50,620 nt of DNA, taken from Spirochaetales bacterium (lineage in GTDB: Bacteria > Spirochaetota > Spirochaetia > DSM-27196 > SLAA01). Each line of letters begins with the position of its first letter. The first letter of the stretch is position 1. Both the position numbers and the translations under genes were made by a program. The notes beneath the pieces were generated by a model. It saw only the letters and a list, made by a program, of their open reading frames with translations, was not told the DNA's origin and made no database searches. Shown here one piece after another: positions 1-50,620 of the stretch. Location of the stretch: contig SLAA01000229.1 of assembly GCA_007127105.1 (NCBI GenBank), forward strand, positions 1 to 50,620, given 5' to 3'.

Positions 1-588
1 CACTTCTTTGCACTCGACTACAAGGGCGAGTACCGCTACAGCCGTGGAATCTTTCAACATGGTGTGTACAATGCGGCATACGACCGCAATCGTGCGGATC
101 GGACTCTGCTGGTTCGTGACTATCTACTGGACCCTGATAACGAAATCTACGACCTGACAACCATGGGAATATACGGCGAACTCGGCATTGATATCCTGCG
201 GCTCTTCCGCATTGAGGCCGGGTACCTTTGGCCATGGGAAATAGACGGCGACGGTGATTTCTCACGATCCGACCGTGACGAGGCGGTGCTCCGACTTGCG
301 CTCCTCCCCGGCTGGATGCCCGGTGGGATCTACGGCTCCTTTAGCTACCGGCGGGTTGGCTTCATTCCGACCATACTTGAGCGGGACGGGTTTGAGGATG
401 CCGATCTCTTTGATCACAACACTCTCATGAGCGGCGAACTTGTGCTACCGGTTGCACCAGCGGTTTCTTTTGCTGCAGGTGTCACCACCACCGTTCTGCG
501 AGATGAGCAAGGCCGCATAGTGTATGACTCAAAGTACCGGCCGGAACTCCGCTCCTCGGTGACCTTGGAGACACGTATTGGCTATTAG
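1..588 (+). CDS. C-terminal part of an outer-membrane/beta-barrel-like protein (5' end outside window)
   Basis: Frame 1 is open from base 1 to the TAG at 586-588. Alternating aromatic/polar strands and terminal 'SSVTLETRIGY' resemble a barrel C-terminus. Confidence 0.6.
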   Translation, partial: HFFALDYKGEYRYSRGIFQHGVYNAAYDRNRADRTLLVRDYLLDPDNEIYDLTTMGIYGELGIDILRLFRIEAGYLWPWEIDGDGDFSRSDRDEAVLRLALLPGWMPGGIYGSFSYRRVGFIPTILERDGFEDADLFDHNTLMSGELVLPVAPAVSFAAGVTTTVLRDEQGRIVYDSKYRPELRSSVTLETRIGY

Positions 589-591
589 TAT

Positions 592-2442
592 TTGAGTATG
601 GATACTTCGCAACAGGCACACGAGTCGCAGAGCATTCAGGTACTTGACCCGCGGGTTGCACGGAAAATTGCAGCCGGTGAGGTTATTGAGCGTCCTGCGT
701 CTATTGTTCGCGAGCTTATTGACAACGCGGTCGACGCGGGCGCCGCGCATGTTACCTTGAGCATTGAGAACGGCGGCTTATCACTGATCCGCGTCCAGGA
801 CGACGGATGTGGTATGAGCATGCAGGATCTAAAGGTGTGCGCCTTGTCGCATGCAACCTCGAAAATCCGCAGCGAGGAAGACCTCCGGCTCTGCCGGAGT
901 CTTGGCTTTCGGGGTGAGGCGCTCTCCAGTGTGGCTGCAGTAGCTCGCCTTCGCATTACCAGCAAGCAGGCAGAACCTTCTTCAGGCGCGCACTCCGACG
1001 GTGCAGTGCTGGAGGCCGATGCGGGCGGTAACCTGGAACTGCGCGTAGTTCCAGCACCACCGGGCACGACGGTGGAGGTGCGAGATGTGTTTTACACCCA
1101 ACCAGCTCGTAAACGCTTCCTCAAAAATCCCTCGGCCGAGAGCAAACAGGTAAAGACTACCTTCATTGACAAGGCACTGCCCTTCCCGCAACTTGAGTTC
1201 CGCTACTTTGTGGGCGATATGCTCAAACTGTTTCTGCCCCGAGCATCCCAGGTTGACCGCATCCGCGCCTGTTATCCTGAACTGCCGAAGTCAGGTCTGC
1301 TTGAAGAACTGAGCGAGTCGCGCCCGGGTTTCACGGTACGGGTGATCACGGCCGATCCGGGCCTGTTTCGGCGCGACAGACGACTGCTGCAGATCTTTAT
1401 CAACGGACGACGCGTCAATGAGTATGCTTTTCAGCAGGCAGTTCAGTATGCCTACGAACCCTATCTCCCCGGAGGGCTGATCCCTGTAAGCTGGGTTTTC
1501 CTTGATGTAGATCCTGAGCTTGTAGACTTTAATGTACACCCGGCCAAGCGCGAGGTTCGCCTTCGCAACAAACAGGAGATTCACGAGACGATCGTAACCG
1601 TTATTAGGTCCCACCTTGGGTCTAACACCGGAGTTTCAGCCGTTGAACCCGATAGAGCTGCAGCTCGGCCAAGCTTTGCGCCATCCCCTACGCGGATTCC
1701 GGAACGGTTATCTCCATCTGTGCCCAGGCATGCAGACCACTTTGAGTGGTACAGAAGCCCGCAGCCGACCGACGCTGGCGACGCTGGTGTCGCTGGTGTC
1801 GCCAGCGACACTTCCGACTACGCTGCCGACATGGGCCCCATCAGCCCATTAATCGCGCATGCGCCAGGAGAAGCCTATGAGCCGGGGCCAGCGCTGAAGA
1901 GCACCCCGTTTGAGTACCTTGGAGCGGTCTTTGGGGTGTTCTTACTTGTGCGTATGGGCGAAACCTTGCTGTTTCTTGACCAGCACGCGGTGCATGAGCG
2001 CCTGCTGTATGACGAACTTCGTCAACGGCCACGTAAACAGGAGTTGCTGGTGCCGGTGGAGTTTAGGACCGAGCCAGGACAACGAGACCGTATTCTTGCG
2101 CGCAGGCCCGGGTTTGCTCAGCTTGGACTGGAACTGAGCGAGGTTCGCACCGACACCTGGCAGATCACGGCGGTACCGGCCGGTTTTGAAGACTCGCCAG
2201 CCAGCCTCATTGAGGTGCTCACTGACGACTATGATCTTCACGAACGGCAGGGCGCTGAGTTCTTTGCGCGCCGCGCGTGCAAAGCGGCCGTCAAGGATGG
2301 CGATCACCTGGATCAAAGCTCGGCCGAGGATCTCATTCGTCGGGCTCTTGAACTCCAGAACCCGCGCTGTCCTCACGGTAGGCCGCTGTGGTTTGCCCTC
2401 AGCAAGGCCGACCTCTTCCGTGCGGTCGGCCGCACCTTCTAA
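592..2442 (+). CDS. mutL: DNA mismatch repair protein MutL (start TTG 592 or ATG 598)
   Basis: GHKL motifs 'IAAGEVIERPASIVRELIDNAVDAGA' and 'GFRGEALSS'; C-terminal DQHAVHER, ACKAAVKDGD and CPHGRP motifs. Confidence 0.96.
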   Translation: MSMDTSQQAHESQSIQVLDPRVARKIAAGEVIERPASIVRELIDNAVDAGAAHVTLSIENGGLSLIRVQDDGCGMSMQDLKVCALSHATSKIRSEEDLRLCRSLGFRGEALSSVAAVARLRITSKQAEPSSGAHSDGAVLEADAGGNLELRVVPAPPGTTVEVRDVFYTQPARKRFLKNPSAESKQVKTTFIDKALPFPQLEFRYFVGDMLKLFLPRASQVDRIRACYPELPKSGLLEELSESRPGFTVRVITADPGLFRRDRRLLQIFINGRRVNEYAFQQAVQYAYEPYLPGGLIPVSWVFLDVDPELVDFNVHPAKREVRLRNKQEIHETIVTVIRSHLGSNTGVSAVEPDRAAARPSFAPSPTRIPERLSPSVPRHADHFEWYRSPQPTDAGDAGVAGVASDTSDYAADMGPISPLIAHAPGEAYEPGPALKSTPFEYLGAVFGVFLLVRMGETLLFLDQHAVHERLLYDELRQRPRKQELLVPVEFRTEPGQRDRILARRPGFAQLGLELSEVRTDTWQITAVPAGFEDSPASLIEVLTDDYDLHERQGAEFFARRACKAAVKDGDHLDQSSAEDLIRRALELQNPRCPHGRPLWFALSKADLFRAVGRTF

Positions 2443-2463
2443 AACGCCGCGAGCCGCCCGCCC

Positions 2464-2518
2464 TCGCACGGCAGCTCGCCGTGCGAAGCCTCTCATGGCA
2501 CCCTCGTGCCGGTCAGAG
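2464..2518. terminator. Stem-loop(s) between convergent mutL and a TPR gene
   Basis: Perfect 9-bp stem TCGCACGGC-AGCTC-GCCGTGCGA (2464-2486), then a second dyad AAGC(c)TCTC...GAGAGCTT enclosing GGCAC-CCTC-GTGCC. No U-tract. Confidence 0.5.
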
Positions 2519-2521
2519 AGC

Positions 2522-4546
2522 TTACAAACTCCGCAGTATCGACTCTACTTGTGATCGTTGTTCATAGGTGCTGTTTCTTTGCAGCAAGTCTTCCAGTACA
2601 ACCCGGGCCTCGCCAGACTCTTCCCGTGCAATGAGCACCTCACCAAGCCGGTGATAGGCCTGCCAGTAGGTGCTGTCTTCAGAGATAAGACGTCGCAAGT
2701 TATCCTCGGCAGCTGTGAAGCGTCGTGCACCTATCTGCGCTAAGGCCAGATTGTAGCGTGCTTGACTGTTGTCAGGACGCTGCCGCAGCGCAATCTCATA
2801 GTGGCGAATACTCTCCTCATGATTCTCTTTTGCCAGATACACGTTTCCAAGGTTGTTGTTTATCTCGAACCCGTTGGGTTCAAGTTGGTAGCCAGCCAGG
2901 AGGAAATCAAGTGCGTCATCAAGTGCGCCTTGCTCCTCAAGAAGGCGACCTACCTCGACATAGGCACGAACGTAGCGGTTATTCAACCGCACAGCCGTCA
3001 AATGAGCCTCAATCGCGTCGTCTATTTTCCCACGCTCTGCGAGGATCTGTCCCAAGGTGTAGAAGTATTCTTCCTGCTCGGAGTTGAGCTCCACGGCGCG
3101 TCGGGCGTAACGTTCGGCCTCGGCAAATTTCTCAAGATCCTGCTTTACCAGAGCCATGTTGTAGTTATTTGTCGCACTGTCAGGCCGTAGCTCAAGCGCC
3201 CGCGCAAAGCGTCGCTCTGCGTTCGACAGGTCTCCGCCTCGGTAATGTGCCACGGCCGCACGGAAATGGTAGTCCGCGTTGGAGTTCTCAATGCGAATTG
3301 CTGCGTTATACGACTCTATGGCCTTGCTGAACTCGCCCCTGTCGGCATGGATAACCCCAATCCGATAGTGCGCTCGATCATCGTCAGGTCTCACCTCGGC
3401 TGCTCGAGAGAAGGCGCGAAGCGCTCCGTCCTGGTCCCGCAGTTGCAGATTGGTAATGCCTAGATTGAAGTAGCCGTTGGCGATGTTGGGTTGAATTTCA
3501 ACCGCTCGCCTGTAGGCAACCGCTGCCTCACGAAAGCTACGCGCTCGGAATCGCGCGTTCCCCAGTGCCATATACAGCTCGGCGCTGTCCTGGTGCCGAC
3601 GTTCGGCGGCCTGAAACTCGGTTACAGCGTCGGAGAAGCGTTCCTCGTGAGCCGCGACCTGACCAAGCACGTAGTATGACTCCCAGAGCTCGGGATCAAG
3701 GTCGGCAGCCGTTTCGGCGTGTCGTGAAGCCTGCCGTCTATTCTCAGCCGAGTCAATATTCTCTGCGAGGTAGCTTTGGGCAATCTTGGCATGGGCCGCT
3801 GCATGGAAGCGGCGCTGTGCTGCCTTGTCGCGCAACTCAATATCAAGCACCGCCTCCAAAGCCTCGCGTGCATCGCGGTAGTTGCTGCGGTCCATTGCCT
3901 GCCGACTCCGACTGAATAGCCGGTCTATTTCTTCCTCACGCTGAAGTTCCTCGGCGTCGAGCGCGGCGCGACGTTCTTGTTCCTCTGCCTCCCGGCGCTC
4001 TGCCTCGGACCGCCGTTCAGCCTCACGCGCTGCTGCGGCTGCGGCTTCCTGGCGGCGAATTTCGGCCTCGCGGGCCGCAGCAGTGGCCTCACGGCTGTCG
4101 CGCTCGGCTGCGGCCAGCGCCTGTTCCAGCCTGCGCAGCTCCGCCATTTGGCTGTCACTCAAACTGTCGTTACGTTGAAGGGCACGGAGCTCAGCGAGCC
4201 GTGCTTCCTCTTCCCGGCGGCGTTCTTCTTGCTCTGCTCTCCGCGCATCAAGCACCAGGTGCTGGAGTTCCAAGGCCTCTAAATCGTCGGCATTGCGGAT
4301 AAGGAGGTCGTCAAGCAGGTCCAGCGCCCTTTGGTACTCTCCCCGTTCGAAATATCGCTGTGCCAGTTGCAGCATGTTGGCGCGGGTTTCATCGTCCTGA
4401 GTGCTGGGCGCCTCGCTCGGCTCCTCAACCCGTGGCGCTACCGGTGCATCGGCAGCACGGCGGCCACTCAAAAAAATGCCGCCACCAATAAGGAGAAGCA
4501 GCGCTACTACGGCTCCCCCAATAATCAGTGGTCGTTTATCGTACAT
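2522..4546 (-). CDS. Membrane-anchored TPR protein with TolA-like Ala/Glu/Arg coiled coil
   Basis: N-terminal TM 'PLIIGGAVVALLLLIGGGIFLSG', Glu/Ala/Arg-rich coil, then about 10 TPR-like repeats. Confidence 0.85.
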   Translation of the reverse strand: MYDKRPLIIGGAVVALLLLIGGGIFLSGRRAADAPVAPRVEEPSEAPSTQDDETRANMLQLAQRYFERGEYQRALDLLDDLLIRNADDLEALELQHLVLDARRAEQEERRREEEARLAELRALQRNDSLSDSQMAELRRLEQALAAAERDSREATAAAREAEIRRQEAAAAAAREAERRSEAERREAEEQERRAALDAEELQREEEIDRLFSRSRQAMDRSNYRDAREALEAVLDIELRDKAAQRRFHAAAHAKIAQSYLAENIDSAENRRQASRHAETAADLDPELWESYYVLGQVAAHEERFSDAVTEFQAAERRHQDSAELYMALGNARFRARSFREAAVAYRRAVEIQPNIANGYFNLGITNLQLRDQDGALRAFSRAAEVRPDDDRAHYRIGVIHADRGEFSKAIESYNAAIRIENSNADYHFRAAVAHYRGGDLSNAERRFARALELRPDSATNNYNMALVKQDLEKFAEAERYARRAVELNSEQEEYFYTLGQILAERGKIDDAIEAHLTAVRLNNRYVRAYVEVGRLLEEQGALDDALDFLLAGYQLEPNGFEINNNLGNVYLAKENHEESIRHYEIALRQRPDNSQARYNLALAQIGARRFTAAEDNLRRLISEDSTYWQAYHRLGEVLIAREESGEARVVLEDLLQRNSTYEQRSQVESILRSL

Positions 4547-4572
4547 ACAATCTCCCCTCCCGGTAGAATTTC

Positions 4573-5403
4573 CTAATCGGCAATATCAAGCAGGTCGTCA
4601 TCAATATCTTCAATATCCTCACCCGGGGCACGGATACTCCGTCCCTCGCCGGTAGCTCCTCCCAGTGAGTCCAGTACGGAGTCAAGCAAGACCCTCCGGC
4701 GTTCCTCTGCCTCTCTGGCAACACGCTCGGCCTCCTCAGCGCGGCGGCGTTCCTCGGCCACTCGCGCCGCCTCGGCCTCACGCTCTTGACGTGCAATCTC
4801 CTCAGCTCTCCGACGTTCTGCCTCGGCCTGACGTCGTTCGGCCTCCTGCGTGTCTTGCAACAAGGCGATCATGCGTTCAACATCACGCCTTTGCGAGCTT
4901 TGGGGCTCAAGCCGGAGATACGCTCGATAGTCGCTGATAGCGCCGTCATACTTGGACCCTCGTACTCGTAAATTTGCTCGGTTCAGATAGGCATCTGCAA
5001 ACCGAGAGTCTTCCTCAACAGCCTTGGTGTAGTACCGCTCCGCACTTTCTGTGTCAGTATTGCGAAAATGGTTGTTGGCCAGGTTGAAGTACACCACTCC
5101 AAGCTCGGCATCTGAGAGCCTCGAGGCATCAAGCAGCACATCAATGGCCGCGTCGTAGTCGGCTAGTTGCTCCAACACAACCGCAAGGTACATATGCAAC
5201 TTGAAGTCCTGTGGACTCTCCTGTAATGCTTGCTCAAGATACCCACGCGCCCCCGCAGGGTCGTCCTCAAGAAACAGCTGCTCGCCACGTGCGCGAGCGC
5301 TCTCGGCGCTGAGAAGGCCTACAGCAACGAACATACAAAGAAGCACCGAGGCAGCTCGTAGAAAGCGTGGAGTACGGTGTTGTCTTGCTCTTAATCCTGG
5401 CAT
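4573..5403 (-). CDS. Secreted/periplasmic TPR protein with coiled-coil C-terminus
   Basis: Signal-like N-terminus 'FLRAASVLLCMFVAVGLLSAESA', TPR repeats, Glu/Arg/Ala-rich coil. Confidence 0.8.
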   Translation of the reverse strand: MPGLRARQHRTPRFLRAASVLLCMFVAVGLLSAESARARGEQLFLEDDPAGARGYLEQALQESPQDFKLHMYLAVVLEQLADYDAAIDVLLDASRLSDAELGVVYFNLANNHFRNTDTESAERYYTKAVEEDSRFADAYLNRANLRVRGSKYDGAISDYRAYLRLEPQSSQRRDVERMIALLQDTQEAERRQAEAERRRAEEIARQEREAEAARVAEERRRAEEAERVAREAEERRRVLLDSVLDSLGGATGEGRSIRAPGEDIEDIDDDLLDIAD

Positions 5404-5432
5404 ACTTATAGTCTACCCCTCATGTAGGACAT

Positions 5433-5461
5433 TTGACACGGATCGGTAAAGCAATTAATCT
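5433..5461 (+). promoter_or_regulatory. Sigma70-type promoter for the TPR/Mrr-like gene
   Basis: TTGACA (5433-5438), 17-nt spacer, TAATCT (5456-5461), 40 nt upstream of ATG 5502. Confidence 0.7.
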
Positions 5462-5501
5462 TGGCCTTGGAAATTGAAAATCAACTATAAATGGAGGCCG
5501 C

Positions 5502-6851
5502 ATGATTATTGTCATCATATTAATCCTCGGTGCGGCTATTGGATTTGTTACTTTTTTCGTGGCTAAATCTATACTTGCTCCGAAACGCGTCAATTCTGTT
5601 GCGGAGCTTCTCAAGAATAACAAGACGACTGCGGCTACTCGAGCGGCCAAAAAACTGATCATCAAAGAGCCCCGAAATGCAGATGCACATTACCTGCTTG
5701 GACTTGCGTATCTGGCCGACGACAAACCGGAGCTGGCCCTCATGGAGTTTCAAACCGTCAATGAAATTGGACAGTTTGATGGCTATACCAAGGAACTCCC
5801 TTTCAGGAAAAAGATAGCCGAACTGTACGAAAAATTCAATCAACCCGAGGAAGCGCTCAAGGAGTACCTGCTCCTGCTTAAGATGGAGCCCGAAAACGCA
5901 GAGAACTACTACAAGGCCGGGCACCTTTTCGAGCAGCGCAACAAGAGCGACCGCGCAGTAAGCTACTATCGCAAGGCGCTTGAACTGGATCCACGAAACT
6001 CTCAGGCACGCATGCGACTGGGCATGCTGTACTATAGGGCCAAGCGAACCGCCGACGCGCGCGCTGAGCTCGAGACAGCTATCAAGGCGCAGAGTGACAA
6101 TTATGAGGCCCATTTCTACCTGGGGAAACTTCAGAAAGAGATGAAGGAACTCATTCCCGCACTGGCGTCTTTTGAGAAAGCTACCAAGGCACCAGCACTG
6201 CGCGCGAAGGCTCTCATTGAGCGCGGTGGCTGTTACCTCAGTTCCGGCAACAACGAAGCCGCTATTGGCGAGCTTGAGCGTTCGCTTAAGCACATCAAAC
6301 CGGAAGACAAGAACGAAATACTCTATGCTCGATACTTTCTTGCGACTGCTCTGGAACGAACGCGACGTATTGAGCGAGCTGTTGAGGAGTGGGAAAAAAT
6401 CTACGCCATAAAACCCAACTTCAAGGACACCGCGGCTAAGTTGGCGGAGTACCAGGAACTCCGCACCGACGACCAGATGAAGGACTACATGACCTCAAGC
6501 AGTGAGGAGTTTCTGGAGATCTGCACCAAGGTTACGCAGGAACTTGGACTCAGTGTCCGGGACTCCAAGACCGTCGGTGAAGGGTGCGAGATCATTGGTG
6601 TCGAGTCGCAGTCAAAATGGCGCAACGCCCGTAAGCTACCAACCATGATTCGTTTTCTCAGGGTGAGCGATATCGTAGATGAGTCGACGGTTCGCGCTCT
6701 GCACGAAGAAATGAAAAACCAGAACGTCACACGTGGGCTCATTGTTTCCAGCGGTGGCTTCTCGCGGACCGCCGTTGAGTTTGCCGAGTCACGCCCCATT
6801 GATCTCTACAACAAGGACAAGCTGCTGGAACTGCTGAAGTCAACGGGATAG
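5502..6851 (+). CDS. N-terminally anchored TPR protein with C-terminal Mrr/restriction-endonuclease-like domain
   Basis: TM 'IIVIILILGAAIGFVTFFVA', TPR repeats, C-terminal 'RGLIVSSGGFSRTAVEFAESRPIDLYNKDKLLELL' matches the Mrr_cat tail pattern. Confidence 0.8.
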   Translation: MIIVIILILGAAIGFVTFFVAKSILAPKRVNSVAELLKNNKTTAATRAAKKLIIKEPRNADAHYLLGLAYLADDKPELALMEFQTVNEIGQFDGYTKELPFRKKIAELYEKFNQPEEALKEYLLLLKMEPENAENYYKAGHLFEQRNKSDRAVSYYRKALELDPRNSQARMRLGMLYYRAKRTADARAELETAIKAQSDNYEAHFYLGKLQKEMKELIPALASFEKATKAPALRAKALIERGGCYLSSGNNEAAIGELERSLKHIKPEDKNEILYARYFLATALERTRRIERAVEEWEKIYAIKPNFKDTAAKLAEYQELRTDDQMKDYMTSSSEEFLEICTKVTQELGLSVRDSKTVGEGCEIIGVESQSKWRNARKLPTMIRFLRVSDIVDESTVRALHEEMKNQNVTRGLIVSSGGFSRTAVEFAESRPIDLYNKDKLLELLKSTG

Positions 6852-6857
6852 TTCCGC

Positions 6858-7535
6858 ATGACCATTCTTTGCGTTGCAGACCACATTGATCCGCTTGTTT
6901 ACAGCACCCAGGCAAAGGAACGATACAAAGACATAGATTTGGTACTGAGCGCAGGAGACCTGCCCATGCAGTATCTGGGATTCATTTCCGGTAGTCTCAA
7001 CAAACCAGTCCTCTTTGTCTTTGGCAACCACAATCTTGAGCACTACGCTCTCTTTAAACGACGCAACAGCATCAGCATAGATATACCAGAGACACTGCCG
7101 CAAATACAAAACTACTTCGGTTCAACCTATATCGGTGGACGAGTGGTGAAAAGAAAAGGACTTTTGCTGGCCGGGCTAGGTGGGAGCCGCCGGTATAACG
7201 CCGGAAAGAACCAGTACACCAACTTTCAGATGTGGTTAAAGGTCATGTGGCTGGTGCCAAAGCTGCTATGGAACCGCGTTCGTCATGGCCGCTATCTGGA
7301 TATCCTCCTGACGCATGCCTCGCCCAAAGGCATACATGATAAACCAGACGCTTGTCATCAGGGCTTTAGCGCCTTTCTGTGGTTCATGCGACGTTTCAAA
7401 CCGAGGTACCTGCTCCATGGACATATTCATTTGTACGACCGAAACGAAAAACGCGAGACACAGTACCATGATACGCTCGTGATCAATGTGTATGATCACT
7501 ATGTCCTAAGAATTGAGGATGAGCCACGTGAGTGA
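6858..7535 (+). CDS. Calcineurin-like metallophosphoesterase
   Basis: Motifs ADHID, AGDLP, FGNHN, LTHASP, HGHIH in the order expected for the family. Confidence 0.88.
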   Translation: MTILCVADHIDPLVYSTQAKERYKDIDLVLSAGDLPMQYLGFISGSLNKPVLFVFGNHNLEHYALFKRRNSISIDIPETLPQIQNYFGSTYIGGRVVKRKGLLLAGLGGSRRYNAGKNQYTNFQMWLKVMWLVPKLLWNRVRHGRYLDILLTHASPKGIHDKPDACHQGFSAFLWFMRRFKPRYLLHGHIHLYDRNEKRETQYHDTLVINVYDHYVLRIEDEPRE

Positions 7536-8481
7536 TTACGCCTCCCAAACCGCAGAAGACGACTTCAACCGGGTGCGCACTCGGGAGGTGTTTCAACGGC
7601 TATTCCACGCCCTGCGCCCTACAAGCCAACAACTGCTCTCCCTGAACGAGGTAAAGGAGGTGATTCGCCCAAAGGGTGAAACCTACCGAGGCATGGATGC
7701 GGTGAGGATCGACCGTATTGTAGGTAGCGAGGGCCGCTACCGTGACTTTAACAAGAGCTTCCTACCAAGACACGGATATCTACGCGGCCGCTGGACCAGT
7801 ATTGACCGAGCCCATTTGCTCGACGTGATTCTGCCTCCCGTGCGGCTCTACGAGATTGGTGGGGTCTATTTTGTTCGCGATGGGAATCACCGGGTTTCGG
7901 TTGCAAAGGCACAAGGGGTCTACTCCATAGATGCCGAGATCACGTCGCTGAATGCCGAAATATCAATAGATCCATCCATGACGCAGGAGGACCTGCGACG
8001 CAAGGTTGTTGAGTATGAGCGCAAGGAGTTTCTTAAGCGAACAAACCTGCATCAACTCATTCCGGAAGCCGATATCAGAGTCACCGAACCCGGGCGTTAC
8101 GAGGAGATAGAGCAGCACATCCTCGGCCACAAATACTTTATGAATCAAAACCTTGAGCGAGAAGTTCCATTCAGGAAGGCCTTGATCTCCTGGTACCACA
8201 ACGTCTACAGGCCAATTGCAACCCTCGTCCGCAGTGAAAAGCTGCTGTCACGCTTCCCAAAACGCACCGAAGGTGACCTCTACATGTGGATTGTCAAGTA
8301 CTGGCATGAACTCAAGCAAAAATACGGCCCCGAGTACAGCCTGCAAGAGGCAGCGTATGACTACACGAACCGCTTTGGGCGGCCCCGATTCCTCAGGCGC
8401 TTTGTCGCCTGGTTGAGCCTTGTCCCTCACAGGATCCTGGAGGGTGTGCGCGCGTACCTACCGAGACGAAAGAGACCGTAG
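7519..8481 (+). CDS. ParB-like (ParB/Srx fold) domain protein
   Basis: 'LPPVRLYEIGGVYFVRDGNHRVSVAKAQGVYSIDAEI' resembles the ParB-like DGNHR box. ORF track starts at TTG 7513; ATG 7519 preferred. Overlaps the preceding stop. Confidence 0.65.
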   Translation: MSHVSDYASQTAEDDFNRVRTREVFQRLFHALRPTSQQLLSLNEVKEVIRPKGETYRGMDAVRIDRIVGSEGRYRDFNKSFLPRHGYLRGRWTSIDRAHLLDVILPPVRLYEIGGVYFVRDGNHRVSVAKAQGVYSIDAEITSLNAEISIDPSMTQEDLRRKVVEYERKEFLKRTNLHQLIPEADIRVTEPGRYEEIEQHILGHKYFMNQNLEREVPFRKALISWYHNVYRPIATLVRSEKLLSRFPKRTEGDLYMWIVKYWHELKQKYGPEYSLQEAAYDYTNRFGRPRFLRRFVAWLSLVPHRILEGVRAYLPRRKRP

Positions 8482-9213
8482 CTCAGCGGCAGAGAAACGT
8501 ACCGGGCCAACAACCACACCGCGTTCGCGGTCTTCATCGTAGTAACTCAGGTAGAGGTCACGCCCGGGCAGCACATCGGCGGATACCGATATATTTCCCC
8601 CAGCCGCAAGTTCACCAGGCTCACGCACCTCACGCTCAAGCAAGGAACCCCCGGCCCGGTCAAATACGGCAACAGTCACTGGCGAAACCGGGCTTTCAAG
8701 GAGCAGCTGCTCATCCGCTATCACAAGGCGTGGTACCGGTAGCACAGGGCCTCGGTCAGGAGCAACAAAAAAAGCTGTCTCTGCCTCATCTCCACCAACA
8801 TCAACCACAATCACCCGATAGCGACCGGGAGTTATCCCCTCACCGGCTGGCGCTCTGAGTCGCTCGCTGCCAATCCAGTTGCCGTTGTCGTTGTGGTGAG
8901 TCCAGCTCTCGCGAGTCAGGCGCCAGTACAGTTCCCCTCCGTCATAGGCTATGTAGAGCTCTTCAATATCCTCAAAGCCGTCGCCATGCTGTACCAGGGC
9001 AAAAACCGACAGTTCTTCCGGCCCGGTTGCAAGCTCATTGTCTGTCGCCCGGATAATTACGCGGCTCTGAACCTGGAGAATTTGCGGTGTCTCGGCTGTA
9101 CAGGACAGCAAGATCAGGAGAGGCAGCAACAGTGACAGGCAGGCTTTCTTTGGCAAAAAAAAGGCCGCAGTCTTCCAGACGGAGACCGCGACCTGTTCTT
9201 CATTGGACTTCAT
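8458..9213 (-). CDS. Putative lipoprotein, function unknown (start uncertain: ATG 9213 or TTG 9156)
   Basis: Signal and lipobox 'ACLSLLLPLLILLSC|TAE'; beta-rich body. Overlaps the end of the convergent gene by 24 bp. Confidence 0.7.
   Translation of the reverse strand: MKSNEEQVAVSVWKTAAFFLPKKACLSLLLPLLILLSCTAETPQILQVQSRVIIRATDNELATGPEELSVFALVQHGDGFEDIEELYIAYDGGELYWRLTRESWTHHNDNGNWIGSERLRAPAGEGITPGRYRVIVVDVGGDEAETAFFVAPDRGPVLPVPRLVIADEQLLLESPVSPVTVAVFDRAGGSLLEREVREPGELAAGGNISVSADVLPGRDLYLSYYDEDRERGVVVGPVRFSAAELRSLSSR
9155..9193 (-). terminator. Intrinsic terminator downstream of rpsU, inside the following ORF
   Basis: On the minus strand: GGTCGCGGTCT-(9-nt loop)-AGACTGCGGCC, an 11-bp stem with two G-U pairs, followed by T8. 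Confidence 0.7.
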
Positions 9214-9230
9214 GCGAAATCACCGCACGT

Positions 9231-9449
9231 CTAGTAGCTCTTAGACGCTTGAAGTTTACGAACCTTCTTGGCAATCTTGCGTTCCAAGGACTTGCGCTTG
9301 CGATTCTTAATGGTCGAAGGCTTTTCAAAGTACTCACGCTTCTTCCACTCTCGGATTATGCCTTCTTTCTCTACAATGCGCTTAAAGCGCTTTAAAGCTT
9401 TTTCGAGGTTTTCTCCGTCGTCAACTCGTATATAGGCGATGTATATCAC
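9231..9449 (-). CDS. rpsU: 30S ribosomal protein S21 (start codon uncertain; homology start at 9440)
   Basis: '[41 protein letters not shown]...' is the S21 family pattern. Confidence 0.93.
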
Positions 9450-9461
9450 CCCCTTTTGTTT

Positions 9462-10409
9462 TCATTCAGGTTCAATGATACTGAAAAGCTGGTGAGTGTC
9501 AAGCAGAGGCTCGGCAAGAAACCGCTCTGGTTCTACCGGAACACCTGACACACGTATCTCCCAGTGCAGATGAGGGCCAGTGACCAAACCGGTAGCACCG
9601 ACCGTGCCTATCACCTCGCCCCGGCGCACAAAAGCCCCCGTTTCGGTCGCCAGGCTGTCCATGTGGTAGTACAGGCCGTACACTCCGGGAAGGTGTTCCA
9701 GCACAATGGAGTAGCCGGTAATGAGACGGTCTCCTGCAAAGACCACCCTACCCGAGGCCGAGGCTACCACCGGTGTCCCGGTTGGAGCGGCAAGGTCGAG
9801 TCCGTAGTGAATAGAGCGAGCCTGTCCGCCATCAGAGTAGAGGAACTCGCGCCTGTCGCCAAACCGGGCACTCACACGAACATCGTCCCCACGAACCGGC
9901 AGCACCATGTCGCCAGGCGCAAACACCGCCTCGACCCGAAAGGTATCGAGCATGTTCATGAGTTCACGTGTTTCACGGTAGCGCCGGGGATCAGTTGTGG
10001 TTCGCAGCGCGGACATTGCCATATCAAGAGCGATAGTGCTCTCAAGGTAGTCGCGGTCTAAAATCTCAAGTTCACGATACCTTATCCGCCGCAGCGAGTT
10101 TGCTCCCTCAGTATACTCAACGCGAACTCGGTAGCGGCCGGGCTCAACCGTGCTCGGCACCCCAAGCAGTACCACAGTGCTCCGCAAATCCCGCCCCAGG
10201 GTTACCGAAAAGCCCTTAGCGCTGGAGACGCGCCGGCCGTCTTCTCGCTCTATGCGTGCAGTCACCGTACCGGCTGGCTGTGCAGGGTTAATCACGATCT
10301 GGAGCGCCAATCCACGTTCCACCGTTGCGGGGGAGTGAATAGAGATGGCCTGCGCCACAAAAAGTGGCCCCGCACAAAAAAGGAGAGTCAGGAGCAGGCT
10401 GCGGCTCAA
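9462..10409 (-). CDS. M23 (LytM-type) metallopeptidase
   Basis: 'HYGLDLAAPTGTPVVASASGRVVFAG...LYYHMD...GATGLVTGPHLHWEIRVSG' has the HxxxD and HxH zinc motifs; N-terminal signal peptide. Confidence 0.92.
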   Translation of the reverse strand: MSRSLLLTLLFCAGPLFVAQAISIHSPATVERGLALQIVINPAQPAGTVTARIEREDGRRVSSAKGFSVTLGRDLRSTVVLLGVPSTVEPGRYRVRVEYTEGANSLRRIRYRELEILDRDYLESTIALDMAMSALRTTTDPRRYRETRELMNMLDTFRVEAVFAPGDMVLPVRGDDVRVSARFGDRREFLYSDGGQARSIHYGLDLAAPTGTPVVASASGRVVFAGDRLITGYSIVLEHLPGVYGLYYHMDSLATETGAFVRRGEVIGTVGATGLVTGPHLHWEIRVSGVPVEPERFLAEPLLDTHQLFSIIEPE

Positions 10410-12538
10410 GCCGTTCCTCCCGATTCACGACGGATATCAAGTACGGTGAGTTGCACCGACTCTCGCCCCTGGTAGTAGTTCCACCCATAGCGAAACACCA
10501 CCGAAACTCGGTCACCCCGTGTGAAATCAAGGCCCACCTTCTCTGCCGCATTCCAGTAGACCGCTGGCCACTTGGTACCCGCTCCAGCAAGCAGTAGGCG
10601 CACATGTTTTTGCTCTTGCTTGCCCATAAACTCGACCTGGTCAAGAACCAGTCCATTTACAAGGAAGCTGAGTTCAGGGTTTTCTATACCGTACGGTTCA
10701 AACCGCCGAACGGTCTTTTCCAGGTCTGTTGAGAGAAACTGCAGCGGGAGTTCAGCGTCAATGTCAATGCGTTCCTCTAACTCGCTATCGAGCACGATTC
10801 CGCGCGCGGCCTCGTTCAGGCGCTTTCGGAACTCGGCAAGTCTGGGCACGGCTAGATGGAAGCCCGCTGCGGCGTCGTGTCCGCCCCAGTCCTCAAAGAT
10901 ATCCTCAAAGCCGCGCAGAAACTGGGTCGCCGAGAAGCCTCTGGCGCTTCGTACACTTCCTACCGCGCGGTCCTCACAAATAGCTACCACCGCGGCCGGG
11001 GCGTTAAAGCGTCGTGCAAGCCGACCCGCAATGATCCCGGTCACACCCCGGTGAATAGCGTCATCCTGCACAAGTACGAACTGCCCATGAAGTTGATCAA
11101 AACTCTCCTGGGCCGGACTCAATACCCTGTCCCAGGTTGTCTCTCCAATTTCGCGCCGCTCCTGGTTGAGTGCAATAAGCTCGTCGGTAATGGTGCGAAC
11201 GGTGGTATGGTCCTGGCTCAGAAGTAGCTCGACCGCCTTGTCGGGGCGCCCCATTCGACCGGAAGCATTTATGACCGGGGCAATGATCCACCCTATATCT
11301 TTTGCGCTTACTCGTTTCCCCATGAGCCCAAGCTGCACCAGCAGCCGCTGAAGTCCCGGGCGTGTCCCGGCGTTCAATACATCGAGCCCTTTACGAATGA
11401 GAATTCGATTCTCGTCACGTAGGGGCATCATGTCGGCTACGGTTGCCAGTGCCACCAGATCAAGCGAGGCTGCATGCTTCTCGGTGAGCGATGCCTCGCG
11501 TTTAAGGAAAAATGCCCGGAAAAGCGCAGCAAATACATCGATCTCCTCCGGAGGTGTCTCACTGTAGATGCTCATTCGGGATCCATCCCGCATTGCGAGC
11601 AAACTCTTGTTTGTGAGTGACGGGAAGAGCTTCCAAACCTCGGGGGCGAGATCAATAAGCCCAATCTCAACGCGCTCGCCAAACACGGCACGCAACATCC
11701 GTTCCTGCTCTTTCTGGTTGTAGACCAGGATCTGGGTGCCTATGAGAAAGCTCTCGAGCCGAGTAGCGCCTATGTCAACCATTCCCGGCACCAGGTTCTC
11801 GCTAATGCGGTCAATCTCAATCAGGTTTTCAAGCTTGATACAGTCCAGCACGTAGGTGTCGTTACCGGGCCTCAGGTGCAGCAGACACAGCTGCTCCTTG
11901 AAGAAACTGGTGAGCCCAAAGCGCAGCGCCCAGCAGAACTGTGATGCCAAACCACAACCGCACAGTCCGTCAAAGGGGTAGGCGCAGTCTGGTAGTTTTG
12001 GGTTGATAATTGCGGTAGCGGGAGGCAACTCCAGTTGTGGATTATGATGGTCAATGACCACGGTATCAATTCCGTGCTCAAGCGCGTATGCAATCTCACG
12101 ACTATTGGTGGTGCCGCAGTCCACGGTAATGATGAGGGTAATGTCCTGCTGACGGCACCGATCTACGACTGCCAGGCTGAGTCCGTAGGGCTCGTCACCC
12201 ACCGGTACCGCCCAGTCCACCTCCAGCCCCAGCTCCTCGCGCAGACAACCGACAAGGAGCGCGGTGCTGCTAATGCCGTCGGCATCGCGGTCACCAAAAA
12301 CAAAAACCTTCTCGCCCTCGCTGCGAGCCAAGAGCACACGTTCGACTGCATCCTCCATGTCCTCAAACAGGAACGGGTTGTGCAGGTGTTGAAGGTCATT
12401 CTCCAAAAAGAACTTGATGTCTTCACGGGCCAGTATTCCTCGACGCACAAGAATAGCCGCGTCAAGGAGGTCAAGCGAGTACTTCTCGGCAAGCGAACGC
12501 ACATCGCCAGACTCGATTTCGGATTTATGCCAAATCAT
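10406..12538 (-). CDS. recJ: Single-stranded-DNA-specific exonuclease RecJ
   Basis: DHH-family motifs 'FGDRDADGISS', 'TVDCGT', 'VIDHHNP', 'INASGRMGRPDKAVELLLS'. Confidence 0.93.
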   Translation of the reverse strand: MIWHKSEIESGDVRSLAEKYSLDLLDAAILVRRGILAREDIKFFLENDLQHLHNPFLFEDMEDAVERVLLARSEGEKVFVFGDRDADGISSTALLVGCLREELGLEVDWAVPVGDEPYGLSLAVVDRCRQQDITLIITVDCGTTNSREIAYALEHGIDTVVIDHHNPQLELPPATAIINPKLPDCAYPFDGLCGCGLASQFCWALRFGLTSFFKEQLCLLHLRPGNDTYVLDCIKLENLIEIDRISENLVPGMVDIGATRLESFLIGTQILVYNQKEQERMLRAVFGERVEIGLIDLAPEVWKLFPSLTNKSLLAMRDGSRMSIYSETPPEEIDVFAALFRAFFLKREASLTEKHAASLDLVALATVADMMPLRDENRILIRKGLDVLNAGTRPGLQRLLVQLGLMGKRVSAKDIGWIIAPVINASGRMGRPDKAVELLLSQDHTTVRTITDELIALNQERREIGETTWDRVLSPAQESFDQLHGQFVLVQDDAIHRGVTGIIAGRLARRFNAPAAVVAICEDRAVGSVRSARGFSATQFLRGFEDIFEDWGGHDAAAGFHLAVPRLAEFRKRLNEAARGIVLDSELEERIDIDAELPLQFLSTDLEKTVRRFEPYGIENPELSFLVNGLVLDQVEFMGKQEQKHVRLLLAGAGTKWPAVYWNAAEKVGLDFTRGDRVSVVFRYGWNYYQGRESVQLTVLDIRRESGGTA

Positions 12539-13890
12539 GAGTCGGTGCTGAACTCCTCTAGAAAGACCTCACTCGGAGGGTCGCACTCCTCTTCAGACAC
12601 AATGTAGGCGCCCTTGAGCGCCTGCGCGGCAGCTGAAACGGCCTCATCACTCCGCCCGTAGACACGTGCCAGCATGTCGCCCGCAATGACCGTGTCGCCA
12701 ATTTTACACTGGAGCTCAATACCGACGTTTGGTGACACTGCGTCTTCCATTCTACGGCGGCCAGCGCCCAGGGCCACCGCAGCAGTGCCAACCTTGTAGG
12801 CATCGACCGCCGAGATGTACCCACTCTGTTCAGCCAGCACCGCCCCAACAACCGTGGCGCGCCGCTTTCCTAAATCGGAAAGCAGTTTGTCTACCTTGCC
12901 GCCCTGAAGCTCCACATTGCGCAGGAACAGTTCAAGCGCGCTGCCGTCGGTACGGACGCGACGAGCCTCGGACAGGGCCTCGTCATGATTCTTGATTTTC
13001 CCTGAAACGGTGAGCATGCGTGCGCAGAGGCCCTCGGTTAGATCTATGAGGTCTTGACTGCGATGATCAGGCGCTTCGGAGTTGTGAAACTCGGCACCCA
13101 ACAACAAGCAACTCTCCTCAACCTCAAGGAAGTTGCCAACCATGAACCCCAGGGGTTGATCCATGCGCGTAATACTGGCGTGCAAAGGCCGTTCGAGAGA
13201 ATTCGCGGTCGCCACTAAAGCCTGAGCAAGGCCCCGCGCGTCCTCTATGGTTTTCATGAACGCGCCAAGGCCACATTTGACGTCCAACACCAGGGCCTCG
13301 GCGCCTTCAGCAAATTTTTTGGACAGGATACTCGAGGTAATAAGCGGGATAGACTCAACAGTTCCGGTGACGTCGCGGAGTGCATACAGGAGACGGTCGG
13401 CTGGCACGATGTCTTCCGACTGCCCGGTCATTGCATATCCACACTGGGCAACGATCTCACGAAAGCGTTCAGGCCCAGGCTGGGTGTTGTACCCAACAAT
13501 AGACTCAAGTTTGTCGAGTGTTCCGCCGGTGTGCCCAAGCCCACGGCCGCTCATCATTGGGACGGCCAGCCCACAGGCGGCCGCCATAGGAGCAAGCAAC
13601 AGGGAAACCTTGTCACCAACCCCGCCGGTGGAGTGTTTGTCCACAAGTGGGCGGTCAAGTCCGCTTAGGTCAAGGCACCGGCCGGTGGCAATCATTTCCC
13701 TCGTCAGCGCGGCAGTCTCAGCAGGCGTCATGCCCTGGAAATACACCGCCATGAGCCAGGCCGCGGCCTGATACTCAGGAATTTCGCCGTCTACTATCCC
13801 GGCCAGAAGCGCTTGCAGCTCCTCGCGCGAAAACTCCCCACCGTCACGTTTCTTCCGTATTAACTCTACTGCGTTTGCTTTGGTACTCAC
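12535..13890 (-). CDS. Pyrimidine-nucleoside/thymidine phosphorylase
   Basis: 'DKHSTGGVGDKVSLLLAPMAAACGLAVPMMSGRGLGHTGGTLDKLESI' signature. 4-bp overlap with recJ. Confidence 0.93.
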   Translation of the reverse strand: MSTKANAVELIRKKRDGGEFSREELQALLAGIVDGEIPEYQAAAWLMAVYFQGMTPAETAALTREMIATGRCLDLSGLDRPLVDKHSTGGVGDKVSLLLAPMAAACGLAVPMMSGRGLGHTGGTLDKLESIVGYNTQPGPERFREIVAQCGYAMTGQSEDIVPADRLLYALRDVTGTVESIPLITSSILSKKFAEGAEALVLDVKCGLGAFMKTIEDARGLAQALVATANSLERPLHASITRMDQPLGFMVGNFLEVEESCLLLGAEFHNSEAPDHRSQDLIDLTEGLCARMLTVSGKIKNHDEALSEARRVRTDGSALELFLRNVELQGGKVDKLLSDLGKRRATVVGAVLAEQSGYISAVDAYKVGTAAVALGAGRRRMEDAVSPNVGIELQCKIGDTVIAGDMLARVYGRSDEAVSAAAQALKGAYIVSEEECDPPSEVFLEEFSTDS

Positions 13891-13920
13891 GACTCAGAGA
13901 GTAACACGGAAGCCTGGCTA

Positions 13921-13951
13921 TTGACCACCATTACAGAAACCGGGCTACACT
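13921..13951 (+). promoter_or_regulatory. Putative promoter abutting the HAD gene start
   Basis: TTGACC (13921-13926), 19-nt spacer, TACACT (13946-13951); ATG at 13958. Confidence 0.45.
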
Positions 13952-13957
13952 TTGACC

Positions 13958-14518
13958 ATGACTGCGAACACTTCTCCTGCGGCAAACCGCACTGCGGCTG
14001 ACCGTGGGTTACCTGCGTATAAGCTCTTTCTGGATCTGGACGGTGTGCTGGTGGACTTTGACGCCGGGATAGTTGATCTCCTGGGCAGACCGCCGGACGG
14101 CAGCCCAGGCGGTAAGCCTATTCCACCCGGTGTCATGTGGGGCACCGTGGCTCGGGCCGAGGCATTTTACGAGCATCTATCGTGGATGCCGGACGGCCGC
14201 CAGCTTTGGGAGTTCGCCCGCGCACTCAACCCTGTGATCCTCAGCGGCCTGCCTCGGGGAAACTGGGCAGCACCGCAGAAGCGAGCCTGGTGTGAGCGAG
14301 AGCTCGGACCGGATGTTCAGGTTGAGCTATGCATGAGCCGCGAGAAAGCCGAGCGTGCACGGGCGCTCATGCCAGAGGGGGTGCGTCCGGTGCTGGTGGA
14401 CGACCGCGAGAGTTTAGCCGCGCCCTTTGAGCAGGCTGGTGGAGTATTTATACTCCACCGCTCGGCCACAGAGAGCATAGCGCGTCTGAAGGAGCTCTTC
14501 CGCCCGTCGCCAGATTGA
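13958..14518 (+). CDS. HAD-family 5'(3')-deoxyribonucleotidase-like protein
   Basis: 'YKLFLDLDGVLVDFDAGI' HAD motif I and 'PVLVDDRESLAAPFEQAGG' motif IV. In-frame TTG at 13952 also possible. Confidence 0.75.
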   Translation: MTANTSPAANRTAADRGLPAYKLFLDLDGVLVDFDAGIVDLLGRPPDGSPGGKPIPPGVMWGTVARAEAFYEHLSWMPDGRQLWEFARALNPVILSGLPRGNWAAPQKRAWCERELGPDVQVELCMSREKAERARALMPEGVRPVLVDDRESLAAPFEQAGGVFILHRSATESIARLKELFRPSPD

Positions 14519-14550
14519 GGGTCTCCACCCGCTCTATGCGCCTTCTTGGA

Positions 14551-15324
14551 TCACCTTTGTGCGGTGTCCCCTTGCAGGCCAAGGGTCACCGCCACCGAAC
14601 GCAGTGGCACCTCCACGACCTCGGAGGTAATGTGAATAAGCAGTCTCCGTAGTTCTCGCATCGACTCAGCCGCCAGACCCAGCTCAACGGCTTCCTCCAC
14701 GCTCAACAGATCCGAGCGCGCGAGGTAGGCACGGGCTCCGGCGCTTAATGAAGGGGGCCGAACGCCACCACAGCGACTGCACACAAAACCGCCGGTTACC
14801 GATGAGTAGGAAGCCTCCACAGCCCCAGGGATGATGGACTCACATAGAGAACACCGCCCGGGTTCCGGCTGCGCGCCCAGAATATCAAGGAACCGCCATA
14901 GGAAAAGTGCTTCTATGCGGGGCACCTTAGGCGGGTCTATCTCGGAAAGAATGTCCAGACAGTTCTCCAGGAGAGCAAACAACTCGGCGGCCTCGGAGCC
15001 CCCGGCGTGGCCTGCAAGCACCGACTCAATCCACAAGGCAGCGGTACAGTAACGGTCAAGATCCTCCCGGATGCCGGTACGAAAGCTGCGGACATCGAAA
15101 TCTGTAATCTTGTGGCTATTTTTTACCGGATCGCTATACAGGTAGCAGAGTCCCGAATGGAAGGGCCCTACCACCCCGCGTAGTTTTCCCCGAGCTGAAC
15201 GTGCACCATGGGCCAGGGCCTGAACTACACCCTGCTCGGCGGTCAAGAGCCGCACCCCGAGGTGAATTTCCCCTACCGGGTAGGTCCTGAGAATAAGGGC
15301 TGGAAAGCTGCTCGAGCGGGTCAT
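14551..15324 (-). CDS. recO: DNA repair protein RecO
   Basis: 'ALILRTYPVGEIHLGVRLLTAEQGVVQALAHGARSARGKLRGVVGPF' plus a CxxC...CxxC zinc region. Confidence 0.88.
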   Translation of the reverse strand: MTRSSSFPALILRTYPVGEIHLGVRLLTAEQGVVQALAHGARSARGKLRGVVGPFHSGLCYLYSDPVKNSHKITDFDVRSFRTGIREDLDRYCTAALWIESVLAGHAGGSEAAELFALLENCLDILSEIDPPKVPRIEALFLWRFLDILGAQPEPGRCSLCESIIPGAVEASYSSVTGGFVCSRCGGVRPPSLSAGARAYLARSDLLSVEEAVELGLAAESMRELRRLLIHITSEVVEVPLRSVAVTLGLQGDTAQR

Positions 15325-15414
15325 TACCCGCTACAATAGCACAGGGACAGCTCGCGCGACGAGCGCCCGAGACTCACCCAGCTGCACGACAGGTGTCAGA
15401 TAGAGCACCTGCAC

Positions 15415-15443
15415 TTGACCTCTCCCGTTGGAAGCCCTATTTT
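15415..15443 (+). promoter_or_regulatory. Promoter for lon; also fits a sigma32-like pattern
   Basis: TTGACC-17 nt-TATTTT; alternatively CTTGACC-14 nt-CCCTATTT. Confidence 0.45.
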
Positions 15444-15490
15444 TGAGTTGTTGAAGTTCCTTACATCCTAGCAAAAATAACAGGTGACAG

Positions 15491-17836
15491 ATGAGTACTC
15501 CACAAGAGATTGTACCGGCAAACATGGTTTTGCCGAATAAACTGTATGTAGTCCCGCTGAGCGGCAAACCAATCTTCCCGGGCATATTCAGCCCAATGAT
15601 GATCAACAGCGCTCCCGAGATGGAAATAATTGAGAGTTCAATCTCTCAGGATGGAATGATTGGGCTGGTATTGCTCAAGGACGAGGATACCGAGAACCCA
15701 GCCGGAGAAGATCTTCACCGGGTTGGTACCGTCGCAAAAATTGTAAAACGCATACATCTCCCTGACGGGGGAATGAACGTGTTTATCTCAACGCTCAAAC
15801 GATTTCGCATTAAGAAGATCCTCAACGACTCGGCTCCCATCACGGTTGCGGTTGAGTACCTTGACGACACCGATGAAACCGGAGACGAGGTAAAGGCACT
15901 TACCCGCTCCCTGATCAGTGAAATGAAGCAGGTGTCAGAGAACAACCCCTTTTTCTCGGAAGAAATGCGCCTGAACATGGTCAACATTGACCACCCCGGG
16001 AAAATTGCCGACTTCATTACCTCAATTCTCAATATTGACCGCAATGAACAGCAAGACGTACTTGAAACCATTAAGGTGCGCAAGCGAATGGAAAAGGTGC
16101 TGCTCTTTATCAAGAAGGAGCAGGAACTCCTGCGCATTCAGAAAAAAATCCAGAACCAGATCAACGAAAAAATAGAGAAAAGCCAGCGTGAGTACTTTCT
16201 TAAGGAGCAGTTGAAGGTCATTAAGCAAGAACTTGGTATGCCGACCGATGCCAAGACAAGTGAGCATCAACGTTTTAAGGAAGCTATTGAGAAGCTCAAG
16301 CTGCCGGAAGAAGTTCGTGAGCCTGTTGAGCAGGAACTGGAGAAGTTCAGTCTCATGGAACCCAACAGCTCCGAGTTCACAGTCACACGCAACTACCTGG
16401 ACACCATTATTACCCTTCCATGGGCAGAACCTGAACGGCGGGAAATAGACATTGAACAGGCCCGTCTGATCCTGGATGCAGATCACTACGGTCTAGAGGA
16501 TGTCAAGGAACGCATCCTTGAGTTCCTCACGGTGAGAAAGCTCAAACAGGACTTCAAGGGCTCAATTGTGTGTTTGGTTGGCCCGCCAGGAGTCGGAAAG
16601 ACCTCGGTCGGCAAGTCCATTGCCAAGTCGCTTGGCAAGGAGTTCTTCCGCTTCTCGGTTGGAGGCATGCGCGACGAGGCCGAGATTAAGGGGCATCGCC
16701 GCACCTATGTGGGGGCAATGCCGGGTAAGATCATCCAGGGCCTTAAGATTGTGAAGAAGAAGGACCCGGTGTTCATGATTGACGAGATAGACAAGCTCGG
16801 GCAGTCTCATCAGGGAGACCCATCATCCGCCCTGCTTGAGGTGCTGGACCCTGAACAGAACGTTGCCTTCCGGGATCACTATCTGGATCTGCCATTTGAT
16901 GTCTCGGACATCTTTTTCATTACCACTGCAAACACACTCGACAGCATTCCACCGGCGCTCCTGGACCGCATGGAGGTCATTCGCCTCTCTGGGTATATTG
17001 ACGAGGAGAAGGTGGCAATTGCCCGCAAATACATCATTCCCAAAAGCCTTGAGCGCACCGGTTTCAAGAAGAAAGATGTTTCGTACAACAAGACCTCGAT
17101 GCTCAGCATTGCCAACGGCTATGCGCGTGAGGCCGGAATGCGGAACTTTGAAAAGGCCGTCGATAAAATACACCGGAAACTCGCGCGCCGAATGGTACTT
17201 GAGTCACACCAACCTCCGTACAAAGTCACCCCGGAGCTGGTAGAGGAGCTCCTGGGGAAACCAAGCTTCAGAGGCGACGAGGTGAAGAAAATCACCGGGC
17301 CCGGAATGGCTGTAGGACTGGCCTGGACGCAGTACGGCGGTGATACGCTCATGATCGAGGCCATTGCGAACCCGGGTAAGGAGGGAATCAACCTCACCGG
17401 CCAGCTGGGCGCGGTCATGCAGGAGTCCGCCAAAATTGCATACACCTATGTACGGCACCTGGCCGGAACTTTTGGCGTTGAGCGTGAGTTCTTTGAGAAC
17501 AACCAGATACACCTGCATATTCCGGCCGGGGCAACGCCCAAAGACGGCCCCTCGGCGGGAATTACCATGGCTTCCGCTCTGTTGTCTCTGGTACTGGGAA
17601 AAACCATTAACACCCGGCTTGCAATGACCGGGGAGCTCTCTTTGGTTGGTGAGGTGCTGCCCATAGGCGGTCTCAAAGAAAAGACCATTGCAGCCCGCCG
17701 GTCCAAAATCAAGGATATTGTCATTCCGCGCGCAAATGAGCGAGACCTTGATGAGATTCCGGAACATGTGCGCAAAGGGATTCGTTTCCACTCGGTTGAC
17801 ACAATGGAGCAAGTCATAGACAAATTGTTTCCATGA
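15491..17836 (+). CDS. lon: ATP-dependent protease La (Lon)
   Basis: Walker A 'GPPGVGKTSVGKSIA', catalytic 'TPKDGPSAGITMASALLSL', LON N-terminal domain. Confidence 0.98.
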   Translation: MSTPQEIVPANMVLPNKLYVVPLSGKPIFPGIFSPMMINSAPEMEIIESSISQDGMIGLVLLKDEDTENPAGEDLHRVGTVAKIVKRIHLPDGGMNVFISTLKRFRIKKILNDSAPITVAVEYLDDTDETGDEVKALTRSLISEMKQVSENNPFFSEEMRLNMVNIDHPGKIADFITSILNIDRNEQQDVLETIKVRKRMEKVLLFIKKEQELLRIQKKIQNQINEKIEKSQREYFLKEQLKVIKQELGMPTDAKTSEHQRFKEAIEKLKLPEEVREPVEQELEKFSLMEPNSSEFTVTRNYLDTIITLPWAEPERREIDIEQARLILDADHYGLEDVKERILEFLTVRKLKQDFKGSIVCLVGPPGVGKTSVGKSIAKSLGKEFFRFSVGGMRDEAEIKGHRRTYVGAMPGKIIQGLKIVKKKDPVFMIDEIDKLGQSHQGDPSSALLEVLDPEQNVAFRDHYLDLPFDVSDIFFITTANTLDSIPPALLDRMEVIRLSGYIDEEKVAIARKYIIPKSLERTGFKKKDVSYNKTSMLSIANGYAREAGMRNFEKAVDKIHRKLARRMVLESHQPPYKVTPELVEELLGKPSFRGDEVKKITGPGMAVGLAWTQYGGDTLMIEAIANPGKEGINLTGQLGAVMQESAKIAYTYVRHLAGTFGVEREFFENNQIHLHIPAGATPKDGPSAGITMASALLSLVLGKTINTRLAMTGELSLVGEVLPIGGLKEKTIAARRSKIKDIVIPRANERDLDEIPEHVRKGIRFHSVDTMEQVIDKLFP

Positions 17837-18711
17837 AGCCGATCCGAGTATTTGCCGTTATCATCGTAGTTTTTGCCGCGGTCATCGGTGGCGCAATGGG
17901 TGTGAGCACCGCGCTGTCGATGGCGAGGCCGGTGGAACCACAGCCGACCGTCGAGCCCGACGCCGCACAGCTGCCGCACCCGGAGTTTGATCTGTCATTG
18001 AGTGAGCTCCGAGAGCTGGTGTCAACGGCACCCGTGGAGGCCCAAGAGGCAGTTCTTGCCCGACCTCAGTACTTTCTTGAGCTCATGAAGCAAGCACTGG
18101 GACTACCCGCCGACTTTCTGGTGCTGGTGGACAAGCAGAACCGACTTCCCGCAGATTACGTTCCGCACGACCTGGTGCGTCTGAATGAGTATTCGAACCG
18201 GATCCTGCTGAACCGATCAGATCTCAGCCTGCGCATGGTTCTTATGCCGGACCTCCTGGCCATGATTGAGGCGGCGGAGCAGGACGGCGTTTCGCTCCTG
18301 GTCTCCTCCACCTACCGCTCCTACGACTACCAGGCTGGCCTCTTTCAACGTAACGTCGAGCGCTTTGGCGAGGAGCGAGCACGGACCTTTTCAGCCGAAC
18401 CGGGCGCGTCACAGCATCAGCTTGGCACCGCAATAGACTTTGGCGACATTACGCCCGCCTTTGCCGAGACGGCCGCCGGGCGCTGGGTGAGAGACAACGC
18501 CCACAACTTTGGCTTCTCGCTTTCCTACCCACAGGGCTTTGAGGAACTCACTGGTTACATTTGGGAACCGTGGCACTACCGCTGGATCACTCGGCTTGGA
18601 ACGGAGATAGAGCGGGAGTTCTTTGGTGGAATACAGCAGTACCTCCTTGAGTTTTTCAATGCTGCCGAGCCGCGCCTCCGCAGCGCGCTGGAAGCCGGTA
18701 ACAGGGAGTAA
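17833..18711 (+). CDS. D-alanyl-D-alanine carboxypeptidase, VanY/M15B family
   Basis: 'SSTYRSYDYQAGLFQRNV...PGASQHQLGTAIDFGD...EPWHYRWI' M15B motifs; N-terminal TM. 4-bp overlap with lon. Confidence 0.9.
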   Translation: MKPIRVFAVIIVVFAAVIGGAMGVSTALSMARPVEPQPTVEPDAAQLPHPEFDLSLSELRELVSTAPVEAQEAVLARPQYFLELMKQALGLPADFLVLVDKQNRLPADYVPHDLVRLNEYSNRILLNRSDLSLRMVLMPDLLAMIEAAEQDGVSLLVSSTYRSYDYQAGLFQRNVERFGEERARTFSAEPGASQHQLGTAIDFGDITPAFAETAAGRWVRDNAHNFGFSLSYPQGFEELTGYIWEPWHYRWITRLGTEIEREFFGGIQQYLLEFFNAAEPRLRSALEAGNRE

Positions 18712-18717
18712 GGAACC

Positions 18718-19980
18718 ATGGAACTTCTTGCCCCTGCGGGCACGCCGGAAAAACTCCGCTTTGCGTATTTGTATGGCGCCGACGCCGCCTATTTTGGCCT
18801 CGGTGGGCTCTCGCTGCGTGACCGCGCCGGTAACTTTGACGACGGAGACCCTGCCACCCTCGCCACCTCGCTCCGTGTCGCCAAGGGGAGCAAACGCCTT
18901 TACTGCGCGGTGAACCGGTATTTCCAGAATGACGAGCTGCGGGCTTTCGAGGAGCGGCTTGACCAGGTAGCCGAACTCCCGATTGACGCCTTTATAGTCA
19001 GCGACCTTGGTATTGTGCCACTGCTGCGAGCTCGTATGCCAAACTGCGAGCTGCATCTTTCTACTCAAGCTAACTGTACGAACCAGGAAGCGGCACGCAT
19101 GTACCATGACATGGGCTTTTCGCGAATTGTTGCGGCTCGCGAGCTCTCGTTGCGAGAGCTTTCCCAGATCAAAAGCGCGGTGCCAGACCTTGAGCTTGAG
19201 GCCTTTGTCCATGGTGCAATGTGTTTGGCATATTCGGGGCGATGTTTTATCTCCAAGTGGATGGCAGGGCGCTCCGGCAATACCGGTGACTGCGCCCATT
19301 CATGCCGCTGGGAATATGCCTTGCATACTGGCGACATGTACCTGCAGGAACGTGAACGTCCCGACGAGTACTATCCGGTCATAGAGGACGACGGACATAC
19401 TATGATCCTGTCCTCACGGGACCTGTGCCTTATAGACCACCTTGCAGCCTTCCGGGATGCAGGAGTTGACAGCCTGAAAATTGAAGGCCGCATGAAGTCG
19501 GTGTACTACACCGCTGTAGTGACCCGCGCGTACAGAAAGGCTATTGACGCGGTCATGGACACAACAGCGCCAGACCCGGCGCCCTTCCGAGACGCGCTTT
19601 TTGAGGTCAGTCGGCGTGAGTACTCGACCGGTTTCTACTTTGGAAATGAAGCGGTACAGCACCCTACCGAGACGAGTTATCGTGAGGAGTATCGGTTCCT
19701 TGGCGTCCTCGAGGCCAACACCACAGAGGCTGTCGATAGTCCGGTGCCACCACTCTCCTTCACCGCCAAGAATGTCTGCAACATAGATGACGAGATTGAG
19801 GCATTGGGACCCGACACGGCCAAACTCCCTCTGATCAGTCCGGTGTTTCTCGACGAAGACGGCAAGGAGGTAGATGTGATTAAGCCCAGCCGGAGCTACT
19901 CCATCCTGGGCCCCTGCGACTTGAGTCCGGGCATGGTGCTTCGTCGCCGCATTTACGAGAAGGAACGGCTCAAAACCTAG
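18718..19980 (+). CDS. Peptidase U32 family protein
   Basis: 'MELLAPAGTPEKLRFAYLYGADAAYFG' and U32 signature 'LEAFVHGAMCLAYSGRCFISKW...CAHSCRW'. Confidence 0.93.
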   Translation: MELLAPAGTPEKLRFAYLYGADAAYFGLGGLSLRDRAGNFDDGDPATLATSLRVAKGSKRLYCAVNRYFQNDELRAFEERLDQVAELPIDAFIVSDLGIVPLLRARMPNCELHLSTQANCTNQEAARMYHDMGFSRIVAARELSLRELSQIKSAVPDLELEAFVHGAMCLAYSGRCFISKWMAGRSGNTGDCAHSCRWEYALHTGDMYLQERERPDEYYPVIEDDGHTMILSSRDLCLIDHLAAFRDAGVDSLKIEGRMKSVYYTAVVTRAYRKAIDAVMDTTAPDPAPFRDALFEVSRREYSTGFYFGNEAVQHPTETSYREEYRFLGVLEANTTEAVDSPVPPLSFTAKNVCNIDDEIEALGPDTAKLPLISPVFLDEDGKEVDVIKPSRSYSILGPCDLSPGMVLRRRIYEKERLKT

Positions 19981-20010
19981 CCTTGCGTCCGGCTGGCGCT
20001 TCTCTGTGTC

Positions 20011-20039
20011 TTGTCATTCGCGTTCAGCCACGGTATTCT
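20011..20039 (+). promoter_or_regulatory. Putative promoter abutting the DUF1015 gene start
   Basis: TTGTCA (20011-20016), 17-nt spacer, TATTCT (20034-20039); ATG at 20048. Confidence 0.5.
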
Positions 20040-20047
20040 TCCCAGAT

Positions 20048-21376
20048 ATGCACAGTTTAGAACAACGAATGGCCCATCTCGGTATCGCGGTACCGGAGCT
20101 TCTGCTTCCGAATTCCAATATCGACATGGAGCGCTGGGCGGTTATTGCCTGTGACCAGCATACCGCGAGCCCGGACTACTGGAACAAGGTAGAGGATCTT
20201 GTGGCAGAAGCGCCCTCCACCCTGCGGCTCATTTTCCCTGAGATATACCTGAACGACGCCGACAAAGATCAACGAATTGCCGCGATCAAGGAAAACATGG
20301 TGCGGTATCTCGCAGATAATGTCTTTGCCGCCCCCACCGAAACGGCCGTGTATATTGAACGTGACACTGGACGGGGAACGCCACGACGTGGACTACTCCT
20401 GAGTTTCGATCTTGAGCAGTACGACTACTCGCCCGACTCGGACAGTCTCATACGTGCTACCGAAGGAACTATTCTTGACCGCATACCCCCGCGGATGGCT
20501 GTTCGACGCGGTGCAGCACTGGAGTCGCCTCACATCATGGTGCTTGTAGACGACCCTGACCACAGCGTCATGGCTCCTTGGCACGAAGTCGCTGCAGACT
20601 CGAGCCGGGAGCTGCTGTACGAGACACAGCTCATGGCAGGTGGCGGATACATTAAGGGATATAGGGTTGGGGAATCGGAGCTCGAGTGCGTTGTAGATGC
20701 ACTTGAGGCACTCCAGGCTCCGGAGAGACTTGCCGAACGGTACGGCGCTGGTGGGCGCTTGCTCTTTGCAATGGGCGACGGGAACCACTCGCTTGCCACC
20801 GCTAAAGCGATATGGGAAGAACTAAAGGCCAATGGCGCAGACCCTGAGACACATCCGGCACGTTGGGCCTTGGCTGAACTGGTGAACCTGCATGACCCGG
20901 CGCTGCTGTTTGAGCCCATACATAGAGTTGTGCTCAGCGTCGATCTGGCCCGTTTTCTAAGAGCAGTGCGAGACTGCCCTGACTGGGAGTATGAGCCAAC
21001 CGGAGCGGCGCTGGGCACCCCACCTGAAACCGCACCAGAAGGAAGCATCCTTTTTCTGAGTCCTGCCGAGTCTGGCATACTTCACCTCAAAGACAAAGCA
21101 CGGCTTGCGGCCGCTACGGCTCAGGAGTTTCTGGACTCGTTCACCGCTTCCACGCCCAACGGTGAGCAGCCCGAGATAGACTATATCCATGGTTCAGCTA
21201 CCGTGGCCTCACAGGTTGAGGAGCATGATGCAGTGGGTTTTATTTTGCCTGAGTTTGACAAGAACAGCCTGTTTCGCACGGTTGCGCGTGAAGGCACATT
21301 GCCCCGCAAGTCTTTCTCTATGGGGGTAGCCGCCGAGAAACGCTACTACCTCGAGTGCCGGAAGATTCTCACCTGA
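20048..21376 (+). CDS. DUF1015 family protein
   Basis: 'WAVIACDQHTASPDYWNKVEDLV', 'LFAMGDGNHSLATAKAIWEEL', 'LVNLHDPALLFEPIHRVV' are DUF1015 hallmarks. The ORF track lists an upstream start at 20006. Confidence 0.85.
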   Translation: MHSLEQRMAHLGIAVPELLLPNSNIDMERWAVIACDQHTASPDYWNKVEDLVAEAPSTLRLIFPEIYLNDADKDQRIAAIKENMVRYLADNVFAAPTETAVYIERDTGRGTPRRGLLLSFDLEQYDYSPDSDSLIRATEGTILDRIPPRMAVRRGAALESPHIMVLVDDPDHSVMAPWHEVAADSSRELLYETQLMAGGGYIKGYRVGESELECVVDALEALQAPERLAERYGAGGRLLFAMGDGNHSLATAKAIWEELKANGADPETHPARWALAELVNLHDPALLFEPIHRVVLSVDLARFLRAVRDCPDWEYEPTGAALGTPPETAPEGSILFLSPAESGILHLKDKARLAAATAQEFLDSFTASTPNGEQPEIDYIHGSATVASQVEEHDAVGFILPEFDKNSLFRTVAREGTLPRKSFSMGVAAEKRYYLECRKILT

Positions 21377-21417
21377 CGCGTGGATCGCCGACATGATATA
21401 CTAAGGGTGGGAATGCG

Positions 21418-22365
21418 ATGAAAACCTCGATCGCCATTGCGTTGTTGCTGCTTCTGTCACTCAGTGTTTCGGCGCAACAACAAAGAACACAGCTTGTCTT
21501 CGCTTTTGTGGGTATTTCCTCCTTAGATGAGGAAATTAGCCAGGCGGAAATACGTGTGCTCGAGAATCGCCTCACTACAGCACTTGTAGGCATTGCTGAG
21601 TCGCAGGGCTACAGCATCATTATCCCTCGTAACCGGGATCTCATTCGCAACGAGTTAGAACTCAGCCACAATGCTGGCCAGATAGGCAGGGGTCCGGAAC
21701 TCGCTGAGCTTGTCGCGGCCCATGGCGTAGTTGCCGGTGAAATTCATCGGGTATCAGGACAGTACTTCCTGGACTTGCAGGTGATTGCGACCGCCAGTGG
21801 CGATACCCTCTTTGCTTATAGTTCAGACTACGAGACCTACCTTGAAGCCTTAGACGGCGGGCGAGACGCTATGTATGCCCTCTTTGACCTTGAGGTCCGT
21901 GAAGCGTATGAGGGTGCTCTGGCGGAACGCGAGTCCAGAGCGTTCTCACCAAACCGCACCGAAACAGATCGATTTTATCAAGAGCCGTCTACCGAGCTGC
22001 TTATCGGACGTTGGTCGGGCGATGTCGGAATTGACCATATAGAACTGTTTCCTGATGGTCGCGGTTTAGCGCGTATTCCCGGCGGTCACACAATGCGGCT
22101 GCGCTTTGAAACACAGGCAGATCAAATTGTGGTTGTTCAGGACGAGCCCAACGCACCCAAACTGTACTTGGGGAGCTTTCCCTACAGTCTTGCTGTCCAA
22201 ATTGTGGAGCTTGCGCGTCCTATGCGCTGGATCTTCCGCCTCAGTCGAGATGGCACCCAGCTTATCGGTAGCAAGGAGACAACCTCGGTACGCGTTGAAC
22301 AGGGTCGGGTGGTTGCTGCGGACAATAGTTTCTCGCGCGCCGCTGCATGGGAACGACTCCCCTAG
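21418..22365 (+). CDS. Secreted protein of unknown function (CsgG/LpoB-like N-terminal region suspected)
   Basis: Signal peptide 'MKTSIAIALLLLLSLSVSAQQ'; 'LVFAFVGISSLDEEISQAEIRVLENRLTTALVGIAESQGYSIIIPRNRDLIRNELELS'. Confidence 0.6.
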   Translation: MKTSIAIALLLLLSLSVSAQQQRTQLVFAFVGISSLDEEISQAEIRVLENRLTTALVGIAESQGYSIIIPRNRDLIRNELELSHNAGQIGRGPELAELVAAHGVVAGEIHRVSGQYFLDLQVIATASGDTLFAYSSDYETYLEALDGGRDAMYALFDLEVREAYEGALAERESRAFSPNRTETDRFYQEPSTELLIGRWSGDVGIDHIELFPDGRGLARIPGGHTMRLRFETQADQIVVVQDEPNAPKLYLGSFPYSLAVQIVELARPMRWIFRLSRDGTQLIGSKETTSVRVEQGRVVAADNSFSRAAAWERLP

Positions 22366-22387
22366 GTCCGCTAACTCACCCTGTCCC

Positions 22388-22927
22388 CTAACTCACTTTC
22401 CGCGGCTGCACTACCGCCCCGTTTATACCTCTGCCAGAGCGAACACACTGTACGTCGTTGAGAGCAGGAACGCTGCCACGGTTTTGCAGGCGCCGTGTAG
22501 TAGCTCTACCCCGCGCCATCCCCAGAGCTAGTACCAGGAGCCCCACACTCAGAGCAGCAGCCCTAATCCATGGATAGTGGTTAGGCCCCTTGCCGATTGG
22601 GCGGATCATGCGTCCAGGACTGGCACTTTCGCCGAGGCGGTTAGGATTCGGGTAACCTTCCACTCTGATCACACCCTCGTTGGCCCGGTACAAGCCAATA
22701 CCACGCCCCTCCATCACTATCACTTCCGAAAGTGTCCGCAGATCCTCTATACGTCGCAGCAGCTGGTCGTTCCTGCGTTCGAGGTCTGCAACGTTGGCTT
22801 GAAGTTGCTCTGCATAGTCGTTGTGCCGCCTGTGTTCGAGAATTCCATACGAGGAAAAGACGAGAGTCAGGGCTAAGTAGGTCAAGGCCGTTGCACAGAG
22901 TGCCGTGAGTAAGGAATTTCGCGTCAT
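22388..22927 (-). CDS. Small membrane protein with TM-coiled-coil-TM layout, FtsL/DivIC-like arrangement
   Basis: 'LLTALCATALTYLALTLVFSSYGIL' then coil 'LQANVADLERRNDQLLRRIEDLRTLSE'; SD AAAGGAAAGAG before ATG 22927. The ORF track lists 22993. Confidence 0.55.
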   Translation of the reverse strand: MTRNSLLTALCATALTYLALTLVFSSYGILEHRRHNDYAEQLQANVADLERRNDQLLRRIEDLRTLSEVIVMEGRGIGLYRANEGVIRVEGYPNPNRLGESASPGRMIRPIGKGPNHYPWIRAAALSVGLLVLALGMARGRATTRRLQNRGSVPALNDVQCVRSGRGINGAVVQPRKVS

Positions 22928-22972
22928 ATCTCTTTCCTTTATAACGGTGTTCCTGTACGGCGGCTTTAGATA

Positions 22973-23001
22973 TTGACAAGCAAAAACCCTCAAGGTACCT
23001 T
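22973..23001 (+). promoter_or_regulatory. Sigma70-type promoter for the acidic-protein operon, overlapped by a dyad
   Basis: TTGACA (22973-22978), 17 nt, TACCTT (22996-23001). Confidence 0.6.
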
Positions 23002-23080
23002 AGTTTTTGCGGTTCACTAGGGCGAAAGAGTTGCCGATACATCCTATGTAGGACTTAACCTCATCGCCTAGGAGTGTTTC

Positions 23081-25339
23081 ATGGCCGTCGACGAAACTAC
23101 ATTCGGCAATACCAACGCCGACGAACTATCCGAGTCCGAGCTCGAGCAATACGGAGTCTGGGTGAAATCTGCCCCTGAAAATCTCGACGAGGACGGTGAT
23201 GACTCCTTGCAGCTCGAAGACTTCTCGGTCGACGAGCTTGAAGACTCTGCTAGAAGTTTCCTTGGCGAAGAAGAAGAAGAAGAGTCGCAACAGAGCTCTG
23301 CGTTTGACGAGGACGTTTTTGATGAAGTGCCGGTGTTCAGCGACGAGGAAGAAGACCTCTTGGCCGAGCTCGAGCGCTCCGGCCCGTCCGAGACCGAAGC
23401 CGGACTGGACACCGAGCTACCAGGCGACGACAGCTTTGAGTTTTCTGGCGGAAAGAGTTATGCTCTTGACATAGAGGACTCCGCTTCTGACCTGTCCCAA
23501 CCTGGACAGATTAGTGAGGAGTTCGGTGCCGAACAGGAAGGCTTTGACGATATTGAACAAGAGTTCAACGCGGTGGAGCCTGGGGAAGACTCCTTCAGTA
23601 TGGGAGAAGCACTTGGGGTACCGGGAGAACAAGATGAGTTTTCTGGCGGCGACTACCCGGATCTTGATGACTATCCCAATCTGGATTTGGACTCTACCTC
23701 ACTGCCAGATGACGAAGAAAGCGACGACTACGACGATATTCAGATAGATCTTGATCATGATTCAAGTATCCCTGAACTTGAACTTGATGAGCCCACCGAT
23801 CAAGGTGTGGCGGACCTTACGCCAGATGAGGAACAGCTTCTTCGTGACGCTGAAGACTCAGTTGAAGCAACCGAGAAGGATGATGAAATGGATCAAGCCG
23901 CCTATAGACTCCTGGAACAGATACAGGGGGAGATTGCCAGTATCAAAGAGGATCTTCACGAACTTCGTGAGGACGTAGCCGATATTCGTGCATCTCGTGC
24001 CATGGGAACCCCGGTGACTGCAGGAACCGCTACCGACGCAGAACCCAAAGTGCAGGGTTCGGAAGAAGGCTCAGGCTTGCTTGACCCCGGCTTCTTTGAA
24101 GAGGACGAAGACGAGACCATTGCCCTAACCGGCGATGAACTTGATAATATTCTTAATACCGCTGACTTTGTTGAGACTACGGGAGAGCCTACCCCGGTCG
24201 ACGACTCCCTTCACGAAAGCCCCGAAGCTGGCTTGGAACTTGACGAGATCGATCTTGAAGAAACGGATCTTGAGTCCGACTTTGATGTCTCGTTTGAGCA
24301 GGAAACACCGGAAAGCGCGGAAGTCCTGGATGAAGAGCTGCCCCAGGAAGACATCATTCCTATGGATCTCGAGGACAGCGACAGTGAAACGGTCGATTTT
24401 GATGTATCTGACCTTGATGACGACGACGAGATTACCATCGATCTTGCCGACAGTGACGAGCCGGAGACCGCAGCCATTGCGGATGACGAGCAGGACATTG
24501 AAATTGGCGACGACTTGGATCTTGGCGACCTGGAGTCTGAGCTTGACGAGCTTGAGAGCGAGGACATATCCCTTCCTGTTGAACCATCTGCGGAGGACAG
24601 TACCGAGGCACCCATTGAGGAGATCTCGATTGACGATGAGTTCGACATGATGGAAGAGGAGGCAGAGTCCGACGAGACTCCCGCCGGATTCCCTGGCGAT
24701 GATGAAGCGGCCCTGGAAGTTGAAACCCCTCCCACCGATACCTCCGAGATAGACACGCTTGCACAACTCGACATCGATTCCGAACTTGCCGATATAGAAG
24801 ACCTCAAGGACAGTCCGGATGACACCGTCGCCGACACGAGTGAAATTGACGATATCTCTATTGCATTTCCGGACGAAGACGAGAGCGAAACCCCTGCCGA
24901 AGATGTTGAAACCGGACTCGACATAGACGAGGACGAGTTCGAGATAGATGATGAGCTTGATCTCGAGGAAGACACCCTTGAGCTCGAAGAAGACGAGCTC
25001 GAAGAAGACGAGCTTGGAGAGGTTGAGGCTAGTGACGATGAGCTCGAGGAAGAGGAACTCGGGGATGTTGAAATCACGGACGATGAGCTCGAGGAAGACA
25101 CCGACACCGAGCCAGCCTTCACCGCTCACAGTCTGACAGATACCATGGCCGCCGCGCAGGAGGCAGCAGAGAACGATTCCGAACTCAGTGAGGATCTTCG
25201 TGAAGAAATCCGAGCCGTCCTCCGTTATATGGATCAACTGCTTGAGTCGCTCCCGGAGGACAAGATTCAGGAGTTTGCGTCTTCAGAACACTTTGAGGTG
25301 TACAAAAAACTCTTTGAAGAACTAGGACTGGAAACCTAA
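23081..25339 (+). CDS. Very large, extremely acidic protein with central coiled coil and conserved-looking C-terminal helical domain
   Basis: SD AGGAG before ATG; long Asp/Glu-rich repeats; coil 'MDQAAYRLLEQIQGEIASIKEDLHELREDVADIRA'; C-terminus 'REEIRAVLRYMDQLLESLPEDKIQEFASSEHFEVYKKLFEELG'. Confidence 0.9.
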   Translation: MAVDETTFGNTNADELSESELEQYGVWVKSAPENLDEDGDDSLQLEDFSVDELEDSARSFLGEEEEEESQQSSAFDEDVFDEVPVFSDEEEDLLAELERSGPSETEAGLDTELPGDDSFEFSGGKSYALDIEDSASDLSQPGQISEEFGAEQEGFDDIEQEFNAVEPGEDSFSMGEALGVPGEQDEFSGGDYPDLDDYPNLDLDSTSLPDDEESDDYDDIQIDLDHDSSIPELELDEPTDQGVADLTPDEEQLLRDAEDSVEATEKDDEMDQAAYRLLEQIQGEIASIKEDLHELREDVADIRASRAMGTPVTAGTATDAEPKVQGSEEGSGLLDPGFFEEDEDETIALTGDELDNILNTADFVETTGEPTPVDDSLHESPEAGLELDEIDLEETDLESDFDVSFEQETPESAEVLDEELPQEDIIPMDLEDSDSETVDFDVSDLDDDDEITIDLADSDEPETAAIADDEQDIEIGDDLDLGDLESELDELESEDISLPVEPSAEDSTEAPIEEISIDDEFDMMEEEAESDETPAGFPGDDEAALEVETPPTDTSEIDTLAQLDIDSELADIEDLKDSPDDTVADTSEIDDISIAFPDEDESETPAEDVETGLDIDEDEFEIDDELDLEEDTLELEEDELEEDELGEVEASDDELEEEELGDVEITDDELEEDTDTEPAFTAHSLTDTMAAAQEAAENDSELSEDLREEIRAVLRYMDQLLESLPEDKIQEFASSEHFEVYKKLFEELGLET

Positions 25340-26396
25340 TGGGGCTCTACCACAAAATTATTACCGAGGGTGGCGAGGTACAGGACTCTGATATTGTGCC
25401 TGCCACGATTGACGAAAAAAAAAACGGATCTTAACTGATCTCCTCTCGGACAAGGACAACGACCCGGACGGACCACAAGCACCGGAACTACGCAGATTTC
25501 TTCGAATAATCAGAGAAATGGGTATGGATCTACGTGCCCCGGTAGAGGTCTTCACCGCGGCCGCCGACTTACTTCGTGTCGCCAAAGGCGCTCTGTTGCT
25601 GAGAAGTCACGATGAAGATAGCTTTGTCGTCTGGGCCTATCGTGGGCTTGATGAGACCACACGCCACCGCCTTGAGTTTCCCCGACACAAACTTCCGGAG
25701 CTTGTGCACAATTTAGGATTGGCATCGGCGACCGACGACAAACAAAGAGCAGCCGCTATCGCCCCATATTTGTCAAACTTGGAGTCATCCATGCTTGGTT
25801 CGGCACTCCTCCTTGCGTTTCCGGAAACTGACCCACAGGCATTACTCCTTGTTCTTGACTCACCGTATCTCACGAGCACCAAAGCGCATGTGGGACTCCT
25901 CCTTGCTGCGGTGGGAGATCCTATAGTTGATGCTTTAGACAACTCGGCAGTACGGCACCTTCGAACAGGCTCCCGCCACCGGCAGCTGAACCGGCGTGGT
26001 TTTACCCAGATAGTTCTTCAGCACATTGAAGCAACCGCTACGGGGGGGCATCTCGTAGCTTTGGACCTGCAACCGGTGCTCGATCACCTGACCAAACAGC
26101 ATCCGGAAATGGATCAGTTTCGTGGCTTTCAGGATCTGTACACGCTTGTTTTGCGAACCCTTGGTGGTGAGTCTTTCGCACTCCGGGCGCCTGCCCAACG
26201 GATTTGGGTCTATGTTCCTGCCGGAACCTCCGAGGATATCGATCTGCTGCTTGCTCACCTTTCCGCTGTCATCCGCACAAAATTCACCCTTGACCCCGCG
26301 CTGAAAATACTCACTCATCAGGATGTAGAGTTGGACTCCACAGCCTTGCAGGCGCAGTCTCAACTCGACAGTATTCTGGCCGATGTTCAAGATTGA
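25339..26396 (+). CDS. GAF-like domain protein split into two frames at an A10 run (frameshifted or phase-variable; downstream ORF 25518-26396)
   Basis: ATG 25339 overlaps the preceding stop (TAATG). Frame 1 stops at 25432-25434; frame 0 is open from the A-run and reads KKRILTDLLSDKDNDPDGPQAPELRRFLRIIREMGMDLRAPVEVF... Confidence 0.65.
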
Positions 26397-28086
26397 GAGT
26401 TCGAAAAGCGGACTACCCTTTGCTATTTGCCATGGACGACACCTCCACTCCGCCTACGACCCGCAGCGAGAAGCGCGCAAGTTCGTTTCGACCCAGATTG
26501 GCGACCGAAATCCGGACACAGCCATTGTGGTCGGTGCTGGATTGGGATACATAGGCGCCGAACTACGGAGACGCGGGGTGTTCACCGTTCAGGTTTTCCT
26601 GTCTGCGTCCACCTACTCCGCCGCAACTGAGCGTGGAGATGTGGCATGGTGGCCTGAAGGCGACATACATAGAGAAGGAGCAACAGACTCCCCCACCGAC
26701 ACGCGCGAGGCGGTTCGGAACGACGCTTCCTTGCGCGCGTTCCTCCGTTCGGTATTAAGCGACACCGATGCGGCGGGACTGGAAGTCTTGTCCTGGACTC
26801 CGTGTATGGAGGCCTTCCCAGAGGAGGCAGAGAATGCCTTAGCCTCCGTTGCTGACGTGGTACGTGAAAGCAACGCAAATCTTACGACAATTTCAGCATT
26901 CGGCCCGCGTTGGTTCAGAAACATATGCGCCAATTTTCGTGACACCCAGGCCGTGCGCAGCTCTGCGAGCAGCTGCAGGCATGTAGTTATAGCGGCAGCT
27001 GGCCCCTCTCTGGAGGCTGCAATACCCGCTCTTCAGGAGCTGTATCACCTGAACGCGGAAATCTGGGCTGTCGGTACGGCGCTGCGGCCTCTTGCAGCTG
27101 CGGGTATTCAACCTAGCCTCGTCATAACCACTGATGCCGGGTATTACGCCCTGGAGCACCTAAACGCGGTCCGCGGATCCAGCGAGTTCTGTATCGCTGC
27201 GCCACTTAGCGCCGCTCGAGGCGTGACGCGACGCGGTTCCGGGCTCCTGCTCCTCAACCAGGGCTCTATTATAGAACGAGAGCTCTTTGAGAACTGTCGT
27301 CTTCCGGCGACTTTTTTGCCAGCCAATGGAACTGTGGCAGGGACCGCACTTGAACTCGCGCTACGCGTTAGTTCAGGTCATGTGGTTCTTGTAGGGCTGG
27401 ACCTTGGTTACCGTGATGTACAACCCCATGCGCGTCCACATAGTTTTGAGCATTATCTTGAGCGAAAGGAATCCCGGCTCCATCCGCTCTACGGCATGTT
27501 TGTGGCCCGCGCCTTGGAACACAGCTCCAGAGTATCGGATAGACGACGGACCACTCGTCAACTGGAAACTTACGCAGGCTGGTTTCGACGTCGAATTTCT
27601 CAACTGCGGCCTCGAGTGCTAACCCTCGGCCCCTCGGCATTGGAGCTGGGGGCTCCGCATATTACCCACGCCGAGCTCATGGCGCTGGCCAAGGAGCACA
27701 AGCTGGCGCCCACTGGCACCAACCAGACTCAAACACACGCCCCTCAGGACTCGACCGGTGCTTGGACAGCGAGCCTGACCGAGCATGAGCGCACCGTAGC
27801 GCTGTCGTCAATGCTTCACGCCCTGGAACTTCGACTGGAACGCGTGGCCGCTGTAACAACTCGGGAAGAGTTTCAGTCGCTGCTTCACCCCCAGCGCTTT
27901 CAAGCTTCGCAGGCAGGATCGGGGGCAAGCCCGGACGACCTGCAGCTACTCGCCTACCTAAACTGTCCTGGGGTTTTGAACTGCATTCGTCAGACCAGTC
28001 CAGCTGCTTTTCGCGAGGAGCTCTCCGACGCGGTGGAAACGGCACGCACGCTCCTCAATGAGCAGAAACGAGACCGGGCCTCATGA
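26383..28086 (+). CDS. DUF115 (MptE-like / Maf-like) protein, copy 1
   Basis: 'AIVVGAGLGYIGAELRRRG', 'VVIAAAGPSLEAAIPAL', 'PSLVITTDAGYYALEHL', 'NGTVAGTALELALRVSSGHVVLVGLDLGY'. Confidence 0.8.
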   Translation: MFKIESSKSGLPFAICHGRHLHSAYDPQREARKFVSTQIGDRNPDTAIVVGAGLGYIGAELRRRGVFTVQVFLSASTYSAATERGDVAWWPEGDIHREGATDSPTDTREAVRNDASLRAFLRSVLSDTDAAGLEVLSWTPCMEAFPEEAENALASVADVVRESNANLTTISAFGPRWFRNICANFRDTQAVRSSASSCRHVVIAAAGPSLEAAIPALQELYHLNAEIWAVGTALRPLAAAGIQPSLVITTDAGYYALEHLNAVRGSSEFCIAAPLSAARGVTRRGSGLLLLNQGSIIERELFENCRLPATFLPANGTVAGTALELALRVSSGHVVLVGLDLGYRDVQPHARPHSFEHYLERKESRLHPLYGMFVARALEHSSRVSDRRRTTRQLETYAGWFRRRISQLRPRVLTLGPSALELGAPHITHAELMALAKEHKLAPTGTNQTQTHAPQDSTGAWTASLTEHERTVALSSMLHALELRLERVAAVTTREEFQSLLHPQRFQASQAGSGASPDDLQLLAYLNCPGVLNCIRQTSPAAFREELSDAVETARTLLNEQKRDRAS

Positions 28087-29798
28087 CTGGATATGGGCGC
28101 CTTCTTGAGCTGAATCTACGGTCTCTGCGGGCTGCTGGCGGACAGCTGGGCCAGGAGACGGCGAAAAGGGTGGCGGCAAGCAAGGCGTCGCCACGGCTAC
28201 GGGTAGAAGCTTCGCGCAGCGGCGGAACAGAAGAGCCTACCGCTATTCTCACAGGGCCGAATGGCGAGCTATTTCTCCACTCTCGCTATAGGCCCCGAAG
28301 CGAGGCCGTTAAGTTTGCCGCTGGCCTTGAGGGGTGTGACTACCTGGTTCTTTTTGGCTTTGGCCTAGGATATGAGGCAGAGGCCATAATCCAGACCGCA
28401 CCACAGATGCAGCTGCGCATCATTGAACCAGACCCGAGCCTGTTGTACAGCGCATTCCTGGAACGCGACCTGAGCAAGCTGCTTGGGTTGGCTCAGGTCC
28501 GAATTATCTGTGAAGAGCAGGTGGATGAGGCGGTAGGAAGACTCGATTACTTGCCATTCTTTTTTCCTCGGTTCAGAAGCACTCATCTGCGCGCCCGGTT
28601 GACAGCAGATGATCAGTATTTCAGAGAATGTGCCGCACGGCTGGAGGTCTTGGTTGGGGCAGCAGGCGGCGACTATCGCGCATGTGCGAACTACGGACTG
28701 CGCTGGTGCATCAACACCATTCGAAATCTTACCTTGCTCGAACGTTCATATTCTCTTACTGAGTCCGTTCCAACGAAGAGATGGAACATTGTGGGGGCCG
28801 GACCAAGCGCGGATCGCACCATTGGAGACCTCGCAAGGGCGACCGACAGCTTCACGCTGTACTGCGACACCGCTGTACGTACCGCCGCCGCAGCTGGCAC
28901 TGAACGGCTGACCGCAGTCACGATAGACCCTCAGCCAATTTCTAAGCTTCATTATCTGGGAGTGATGCCGGAACAGGTGCACCTGGTTTCCGACATAGGG
29001 GCCCATCACAGCCTGCTCCAGAGCTTTCCGTACCTTTACTTCATCAGCTCCGGACATCCTCTTCACCGCTACCTCTCCTCGCGTGGGCTTCCGGTTGGCC
29101 CGACCTTGGTACAGGGCGGAAGCGTTTCAGAAACCGCCCTCCGGCTTGCGCACCATGCTGGCGCAGAAGAGATTGCAGTTCACGGACTGGATTTTGCCTA
29201 CCTGGCCGAGAGGAGTTATGTCGTGGGTAGTTGGCTTGAGTCTTACTTACGGAACAAAAGCGACCGACTCCACAGCATGAGCAACCAAAACTACTCCTTT
29301 ATTCGCCAGCGCAAGGCAGAGCGCCGCTCAACGGCACCCGAGGAACGAAGCGCAACTGGCGACCGACAGAACCCGCCCACCTACAACAGCAGCTTGCTCG
29401 ACGACTATCGAGCCGCGTTCTTCTCGGCCGCTACAGAACTAGGTTACCACTACCAACCTGGCGCATCATGGAGCTCAGCAGGTCTCCTTTCTACTGAACA
29501 CCCCGGTTCAAAACCATTCGGCACCACCACGGCCACCACCACCACAACAACAACTATGGCCCACGGGGTGAAGGATGTACTCCTGCGGCTTCGGCAGGAG
29601 CTACTGGAGCTACATCTGCCGACCACCGAGACGAGCTTTACTATGAGTTACCGATTCCTTGGTGATGCAGGCATGACACTTGTCCCGGCCGCGATTTATT
29701 TCCACGAACGACGAGGTTCGGATCGCTGCGAGGCTATGCGGCAGTCGTGTGAGCTGCTGCAAGACCAGATCTCCGAGCTTATCGACGCCGATACGTGA
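28083..29798 (+). CDS. DUF115 (MptE-like / Maf-like) protein, copy 2
   Basis: 'YLVLFGFGLGYEAEAII', 'WNIVGAGPSADRTIGDL', 'QGGSVSETALRLAHHAGAEEIAVHGLDFAY'. 4-bp overlap with copy 1. Confidence 0.8.
   Translation: MTGYGRLLELNLRSLRAAGGQLGQETAKRVAASKASPRLRVEASRSGGTEEPTAILTGPNGELFLHSRYRPRSEAVKFAAGLEGCDYLVLFGFGLGYEAEAIIQTAPQMQLRIIEPDPSLLYSAFLERDLSKLLGLAQVRIICEEQVDEAVGRLDYLPFFFPRFRSTHLRARLTADDQYFRECAARLEVLVGAAGGDYRACANYGLRWCINTIRNLTLLERSYSLTESVPTKRWNIVGAGPSADRTIGDLARATDSFTLYCDTAVRTAAAAGTERLTAVTIDPQPISKLHYLGVMPEQVHLVSDIGAHHSLLQSFPYLYFISSGHPLHRYLSSRGLPVGPTLVQGGSVSETALRLAHHAGAEEIAVHGLDFAYLAERSYVVGSWLESYLRNKSDRLHSMSNQNYSFIRQRKAERRSTAPEERSATGDRQNPPTYNSSLLDDYRAAFFSAATELGYHYQPGASWSSAGLLSTEHPGSKPFGTTTATTTTTTTMAHGVKDVLLRLRQELLELHLPTTETSFTMSYRFLGDAGMTLVPAAIYFHERRGSDRCEAMRQSCELLQDQISELIDADT
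29522..29560 (+). repeat. Trinucleotide-rich Thr-coding tract (ACC/ACA)
   Basis: ACCACCACGGCCACCACCACCACAACAACAACT encodes TTTATTTTTTT within DUF115 copy 2. Confidence 0.8.
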
Positions 29799-30618
29799 TG
29801 CCAGCGTAGCCAACAAAGGAGTCCGCTGGACGACAGTCGTAACTGGTGTGGTAGCCAACGAGTTCAGCGTCGTCACACCCAACGGCACAAGCATACGCAA
29901 CCGCAACCGCCGCAGCACCTGCCGAACAGGCTGAACGGTCACGTGGCCCGCACTCAATGACGCCATCAGCGTCAAGCTGCGCGAGTTTCTCTAGCATGGT
30001 GGCGTCGTTGGACTCTCGCACCCACGCATGTGCGTCATCTCCCAGGCCATGATTCGTGAAGCCGAAGGCAGGCCCGTAATGAGTGAGGTCGGTAGAGCCG
30101 ACTACTGTTATGTCGTTACCATCGTGTTGTAACTCGGCTTCAGCTAGAGCATTAGCAAGTCGGTGGACCAGCTCGGAATTTGGCCCAACGCGGAGCCAGA
30201 CAATGCGCAGCTCTGGATTAAGATAACTTAGCATTGGCATGATCACCTCAACTGAGTTCTCCGCGTCTTCATCTGGTACAGTGTCAAAGTTCTGCATGAT
30301 GTAGTCACGCAGCCGGTGATCGGTCTCGACGATTCCAACCGGCGTCTCGTACGCGTCCTCGCTGGCCATGACCAGGGGGGAGTTAGCTGAAAGATGCCCC
30401 CCAACGACTACTACGGTCCTGCTTCGTTCCAGGGTACTGAGAGTGTCAAACGCTAATCGACCGGAAAATGACCAGCCAGCGTGTGGCACGACCACCGCAC
30501 GCGACCGAGGTTTCTCAATATCCCGGCAGCACCAGTCGTGCAGCACCTGTTCTATTGCCTCTTCTGTCTCCGGATACCACCCTGTCGAGAGCTTACGTCG
30601 ACGAATTGTTTCGGCCAT
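29779..30618 (-). CDS. Memo family protein (AmmeMemoRadiSam system protein B-like)
   Basis: 'AVVVPHAGWSFSGRLAFDTLSTL', 'VVVGGHLSANSPLVMASEDAYETPVG', 'VVGSTDLTHYGPAFGF', 'CSAGAAAVAVAYA'. Confidence 0.88.
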   Translation of the reverse strand: MAETIRRRKLSTGWYPETEEAIEQVLHDWCCRDIEKPRSRAVVVPHAGWSFSGRLAFDTLSTLERSRTVVVVGGHLSANSPLVMASEDAYETPVGIVETDHRLRDYIMQNFDTVPDEDAENSVEVIMPMLSYLNPELRIVWLRVGPNSELVHRLANALAEAELQHDGNDITVVGSTDLTHYGPAFGFTNHGLGDDAHAWVRESNDATMLEKLAQLDADGVIECGPRDRSACSAGAAAVAVAYACAVGCDDAELVGYHTSYDCRPADSFVGYAGITYRRR

Positions 30619-30665
30619 CTTAGATTAATCATACCAGCGATATTCATAACCGTACACAATCACTC

Positions 30666-30693
30666 TTCACTTTTTCGCTTTTTCACGTATACT
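30666..30693 (+). promoter_or_regulatory. Putative promoter abutting the membrane-protein start
   Basis: TTCACT (30666-30671), 16 nt, TATACT (30688-30693); ATG at 30701. Confidence 0.45.
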
Positions 30694-30700
30694 GTTGCCT

Positions 30701-32038
30701 ATGAAGGCTCGCTTTGCACAGGTATGTGCCGCAATTACCGTTGCCGTGTTCGCTGCAGTGACCGTCTTCTTCGTTCTGCGGCTGAATGAGGCTCACGAGC
30801 GTAGTGTCCTCAATCGACAGGCACACTTTGAAGCCCTGAGCAATCTAGTCGCCCAGGCCTACCAGGCCGCGGGCAACTCCTTTGAACAGATCGATTGGGA
30901 GCGTGTTGCTGAAGAGTTTGAGCTCTCCCGTCACACTGGGGCTGTATCTATTGCCTCGGTCGAGGGTAGACTCCAGTATCTCACAGCACGTGATGTGTCG
31001 TACCTGAGTTCGACGACCCGTACCCAACTTGAAGAAGACGCAGAGCTACAGAGTGGGCGTAGCGAACCCTATTTGTTGCCCCCCTCTCCACGCGAAGTTC
31101 GCCTCAGCGAAACACTGTCCACCGCAGGCGGCGAGTTCATTCACGTTGAGGCGGTCTATCCAACCCTATCAAACGCCGATATCTACCCTCTCCTGCGTGA
31201 CTCCTTCCTGATGCTCCTGGCTTTTGCGGCTCTTACACTCGCGGCGGCTCTTGGCCTCTATCTGCATCGTAGCGGTCATCAAATAAGTCACCAGACCACG
31301 GCGGAACAGGATGCTCGTCTCCAAGCAGCGCCCAGCTTCCAGGAGTTCGACGACGACTCCGATGAAGACCTGGACAGGTACACAGACACCGACTTAGACC
31401 GGAATATCCATTTGGATATCGAGTCCGACCCTGCTCCAGACTCAGACACCGCTCCAGACTCAGAGACTGGCCTGGAGGAGGACGCATCTTGGTCTCAGGC
31501 ACACGGTGATAGCGCCGACCGAGAAAAAACAAAACTGTTGCGACGTATCAACCTGGAACTGGAGCGAAGTACCTTCAACGAGGAGGATCTCGTCCTTGCT
31601 CTGGTGCGCTCGGTACCTATAGAGCGGAGCTCGGACTCTACTCATTCTGCAGAGTACCAAAACGACGAGACTCGCATGCGGGACAAGCTCTACTCCTTTA
31701 TTGGGCTCGAACACGCCTTTAAAGAGCTCACCTTTACCTTAGGCAACAACATTATTGCCGTCATTGAGCCAAATAATGACCTCGACGGAGGGATGCGGCG
31801 TATGGAGAACCTCCTGCGCAAGGCTGAGGAGCGGGCACTCGCCGAAGGCGGAAGGCTTCACGGAGGCTTGAGTGCACGTGCCGGGCGCCTGACCGAGGCA
31901 CCACGGCTCTTCAAGGAGGCCTACACCGCTCTCAGACGTGCAGAGTACACAAAAGCCCGTATCATGGCCTTTAGACCAGATCCCGACCTGTACCGACGTT
32001 TTGTTGCTGGAGAGGAAGCAGGCGTAGAGTCTTACTGA
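30701..32038 (+). CDS. Two-TM membrane protein with acidic linker and degenerate GGDEF-like C-terminal domain
   Basis: TM near the N-terminus and at 'LLRDSFLMLLAFAALTLAAALGLYL'; 'LHGGLSARAGRLTEAPRLFKEAYTALRRAEYTKARIMAF' resembles the GGDEF C-terminal half. ORF track start is TTG 30695. Confidence 0.65.
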   Translation: MKARFAQVCAAITVAVFAAVTVFFVLRLNEAHERSVLNRQAHFEALSNLVAQAYQAAGNSFEQIDWERVAEEFELSRHTGAVSIASVEGRLQYLTARDVSYLSSTTRTQLEEDAELQSGRSEPYLLPPSPREVRLSETLSTAGGEFIHVEAVYPTLSNADIYPLLRDSFLMLLAFAALTLAAALGLYLHRSGHQISHQTTAEQDARLQAAPSFQEFDDDSDEDLDRYTDTDLDRNIHLDIESDPAPDSDTAPDSETGLEEDASWSQAHGDSADREKTKLLRRINLELERSTFNEEDLVLALVRSVPIERSSDSTHSAEYQNDETRMRDKLYSFIGLEHAFKELTFTLGNNIIAVIEPNNDLDGGMRRMENLLRKAEERALAEGGRLHGGLSARAGRLTEAPRLFKEAYTALRRAEYTKARIMAFRPDPDLYRRFVAGEEAGVESY

Positions 32039-32045
32039 GTAGGCC

Positions 32046-33575
32046 TCAAGCTCTAAACCGACGCCGCCGCATAATTCGGACTGTACCAAAAAGCACGACG
32101 AGACTCGGAATAATCACAATGTTTACCCACTGTGCAAAACGGACTACCGCGGCCCGTACCTCGGAACTCGCAAGACCGCTCAGTCGCAGGTCTGGTGCTG
32201 TGCGCCCAAACAGCTCTAACAGGTCGTCATCACCCGCGAGCCAATGAGCTGCTGCAGTCAGAAATCCAAGGTTCCGCATTGGATCCTCACCCAACTCCAG
32301 GAAGTCGCTGAAGGTGTATCCACCGCCTACCAATACTAACCTACCCTCCGCGCTCGCCTCTGAAACCGCGGGAAACTCACCGGAAAGCGCCATGACCACG
32401 CCTATGCGATCACCACCCTCACGCCAGACGCGTTCGTAGACGTCCGCTCCGAGCGCTGGGTTCGTTGCAAAGGGACTGTCCATGACCCGGCCCTCGTAGG
32501 ATGTCGTGAACAGCTGGGTCAAGCGCAGGCCTGAAGGAGCCTCACCAAACGGCTCTATACGACTTGGCCAGAACAGATCAAGACCTCCTACCGACTCGGA
32601 AAGGACGTGTCCTGGCGCGGCGTTGCGGGACCGCAACTCAATCCAGTGTGGATAGCTAACAAAACTCTCCGGTCCGCCGCCGGAGCCAGCTAAAGGCACC
32701 AGCATATGATATCGATCCAGCACTAACTCGCGTGAGACTCTGACTCCGTATCGCTCCAGCAGCAGGTCAAGGTCCGAGCGAGGGAGTTCACGCGCGGTGA
32801 GCTCGTCGTCCAGCTGCACATGGACACCCTCAACACTCAACTTGACGCCACCTCCAGCCGCGAGAAACTCCTCGATCCTGAGAACCGTTTCGGTACTCAG
32901 ATCCTTGTTTCCAAAAACGAAGAGCATGTCCGCCGAGTCCGGAATTGGGTCTCCGTCTTCGAGCAGACGCACCAGAAAACGTTCCGACAGTCGCAACAGT
33001 GCATTCTGATACGCGGAGCGGAGTTCAAGTTCCTGATTACCACTCAGAACAGCAATCTCAAACACGCGTTCGATCACCATCTCGTCCCATGCTGAGACTA
33101 GTTCATACTCAAGTTCCTCTGAGTTCAGTACAAAGGGCAGCACAGTATGAGCCTCACCATACTCAACAACGATACCGGAAAAAACAGTAATCAAGCTCTG
33201 GCTGTCCCTGTCGCTACCACTCAGTTGCTGCGGCTGTAACCCAAAATCCAGGGCAGTCTCCCGATTCTCCGGCTCACTTGCGTCCAGTACACTCAACTGT
33301 ACCAGGGGTGAGACAGCGGCAAACTCTTCAAGATACTCGCGAATGCGCTCCGGTTCAGCGCTGTAGGCCTCAAGCCGAGGACTCAGGAAGTAACGAATGT
33401 GGACCGGATTTTCCAGTTCCGCCAGCCGTCCCCGTGCAGCCGACGAAAGAGTATAGAGCTGTCCGCTTGTGAGATCTATGCGACCACTCAACTGAGAGCC
33501 CAGTATACCGGCTACCAGGAAAAGCAGGGGAAGGAGTCCAAGGTACACGAGCTTGTATCGGCTTGGTATAGGCAT
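32046..33575 (-). CDS. GldG-like ABC transporter auxiliary protein
   Basis: 'RIDLTSGQLYTLSSAARGRLAELENPVHIRYFLS' N-terminus and a terminal TM segment are typical of the GldG/ABC_transp_aux family. Confidence 0.82.
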   Translation of the reverse strand: MPIPSRYKLVYLGLLPLLFLVAGILGSQLSGRIDLTSGQLYTLSSAARGRLAELENPVHIRYFLSPRLEAYSAEPERIREYLEEFAAVSPLVQLSVLDASEPENRETALDFGLQPQQLSGSDRDSQSLITVFSGIVVEYGEAHTVLPFVLNSEELEYELVSAWDEMVIERVFEIAVLSGNQELELRSAYQNALLRLSERFLVRLLEDGDPIPDSADMLFVFGNKDLSTETVLRIEEFLAAGGGVKLSVEGVHVQLDDELTARELPRSDLDLLLERYGVRVSRELVLDRYHMLVPLAGSGGGPESFVSYPHWIELRSRNAAPGHVLSESVGGLDLFWPSRIEPFGEAPSGLRLTQLFTTSYEGRVMDSPFATNPALGADVYERVWREGGDRIGVVMALSGEFPAVSEASAEGRLVLVGGGYTFSDFLELGEDPMRNLGFLTAAAHWLAGDDDLLELFGRTAPDLRLSGLASSEVRAAVVRFAQWVNIVIIPSLVVLFGTVRIMRRRRFRA

Positions 33576-33576
33576 A

Positions 33577-34299
33577 CTATGCGCGCCTCCGAGCTTCCAG
33601 AACCACAGAGGTCAAATAGAGGCAGAGAGACGTGAGCCACAGGTAGTACCACAACGCACGAAAATCCAGCACACCTCGGACGAATCCGTCAAAATGAGTA
33701 TCTAATGAAACATACCGAAGAACCCCGGCAAGGGGCCCAGGCAAGGTTAGTACAACCTCAAGGCGACCAATAAGGGTGAGTACCAGCAGGAGTCCAGCGG
33801 CACCGGTAAATGCGGTGCTTTGATTCGTACACAACACCGAAACGAAAAGGCCTAAGGCGACCGCCGTCCCCGAGATCAAAACAGTCCCAATGTACTCGGT
33901 CACGATCTGCCCAAGATCGAACTCCCCAAGCGGCATAAGCAAGAAGGCTACAGGGAGGGTCAGGAGCAACATGCACACAACAATGAGCATGGTGCCCAGA
34001 TACTTACCCACCACCAGCTCGATGCTACGGAGTGGTAGTGTCAGCAATAGCTCAGACGTGCCAAGTCGATACTCCTCAGCCCAGCCCTTCATGGTAAGGG
34101 CCGGGATTACCAGCACGAACAGTAAGGGCATAGCCGCGAAATACCCACGCAGGGTAGCTGTGTCACGTGCCAGGAACCCGTGAATAAGAAAGAACCACAG
34201 GGCGGCGGCGCTTAAGAGAAAGGCTGTTGCAATATACATGGGAGGGCTTGAGAACTGTATGCGAAGTTCCTTTTTCGTCAGTGCAAGCACGCCGGTCAT
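33577..34299 (-). CDS. ABC transporter permease (GldF-like, ABC-2 type)
   Basis: Multiple TM segments; 'LTMKGWAEEYRLGTSELLLTLPLRSIELVVGKYLGTMLIV'. Confidence 0.85.
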   Translation of the reverse strand: MTGVLALTKKELRIQFSSPPMYIATAFLLSAAALWFFLIHGFLARDTATLRGYFAAMPLLFVLVIPALTMKGWAEEYRLGTSELLLTLPLRSIELVVGKYLGTMLIVVCMLLLTLPVAFLLMPLGEFDLGQIVTEYIGTVLISGTAVALGLFVSVLCTNQSTAFTGAAGLLLVLTLIGRLEVVLTLPGPLAGVLRYVSLDTHFDGFVRGVLDFRALWYYLWLTSLCLYLTSVVLEARRRA

Positions 34300-35273
34300 G
34301 GGAGCACGTCCTCTGCGGTGAGAACTCGGAAGACCTCTTCAAGGCCTCCCTCCATGGGTTCCAACCTCGTCAACTTAAGCCCCTGCTTTGCGGCAAAATC
34401 AAAAAGCACCTGGGGCCCTTCCGCGTTCGGCTGCAACCGTACCACCAGCGCCCCGGTGCCTGGCTCCGGATCGAGTTCCGCCACGCCGGGCGTAGAGCTC
34501 AATGCCACCAGGATGTCGTCATTGTATCCCGAATCAAAGGCAACCCTGATACGTTCTCCGATACCAGACGAGAGTTCCCGCCGCAGGGTAGCTATATCAC
34601 CGCGCCCAACAACCCGGCCACGGTGCAGGATGACTGCGTCACTACAAACCGCCTCAATCTCACTCAACACATGACTTGAGACAAGCACGGTAGCATCATG
34701 TCCAAGTTCACGAATAAGCTCCCGCATTTCATGGGTCTGATTCGGATCAAGGGCCGAGGTAGGTTCATCAAGAATAAGCACCTGTGGCGAAGCTATGAGC
34801 GCCGCCCCAACCGCAACTCTCTGCTTATATCCGCGGGAGAGAGCTCCTATGGTTCGGTGCTTCACCTCAGAGATCCCCACCTTCTCTATCACCGACTCCA
34901 GCTGTTCCCGGTTACGATGCCGTCTAAGTCGTCTGGGTGAGGATTGCTTCCGGCTACTCGACTGCCCTCGCGCAGCCGAGACAAATTCCAGCAGCTCATA
35001 GGGCGTTAGTTCCGGGTACAGGGGAGCATTTTCGGGAACGTATCCAATTTTTGCCCGAGCCTGGGCTGGGTGTGCTGCGATATCGATCCCATCAATGAGA
35101 ACCGCACCGGCGTCCGGATACAGGTACCCGGTCAACAGTCGCATGAGGGTAGTCTTTCCTGCTCCATTTGGACCAAGCAGTCCGGTAACCCGCTGAGAAC
35201 TCAAGGAGAAACTCACCTGGTCTACCGCCGCAAGTTTGCCATAGCTCTTGCAGACATCTTGTACATCTATCAT
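34296..35273 (-). CDS. ABC transporter ATP-binding protein (GldA-like)
   Basis: Walker A 'GLLGPNGAGKTTLMRLL', 'LSRGYKQRVAVGAALI' signature, Walker B 'VLILDEPTSALDP'. Confidence 0.95.
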   Translation of the reverse strand: MIDVQDVCKSYGKLAAVDQVSFSLSSQRVTGLLGPNGAGKTTLMRLLTGYLYPDAGAVLIDGIDIAAHPAQARAKIGYVPENAPLYPELTPYELLEFVSAARGQSSSRKQSSPRRLRRHRNREQLESVIEKVGISEVKHRTIGALSRGYKQRVAVGAALIASPQVLILDEPTSALDPNQTHEMRELIRELGHDATVLVSSHVLSEIEAVCSDAVILHRGRVVGRGDIATLRRELSSGIGERIRVAFDSGYNDDILVALSSTPGVAELDPEPGTGALVVRLQPNAEGPQVLFDFAAKQGLKLTRLEPMEGGLEEVFRVLTAEDVLP

Positions 35274-35279
35274 GAATAT

Positions 35280-36215
35280 CTACTCAATGTAAGGTATCGT
35301 AAGCACCATGCGATCTCTGGTAAGAAAACTCGCTGGAAAGATGTTTTGTGCCTCTTTGAGAAGAATTTTCAGTTGTCGGTCGGTGTATCGGGGCGAGTAG
35401 TGAATAAGCCCTACTCTCCTTACTCCCGCCTCTGCCGCAAGCCGTCCAGCATCCGAGGCGGTCATATGCCGCTTCTCGTGAGCGCTTTCCCTGAACTCAT
35501 CATGGAACATTCCCTCACAGATCAATAAATCTGAATCCTTAACTTCGGGAACGATACTCGGGAGATAGAGGCTGTCGGTGACGTATGACACCTTACGCCC
35601 CGGGCGTGTTGCACCTAACACCTGTTCGGGTTGAACCTGGACGCCGGACTCGAGCTCCACGGTTTCGCCTCGTTGCAACTGACCCCACTGTGGACCCCGG
35701 GGCACACCCAACGCAGTCGCAGTCTCCGGTGAAAAAACCCCTGGGCGTGAGTCCTCTTGGAGCACATAGCCCACACACACCTTCGTATGTCGTAGAGGAA
35801 TGGCTCGAACCTTAAACCCATCTCCTTCATACACCGTTTGCGCGACCGTTGGATCCTTGATCTCCTGTACAACGATATCGTAATTAATGTACATATCAAG
35901 CACTCGCCGGGCTGTATCAACATACTCTTTCACTCGTGGTGGCCCAATGATGTAGAGGGGTTCGCTCCGGTCAACCTGCGAAGAGAGCATAAGCATTCCG
36001 GGCAGTCCGGTTACGTGGTCGGCATGAGTGTGAGAGATGAAAATTGCGTTTATTTTTTTCCACTTTAGGTTCAGCGCGCGCAGTGAGACCTGTGTGCCTT
36101 CTCCGGCATCAAAGAGGAACAGGTCCCCCTCGCGACGCAACAGCATTGAGGTGAGATGGCGTCCCGGAAGCGGCATCATACCGCCGCACCCGAGAATAAA
36201 GGCTTCCATGTTCAT
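35280..36215 (-). CDS. rnz: Ribonuclease Z
   Basis: 'FILGCGGMMPLPGRHLTSMLLRREGDLFLFDAGEGTQ', 'IFISHTHADHVTGLPGML', 'RHMTASDAGRLAAEAGVRRVGLIHYSPRY'. Confidence 0.93.
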   Translation of the reverse strand: MNMEAFILGCGGMMPLPGRHLTSMLLRREGDLFLFDAGEGTQVSLRALNLKWKKINAIFISHTHADHVTGLPGMLMLSSQVDRSEPLYIIGPPRVKEYVDTARRVLDMYINYDIVVQEIKDPTVAQTVYEGDGFKVRAIPLRHTKVCVGYVLQEDSRPGVFSPETATALGVPRGPQWGQLQRGETVELESGVQVQPEQVLGATRPGRKVSYVTDSLYLPSIVPEVKDSDLLICEGMFHDEFRESAHEKRHMTASDAGRLAAEAGVRRVGLIHYSPRYTDRQLKILLKEAQNIFPASFLTRDRMVLTIPYIE

Positions 36216-36227
36216 ATAATTTGTTAA

Positions 36228-37397
36228 TTAGATCTCTACATCGGCATCGTAGTCAACATTGTCAAAGCCAAAGCCGTGAATATTCAAGAAGGACTGTTGA
36301 TATCCGGTTATATCTGCCAGTTCGTCAACGTTCTCGGAGTTGACCAGTTCCCAACGCCGGGTAACTTCCTGCTGCACATCCTCACGCATCTCCCAGTCGT
36401 CCAGGCGAATGCGCCCCTGTTCGTCAACCGGCACCTGATCGCCAGCACACAGACGATCGGCCAACAGGCGATACATCTGCTCAATACAGTCCTCGTGCAG
36501 TCCCTTCTCTTTCATGACATTGAACAAAAGCGCGAAATACAAAGGCACGACCGGAATAACCGCGCTCGCACGGCTCACAACGGCCTTGTTGACCGAAACA
36601 TAAGCCGAACCGCCAATGGCTTCCTTTAGGTGCGTGTCGAGGGTATGCGCGGTGGCTTCCAAATGATCCTTGGCCGCACCAATTGTCCCGTCACGATAGA
36701 CCGGCTTGGTAAGCTCGGGGCCGATGTAGGAGTACGCGATAGCCTGGGCCCCCGGCGCAAGGGCGTCAGCCTCCATCAGTTTGTCCAGCCAGATGTTCCA
36801 GTCGTCGCCGCCCATAACGCGTACTGTAGACTCCACCTCAGCTTTGGAAGCGGGCTCTATTCGTACAGTTGTGATTTCTGAGTTCAGTGGATCTATGCTT
36901 TTGGACACAAATGGCTTAGAAAGTGGTTTGAGCGCACTCCGATACTGTTCGTGGGTGTCGGGGTCGGTGCGCACGCCAGCGGCAAGGCTGTAGATGACGA
37001 GATCGACCTGCCCGAGTTCAGCCTTGAGCCGCTTGATTGTCGCAGCTTTCATCTCATGCGAGAAGGCGTCTCCGTACAATGATATGCTCTTACGACCGGC
37101 TTCCTGTGCAAACTGGTCAAACGCATGGGTGCTGTACCAACCGACCGTACCGGTGCGTTTTCCAACCGGCCCGCGCTCGTAGGCAATACCAATGGTGTCG
37201 GCGTCCGAGCCAAAGGCAAATGCTATTCGGGACGCCAGACCGTAACCACCAGACGAACCGATAATAAGCACGCGCTTAGGCCCGTCAACCTTAGGCTGAG
37301 TCTTGATGTACTCTATTTGACGATGAACAAATTCCTTACATCCAACAGGGTGTGCGTTCATACATATGTTGTTCCGAACCATTGGTTTAACGATCAT
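36228..37397 (-). CDS. fabV: Trans-2-enoyl-CoA / enoyl-ACP reductase FabV
   Basis: 'HPVGCKEFVHRQIEYIK...RVLIIGSSGGYGLASRIAFAFGSDADTIGIAYERG'. Confidence 0.95.
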   Translation of the reverse strand: MIVKPMVRNNICMNAHPVGCKEFVHRQIEYIKTQPKVDGPKRVLIIGSSGGYGLASRIAFAFGSDADTIGIAYERGPVGKRTGTVGWYSTHAFDQFAQEAGRKSISLYGDAFSHEMKAATIKRLKAELGQVDLVIYSLAAGVRTDPDTHEQYRSALKPLSKPFVSKSIDPLNSEITTVRIEPASKAEVESTVRVMGGDDWNIWLDKLMEADALAPGAQAIAYSYIGPELTKPVYRDGTIGAAKDHLEATAHTLDTHLKEAIGGSAYVSVNKAVVSRASAVIPVVPLYFALLFNVMKEKGLHEDCIEQMYRLLADRLCAGDQVPVDEQGRIRLDDWEMREDVQQEVTRRWELVNSENVDELADITGYQQSFLNIHGFGFDNVDYDADVEI

Positions 37398-37481
37398 TTT
37401 TGCTTACCTTCCCAGTAGAAAATTGCTTAAGCTCACAAGCTACCCTAAGCGGGCGAAAAAGGCAACAACACCGCCCGGAGC

Positions 37482-37510
37482 TTGACCACGGACAGCCGAC
37501 TCTATACGAT
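37482..37510 (+). promoter_or_regulatory. Sigma70-type promoter for hisD
   Basis: TTGACC (37482-37487), 17 nt, TACGAT (37505-37510); GGAGGG SD before ATG 37548. Confidence 0.55.
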
Positions 37511-37547
37511 CAATTATTAACCATTGGGATACCTTGGAGGGAATACT

Positions 37548-38858
37548 ATGCAGATTGCGATGCGCCGATGGAGTCAGATTTCGGACGAAGAACGTGTACG
37601 GCTTCTAGCCAGGTCGGAACAAGATATCAACGCGGTAATGCCACAGATACAAGAGCTCATAGACATGGTGCGCGCCGAGGGCGATCAAGCCCTCTTACGC
37701 CTAACCGAGCGCTTTGACAAGGCTGATCTCTCACAACTTGGGCTGCGCGTCAACGAGTCCGAGTTCGAGTCCGCAGAGTCCGAGCTCCCAGAAGAGGTCA
37801 AGGAGGCACTCCGATACGCGGTTGAGAACGTCCGACGCTATCATGAGCCGCAGCACAGCACCACCATGTCGATGCAGGAGATACGGCCGGGTATTCTTGG
37901 TGGCGAGCGCTTTACGCCCATAGACTCGGTAGGTCTGTATGTGCCGGGCGGGCGCGGTAGTTTCCCCTCTATGCTGTACATGCTGGCCGTCCCAGCCAAG
38001 ATCGCCGGGGTACCGCGCATCGTCGTTGTTACTCCACCCCTTCCCGACGGCACCGTTGACCCGGCCTCGCTGTACGCTGCACGACTATGTGGTGTTGATG
38101 AGGTGTATCGTGTCGGCGGCGCCCAGGCCATTGCCGCGCTCGCCTTTGGTACCGAGACTATTCCCAAGGTTCTCAAACTTGAAGGCCCAGGTAGCATGTA
38201 TGTCACTGCGGCCAAGCGCCTGTTATCCGGTCATATTGATATTGGCATGCCAGCGGGTCCCTCGGAATCCATTGTGTTGGCAGACGAACAGGCAGACCCA
38301 TGGAAGGTGGCGCTCGATCTGCTGATAGAGGCCGAGCATGGGTCGGACAGTTCGGCAATCCTGGTCACTCACAGCACGGCTCTGGCCGAGGCGGTTGCGG
38401 CCATAGTCCCCGACATGGTAGCCGATGCCCCCGAGCCAAGACGCACCTTTTTGACCGACGTGCTCACCGGCTACGGTGGTATTCTCATTGCAGAGGATAT
38501 CCGAGAGTCGGCCGATATAGTGAACCAGTTTGCTCCAGAGCACCTGCAGATTCAGACAAAGGATCCTTTCCAAACCCTGAGCCTCATTCGCAATGCCTCA
38601 GAAATTCTCCTGGGTGAGCATGCAGCGTTTTCGCTGGCAAACTATGCGGCGGGAGCTAACGCTGTCCTACCGACCGGCGGAAATGCTCGCACGCACTCCC
38701 CTATATCGGTGCATAACTTCCAGAAGATGTCCTCGGTGGTCTACATCTCGGAAGATGCCCAGAAAGCCATGCAGAAACATGTAGTGCGGTTGGCTGACCA
38801 TGAGGGCTTTTACACCCATGCCGCGGCTTTGCGCAGGCGCAACGAGTCGCTCACCTAA
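37548..38858 (+). CDS. hisD: Histidinol dehydrogenase
   Basis: 'VGLYVPGGRGSFPSMLYMLAVPAKIAGVPRIVVVTPP', 'YRVGGAQAIAALAFGTETIP', 'GPSESIVLADEQADPW'; SD GGAGGG. Confidence 0.95.
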   Translation: MQIAMRRWSQISDEERVRLLARSEQDINAVMPQIQELIDMVRAEGDQALLRLTERFDKADLSQLGLRVNESEFESAESELPEEVKEALRYAVENVRRYHEPQHSTTMSMQEIRPGILGGERFTPIDSVGLYVPGGRGSFPSMLYMLAVPAKIAGVPRIVVVTPPLPDGTVDPASLYAARLCGVDEVYRVGGAQAIAALAFGTETIPKVLKLEGPGSMYVTAAKRLLSGHIDIGMPAGPSESIVLADEQADPWKVALDLLIEAEHGSDSSAILVTHSTALAEAVAAIVPDMVADAPEPRRTFLTDVLTGYGGILIAEDIRESADIVNQFAPEHLQIQTKDPFQTLSLIRNASEILLGEHAAFSLANYAAGANAVLPTGGNARTHSPISVHNFQKMSSVVYISEDAQKAMQKHVVRLADHEGFYTHAAALRRRNESLT

Positions 38859-40199
38859 GTGGAAACCAAGGAAAGCCCGGAACAGCACGCCGAACTTGCG
38901 TCAATCTTCGACGAGTTCGAGTCCTTCACCAATCTTGAGCATGGCGGCGGTGCCCAAACTCGGCACTACCGTCTGGAGCGAATGGAACGCTGGTTGGGTA
39001 TTCTTGGTAATCCTCAACAGCGATTCCGTGCCGTGCACATTGCTGGCTCCAAGGGTAAAGGCTCAACTGCGGCACTGATTGACGCTGTTCTGAGAGCTGG
39101 TGGTGAGACAGTTGGGCGCTATACATCACCTCATATTCAATCCTATCGCGAGAGAATTTGCATTCAAGGCGAACCTGCGCCCATGGAGTTGCTGCTGCCC
39201 ATACTGCGAGTTCTACGCAAGGAGTTCCGCCAAACCCAAATTGAGTACAGGCCAACCACTTTTGAGGCTCTCACCCTGGCAGCCTTCCTGTGCTTCGCCG
39301 AGGCCGGTCTTGACCGTGTTGTGGTTGAAACCGGCCTTGGAGGTCGACTAGATGCTACTAACCTGGTACTGCCTGAGTTGGTCGTGATCACACCCATTGA
39401 GCTTGAGCACACCGAGTACCTGGGCACAACTATTGCGGAAATTGCCTCAGAGAAGGCGGGAATCATTAAGGACGGCGTTCCGGTTGTCGTGGCCGCTCTG
39501 CGGCCAGAGGCCGGGGAGGTCGTCCGCCGCCGTGCTGAGGAGCGGGCCGCACCACTTAGCTTTCTTGCCCCGCGGCTCAAGACGCTCACTCGTAGTGCAC
39601 ACATCTCCGGTGATCTTCTTAAGATTGAACTTCAGGATCCCGAGCTGCGTATTCGTACTCGTTTGCAGATGCGGGGCCGGGTGCAGGCTCAGAACGCCGC
39701 CCTGGCTGCCCTGGCCGTGACGGAACTCATGCCCGAGCTCTCCACCGCCTGTATTGAGGCCGGACTGGCCTCGGCACGGCTACCCGCCCGCGGGGAACTC
39801 TTCCTCACCGCTCCACCAGTCATGCTTGATGGCGCACACACGCCGGACTCAGCGAACTCGGTGTACGAAACCTTTGGCGAGGTATTTCCGGGCCGCGCAA
39901 CCCTCATTTTTGGCGCGGTTGAGGGCAAGGACATTCGGGGAATGCTTGAGCGCCTGCCCGAGCAGTTCGGTCGGGTTATTATTTCGCGCCCTGGACGCTT
40001 CCGACCAAGCAATCCAGAAGGAATCCGCGCCCTGTGTCTCAGCCTGGGAAGAGACGCTGAGCTCATAGAAGAGCCTCACGCCGCCTTAGCCGCGGCACGT
40101 GAGTCCGGACTTCCCATACTTATCCTTGGCTCGTTCTTTCTTGCCGGTGAGTTTCGTCCCTTACTGACAGCTGAGGAAGGTGCGTCACCGTGTCCCTGA
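38859..40199 (+). CDS. folC: Folylpolyglutamate synthase / dihydrofolate synthase (GTG start)
   Basis: 'FRAVHIAGSKGKGSTAALIDAVLR', 'VVVETGLGGRLDATN', 'LDGAHTPDSA'. Confidence 0.92.
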   Translation: METKESPEQHAELASIFDEFESFTNLEHGGGAQTRHYRLERMERWLGILGNPQQRFRAVHIAGSKGKGSTAALIDAVLRAGGETVGRYTSPHIQSYRERICIQGEPAPMELLLPILRVLRKEFRQTQIEYRPTTFEALTLAAFLCFAEAGLDRVVVETGLGGRLDATNLVLPELVVITPIELEHTEYLGTTIAEIASEKAGIIKDGVPVVVAALRPEAGEVVRRRAEERAAPLSFLAPRLKTLTRSAHISGDLLKIELQDPELRIRTRLQMRGRVQAQNAALAALAVTELMPELSTACIEAGLASARLPARGELFLTAPPVMLDGAHTPDSANSVYETFGEVFPGRATLIFGAVEGKDIRGMLERLPEQFGRVIISRPGRFRPSNPEGIRALCLSLGRDAELIEEPHAALAAARESGLPILILGSFFLAGEFRPLLTAEEGASPCP

Positions 40200-41626
40200 A
40201 CTGGCGAGAGATCCACACCGTTCTCGGTGAACTCCGGCTCCGAGGAAGCTTCATTCAACGCATTGTCCAACCGGATTTTTCGCGCCTGGTGCTTGACCTG
40301 TACCGCCCTGGCGAGCCGTTTCAGGTGGTGACGGTACTGAAGCCTGGAGTGGTTCGCCTCCACGCAGTTCAACAGGGTTTTAAAAAGCCAAAGACCCAGC
40401 AGCGCTTTGCCTCGCTCCTGAGTTCCAGGCTCAAGGGAGCCCGCATTCTATCCGCCTATCAGTACGACCGTGAACGCATTGTTCGCATTGCGTATCAACG
40501 AGCCGACGAGCGTGGAGTGCTCTGGATCCGCCTCTGGAGTGGCGCAGCAAATGTGCTCCTGACGACCGAGGACAGCACCATTGTAGACGCCTACTTCCGT
40601 CGCCCCAAGCGCAACGAGGTCTCCGGCGGAGTTTTTCAGCTTCCGGGCTCCAGTCTTGAGGATCTAGCGGCAGGCTTTGCCAAGTCAGAACGCTTTGCCC
40701 TCCGGTCAGATCCGGGAGCTCACTATGGATACAACCGTTTTATTGAGGAACTGTACGCAGAGCTGGACTCTGCACCACTGAGAGAGGGCCCGGAAGGCAG
40801 TCGTGCTCGAGCCGAAAGCAGGCTTGAGACCCTGCAAGCCGAGCTCATGCGCCGGAGAGCCAAAGCCGAGGAACGCCTCAACTCCACCGGGGACTATCAT
40901 CAACTCAAGCAGCAGGCCGACACAATCATGGGGAATCAACATCTTGTTCAGACCGGCGCCGTAGAGCTGCTCACCGAGGATGAACTGGGAAACCAGCTCC
41001 GTATTCCTCTAGACCCACACATTCCCCCGTACGCAACGGCACAAAAGCTCTATGACCGGGCAAAGCGACTTCGCGCGACGGCCGAGCATGCGAGCGAAGA
41101 ACTTAGCTTGGTTGATAAAGAGGAAGAAAAGCTCAAGAACTACGCCTTGGAACTCGCTCAGGGTCAAGTCCCGCCCGAGCTGCTACCCAGTGTCAGATCT
41201 GAACAAGGTGCAGTGTCGGCCGCCGAGGAACAACGCCCCGGATTGAGGTTTTTCTCTGGAGATTTCATTATCCTTGTAGGACGCAATGCTCGTGAGAACG
41301 ATGGGCTGCTGCGCCGCTATGTGCGTGGAAACGACACCTGGTTACACGCTCGCGACTATCCCGGTGGATACGTATTTGTCAAACAGCAGCCTGGAAAAAG
41401 CGTGCCTCTTGAGGTGCTTATAGACGCCGGGCAACTGGCAATTCACTACAGCAAGGCACGCGGAGAACAGACTGTTGAGCTATACTACACCCAGGTTAAA
41501 CACTTGAGGCGGGCTAAACACGGTGCTCTTGGGCTTGTTATTCCAACTCAGGAGAAGAATTTGCGGGTACGCTTTGATACCGAGCGACTCCAGAGACTTC
41601 TTGCTGGCAACGATTCAATGAGGTGA
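40190..41626 (+). CDS. NFACT family protein (RqcH/Fbp-like)
   Basis: NFACT-N-like start and C-terminal NFACT-R-like 'FIILVGRNARENDGLLRRYVRGNDTWLHARDYPGGYVFVK'. Confidence 0.85.
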   Translation: MSLNWREIHTVLGELRLRGSFIQRIVQPDFSRLVLDLYRPGEPFQVVTVLKPGVVRLHAVQQGFKKPKTQQRFASLLSSRLKGARILSAYQYDRERIVRIAYQRADERGVLWIRLWSGAANVLLTTEDSTIVDAYFRRPKRNEVSGGVFQLPGSSLEDLAAGFAKSERFALRSDPGAHYGYNRFIEELYAELDSAPLREGPEGSRARAESRLETLQAELMRRRAKAEERLNSTGDYHQLKQQADTIMGNQHLVQTGAVELLTEDELGNQLRIPLDPHIPPYATAQKLYDRAKRLRATAEHASEELSLVDKEEEKLKNYALELAQGQVPPELLPSVRSEQGAVSAAEEQRPGLRFFSGDFIILVGRNARENDGLLRRYVRGNDTWLHARDYPGGYVFVKQQPGKSVPLEVLIDAGQLAIHYSKARGEQTVELYYTQVKHLRRAKHGALGLVIPTQEKNLRVRFDTERLQRLLAGNDSMR

Positions 41627-41633
41627 GACCAAT

Positions 41634-42212
41634 TTGCTTGAGTTAGTTTCTCTCCAGGATGGCGGACTTCGGAATGTACTCATCACCCTTGCTCGGCAGG
41701 AAATATCACAGGCCTGTGGCCTATGCCCTGAAACCCCCGTGCCTCTGTTCACCTCTGTGGAGTTTGAGCCAATTAACGCCTCGGGCGTATTTGTATCGCT
41801 CCACATTGGCAAACGACTTCGAGGCTGCATTGGAAAACTCCGTCTGGACGAGGTTGGGCCGTCTGAACTTGCCTCAGCGGCAGTGGATGCCGCACGCTCT
41901 GATCCACGCTTTCCACCCATTACAGCACGCGAGCTCGATCAGTTGAACATTGAGATATCAATGCTGGGGCCCCTCCTGCGTTGCGAGCCGGAGCAGGTCG
42001 TGGTAGGACAACACGGCCTTTACATTCGCAGTGAAGACTGTTCTGGGCTGCTGTTACCGCAGGTTGCGGTAGAAAGAAACTGGAACCGCGACGAGTTCTT
42101 GGAGCAACTCCGAAACAAGGCTGGCTTGGATGCAAAGCCTACGAGCTCGGAACAGCTCTGGTGTTTCCGTGCGGTAGTGTTTGACGAAGACGGGAATCTA
42201 CGGTCATACTAG
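41634..42212 (+). CDS. AMMECR1 domain protein (AmmeMemoRadiSam system protein A-like)
   Basis: 'GVFVSLHIGKRLRGCIGKL', 'SDPRFPPITARELDQLNIEISML', 'LPQVAVERNWNRDEFLEQL'; TTG start after GAGGTGA SD. Confidence 0.92.
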   Translation: MLELVSLQDGGLRNVLITLARQEISQACGLCPETPVPLFTSVEFEPINASGVFVSLHIGKRLRGCIGKLRLDEVGPSELASAAVDAARSDPRFPPITARELDQLNIEISMLGPLLRCEPEQVVVGQHGLYIRSEDCSGLLLPQVAVERNWNRDEFLEQLRNKAGLDAKPTSSEQLWCFRAVVFDEDGNLRSY

Positions 42213-42215
42213 CCT

Positions 42216-43667
42216 GTGTTGTTATATACCTTACTAGACTTACGACGTAACGCGGATCCTCATCTGGCTCGACGTTTACACAGCACGCCAGGTCTGGCTG
42301 CGTTGAGGGTAAACCCCAATCTGCCCAGCACAACGCCGCTTCAAGCCACCGAGAGTGAAACCGCCGAGTTTGAACTGAGTTCCGGTCGAGTTTACCTCCG
42401 TTTACCCTTTCCGAATCTGTGTCCGCTGACCGAGTACCTCCAGGGGGAGCCGGAAGAACGCTCATACGCTCTCTTGCTCCATATCTCCCGGGCAGCAGCC
42501 TTGCTACCGGCGGACACCGGCTTTGCACTTGACCCGGACTTTGTTTTTCTTTCTTCCGAGGCGCCGCTTCACTCTGGGGTGGTGTTTCTCCCTGCCTCTG
42601 GTGTTAGCGAACTTCGACGCCTGCAAAAGACCCCTGAGCCCGGCAACCATTCCGGGAAACATGCTCATGAAAGCCTCGATTTTGATCCTCCTGACCGGAC
42701 CGGCTCCGCAGTATCAGCTTTTGGCTTGGCCGCATTATGGTATCGCCAGCTGAGCTCACAGCCCTTCTGCATTAATCCCGAGGCAGCACTCGGTGCGCCC
42801 CGAGTCTACGAACGCTTTCGCGAGAGCTTTCCAACCATGCCAGTTGAGCTGCAGAAAGCTTTTGATGCCTGTATAGAAGGCTCGTCACCGGCGGCCGTTC
42901 GGAGCATGGAGCATCCAAAAAACATGACTCGGTTCATTGCGGAACTTGTGGACATGCTACCGGCTAGTTCCGTGGAACTGTCACAGGCACTCAACGCAGA
43001 TGGGATTGAAACAGAGGTGCTCCGTAAGCGTCGCGTCCGGGCTGAACACTCACGGAAAGTTCGCGTGCGCCGTTTCCAACGAAATGACTTCCTGCGGCGC
43101 CGAGGCGCTCGTTTGGCCGTAGTTTCGGCACTGGTGCTTGTGCTCGGCGGCATTGCTGGTACGAGCATAGATCGTGCACTGCAACCACCTCCCACACACG
43201 GATTGGCCGCCAAAGAGGTGGTTCGGTTACATTACGCCGCACTCAACAAGCTGGATCCCGAGCTTCTGCGTGCCACCGTGGCGCGGGGCGTCGCAACCCA
43301 ACGTGTTGATGAGCTTACGACTATGTACGTCACCTCGCGAGCACGCATGTCGGTAGAGATGGAGACCGGCCATTATCCAGCAGACGACTGGATTGAGCAG
43401 GGGCGCCCGGAACTGGGCCCCACAGTCTACCCTTATGGTGTAAGCACCCCGGACATCCGGGAACTCAGCAGAGAAGAAGACTCGGCCTTGTACGAGGCTC
43501 GTTTTATTCGTGTCGTTTTTGAGTTTGAGGACGAGCGCGGAGGGCAGAGTCCCGTTATCCGTGAGTACCACGTACGGGAGGAGTTGCAGCTAGAACTCCG
43601 TAACGAGGTGTGGCGAATAGTTGCACTAGATGCGCATATTCTGGAGCCAGGCAGTGAGTCGCATTGA
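42216..43667 (+). CDS. Single-TM protein: putative pseudokinase-like cytosolic part and NTF2-like extracytoplasmic part
   Basis: TM 'LAVVSALVLVLGGIAGTSI'; C-terminal 'VVRLHYAALNKLDPELLRATVARGV...' is NTF2-like; GTG start. Confidence 0.6.
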   Translation: MLLYTLLDLRRNADPHLARRLHSTPGLAALRVNPNLPSTTPLQATESETAEFELSSGRVYLRLPFPNLCPLTEYLQGEPEERSYALLLHISRAAALLPADTGFALDPDFVFLSSEAPLHSGVVFLPASGVSELRRLQKTPEPGNHSGKHAHESLDFDPPDRTGSAVSAFGLAALWYRQLSSQPFCINPEAALGAPRVYERFRESFPTMPVELQKAFDACIEGSSPAAVRSMEHPKNMTRFIAELVDMLPASSVELSQALNADGIETEVLRKRRVRAEHSRKVRVRRFQRNDFLRRRGARLAVVSALVLVLGGIAGTSIDRALQPPPTHGLAAKEVVRLHYAALNKLDPELLRATVARGVATQRVDELTTMYVTSRARMSVEMETGHYPADDWIEQGRPELGPTVYPYGVSTPDIRELSREEDSALYEARFIRVVFEFEDERGGQSPVIREYHVREELQLELRNEVWRIVALDAHILEPGSESH

Positions 43668-44586
43668 GATAATTAAGCCGGATCCGTCAGTCGATACGCT
43701 ACTCCGTTCGGTCAAGAGTTCTGGATGCACATATACCCCATTTTTTACTGCCAATGAAGAGCTGTACCTGGAACTCGAGGATTCGTTCCAGGTCCCAAGC
43801 TTCAGAATTCATCACGATGTCCGCGAGGCGGCCCCCTCACAACGCTATCGGGACGAACTCCGTGGTCTTATGCAGCAGTTAGGAGAACGCCTGCCCGCGG
43901 TATTTCAGGGACTCAGGTACTTTTTTGACCCGGCCGAGATTCTGCGCCCTTCCTTTTTCCGCATCTATAGGGCGGAGGACTGTTTGTATCTCTACCTTCT
44001 CCGGATTGACCTGGTGCCCCGACCGGGGGTTCACCAACAGATGGGCCGGAGTTCGAACGAGGAGACCCCTTCTTACACCAGCACCAAACTGTTTATTGAG
44101 GCCGATATGATCCCCATTCGGGAGATTCAAGGCAGTGACGACAATCCCGAGGCATGTCTGATTCAGCGTTCTGTGTCCGATACCTGGATTGGTGAAACCG
44201 GCCGCGGCTATTACGTACAGGGCATTTGGTTGGACCGAGAACTCACCAAATTTTTCACAAAGCTATTCCTACCAGAAGGTGCCCGCACCTATCCGTACTA
44301 TCCACTCACCTGCAAGTATCAGGCGGTGTGTCACTCCCTGTATCGCCTTGAGCCAGCAGACCTGGAAAAAGCATGCCAGGTGGCCCATAGGGCCCGCGTC
44401 TTCCTGGACCCCCACATGGAGGCGATTCAGAATGCGCTTCGTGCGAATGAGTTCTCAACCGATCTGCCAATCTTTCGTGAACTACGCGCCGAACTACCGG
44501 AGGACCTGGCCCGGCACTGGGAAGGACTTCGATTAGCACCTTTTCTCAACGACCGCGACATGAAGGAGTTTCGCATTGAAGACTGA
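43654..44586 (+). CDS. Conserved-looking hypothetical protein
   Basis: Long ORF in an operon between the preceding gene and murD; GTG 43654 overlaps the previous stop region. ATG 43630 also possible. Confidence 0.7.
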   Translation: MSRIEIIKPDPSVDTLLRSVKSSGCTYTPFFTANEELYLELEDSFQVPSFRIHHDVREAAPSQRYRDELRGLMQQLGERLPAVFQGLRYFFDPAEILRPSFFRIYRAEDCLYLYLLRIDLVPRPGVHQQMGRSSNEETPSYTSTKLFIEADMIPIREIQGSDDNPEACLIQRSVSDTWIGETGRGYYVQGIWLDRELTKFFTKLFLPEGARTYPYYPLTCKYQAVCHSLYRLEPADLEKACQVAHRARVFLDPHMEAIQNALRANEFSTDLPIFRELRAELPEDLARHWEGLRLAPFLNDRDMKEFRIED

Positions 44587-46024
44587 GCAACGATTTCGGG
44601 GTGCCCGCGTGACCATTATGGGGCTGGGACTCCACGGCGGCGGTGCGGCCACCGTACGCTACCTTCATTCCCAGGGAGCAGAGCTCACGGTTACTGACCT
44701 CCGCTCCCCGGAGTCCCTGCGCCCGAGTATTGAGGCCCTCTCCGGACTGCCTCTGCGTTACGTTCTCGGCCGCCACGACAGTTCGGACTTCCGGGACGCC
44801 GACTTCGTCGTGAAGAACCCTGGAGTTCCCCGCAGCTCACCGTATCTTCAGCATGCACGCCGAGTAGAGACCGACATCTCGCTCTTTCTTCGTGGGCGTA
44901 CGAACCCGCTGCTGTGTGTCACCGGCACCAAAGGAAAGTCCACAACCGCCACGGCTCTCCACCATGTTCTCTTGCAGTCGTATTCTGACGCAGCGCTGGG
45001 TGGAAACATTACCGTGTCTCCACTCGCATTTATTGACGCCCTGTCGACAGAGGCTCCGGTTGTGCTTGAACTCTCGTCCTTTCAGTTGGGGGACCTGGAG
45101 TTCGCCGGAGCGCTTGAGCTGCTGCAACCACAGGTGAGTGTTCTAACAGCAATCATGCCGGATCACCTGGACTACTACAGTGACATGGACGCGTACCTCC
45201 ACGACAAGGAGCTCTTGCTCACAGCGACTCCGCCGGAGGCATGGACGGTGGCAGCTTGCGGACGTGAGTACCTTGAGCGGTTTCTGGCAAAGATCAACTC
45301 TCGGCTATGTGTGGCACACGCGTCCTCGCGCCCGAACTCACAGGTCACTGCAGGCACCCTCCTCCGGCAGGCAGATGCACACTGCTATCTGGACAACGAG
45401 CACGGTTACCTCCAGCAGGGGCAACAGGTACCGGAAATGATCCTTCACTCCTCGCCCTTAGCTGGCGAGCACGCCCGGAGCAACCTGCTTGCCGCCGGAA
45501 CCGCAGCCCGTCTATTTGGAGTCCCAGCTGCCTTAACAGCCAAGTCTTTAGACTCATTCCCAGGCGTGGCGCACCGAATGGAGTACATAACCGACATTCG
45601 AGGTGTTCGCTACTACAACGACTCGGCAGCCACAATTGCCGAGGCTGCAGTCGCGGCGGTGAAGGCGTTCTCGGTGCCGGTTCACCTCATAGCTGGTGGA
45701 AGCGACAAACAGCTCTCGCCCACTGCCTTCTCCGAGATTGGAGACGCGGTTGTCGCGGTATATCTGCTTGCGGGCTCGGCCTCGGACGCCATTCACCATC
45801 AGCTTGTCGCGGGTCGCACCCCGGTTTATGGCCCTTACGAGACACTGCGCACAGCCTTTGATGCCGCATTCAAGACAGCACAACCCGGCGATATCGTTAT
45901 ACTGTCACCTGGATGCGCTTCCTTTGGCATGTTTTTAAATGAGTTTGACCGCGGAAACACCTTCCGAGCAATGGTTCTCGAGGCGGCAGCGGCATTCACT
46001 TCAACCTTGACACAGGAGATATAG
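44576..46024 (+). CDS. murD: UDP-N-acetylmuramoyl-L-alanine--D-glutamate ligase
   Basis: 'VTIMGLGLHGGGAATVRYLHSQGAELTVTDLR', 'LLCVTGTKGKSTTATALHHVL', 'HRMEYITDIRGVRYYNDSAATIAEAAVAAV'. Confidence 0.95.
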   Translation: MKTEQRFRGARVTIMGLGLHGGGAATVRYLHSQGAELTVTDLRSPESLRPSIEALSGLPLRYVLGRHDSSDFRDADFVVKNPGVPRSSPYLQHARRVETDISLFLRGRTNPLLCVTGTKGKSTTATALHHVLLQSYSDAALGGNITVSPLAFIDALSTEAPVVLELSSFQLGDLEFAGALELLQPQVSVLTAIMPDHLDYYSDMDAYLHDKELLLTATPPEAWTVAACGREYLERFLAKINSRLCVAHASSRPNSQVTAGTLLRQADAHCYLDNEHGYLQQGQQVPEMILHSSPLAGEHARSNLLAAGTAARLFGVPAALTAKSLDSFPGVAHRMEYITDIRGVRYYNDSAATIAEAAVAAVKAFSVPVHLIAGGSDKQLSPTAFSEIGDAVVAVYLLAGSASDAIHHQLVAGRTPVYGPYETLRTAFDAAFKTAQPGDIVILSPGCASFGMFLNEFDRGNTFRAMVLEAAAAFTSTLTQEI

Positions 46025-46026
46025 AC

Positions 46027-47292
46027 ATGAGTACCTTCCCCAAAGAGTTCCTTGAGGCTATGCCCAAAACAGACCTTCACCTTCATCTGGACGGCAGTCT
46101 TCGGCTTCAAACACTGATTGAGCTTGCCCGCGAGGCCAAGGTTGAGTTACCGGCCTGGGATGAAGCAGGGCTGAAAGAAAAGGTATTTAAGCCACAGTAT
46201 CGTGACCTCAATGAGTACTTGGCCGGGTTTGCCTGGACCACGTCGGTAATGCAGACAGCACCGGCGCTTGAGCGTGTGGCGTATGAGCTGGCAATGGACA
46301 ATGCCGCCGAGAATGTGCGCTACATTGAGGTGCGCTTTGCACCTCAGCTCCATATGAATGCCCAGTTAAGCTTTCGAGAGGTGCTGGAGGCCGTCGACCT
46401 TGGCCTCAAGCGTGCCCGCAACGAAATAAACGCGCGTGGCGTCTACAGCGTCTCATCTGCACCGAGCGCCGAGGGAGACAATCCCGACCTTCTCCCACCG
46501 CCCTTTGACTACGGCATTATTGTCACCGCAATGCGTTACTTCAACTCGCAGTTTTCCGACTACTTTGCAACCCTCACCGAGGCACATGAGCATGCTACCG
46601 AGGAGGAAATCCTGCATTACGCGTCGCTCGAGCTAGCACGCGCAACGGTGCACCTGAGAAACAACTCAGACGTGCGCGTAGTTGGATTTGATCTTGCCGG
46701 CAGCGAGGCAGGCTACCCGGCGGCAGACCATTTGGCCGCATTTCAACATGTACATGAACACTTCCTCAACAAGACAGTACATGCCGGTGAGGCTTACGGT
46801 CCGGAATCAATTTTTCAAGCAATTACCAAGCTGCACGCGGACCGCATTGGTCACGGATTTCATCTCTTTGACGAGGATCGCATTACCGACCCAGCAATTG
46901 AGGATCCTGCTCGATATGTACGCAACCTGGTGGACTACATAGCCAATAACCGTATTACCATTGAGGTATGTCTCACCAGTAATCTGCAGACATCGCCGCA
47001 CCTCGACCAGCTCAGTGACCACTCCATTCGCAAGATGATAGATAACCGGCTGTCGGTTACGCTCTGCACCGATAATCGCCTGGTGTCACACACCACCGTG
47101 ACCAATGAGTTCCAGCTCCTGACCGAGAACTTTGATGTGACGCCCAAGCAACTAAAGAACATGGTGATCTACGGCTTCAAACGCAGCTTTTTCGAGGGAG
47201 ACTACAACGAGAAGCGCGACTATGTACGCACGGTGATTAACTACTATGACAGGGTGGCAAAGAAGTTCGGCATTGACAGTACTCAGGACTAA
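46027..47292 (+). CDS. add: Adenosine deaminase family protein
   Basis: 'MPKTDLHLHLDGSLR', 'VVGFDLAGSEAGYP', 'TVHAGEAYGPESIFQAI', 'DRIGHGFHL', 'VTLCTDNRLVSHT'. Confidence 0.92.
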   Translation: MSTFPKEFLEAMPKTDLHLHLDGSLRLQTLIELAREAKVELPAWDEAGLKEKVFKPQYRDLNEYLAGFAWTTSVMQTAPALERVAYELAMDNAAENVRYIEVRFAPQLHMNAQLSFREVLEAVDLGLKRARNEINARGVYSVSSAPSAEGDNPDLLPPPFDYGIIVTAMRYFNSQFSDYFATLTEAHEHATEEEILHYASLELARATVHLRNNSDVRVVGFDLAGSEAGYPAADHLAAFQHVHEHFLNKTVHAGEAYGPESIFQAITKLHADRIGHGFHLFDEDRITDPAIEDPARYVRNLVDYIANNRITIEVCLTSNLQTSPHLDQLSDHSIRKMIDNRLSVTLCTDNRLVSHTTVTNEFQLLTENFDVTPKQLKNMVIYGFKRSFFEGDYNEKRDYVRTVINYYDRVAKKFGIDSTQD

Positions 47293-47313
47293 CTCAAGCC
47301 TATGCAAGGCTGA
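47293..47313. terminator. Stem-loop between convergent genes
   Basis: CTC(a)AGCCT-ATGCA-AGGCTGAG, an 8-bp stem with one bulge. Confidence 0.4.
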
Positions 47314-47322
47314 GACTGAGAA

Positions 47323-48336
47323 CTAACGACGTTTACGAAAGGTTTTGAAGTACCAGTTGCGGGCTGCCTCTGCATAGCAAAAGCCTGTGTAAAGGGCCGG
47401 GCGCCGGGTATAGTCCCAGCATCCGAGCCGTTGAACTATGTCCCCTCCAAACCCTACCTTAAAGCGGTACAGACCGTGCATTGGGTGTTTCGGGTCATTA
47501 CTGGGAGGAATCCCAAAAAGGTCGTAACTCAGGCACCCTCGCGCCTGTGCTCTTTCTATTGCATTCCACTGCAACAGATAGGCCGCCATAAGGTTGCGCT
47601 TGTGGTCGGCCCCGGCCCCGTAGAGGTACACCGCCTGGCCGCGATAGTACACCACCACAATACCGGCAATAAGCTCGCCTTCATGCCGCGCGCACAGGAG
47701 TTCCAGGTGGGCCGAGTCGGCCGATCCACCAGACTCGCCAACCAACTCGAACAGCCGTTGATAGTACTGCGGAGAATGAATGCTGATGGCGTCGCGTTGG
47801 GCGGTCTGGCGGTAGAGCCCGTACCACTCAGCCAACGCTGGCAGTCCCTCACTCTCCACCACCACGCCCTTACGCGCAGCCAGCCGAATGTTGTAGCGAG
47901 TCTTGCTCTTCATCTCGCTCAGCAACTCGTCAGCCGAGTTGCTGAGATCAAGGATCACGGTGTTCGGTGGCTGTATATCTACATGTGCCGCCTTGAAACC
48001 GAGGGCCACCAACTCCTCCCGCAACTCGGGAGTCGCCTCCCAGGGCAGATCCCAGCGCAGCAAGATGCAGTCCCGGAGGGTCCCGAGTGGCCCAGACAGC
48101 GCGTTACGGCTGCACTCGGCCAGCATTGAAACCGGACCCGAGGGCGCCCCGTGGGGCACGTACCCGAGCCGGATGCCAGGCCCAGCCCTCCGCGACAGGG
48201 CCGAGACGTACCCAGCACCGTGCTCGCGATCACACACAAGCCGGTGTGAACGCCAGCCGAACTCCGACTTAAACTGCGCCCAGACCTGGCTTTGCAGAAA
48301 GCTCGGTGCCTGCAGATGCTGCGCCTTAGCCGACAT
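47323..48336 (-). CDS. FemAB/FemX-like aminoacyltransferase (GNAT fold, peptidoglycan bridge type)
   Basis: 'FLQSQVWAQFKSEFGW', 'ELLSEMKSKTRYNIRLAARKGVVVE', 'YLYGAGADHKRNLMAAYLLQWNAIERAQARGCLSYDLFGIP'. Confidence 0.85.
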   Translation of the reverse strand: MSAKAQHLQAPSFLQSQVWAQFKSEFGWRSHRLVCDREHGAGYVSALSRRAGPGIRLGYVPHGAPSGPVSMLAECSRNALSGPLGTLRDCILLRWDLPWEATPELREELVALGFKAAHVDIQPPNTVILDLSNSADELLSEMKSKTRYNIRLAARKGVVVESEGLPALAEWYGLYRQTAQRDAISIHSPQYYQRLFELVGESGGSADSAHLELLCARHEGELIAGIVVVYYRGQAVYLYGAGADHKRNLMAAYLLQWNAIERAQARGCLSYDLFGIPPSNDPKHPMHGLYRFKVGFGGDIVQRLGCWDYTRRPALYTGFCYAEAARNWYFKTFRKRR

Positions 48337-50596
48337 CGCCAGAGGAAACAGTCTTGGTGCTCACCGCTTTCCCATTACAGTGCAGCGCTCGGCCGCCTAC
48401 CATAACCTGGTGATCCTCGACCCGAATGGGCATGCTGAAAAACTCTTCCACCTTTAGTTTAGACGGAAAGGAGTCCGGTTCCGGAAGCCCATCAAGCCGA
48501 ACTGGGCTGCCTGGAGCTACATCGCCTGAGTCGTCCAAAAAGAGAACCTCAACTATGTCCTCGCCTTCTGCGCCCGTAGCGGACGCCGCGAGCAACATGC
48601 CCTGGCTCTTTTCACCACGAAGCTTAGCGGGCTTAAGATTAGAGACCAGAACAATGGTCTTGCCAAGCAGTTCATCCTCGCTGTAGTGAGGCACCAAACC
48701 GCTGACAATCTGGCGCGGCTCTTCCTCACCGACATCTATGATCTCAATGTAGAGTTTCTCGGCTTCCGGGTGCCTGTCTACCTGGGTAATGCGCGCAGCC
48801 CGGAGATCTACCCGAGCATGGAAGCGCTCGTCGAGCGGTAGCTCTGTCTGATCCGCTTGAGCCTTGGCGGGAGCATGGCCGTCCACCTTCGCCGCGGCTG
48901 CGGCCGCTTCACCGGCAGCTGCCTCGGCTGAGTCTCTGGCGGCCCGCTCCGCCTGTGTACCGCTGAAACGTGCCTGCAGTTCACGAATGTGATCATCCTC
49001 AAGCTTGTCAAAAAGAATCTCCGCGGTACCGACCTGCGTTATGCCTTCAGCGCTCCCCAAGGCCTTCCAGTCGGGCAGGTCTATACCCAGGAAGCCACAG
49101 ATGCGACCCGAGGTTGCCGGAATATAGGGAGAGCAAAGAATTGCAAGATCCCGTATGAGGTACACAAGATCCGACAACAGCTGGTGGGTACCAACCGGAT
49201 CTGTCTCACGAGTCTTCCAGGGTTCGGCGGCCTGAAAGGTGCGGTTGCCGTAACTGGACAACTCAAAGATCTTCCGAAACGCATCACGAAGGTGCGCCTT
49301 CTCGAGCTGGGCGGTGATCTCGGCCTGAGCCGCGCCCACCGGCCGCCAGAACTCTCCAGTTATTGCCGCCGGCAATACTCTGCCCTCATAGAATCTGTTC
49401 AGAAAGGTCAGGGTGCGGTTCACCAGGTTGCCAAGGTTCCCTATGAGTTCACCGTTGGTCTTGTCCTGGAAGTCTTGCCAGGTGAAGGTGAAGTCCGAGG
49501 ACTCCGGCCTGTTATAGAAGAGATAAAAGCGCCAGACATCTGCCGGTATTCCGGTGTCCCGCGCGTCGTTCCCAAAGACACCCACACCACGGCTCTTGGA
49601 GAACTGTCCACTTTCGTAGTTCAGGTACTCGGTTGCCGACATATGGTGGAGCATGGTCCAGTTGTCACCACTCCCAAGCAGTGAGCAGGGAAAGATTACG
49701 GTATGAAAAGGGATGTTGTCCTTGCCAATAAACTGAAACAGCTCTACGTTGTCCGGGTTCTTCCACCAACTCTCCCAGTCGTCGCGCAGGGTTGCGGTAA
49801 TGGAGATGTAGCCAATAGGTGCGTCAAACCACACATAAAAGACCTTGTTCTCATACCCCTCAAGCGGTACCGGGATTCCCCATTTGAGGTCGCGTGTTAT
49901 GCCCCGCTCCTTGAGTCCGTCACGAATCCAGGCATTGGTCATTTGCATTGCGTTGCGCGACCATCCGGCACGGTCTGCCGCATCCTTCATCCATTCCTGT
50001 AATAGCGGTAGAATTTTGGGAAGGTCGATGTACAAATGCTCGGTCTCCCGCATTACCGGAGTAGAGTTGTCTACCAGGCTGCGTGGATTAATAAGGTCGG
50101 CTGGGTCCAGCAGCTTGCCGCAGTGTTCACACTGGTCACCACGCGCGTCCTCATAGCCACAATGAGGGCAGGTACCACGAACATACCGGTCAGCCAGAAA
50201 CATGTCCGAGGCCTCGGAGTACAACTGCTCTATGGTATGTGAGGTGATGTATCCGTTCTTATGGAGCTTAAGGAAGATGTCCTGCGTGATCTGGGTGTGT
50301 TCAGGTGTAGATGTCCGGCCGAACTTGTCAAATGAGATCTGAAACCACCGGTAAATCTCGTCATGCACCTCATAATACCGGGTGCACAGCTCCTGAGGGG
50401 TGATCCCCTCCTCACGGGCGCGCGTCTCGGTGGCTGTCCCGTACTCGTCGGTGCCACAGACATACAAGGTTTCGTAACCTCGAAGTCGGCAGAAGCGGGC
50501 GAATACATCGGCCGAGAGAACCTGAATGAGATTCCCCAGGTGGGGAATGTTGTTGACATACGGAAGTGCTGAGGTGATTAATCGGCGTTTATTCAT
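48326..50596 (-). CDS. metG: Methionyl-tRNA synthetase with C-terminal tRNA-binding domain
   Basis: 'TSALPYVNNIPHLGNL' HIGH-like motif, zinc knuckle 'CPHCGYEDARGDQCEHC', 'FSKSRGVGVFG', C-terminal EMAPII/Trbp-like domain. Confidence 0.97.
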   Translation of the reverse strand: MNKRRLITSALPYVNNIPHLGNLIQVLSADVFARFCRLRGYETLYVCGTDEYGTATETRAREEGITPQELCTRYYEVHDEIYRWFQISFDKFGRTSTPEHTQITQDIFLKLHKNGYITSHTIEQLYSEASDMFLADRYVRGTCPHCGYEDARGDQCEHCGKLLDPADLINPRSLVDNSTPVMRETEHLYIDLPKILPLLQEWMKDAADRAGWSRNAMQMTNAWIRDGLKERGITRDLKWGIPVPLEGYENKVFYVWFDAPIGYISITATLRDDWESWWKNPDNVELFQFIGKDNIPFHTVIFPCSLLGSGDNWTMLHHMSATEYLNYESGQFSKSRGVGVFGNDARDTGIPADVWRFYLFYNRPESSDFTFTWQDFQDKTNGELIGNLGNLVNRTLTFLNRFYEGRVLPAAITGEFWRPVGAAQAEITAQLEKAHLRDAFRKIFELSSYGNRTFQAAEPWKTRETDPVGTHQLLSDLVYLIRDLAILCSPYIPATSGRICGFLGIDLPDWKALGSAEGITQVGTAEILFDKLEDDHIRELQARFSGTQAERAARDSAEAAAGEAAAAAAKVDGHAPAKAQADQTELPLDERFHARVDLRAARITQVDRHPEAEKLYIEIIDVGEEEPRQIVSGLVPHYSEDELLGKTIVLVSNLKPAKLRGEKSQGMLLAASATGAEGEDIVEVLFLDDSGDVAPGSPVRLDGLPEPDSFPSKLKVEEFFSMPIRVEDHQVMVGGRALHCNGKAVSTKTVSSGDVG

Positions 50597-50620
50597 AACG
50601 CCTCACTATAGGATTGGGCA

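Follow-up and report, generated by a model that had tools for sequence, protein, structure and literature searches.

A conserved A10 tract in a GAF and degenerate-GGDEF-like gene of the Spirochaetia as a probable site of programmed transcriptional slippage

Slippage at chromosomal A tracts has usually been described in single genes, insertion sequences, and scattered lineages. In one published case, an A11 tract in tssM1 undergoes transcriptional slippage and yields two length variants of the protein; of tssM1 of Citrobacter rodentium and tssM3 of Yersinia pseudotuberculosis, one gene regains its long form through slippage and the other has its product cut short (PMC4256274). The dnaX gene of Thermus thermophilus carries an A9 tract, and E. 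coli dnaX uses the heptamer A_AAA_AAG (PMC3711429). Genes of the chlD type form a third group. When chlD cassettes were placed in E. coli, frameshifting reached 10%, 40%, and 63% for 7, 9, and 11 A, respectively (PMC3711429), and Spirochaeta thermophila is reported to have a frameshifted chlD (fs-chlD; PMC9227772). Here, we describe a probable tract of this kind that a single gene family keeps across much of a bacterial class.

The window, i.e., the whole stretch of 50,620 nucleotides analyzed here, is one entire contig (C207) of a 3.08-Mb, 264-contig assembly (genome G000) of a Spirochaetales bacterium. The features under study are listed in Table 1. Read directly in the window sequence, the run is exactly ten A long and, as the original prediction held, it splits a gene, lying between a 31-aa ORF that reads MGLYHKIITEGGEVQDSDIVPATIDEKKNGS and a -1 frame that remains open for the rest of the protein and reads ...KKKRILTDLLSDKD... 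The start of the short ORF is coupled to the stop of the upstream gene through a TAATG overlap (25337-25341), and its codons GAC GAA AAA AAA AAC contain an in-phase A_AAA_AAC heptamer; both features had also been correctly anticipated. The zero-frame N-terminus and the -1 frame body together make a long product of ~352 aa, reached by one extra A or by a -1 slip, and with an extra A in the mRNA the junction becomes DEKKKRIL... Two other homopolymers were seen in the window: a G7 run (26042-26048) in the body, across which the frame is open in the window and in relatives, and an A8 run (9155-9162) near the start of a minus-strand ORF (8458-9213), on whose strand it reads T8.

Table 1. Features of the split gene and its neighborhood, in window positions.
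Feature	Position	Strand	Basis or remark
Upstream acidic gene, same operon	23081..25339	+	C-terminus ...YKKLFEELGLET conserved across the class; TAA overlaps the ATG of the split gene
Zero-frame ORF, N-terminal segment MGLYHKIITEGGEVQDSDIVPATIDE-KK-N-GS-stop, short product	25339..25434	+	MGL(L/M/Y)xR/K homology
-1 frame body, GAF and degenerate GGDEF-like	25413..26396	+	AF2 model, profiles, fold search
A10 tract, putative slippage site	25415..25424	+	In-phase A_AAA_AAC; conserved tract
First DUF115/MptE-like gene	26383..28086	+	PF01973, E 1.5e-20; start overlaps body end by 14 nt
Second DUF115/MptE-like gene	28083..29798	+	PF01973, E 1.4e-15
Convergent Memo-like gene (context, outside the mechanism)	29779..30618	-	PF01875, E 2.6e-35

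A search of 61 related genomes with the body sequence found orthologues in 44. The search was then widened to the order and to 398 genomes of the class, which retrieved 86 further loci, and all loci were classified by tract and frame. At 47 loci, from 46 genomes and 16 families of the class, the gene is out of frame at the A tract, and all of them require one added A (a -1 shift). Of these tracts, 43 are A10 and two are A12, with A9 and A11 occurring once each; the body is free of internal stops in every case. The other three genomes of the genus carry A10 with the same offset as the window (4/4 for the genus). The original prediction had named two ways in which it could fail, namely an A11 tract on re-checking or orthologues that begin at 25518 without the upstream segment; related assemblies have A10 rather than A11, and orthologues do carry the upstream MGL... 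segment. Three loci of family f7 (L010, L016, and L018) and one of f32 (L105) have N-termini without the MG start, yet they have A10 and need the added A. Across orthologues, the frame break lies 26-110 codons from the gene start. One assembly (G042) harbors two copies of the A10 gene, on contigs C147 and C195 (L146 and L013), possibly a duplicate or a mixture of strains. Outside the class, a phylum-wide search recovered only generic GAF/GGDEF proteins.

Aside from these 47 loci and nine in-frame loci that bear a tract of at least nine A, all orthologues are in frame and lack a run of A9 or longer. In these tract-free orthologues (f3, f8, f34, f42, f43, and others), an MGLM/L...R/K N-terminus is continuous with the body in one frame. 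Because they are single ORFs, the two halves make up a single protein, and only the tract-bearing lineages have the break; we read the full-length fusion as the normal form of the family. The nine in-frame loci with a tract, which ranges from A9 to A12, come from genome G032 (L141) and from families f13 (L099 and L134), f30 (L097, L115, L116, and L120), and f19 (L108 and L113). The G032 tract is an A11, the only run of at least ten A in that assembly, and the tract seems to be selected even there, where the unslipped frame is the long one. At in-frame loci, slippage would have the opposite effect and leave a shortened protein rather than a completed one. Some of the in-frame tracts of f19 and f30, whose genomes are AT-rich, may be due to chance.

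In the window, the A10 is the sole run of nine or more A or T, and a first-order Markov model predicts ~0.045 runs of at least A10 or T10 for a sequence of this length. The entire 3.08-Mb assembly holds two exact A10 runs. When 47 genomes were scanned for runs of at least ten A on either strand, a single such run, the tract of the split gene, was present in 11 (G004, G005, G006, G018, G029, G032, G037, G041, G044, G060, and G061; 2.1-4.5 Mb), where the counts are pattern searches of incomplete assemblies and "single" or "only" refers to the assembly. A demand for lysine does not account for the uninterrupted run, since AAA makes up 57% of the Lys codons that follow the tract in the bodies, compared with 39% for a set of genes from the window, and tract-free families have no KKK at the tract position. 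We therefore do not attribute to chance an A10 tract that recurs in GC-rich genomes where such runs are very rare.

The conservation of this run at one position in relatives across the whole class makes it very probable that slippage of either the polymerase or the ribosome at A10 is put to deliberate use, with a single gene yielding both a short and a long protein. We propose that the tract is probably a programmed transcriptional slippage site within a GAF and degenerate-GGDEF gene that precedes two DUF115 genes. While copying A10, RNA polymerase would most likely insert one more A into some of the transcripts. Transcripts with ten A would give rise to the short N-terminal peptide (31 aa in the window), terminated soon after the tract, and those with eleven would be read into the -1 frame to give the full-length GAF and degenerate GGDEF-like protein. 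One gene would thereby have two products, at a ratio set by tract length. From the comparative pattern we infer that slippage takes place in vivo, that it is mainly the work of RNA polymerase, in what ratio the products arise, and how DUF115 expression is affected, as considered below.

Four observations favor the polymerase: the length of the tract, its varying codon phase at fixed length, the lack of stimulatory elements, and the orthologues that keep the tract in frame. The tract occurs in all three codon phases, with at least 11 switches of phase along a quick maximum-likelihood tree whose deep branches are weakly supported, while length and offset stay fixed. It is also kept at 9-12 A although an in-phase A_AAA_AAN needs only six. 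Folding of three windows behind the 47 tracts, each against 100 dinucleotide shuffles, gave mean z-scores of -0.2 to -0.4, with no downstream stem-loop signal; for the three windows at the locus itself, z was -0.1, +1.4, and +1.3. Upstream SD-like motifs were found at 10 of the 47 tracts against a background of 21%, i.e., without excess, and the locus in G000 has none. Finally, retention of the tract in in-frame orthologues is expected if slipping itself is the function, as in tssM1/tssM3, and it would agree with selection favoring a pair of products whether the gene starts in or out of frame. These features agree with those by which genes of transcriptional realignment are recognized, namely an A tract of at least about eight at the junction of two overlapping frames (A10 here; A9-A12 among the 47) and conservation of tract and offset beyond what chance would leave (16 families; A10 in 43/47).

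The main alternative is programmed -1 ribosomal frameshifting, in which the ribosome slips one base back on an in-phase A_AAA_AAN, as it does in E. coli dnaX. An in-phase heptamer is present in 47/47 out-of-frame orthologues (A_AAA_AAG in 22, A_AAA_AAA in 17, A_AAA_AAC in 7, and A_AAA_AAT in one), and the first of these is the very heptamer of E. coli dnaX (PMC3711429). The offset, moreover, is -1 in every out-of-frame orthologue, a counterpoint to polymerase slippage in that a conserved direction has been taken as a hint of ribosomal frameshifting (PMC3711429). Every A10 also holds an in-phase A_AAA_AA(G/A/C) heptamer in whichever phase it lies, so that sequence alone is compatible with the ribosome too. 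Against this, neither the downstream stem-loop nor the upstream SD-like element is enriched; the tract measures 9-12 A and never the 6-8 that would be enough for a heptamer; and its length does not change across codon phases. We consider frameshifting by the ribosome as the principal mechanism rather unlikely, and both machines could act at the same tract. The original prediction had offered ribosome slippage, polymerase slippage, or a phase-variable tract: slippage with a -1 outcome is strongly supported by the class-wide tract, its length, and its offset, and phase variation is not supported.

With polymerase slippage as the preferred reading, the tssM genes are among the closest known systems. 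In tssM1/tssM3, as at the spirochaete tract, an A run stands with neither an SD nor a structure nearby, and the restoration of one product and truncation of the other parallel what is predicted for out-of-frame and in-frame spirochaete orthologues, respectively. The tssM genes, however, belong to another protein family and are only two, whereas the putative spirochaete slippage tract is found in at least 16 families. The dnaX genes with A9/A10, namely that of T. thermophilus and those of the two-ORF type (PMC3711429), make two products, as proposed for the spirochaete gene, and those of the two-ORF type share the -1 offset; they encode a replication protein that is split near its middle, in contrast to a GAF/GGDEF-like protein broken close to its start. 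The chlD/cobaltochelatase frameshift genes (PMC3711429, PMC9227772) likewise combine an A-rich site with a -1 shift, but they are a different gene, and their sites are described with downstream RNA structures that are not seen at the spirochaete tract.

Phase variation, internal re-initiation, and sequencing error or gene decay are rejected or nearly so on the grounds of fixed offset, missing ATGs, replication, and an intact body. Strain-level phase variation, by which replication slippage would toggle the DNA tract between on and off lengths, is very unlikely. Homopolymer tracts can vary, and family f13 is mixed, having in-frame members (A10, A11) alongside out-of-frame ones (A10). A length-variable switch, though, should leave genes in either frame state side by side, yet all four genomes of the genus are A10 and out of frame, and in f1, f4, f5, f7, f21, f23, and f35 every tract-bearing member recovered is out of frame and needs one added A, with no on state. 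Phase-variation switches usually reside in genes of the surface-antigen type, and the split gene is not of that type.

That the locus is two genes, with the short ORF simply ending and the body re-initiating at a start of its own such as ATG 25518, is more improbable still. An in-frame ATG does lie 31-33 codons past the tract in the window and two sister genomes, but ATG 25518 is not conserved among orthologues: in 37 of the 47, no ATG occurs in the body frame over the first 45 codons past the tract, 14 lack any ATG, GTG, or TTG, and an SD-like element is present in only two. Tract-free orthologues are single ORFs, and two separate genes would leave the A10 without a reason. A sequencing or assembly error, or a decaying pseudogene, is scarcely credible even for error-prone homopolymers in a fragmented assembly of 264 contigs, given that both segments are conserved with an intact, stop-free body in all out-of-frame orthologues and that replication of tract, length, and offset in 46 separately assembled genomes in practice excludes a single-genome error.

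The protein was originally predicted to be GAF-like. The window protein on its own has no Pfam match, but the assignment holds at the level of the family and the fold: 5-7 of 92 orthologues match each of GAF, GAF_2, and GAF_3, a modest rate, and an AF2 model of the body built with the 92 orthologues (pLDDT 91.1, pTM 0.88) matches the GAF domain 3ci6_B at TMt 0.60 (Foldseek). Together, profiles and model suggest that a GGDEF-like domain comes after the GAF domain. A GGDEF diguanylate cyclase has the fold with an intact GG(D/E)EF motif; the C-terminal domain resembles it in profile and fold only, and we call it degenerate because the aligned domain shows no GGDEF signature. The best Foldseek matches of the body (E 8.6e-6) are PelD, a c-di-GMP receptor with a GAF and a degenerate GGDEF domain, and GAF-GGDEF diguanylate cyclases, which are also its weak profile matches and have the same domain order. 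TM-scores to these proteins are nevertheless low (~0.3) because domain packing differs, and the body is set apart from them by its missing GGDEF signature.

The order acidic gene, split gene, and two DUF115-type genes is syntenic across the class (window 23081-30618; 20 loci, L292-L311). The C-terminal 130 aa of the acidic gene lie directly upstream in 20/20 class genomes sampled, two DUF115-type genes lie directly downstream in 20/20, and the Memo-like gene occupies the same place in most. In L304, L308, and L309, the body had no match at the sensitivity of the context search, and a more sensitive profile search placed the gene there. The acidic gene of the window contains tandem repeats (15 and 45 nt, GAGCTCGAAGAAGAC type; 24980-25099), and its long antisense ORFs look like a by-product of its composition.

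Both downstream genes had been predicted as DUF115, and both match PF01973 (MptE-like), which we take to be the former DUF115. In 31 of the 47 orthologues, the start of the first overlaps the body stop or lies within 5 nt of it. In the window, unslipped transcripts would present ~950 nt of untranslated sequence ahead of DUF115, and because the body end overlaps the DUF115 start, translation of the DUF115 pair is probably also governed by how many of the transcripts have slipped; this is our guess at what the coupling does. Taken as a whole, the wider proposal is of a class-wide, ancient, and chromosomally fixed RNA-polymerase slippage site in a gene of signalling type, usable from either frame, whose products would be a short peptide with only the motif and a full-length GAF/GGDEF-like regulator and which would set the output of the DUF115 operon; our confidence in this combination is evenly balanced. 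Searches of the open-access literature on the split gene, on slippage in spirochaetes, and on spirochaete DUF115 found no report of this case. One family that keeps A10 across at least 16 bacterial families is a natural test of two questions: why error-prone tracts persist, and whether slippage by RNA polymerase can serve as a fixed means of regulation. In practical terms, annotation pipelines can be expected to label the gene as broken or to place its start too far downstream.

Finally, the other exact A10 of the window's genome (C92:7847-7858; 1502-1511 in locus L159) splits a chlD/cobaltochelatase-type gene, also with a -1 offset. Against TIGR02442 (putative cobaltochelatase), its zero frame aligns with positions 1-358 and its -1 frame with positions 418-641. 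Both A10 runs of this genome thus lie at -1 frame junctions. The chlD-type A10 is conserved in all three sister genomes (L160, L161, and L172), and a gene of this type in G020, of family f7, also carries an A10 (L149). As the only other conserved A10 in the genus belongs to a recoded chlD, a search for A10 may find recoded genes in these genomes.
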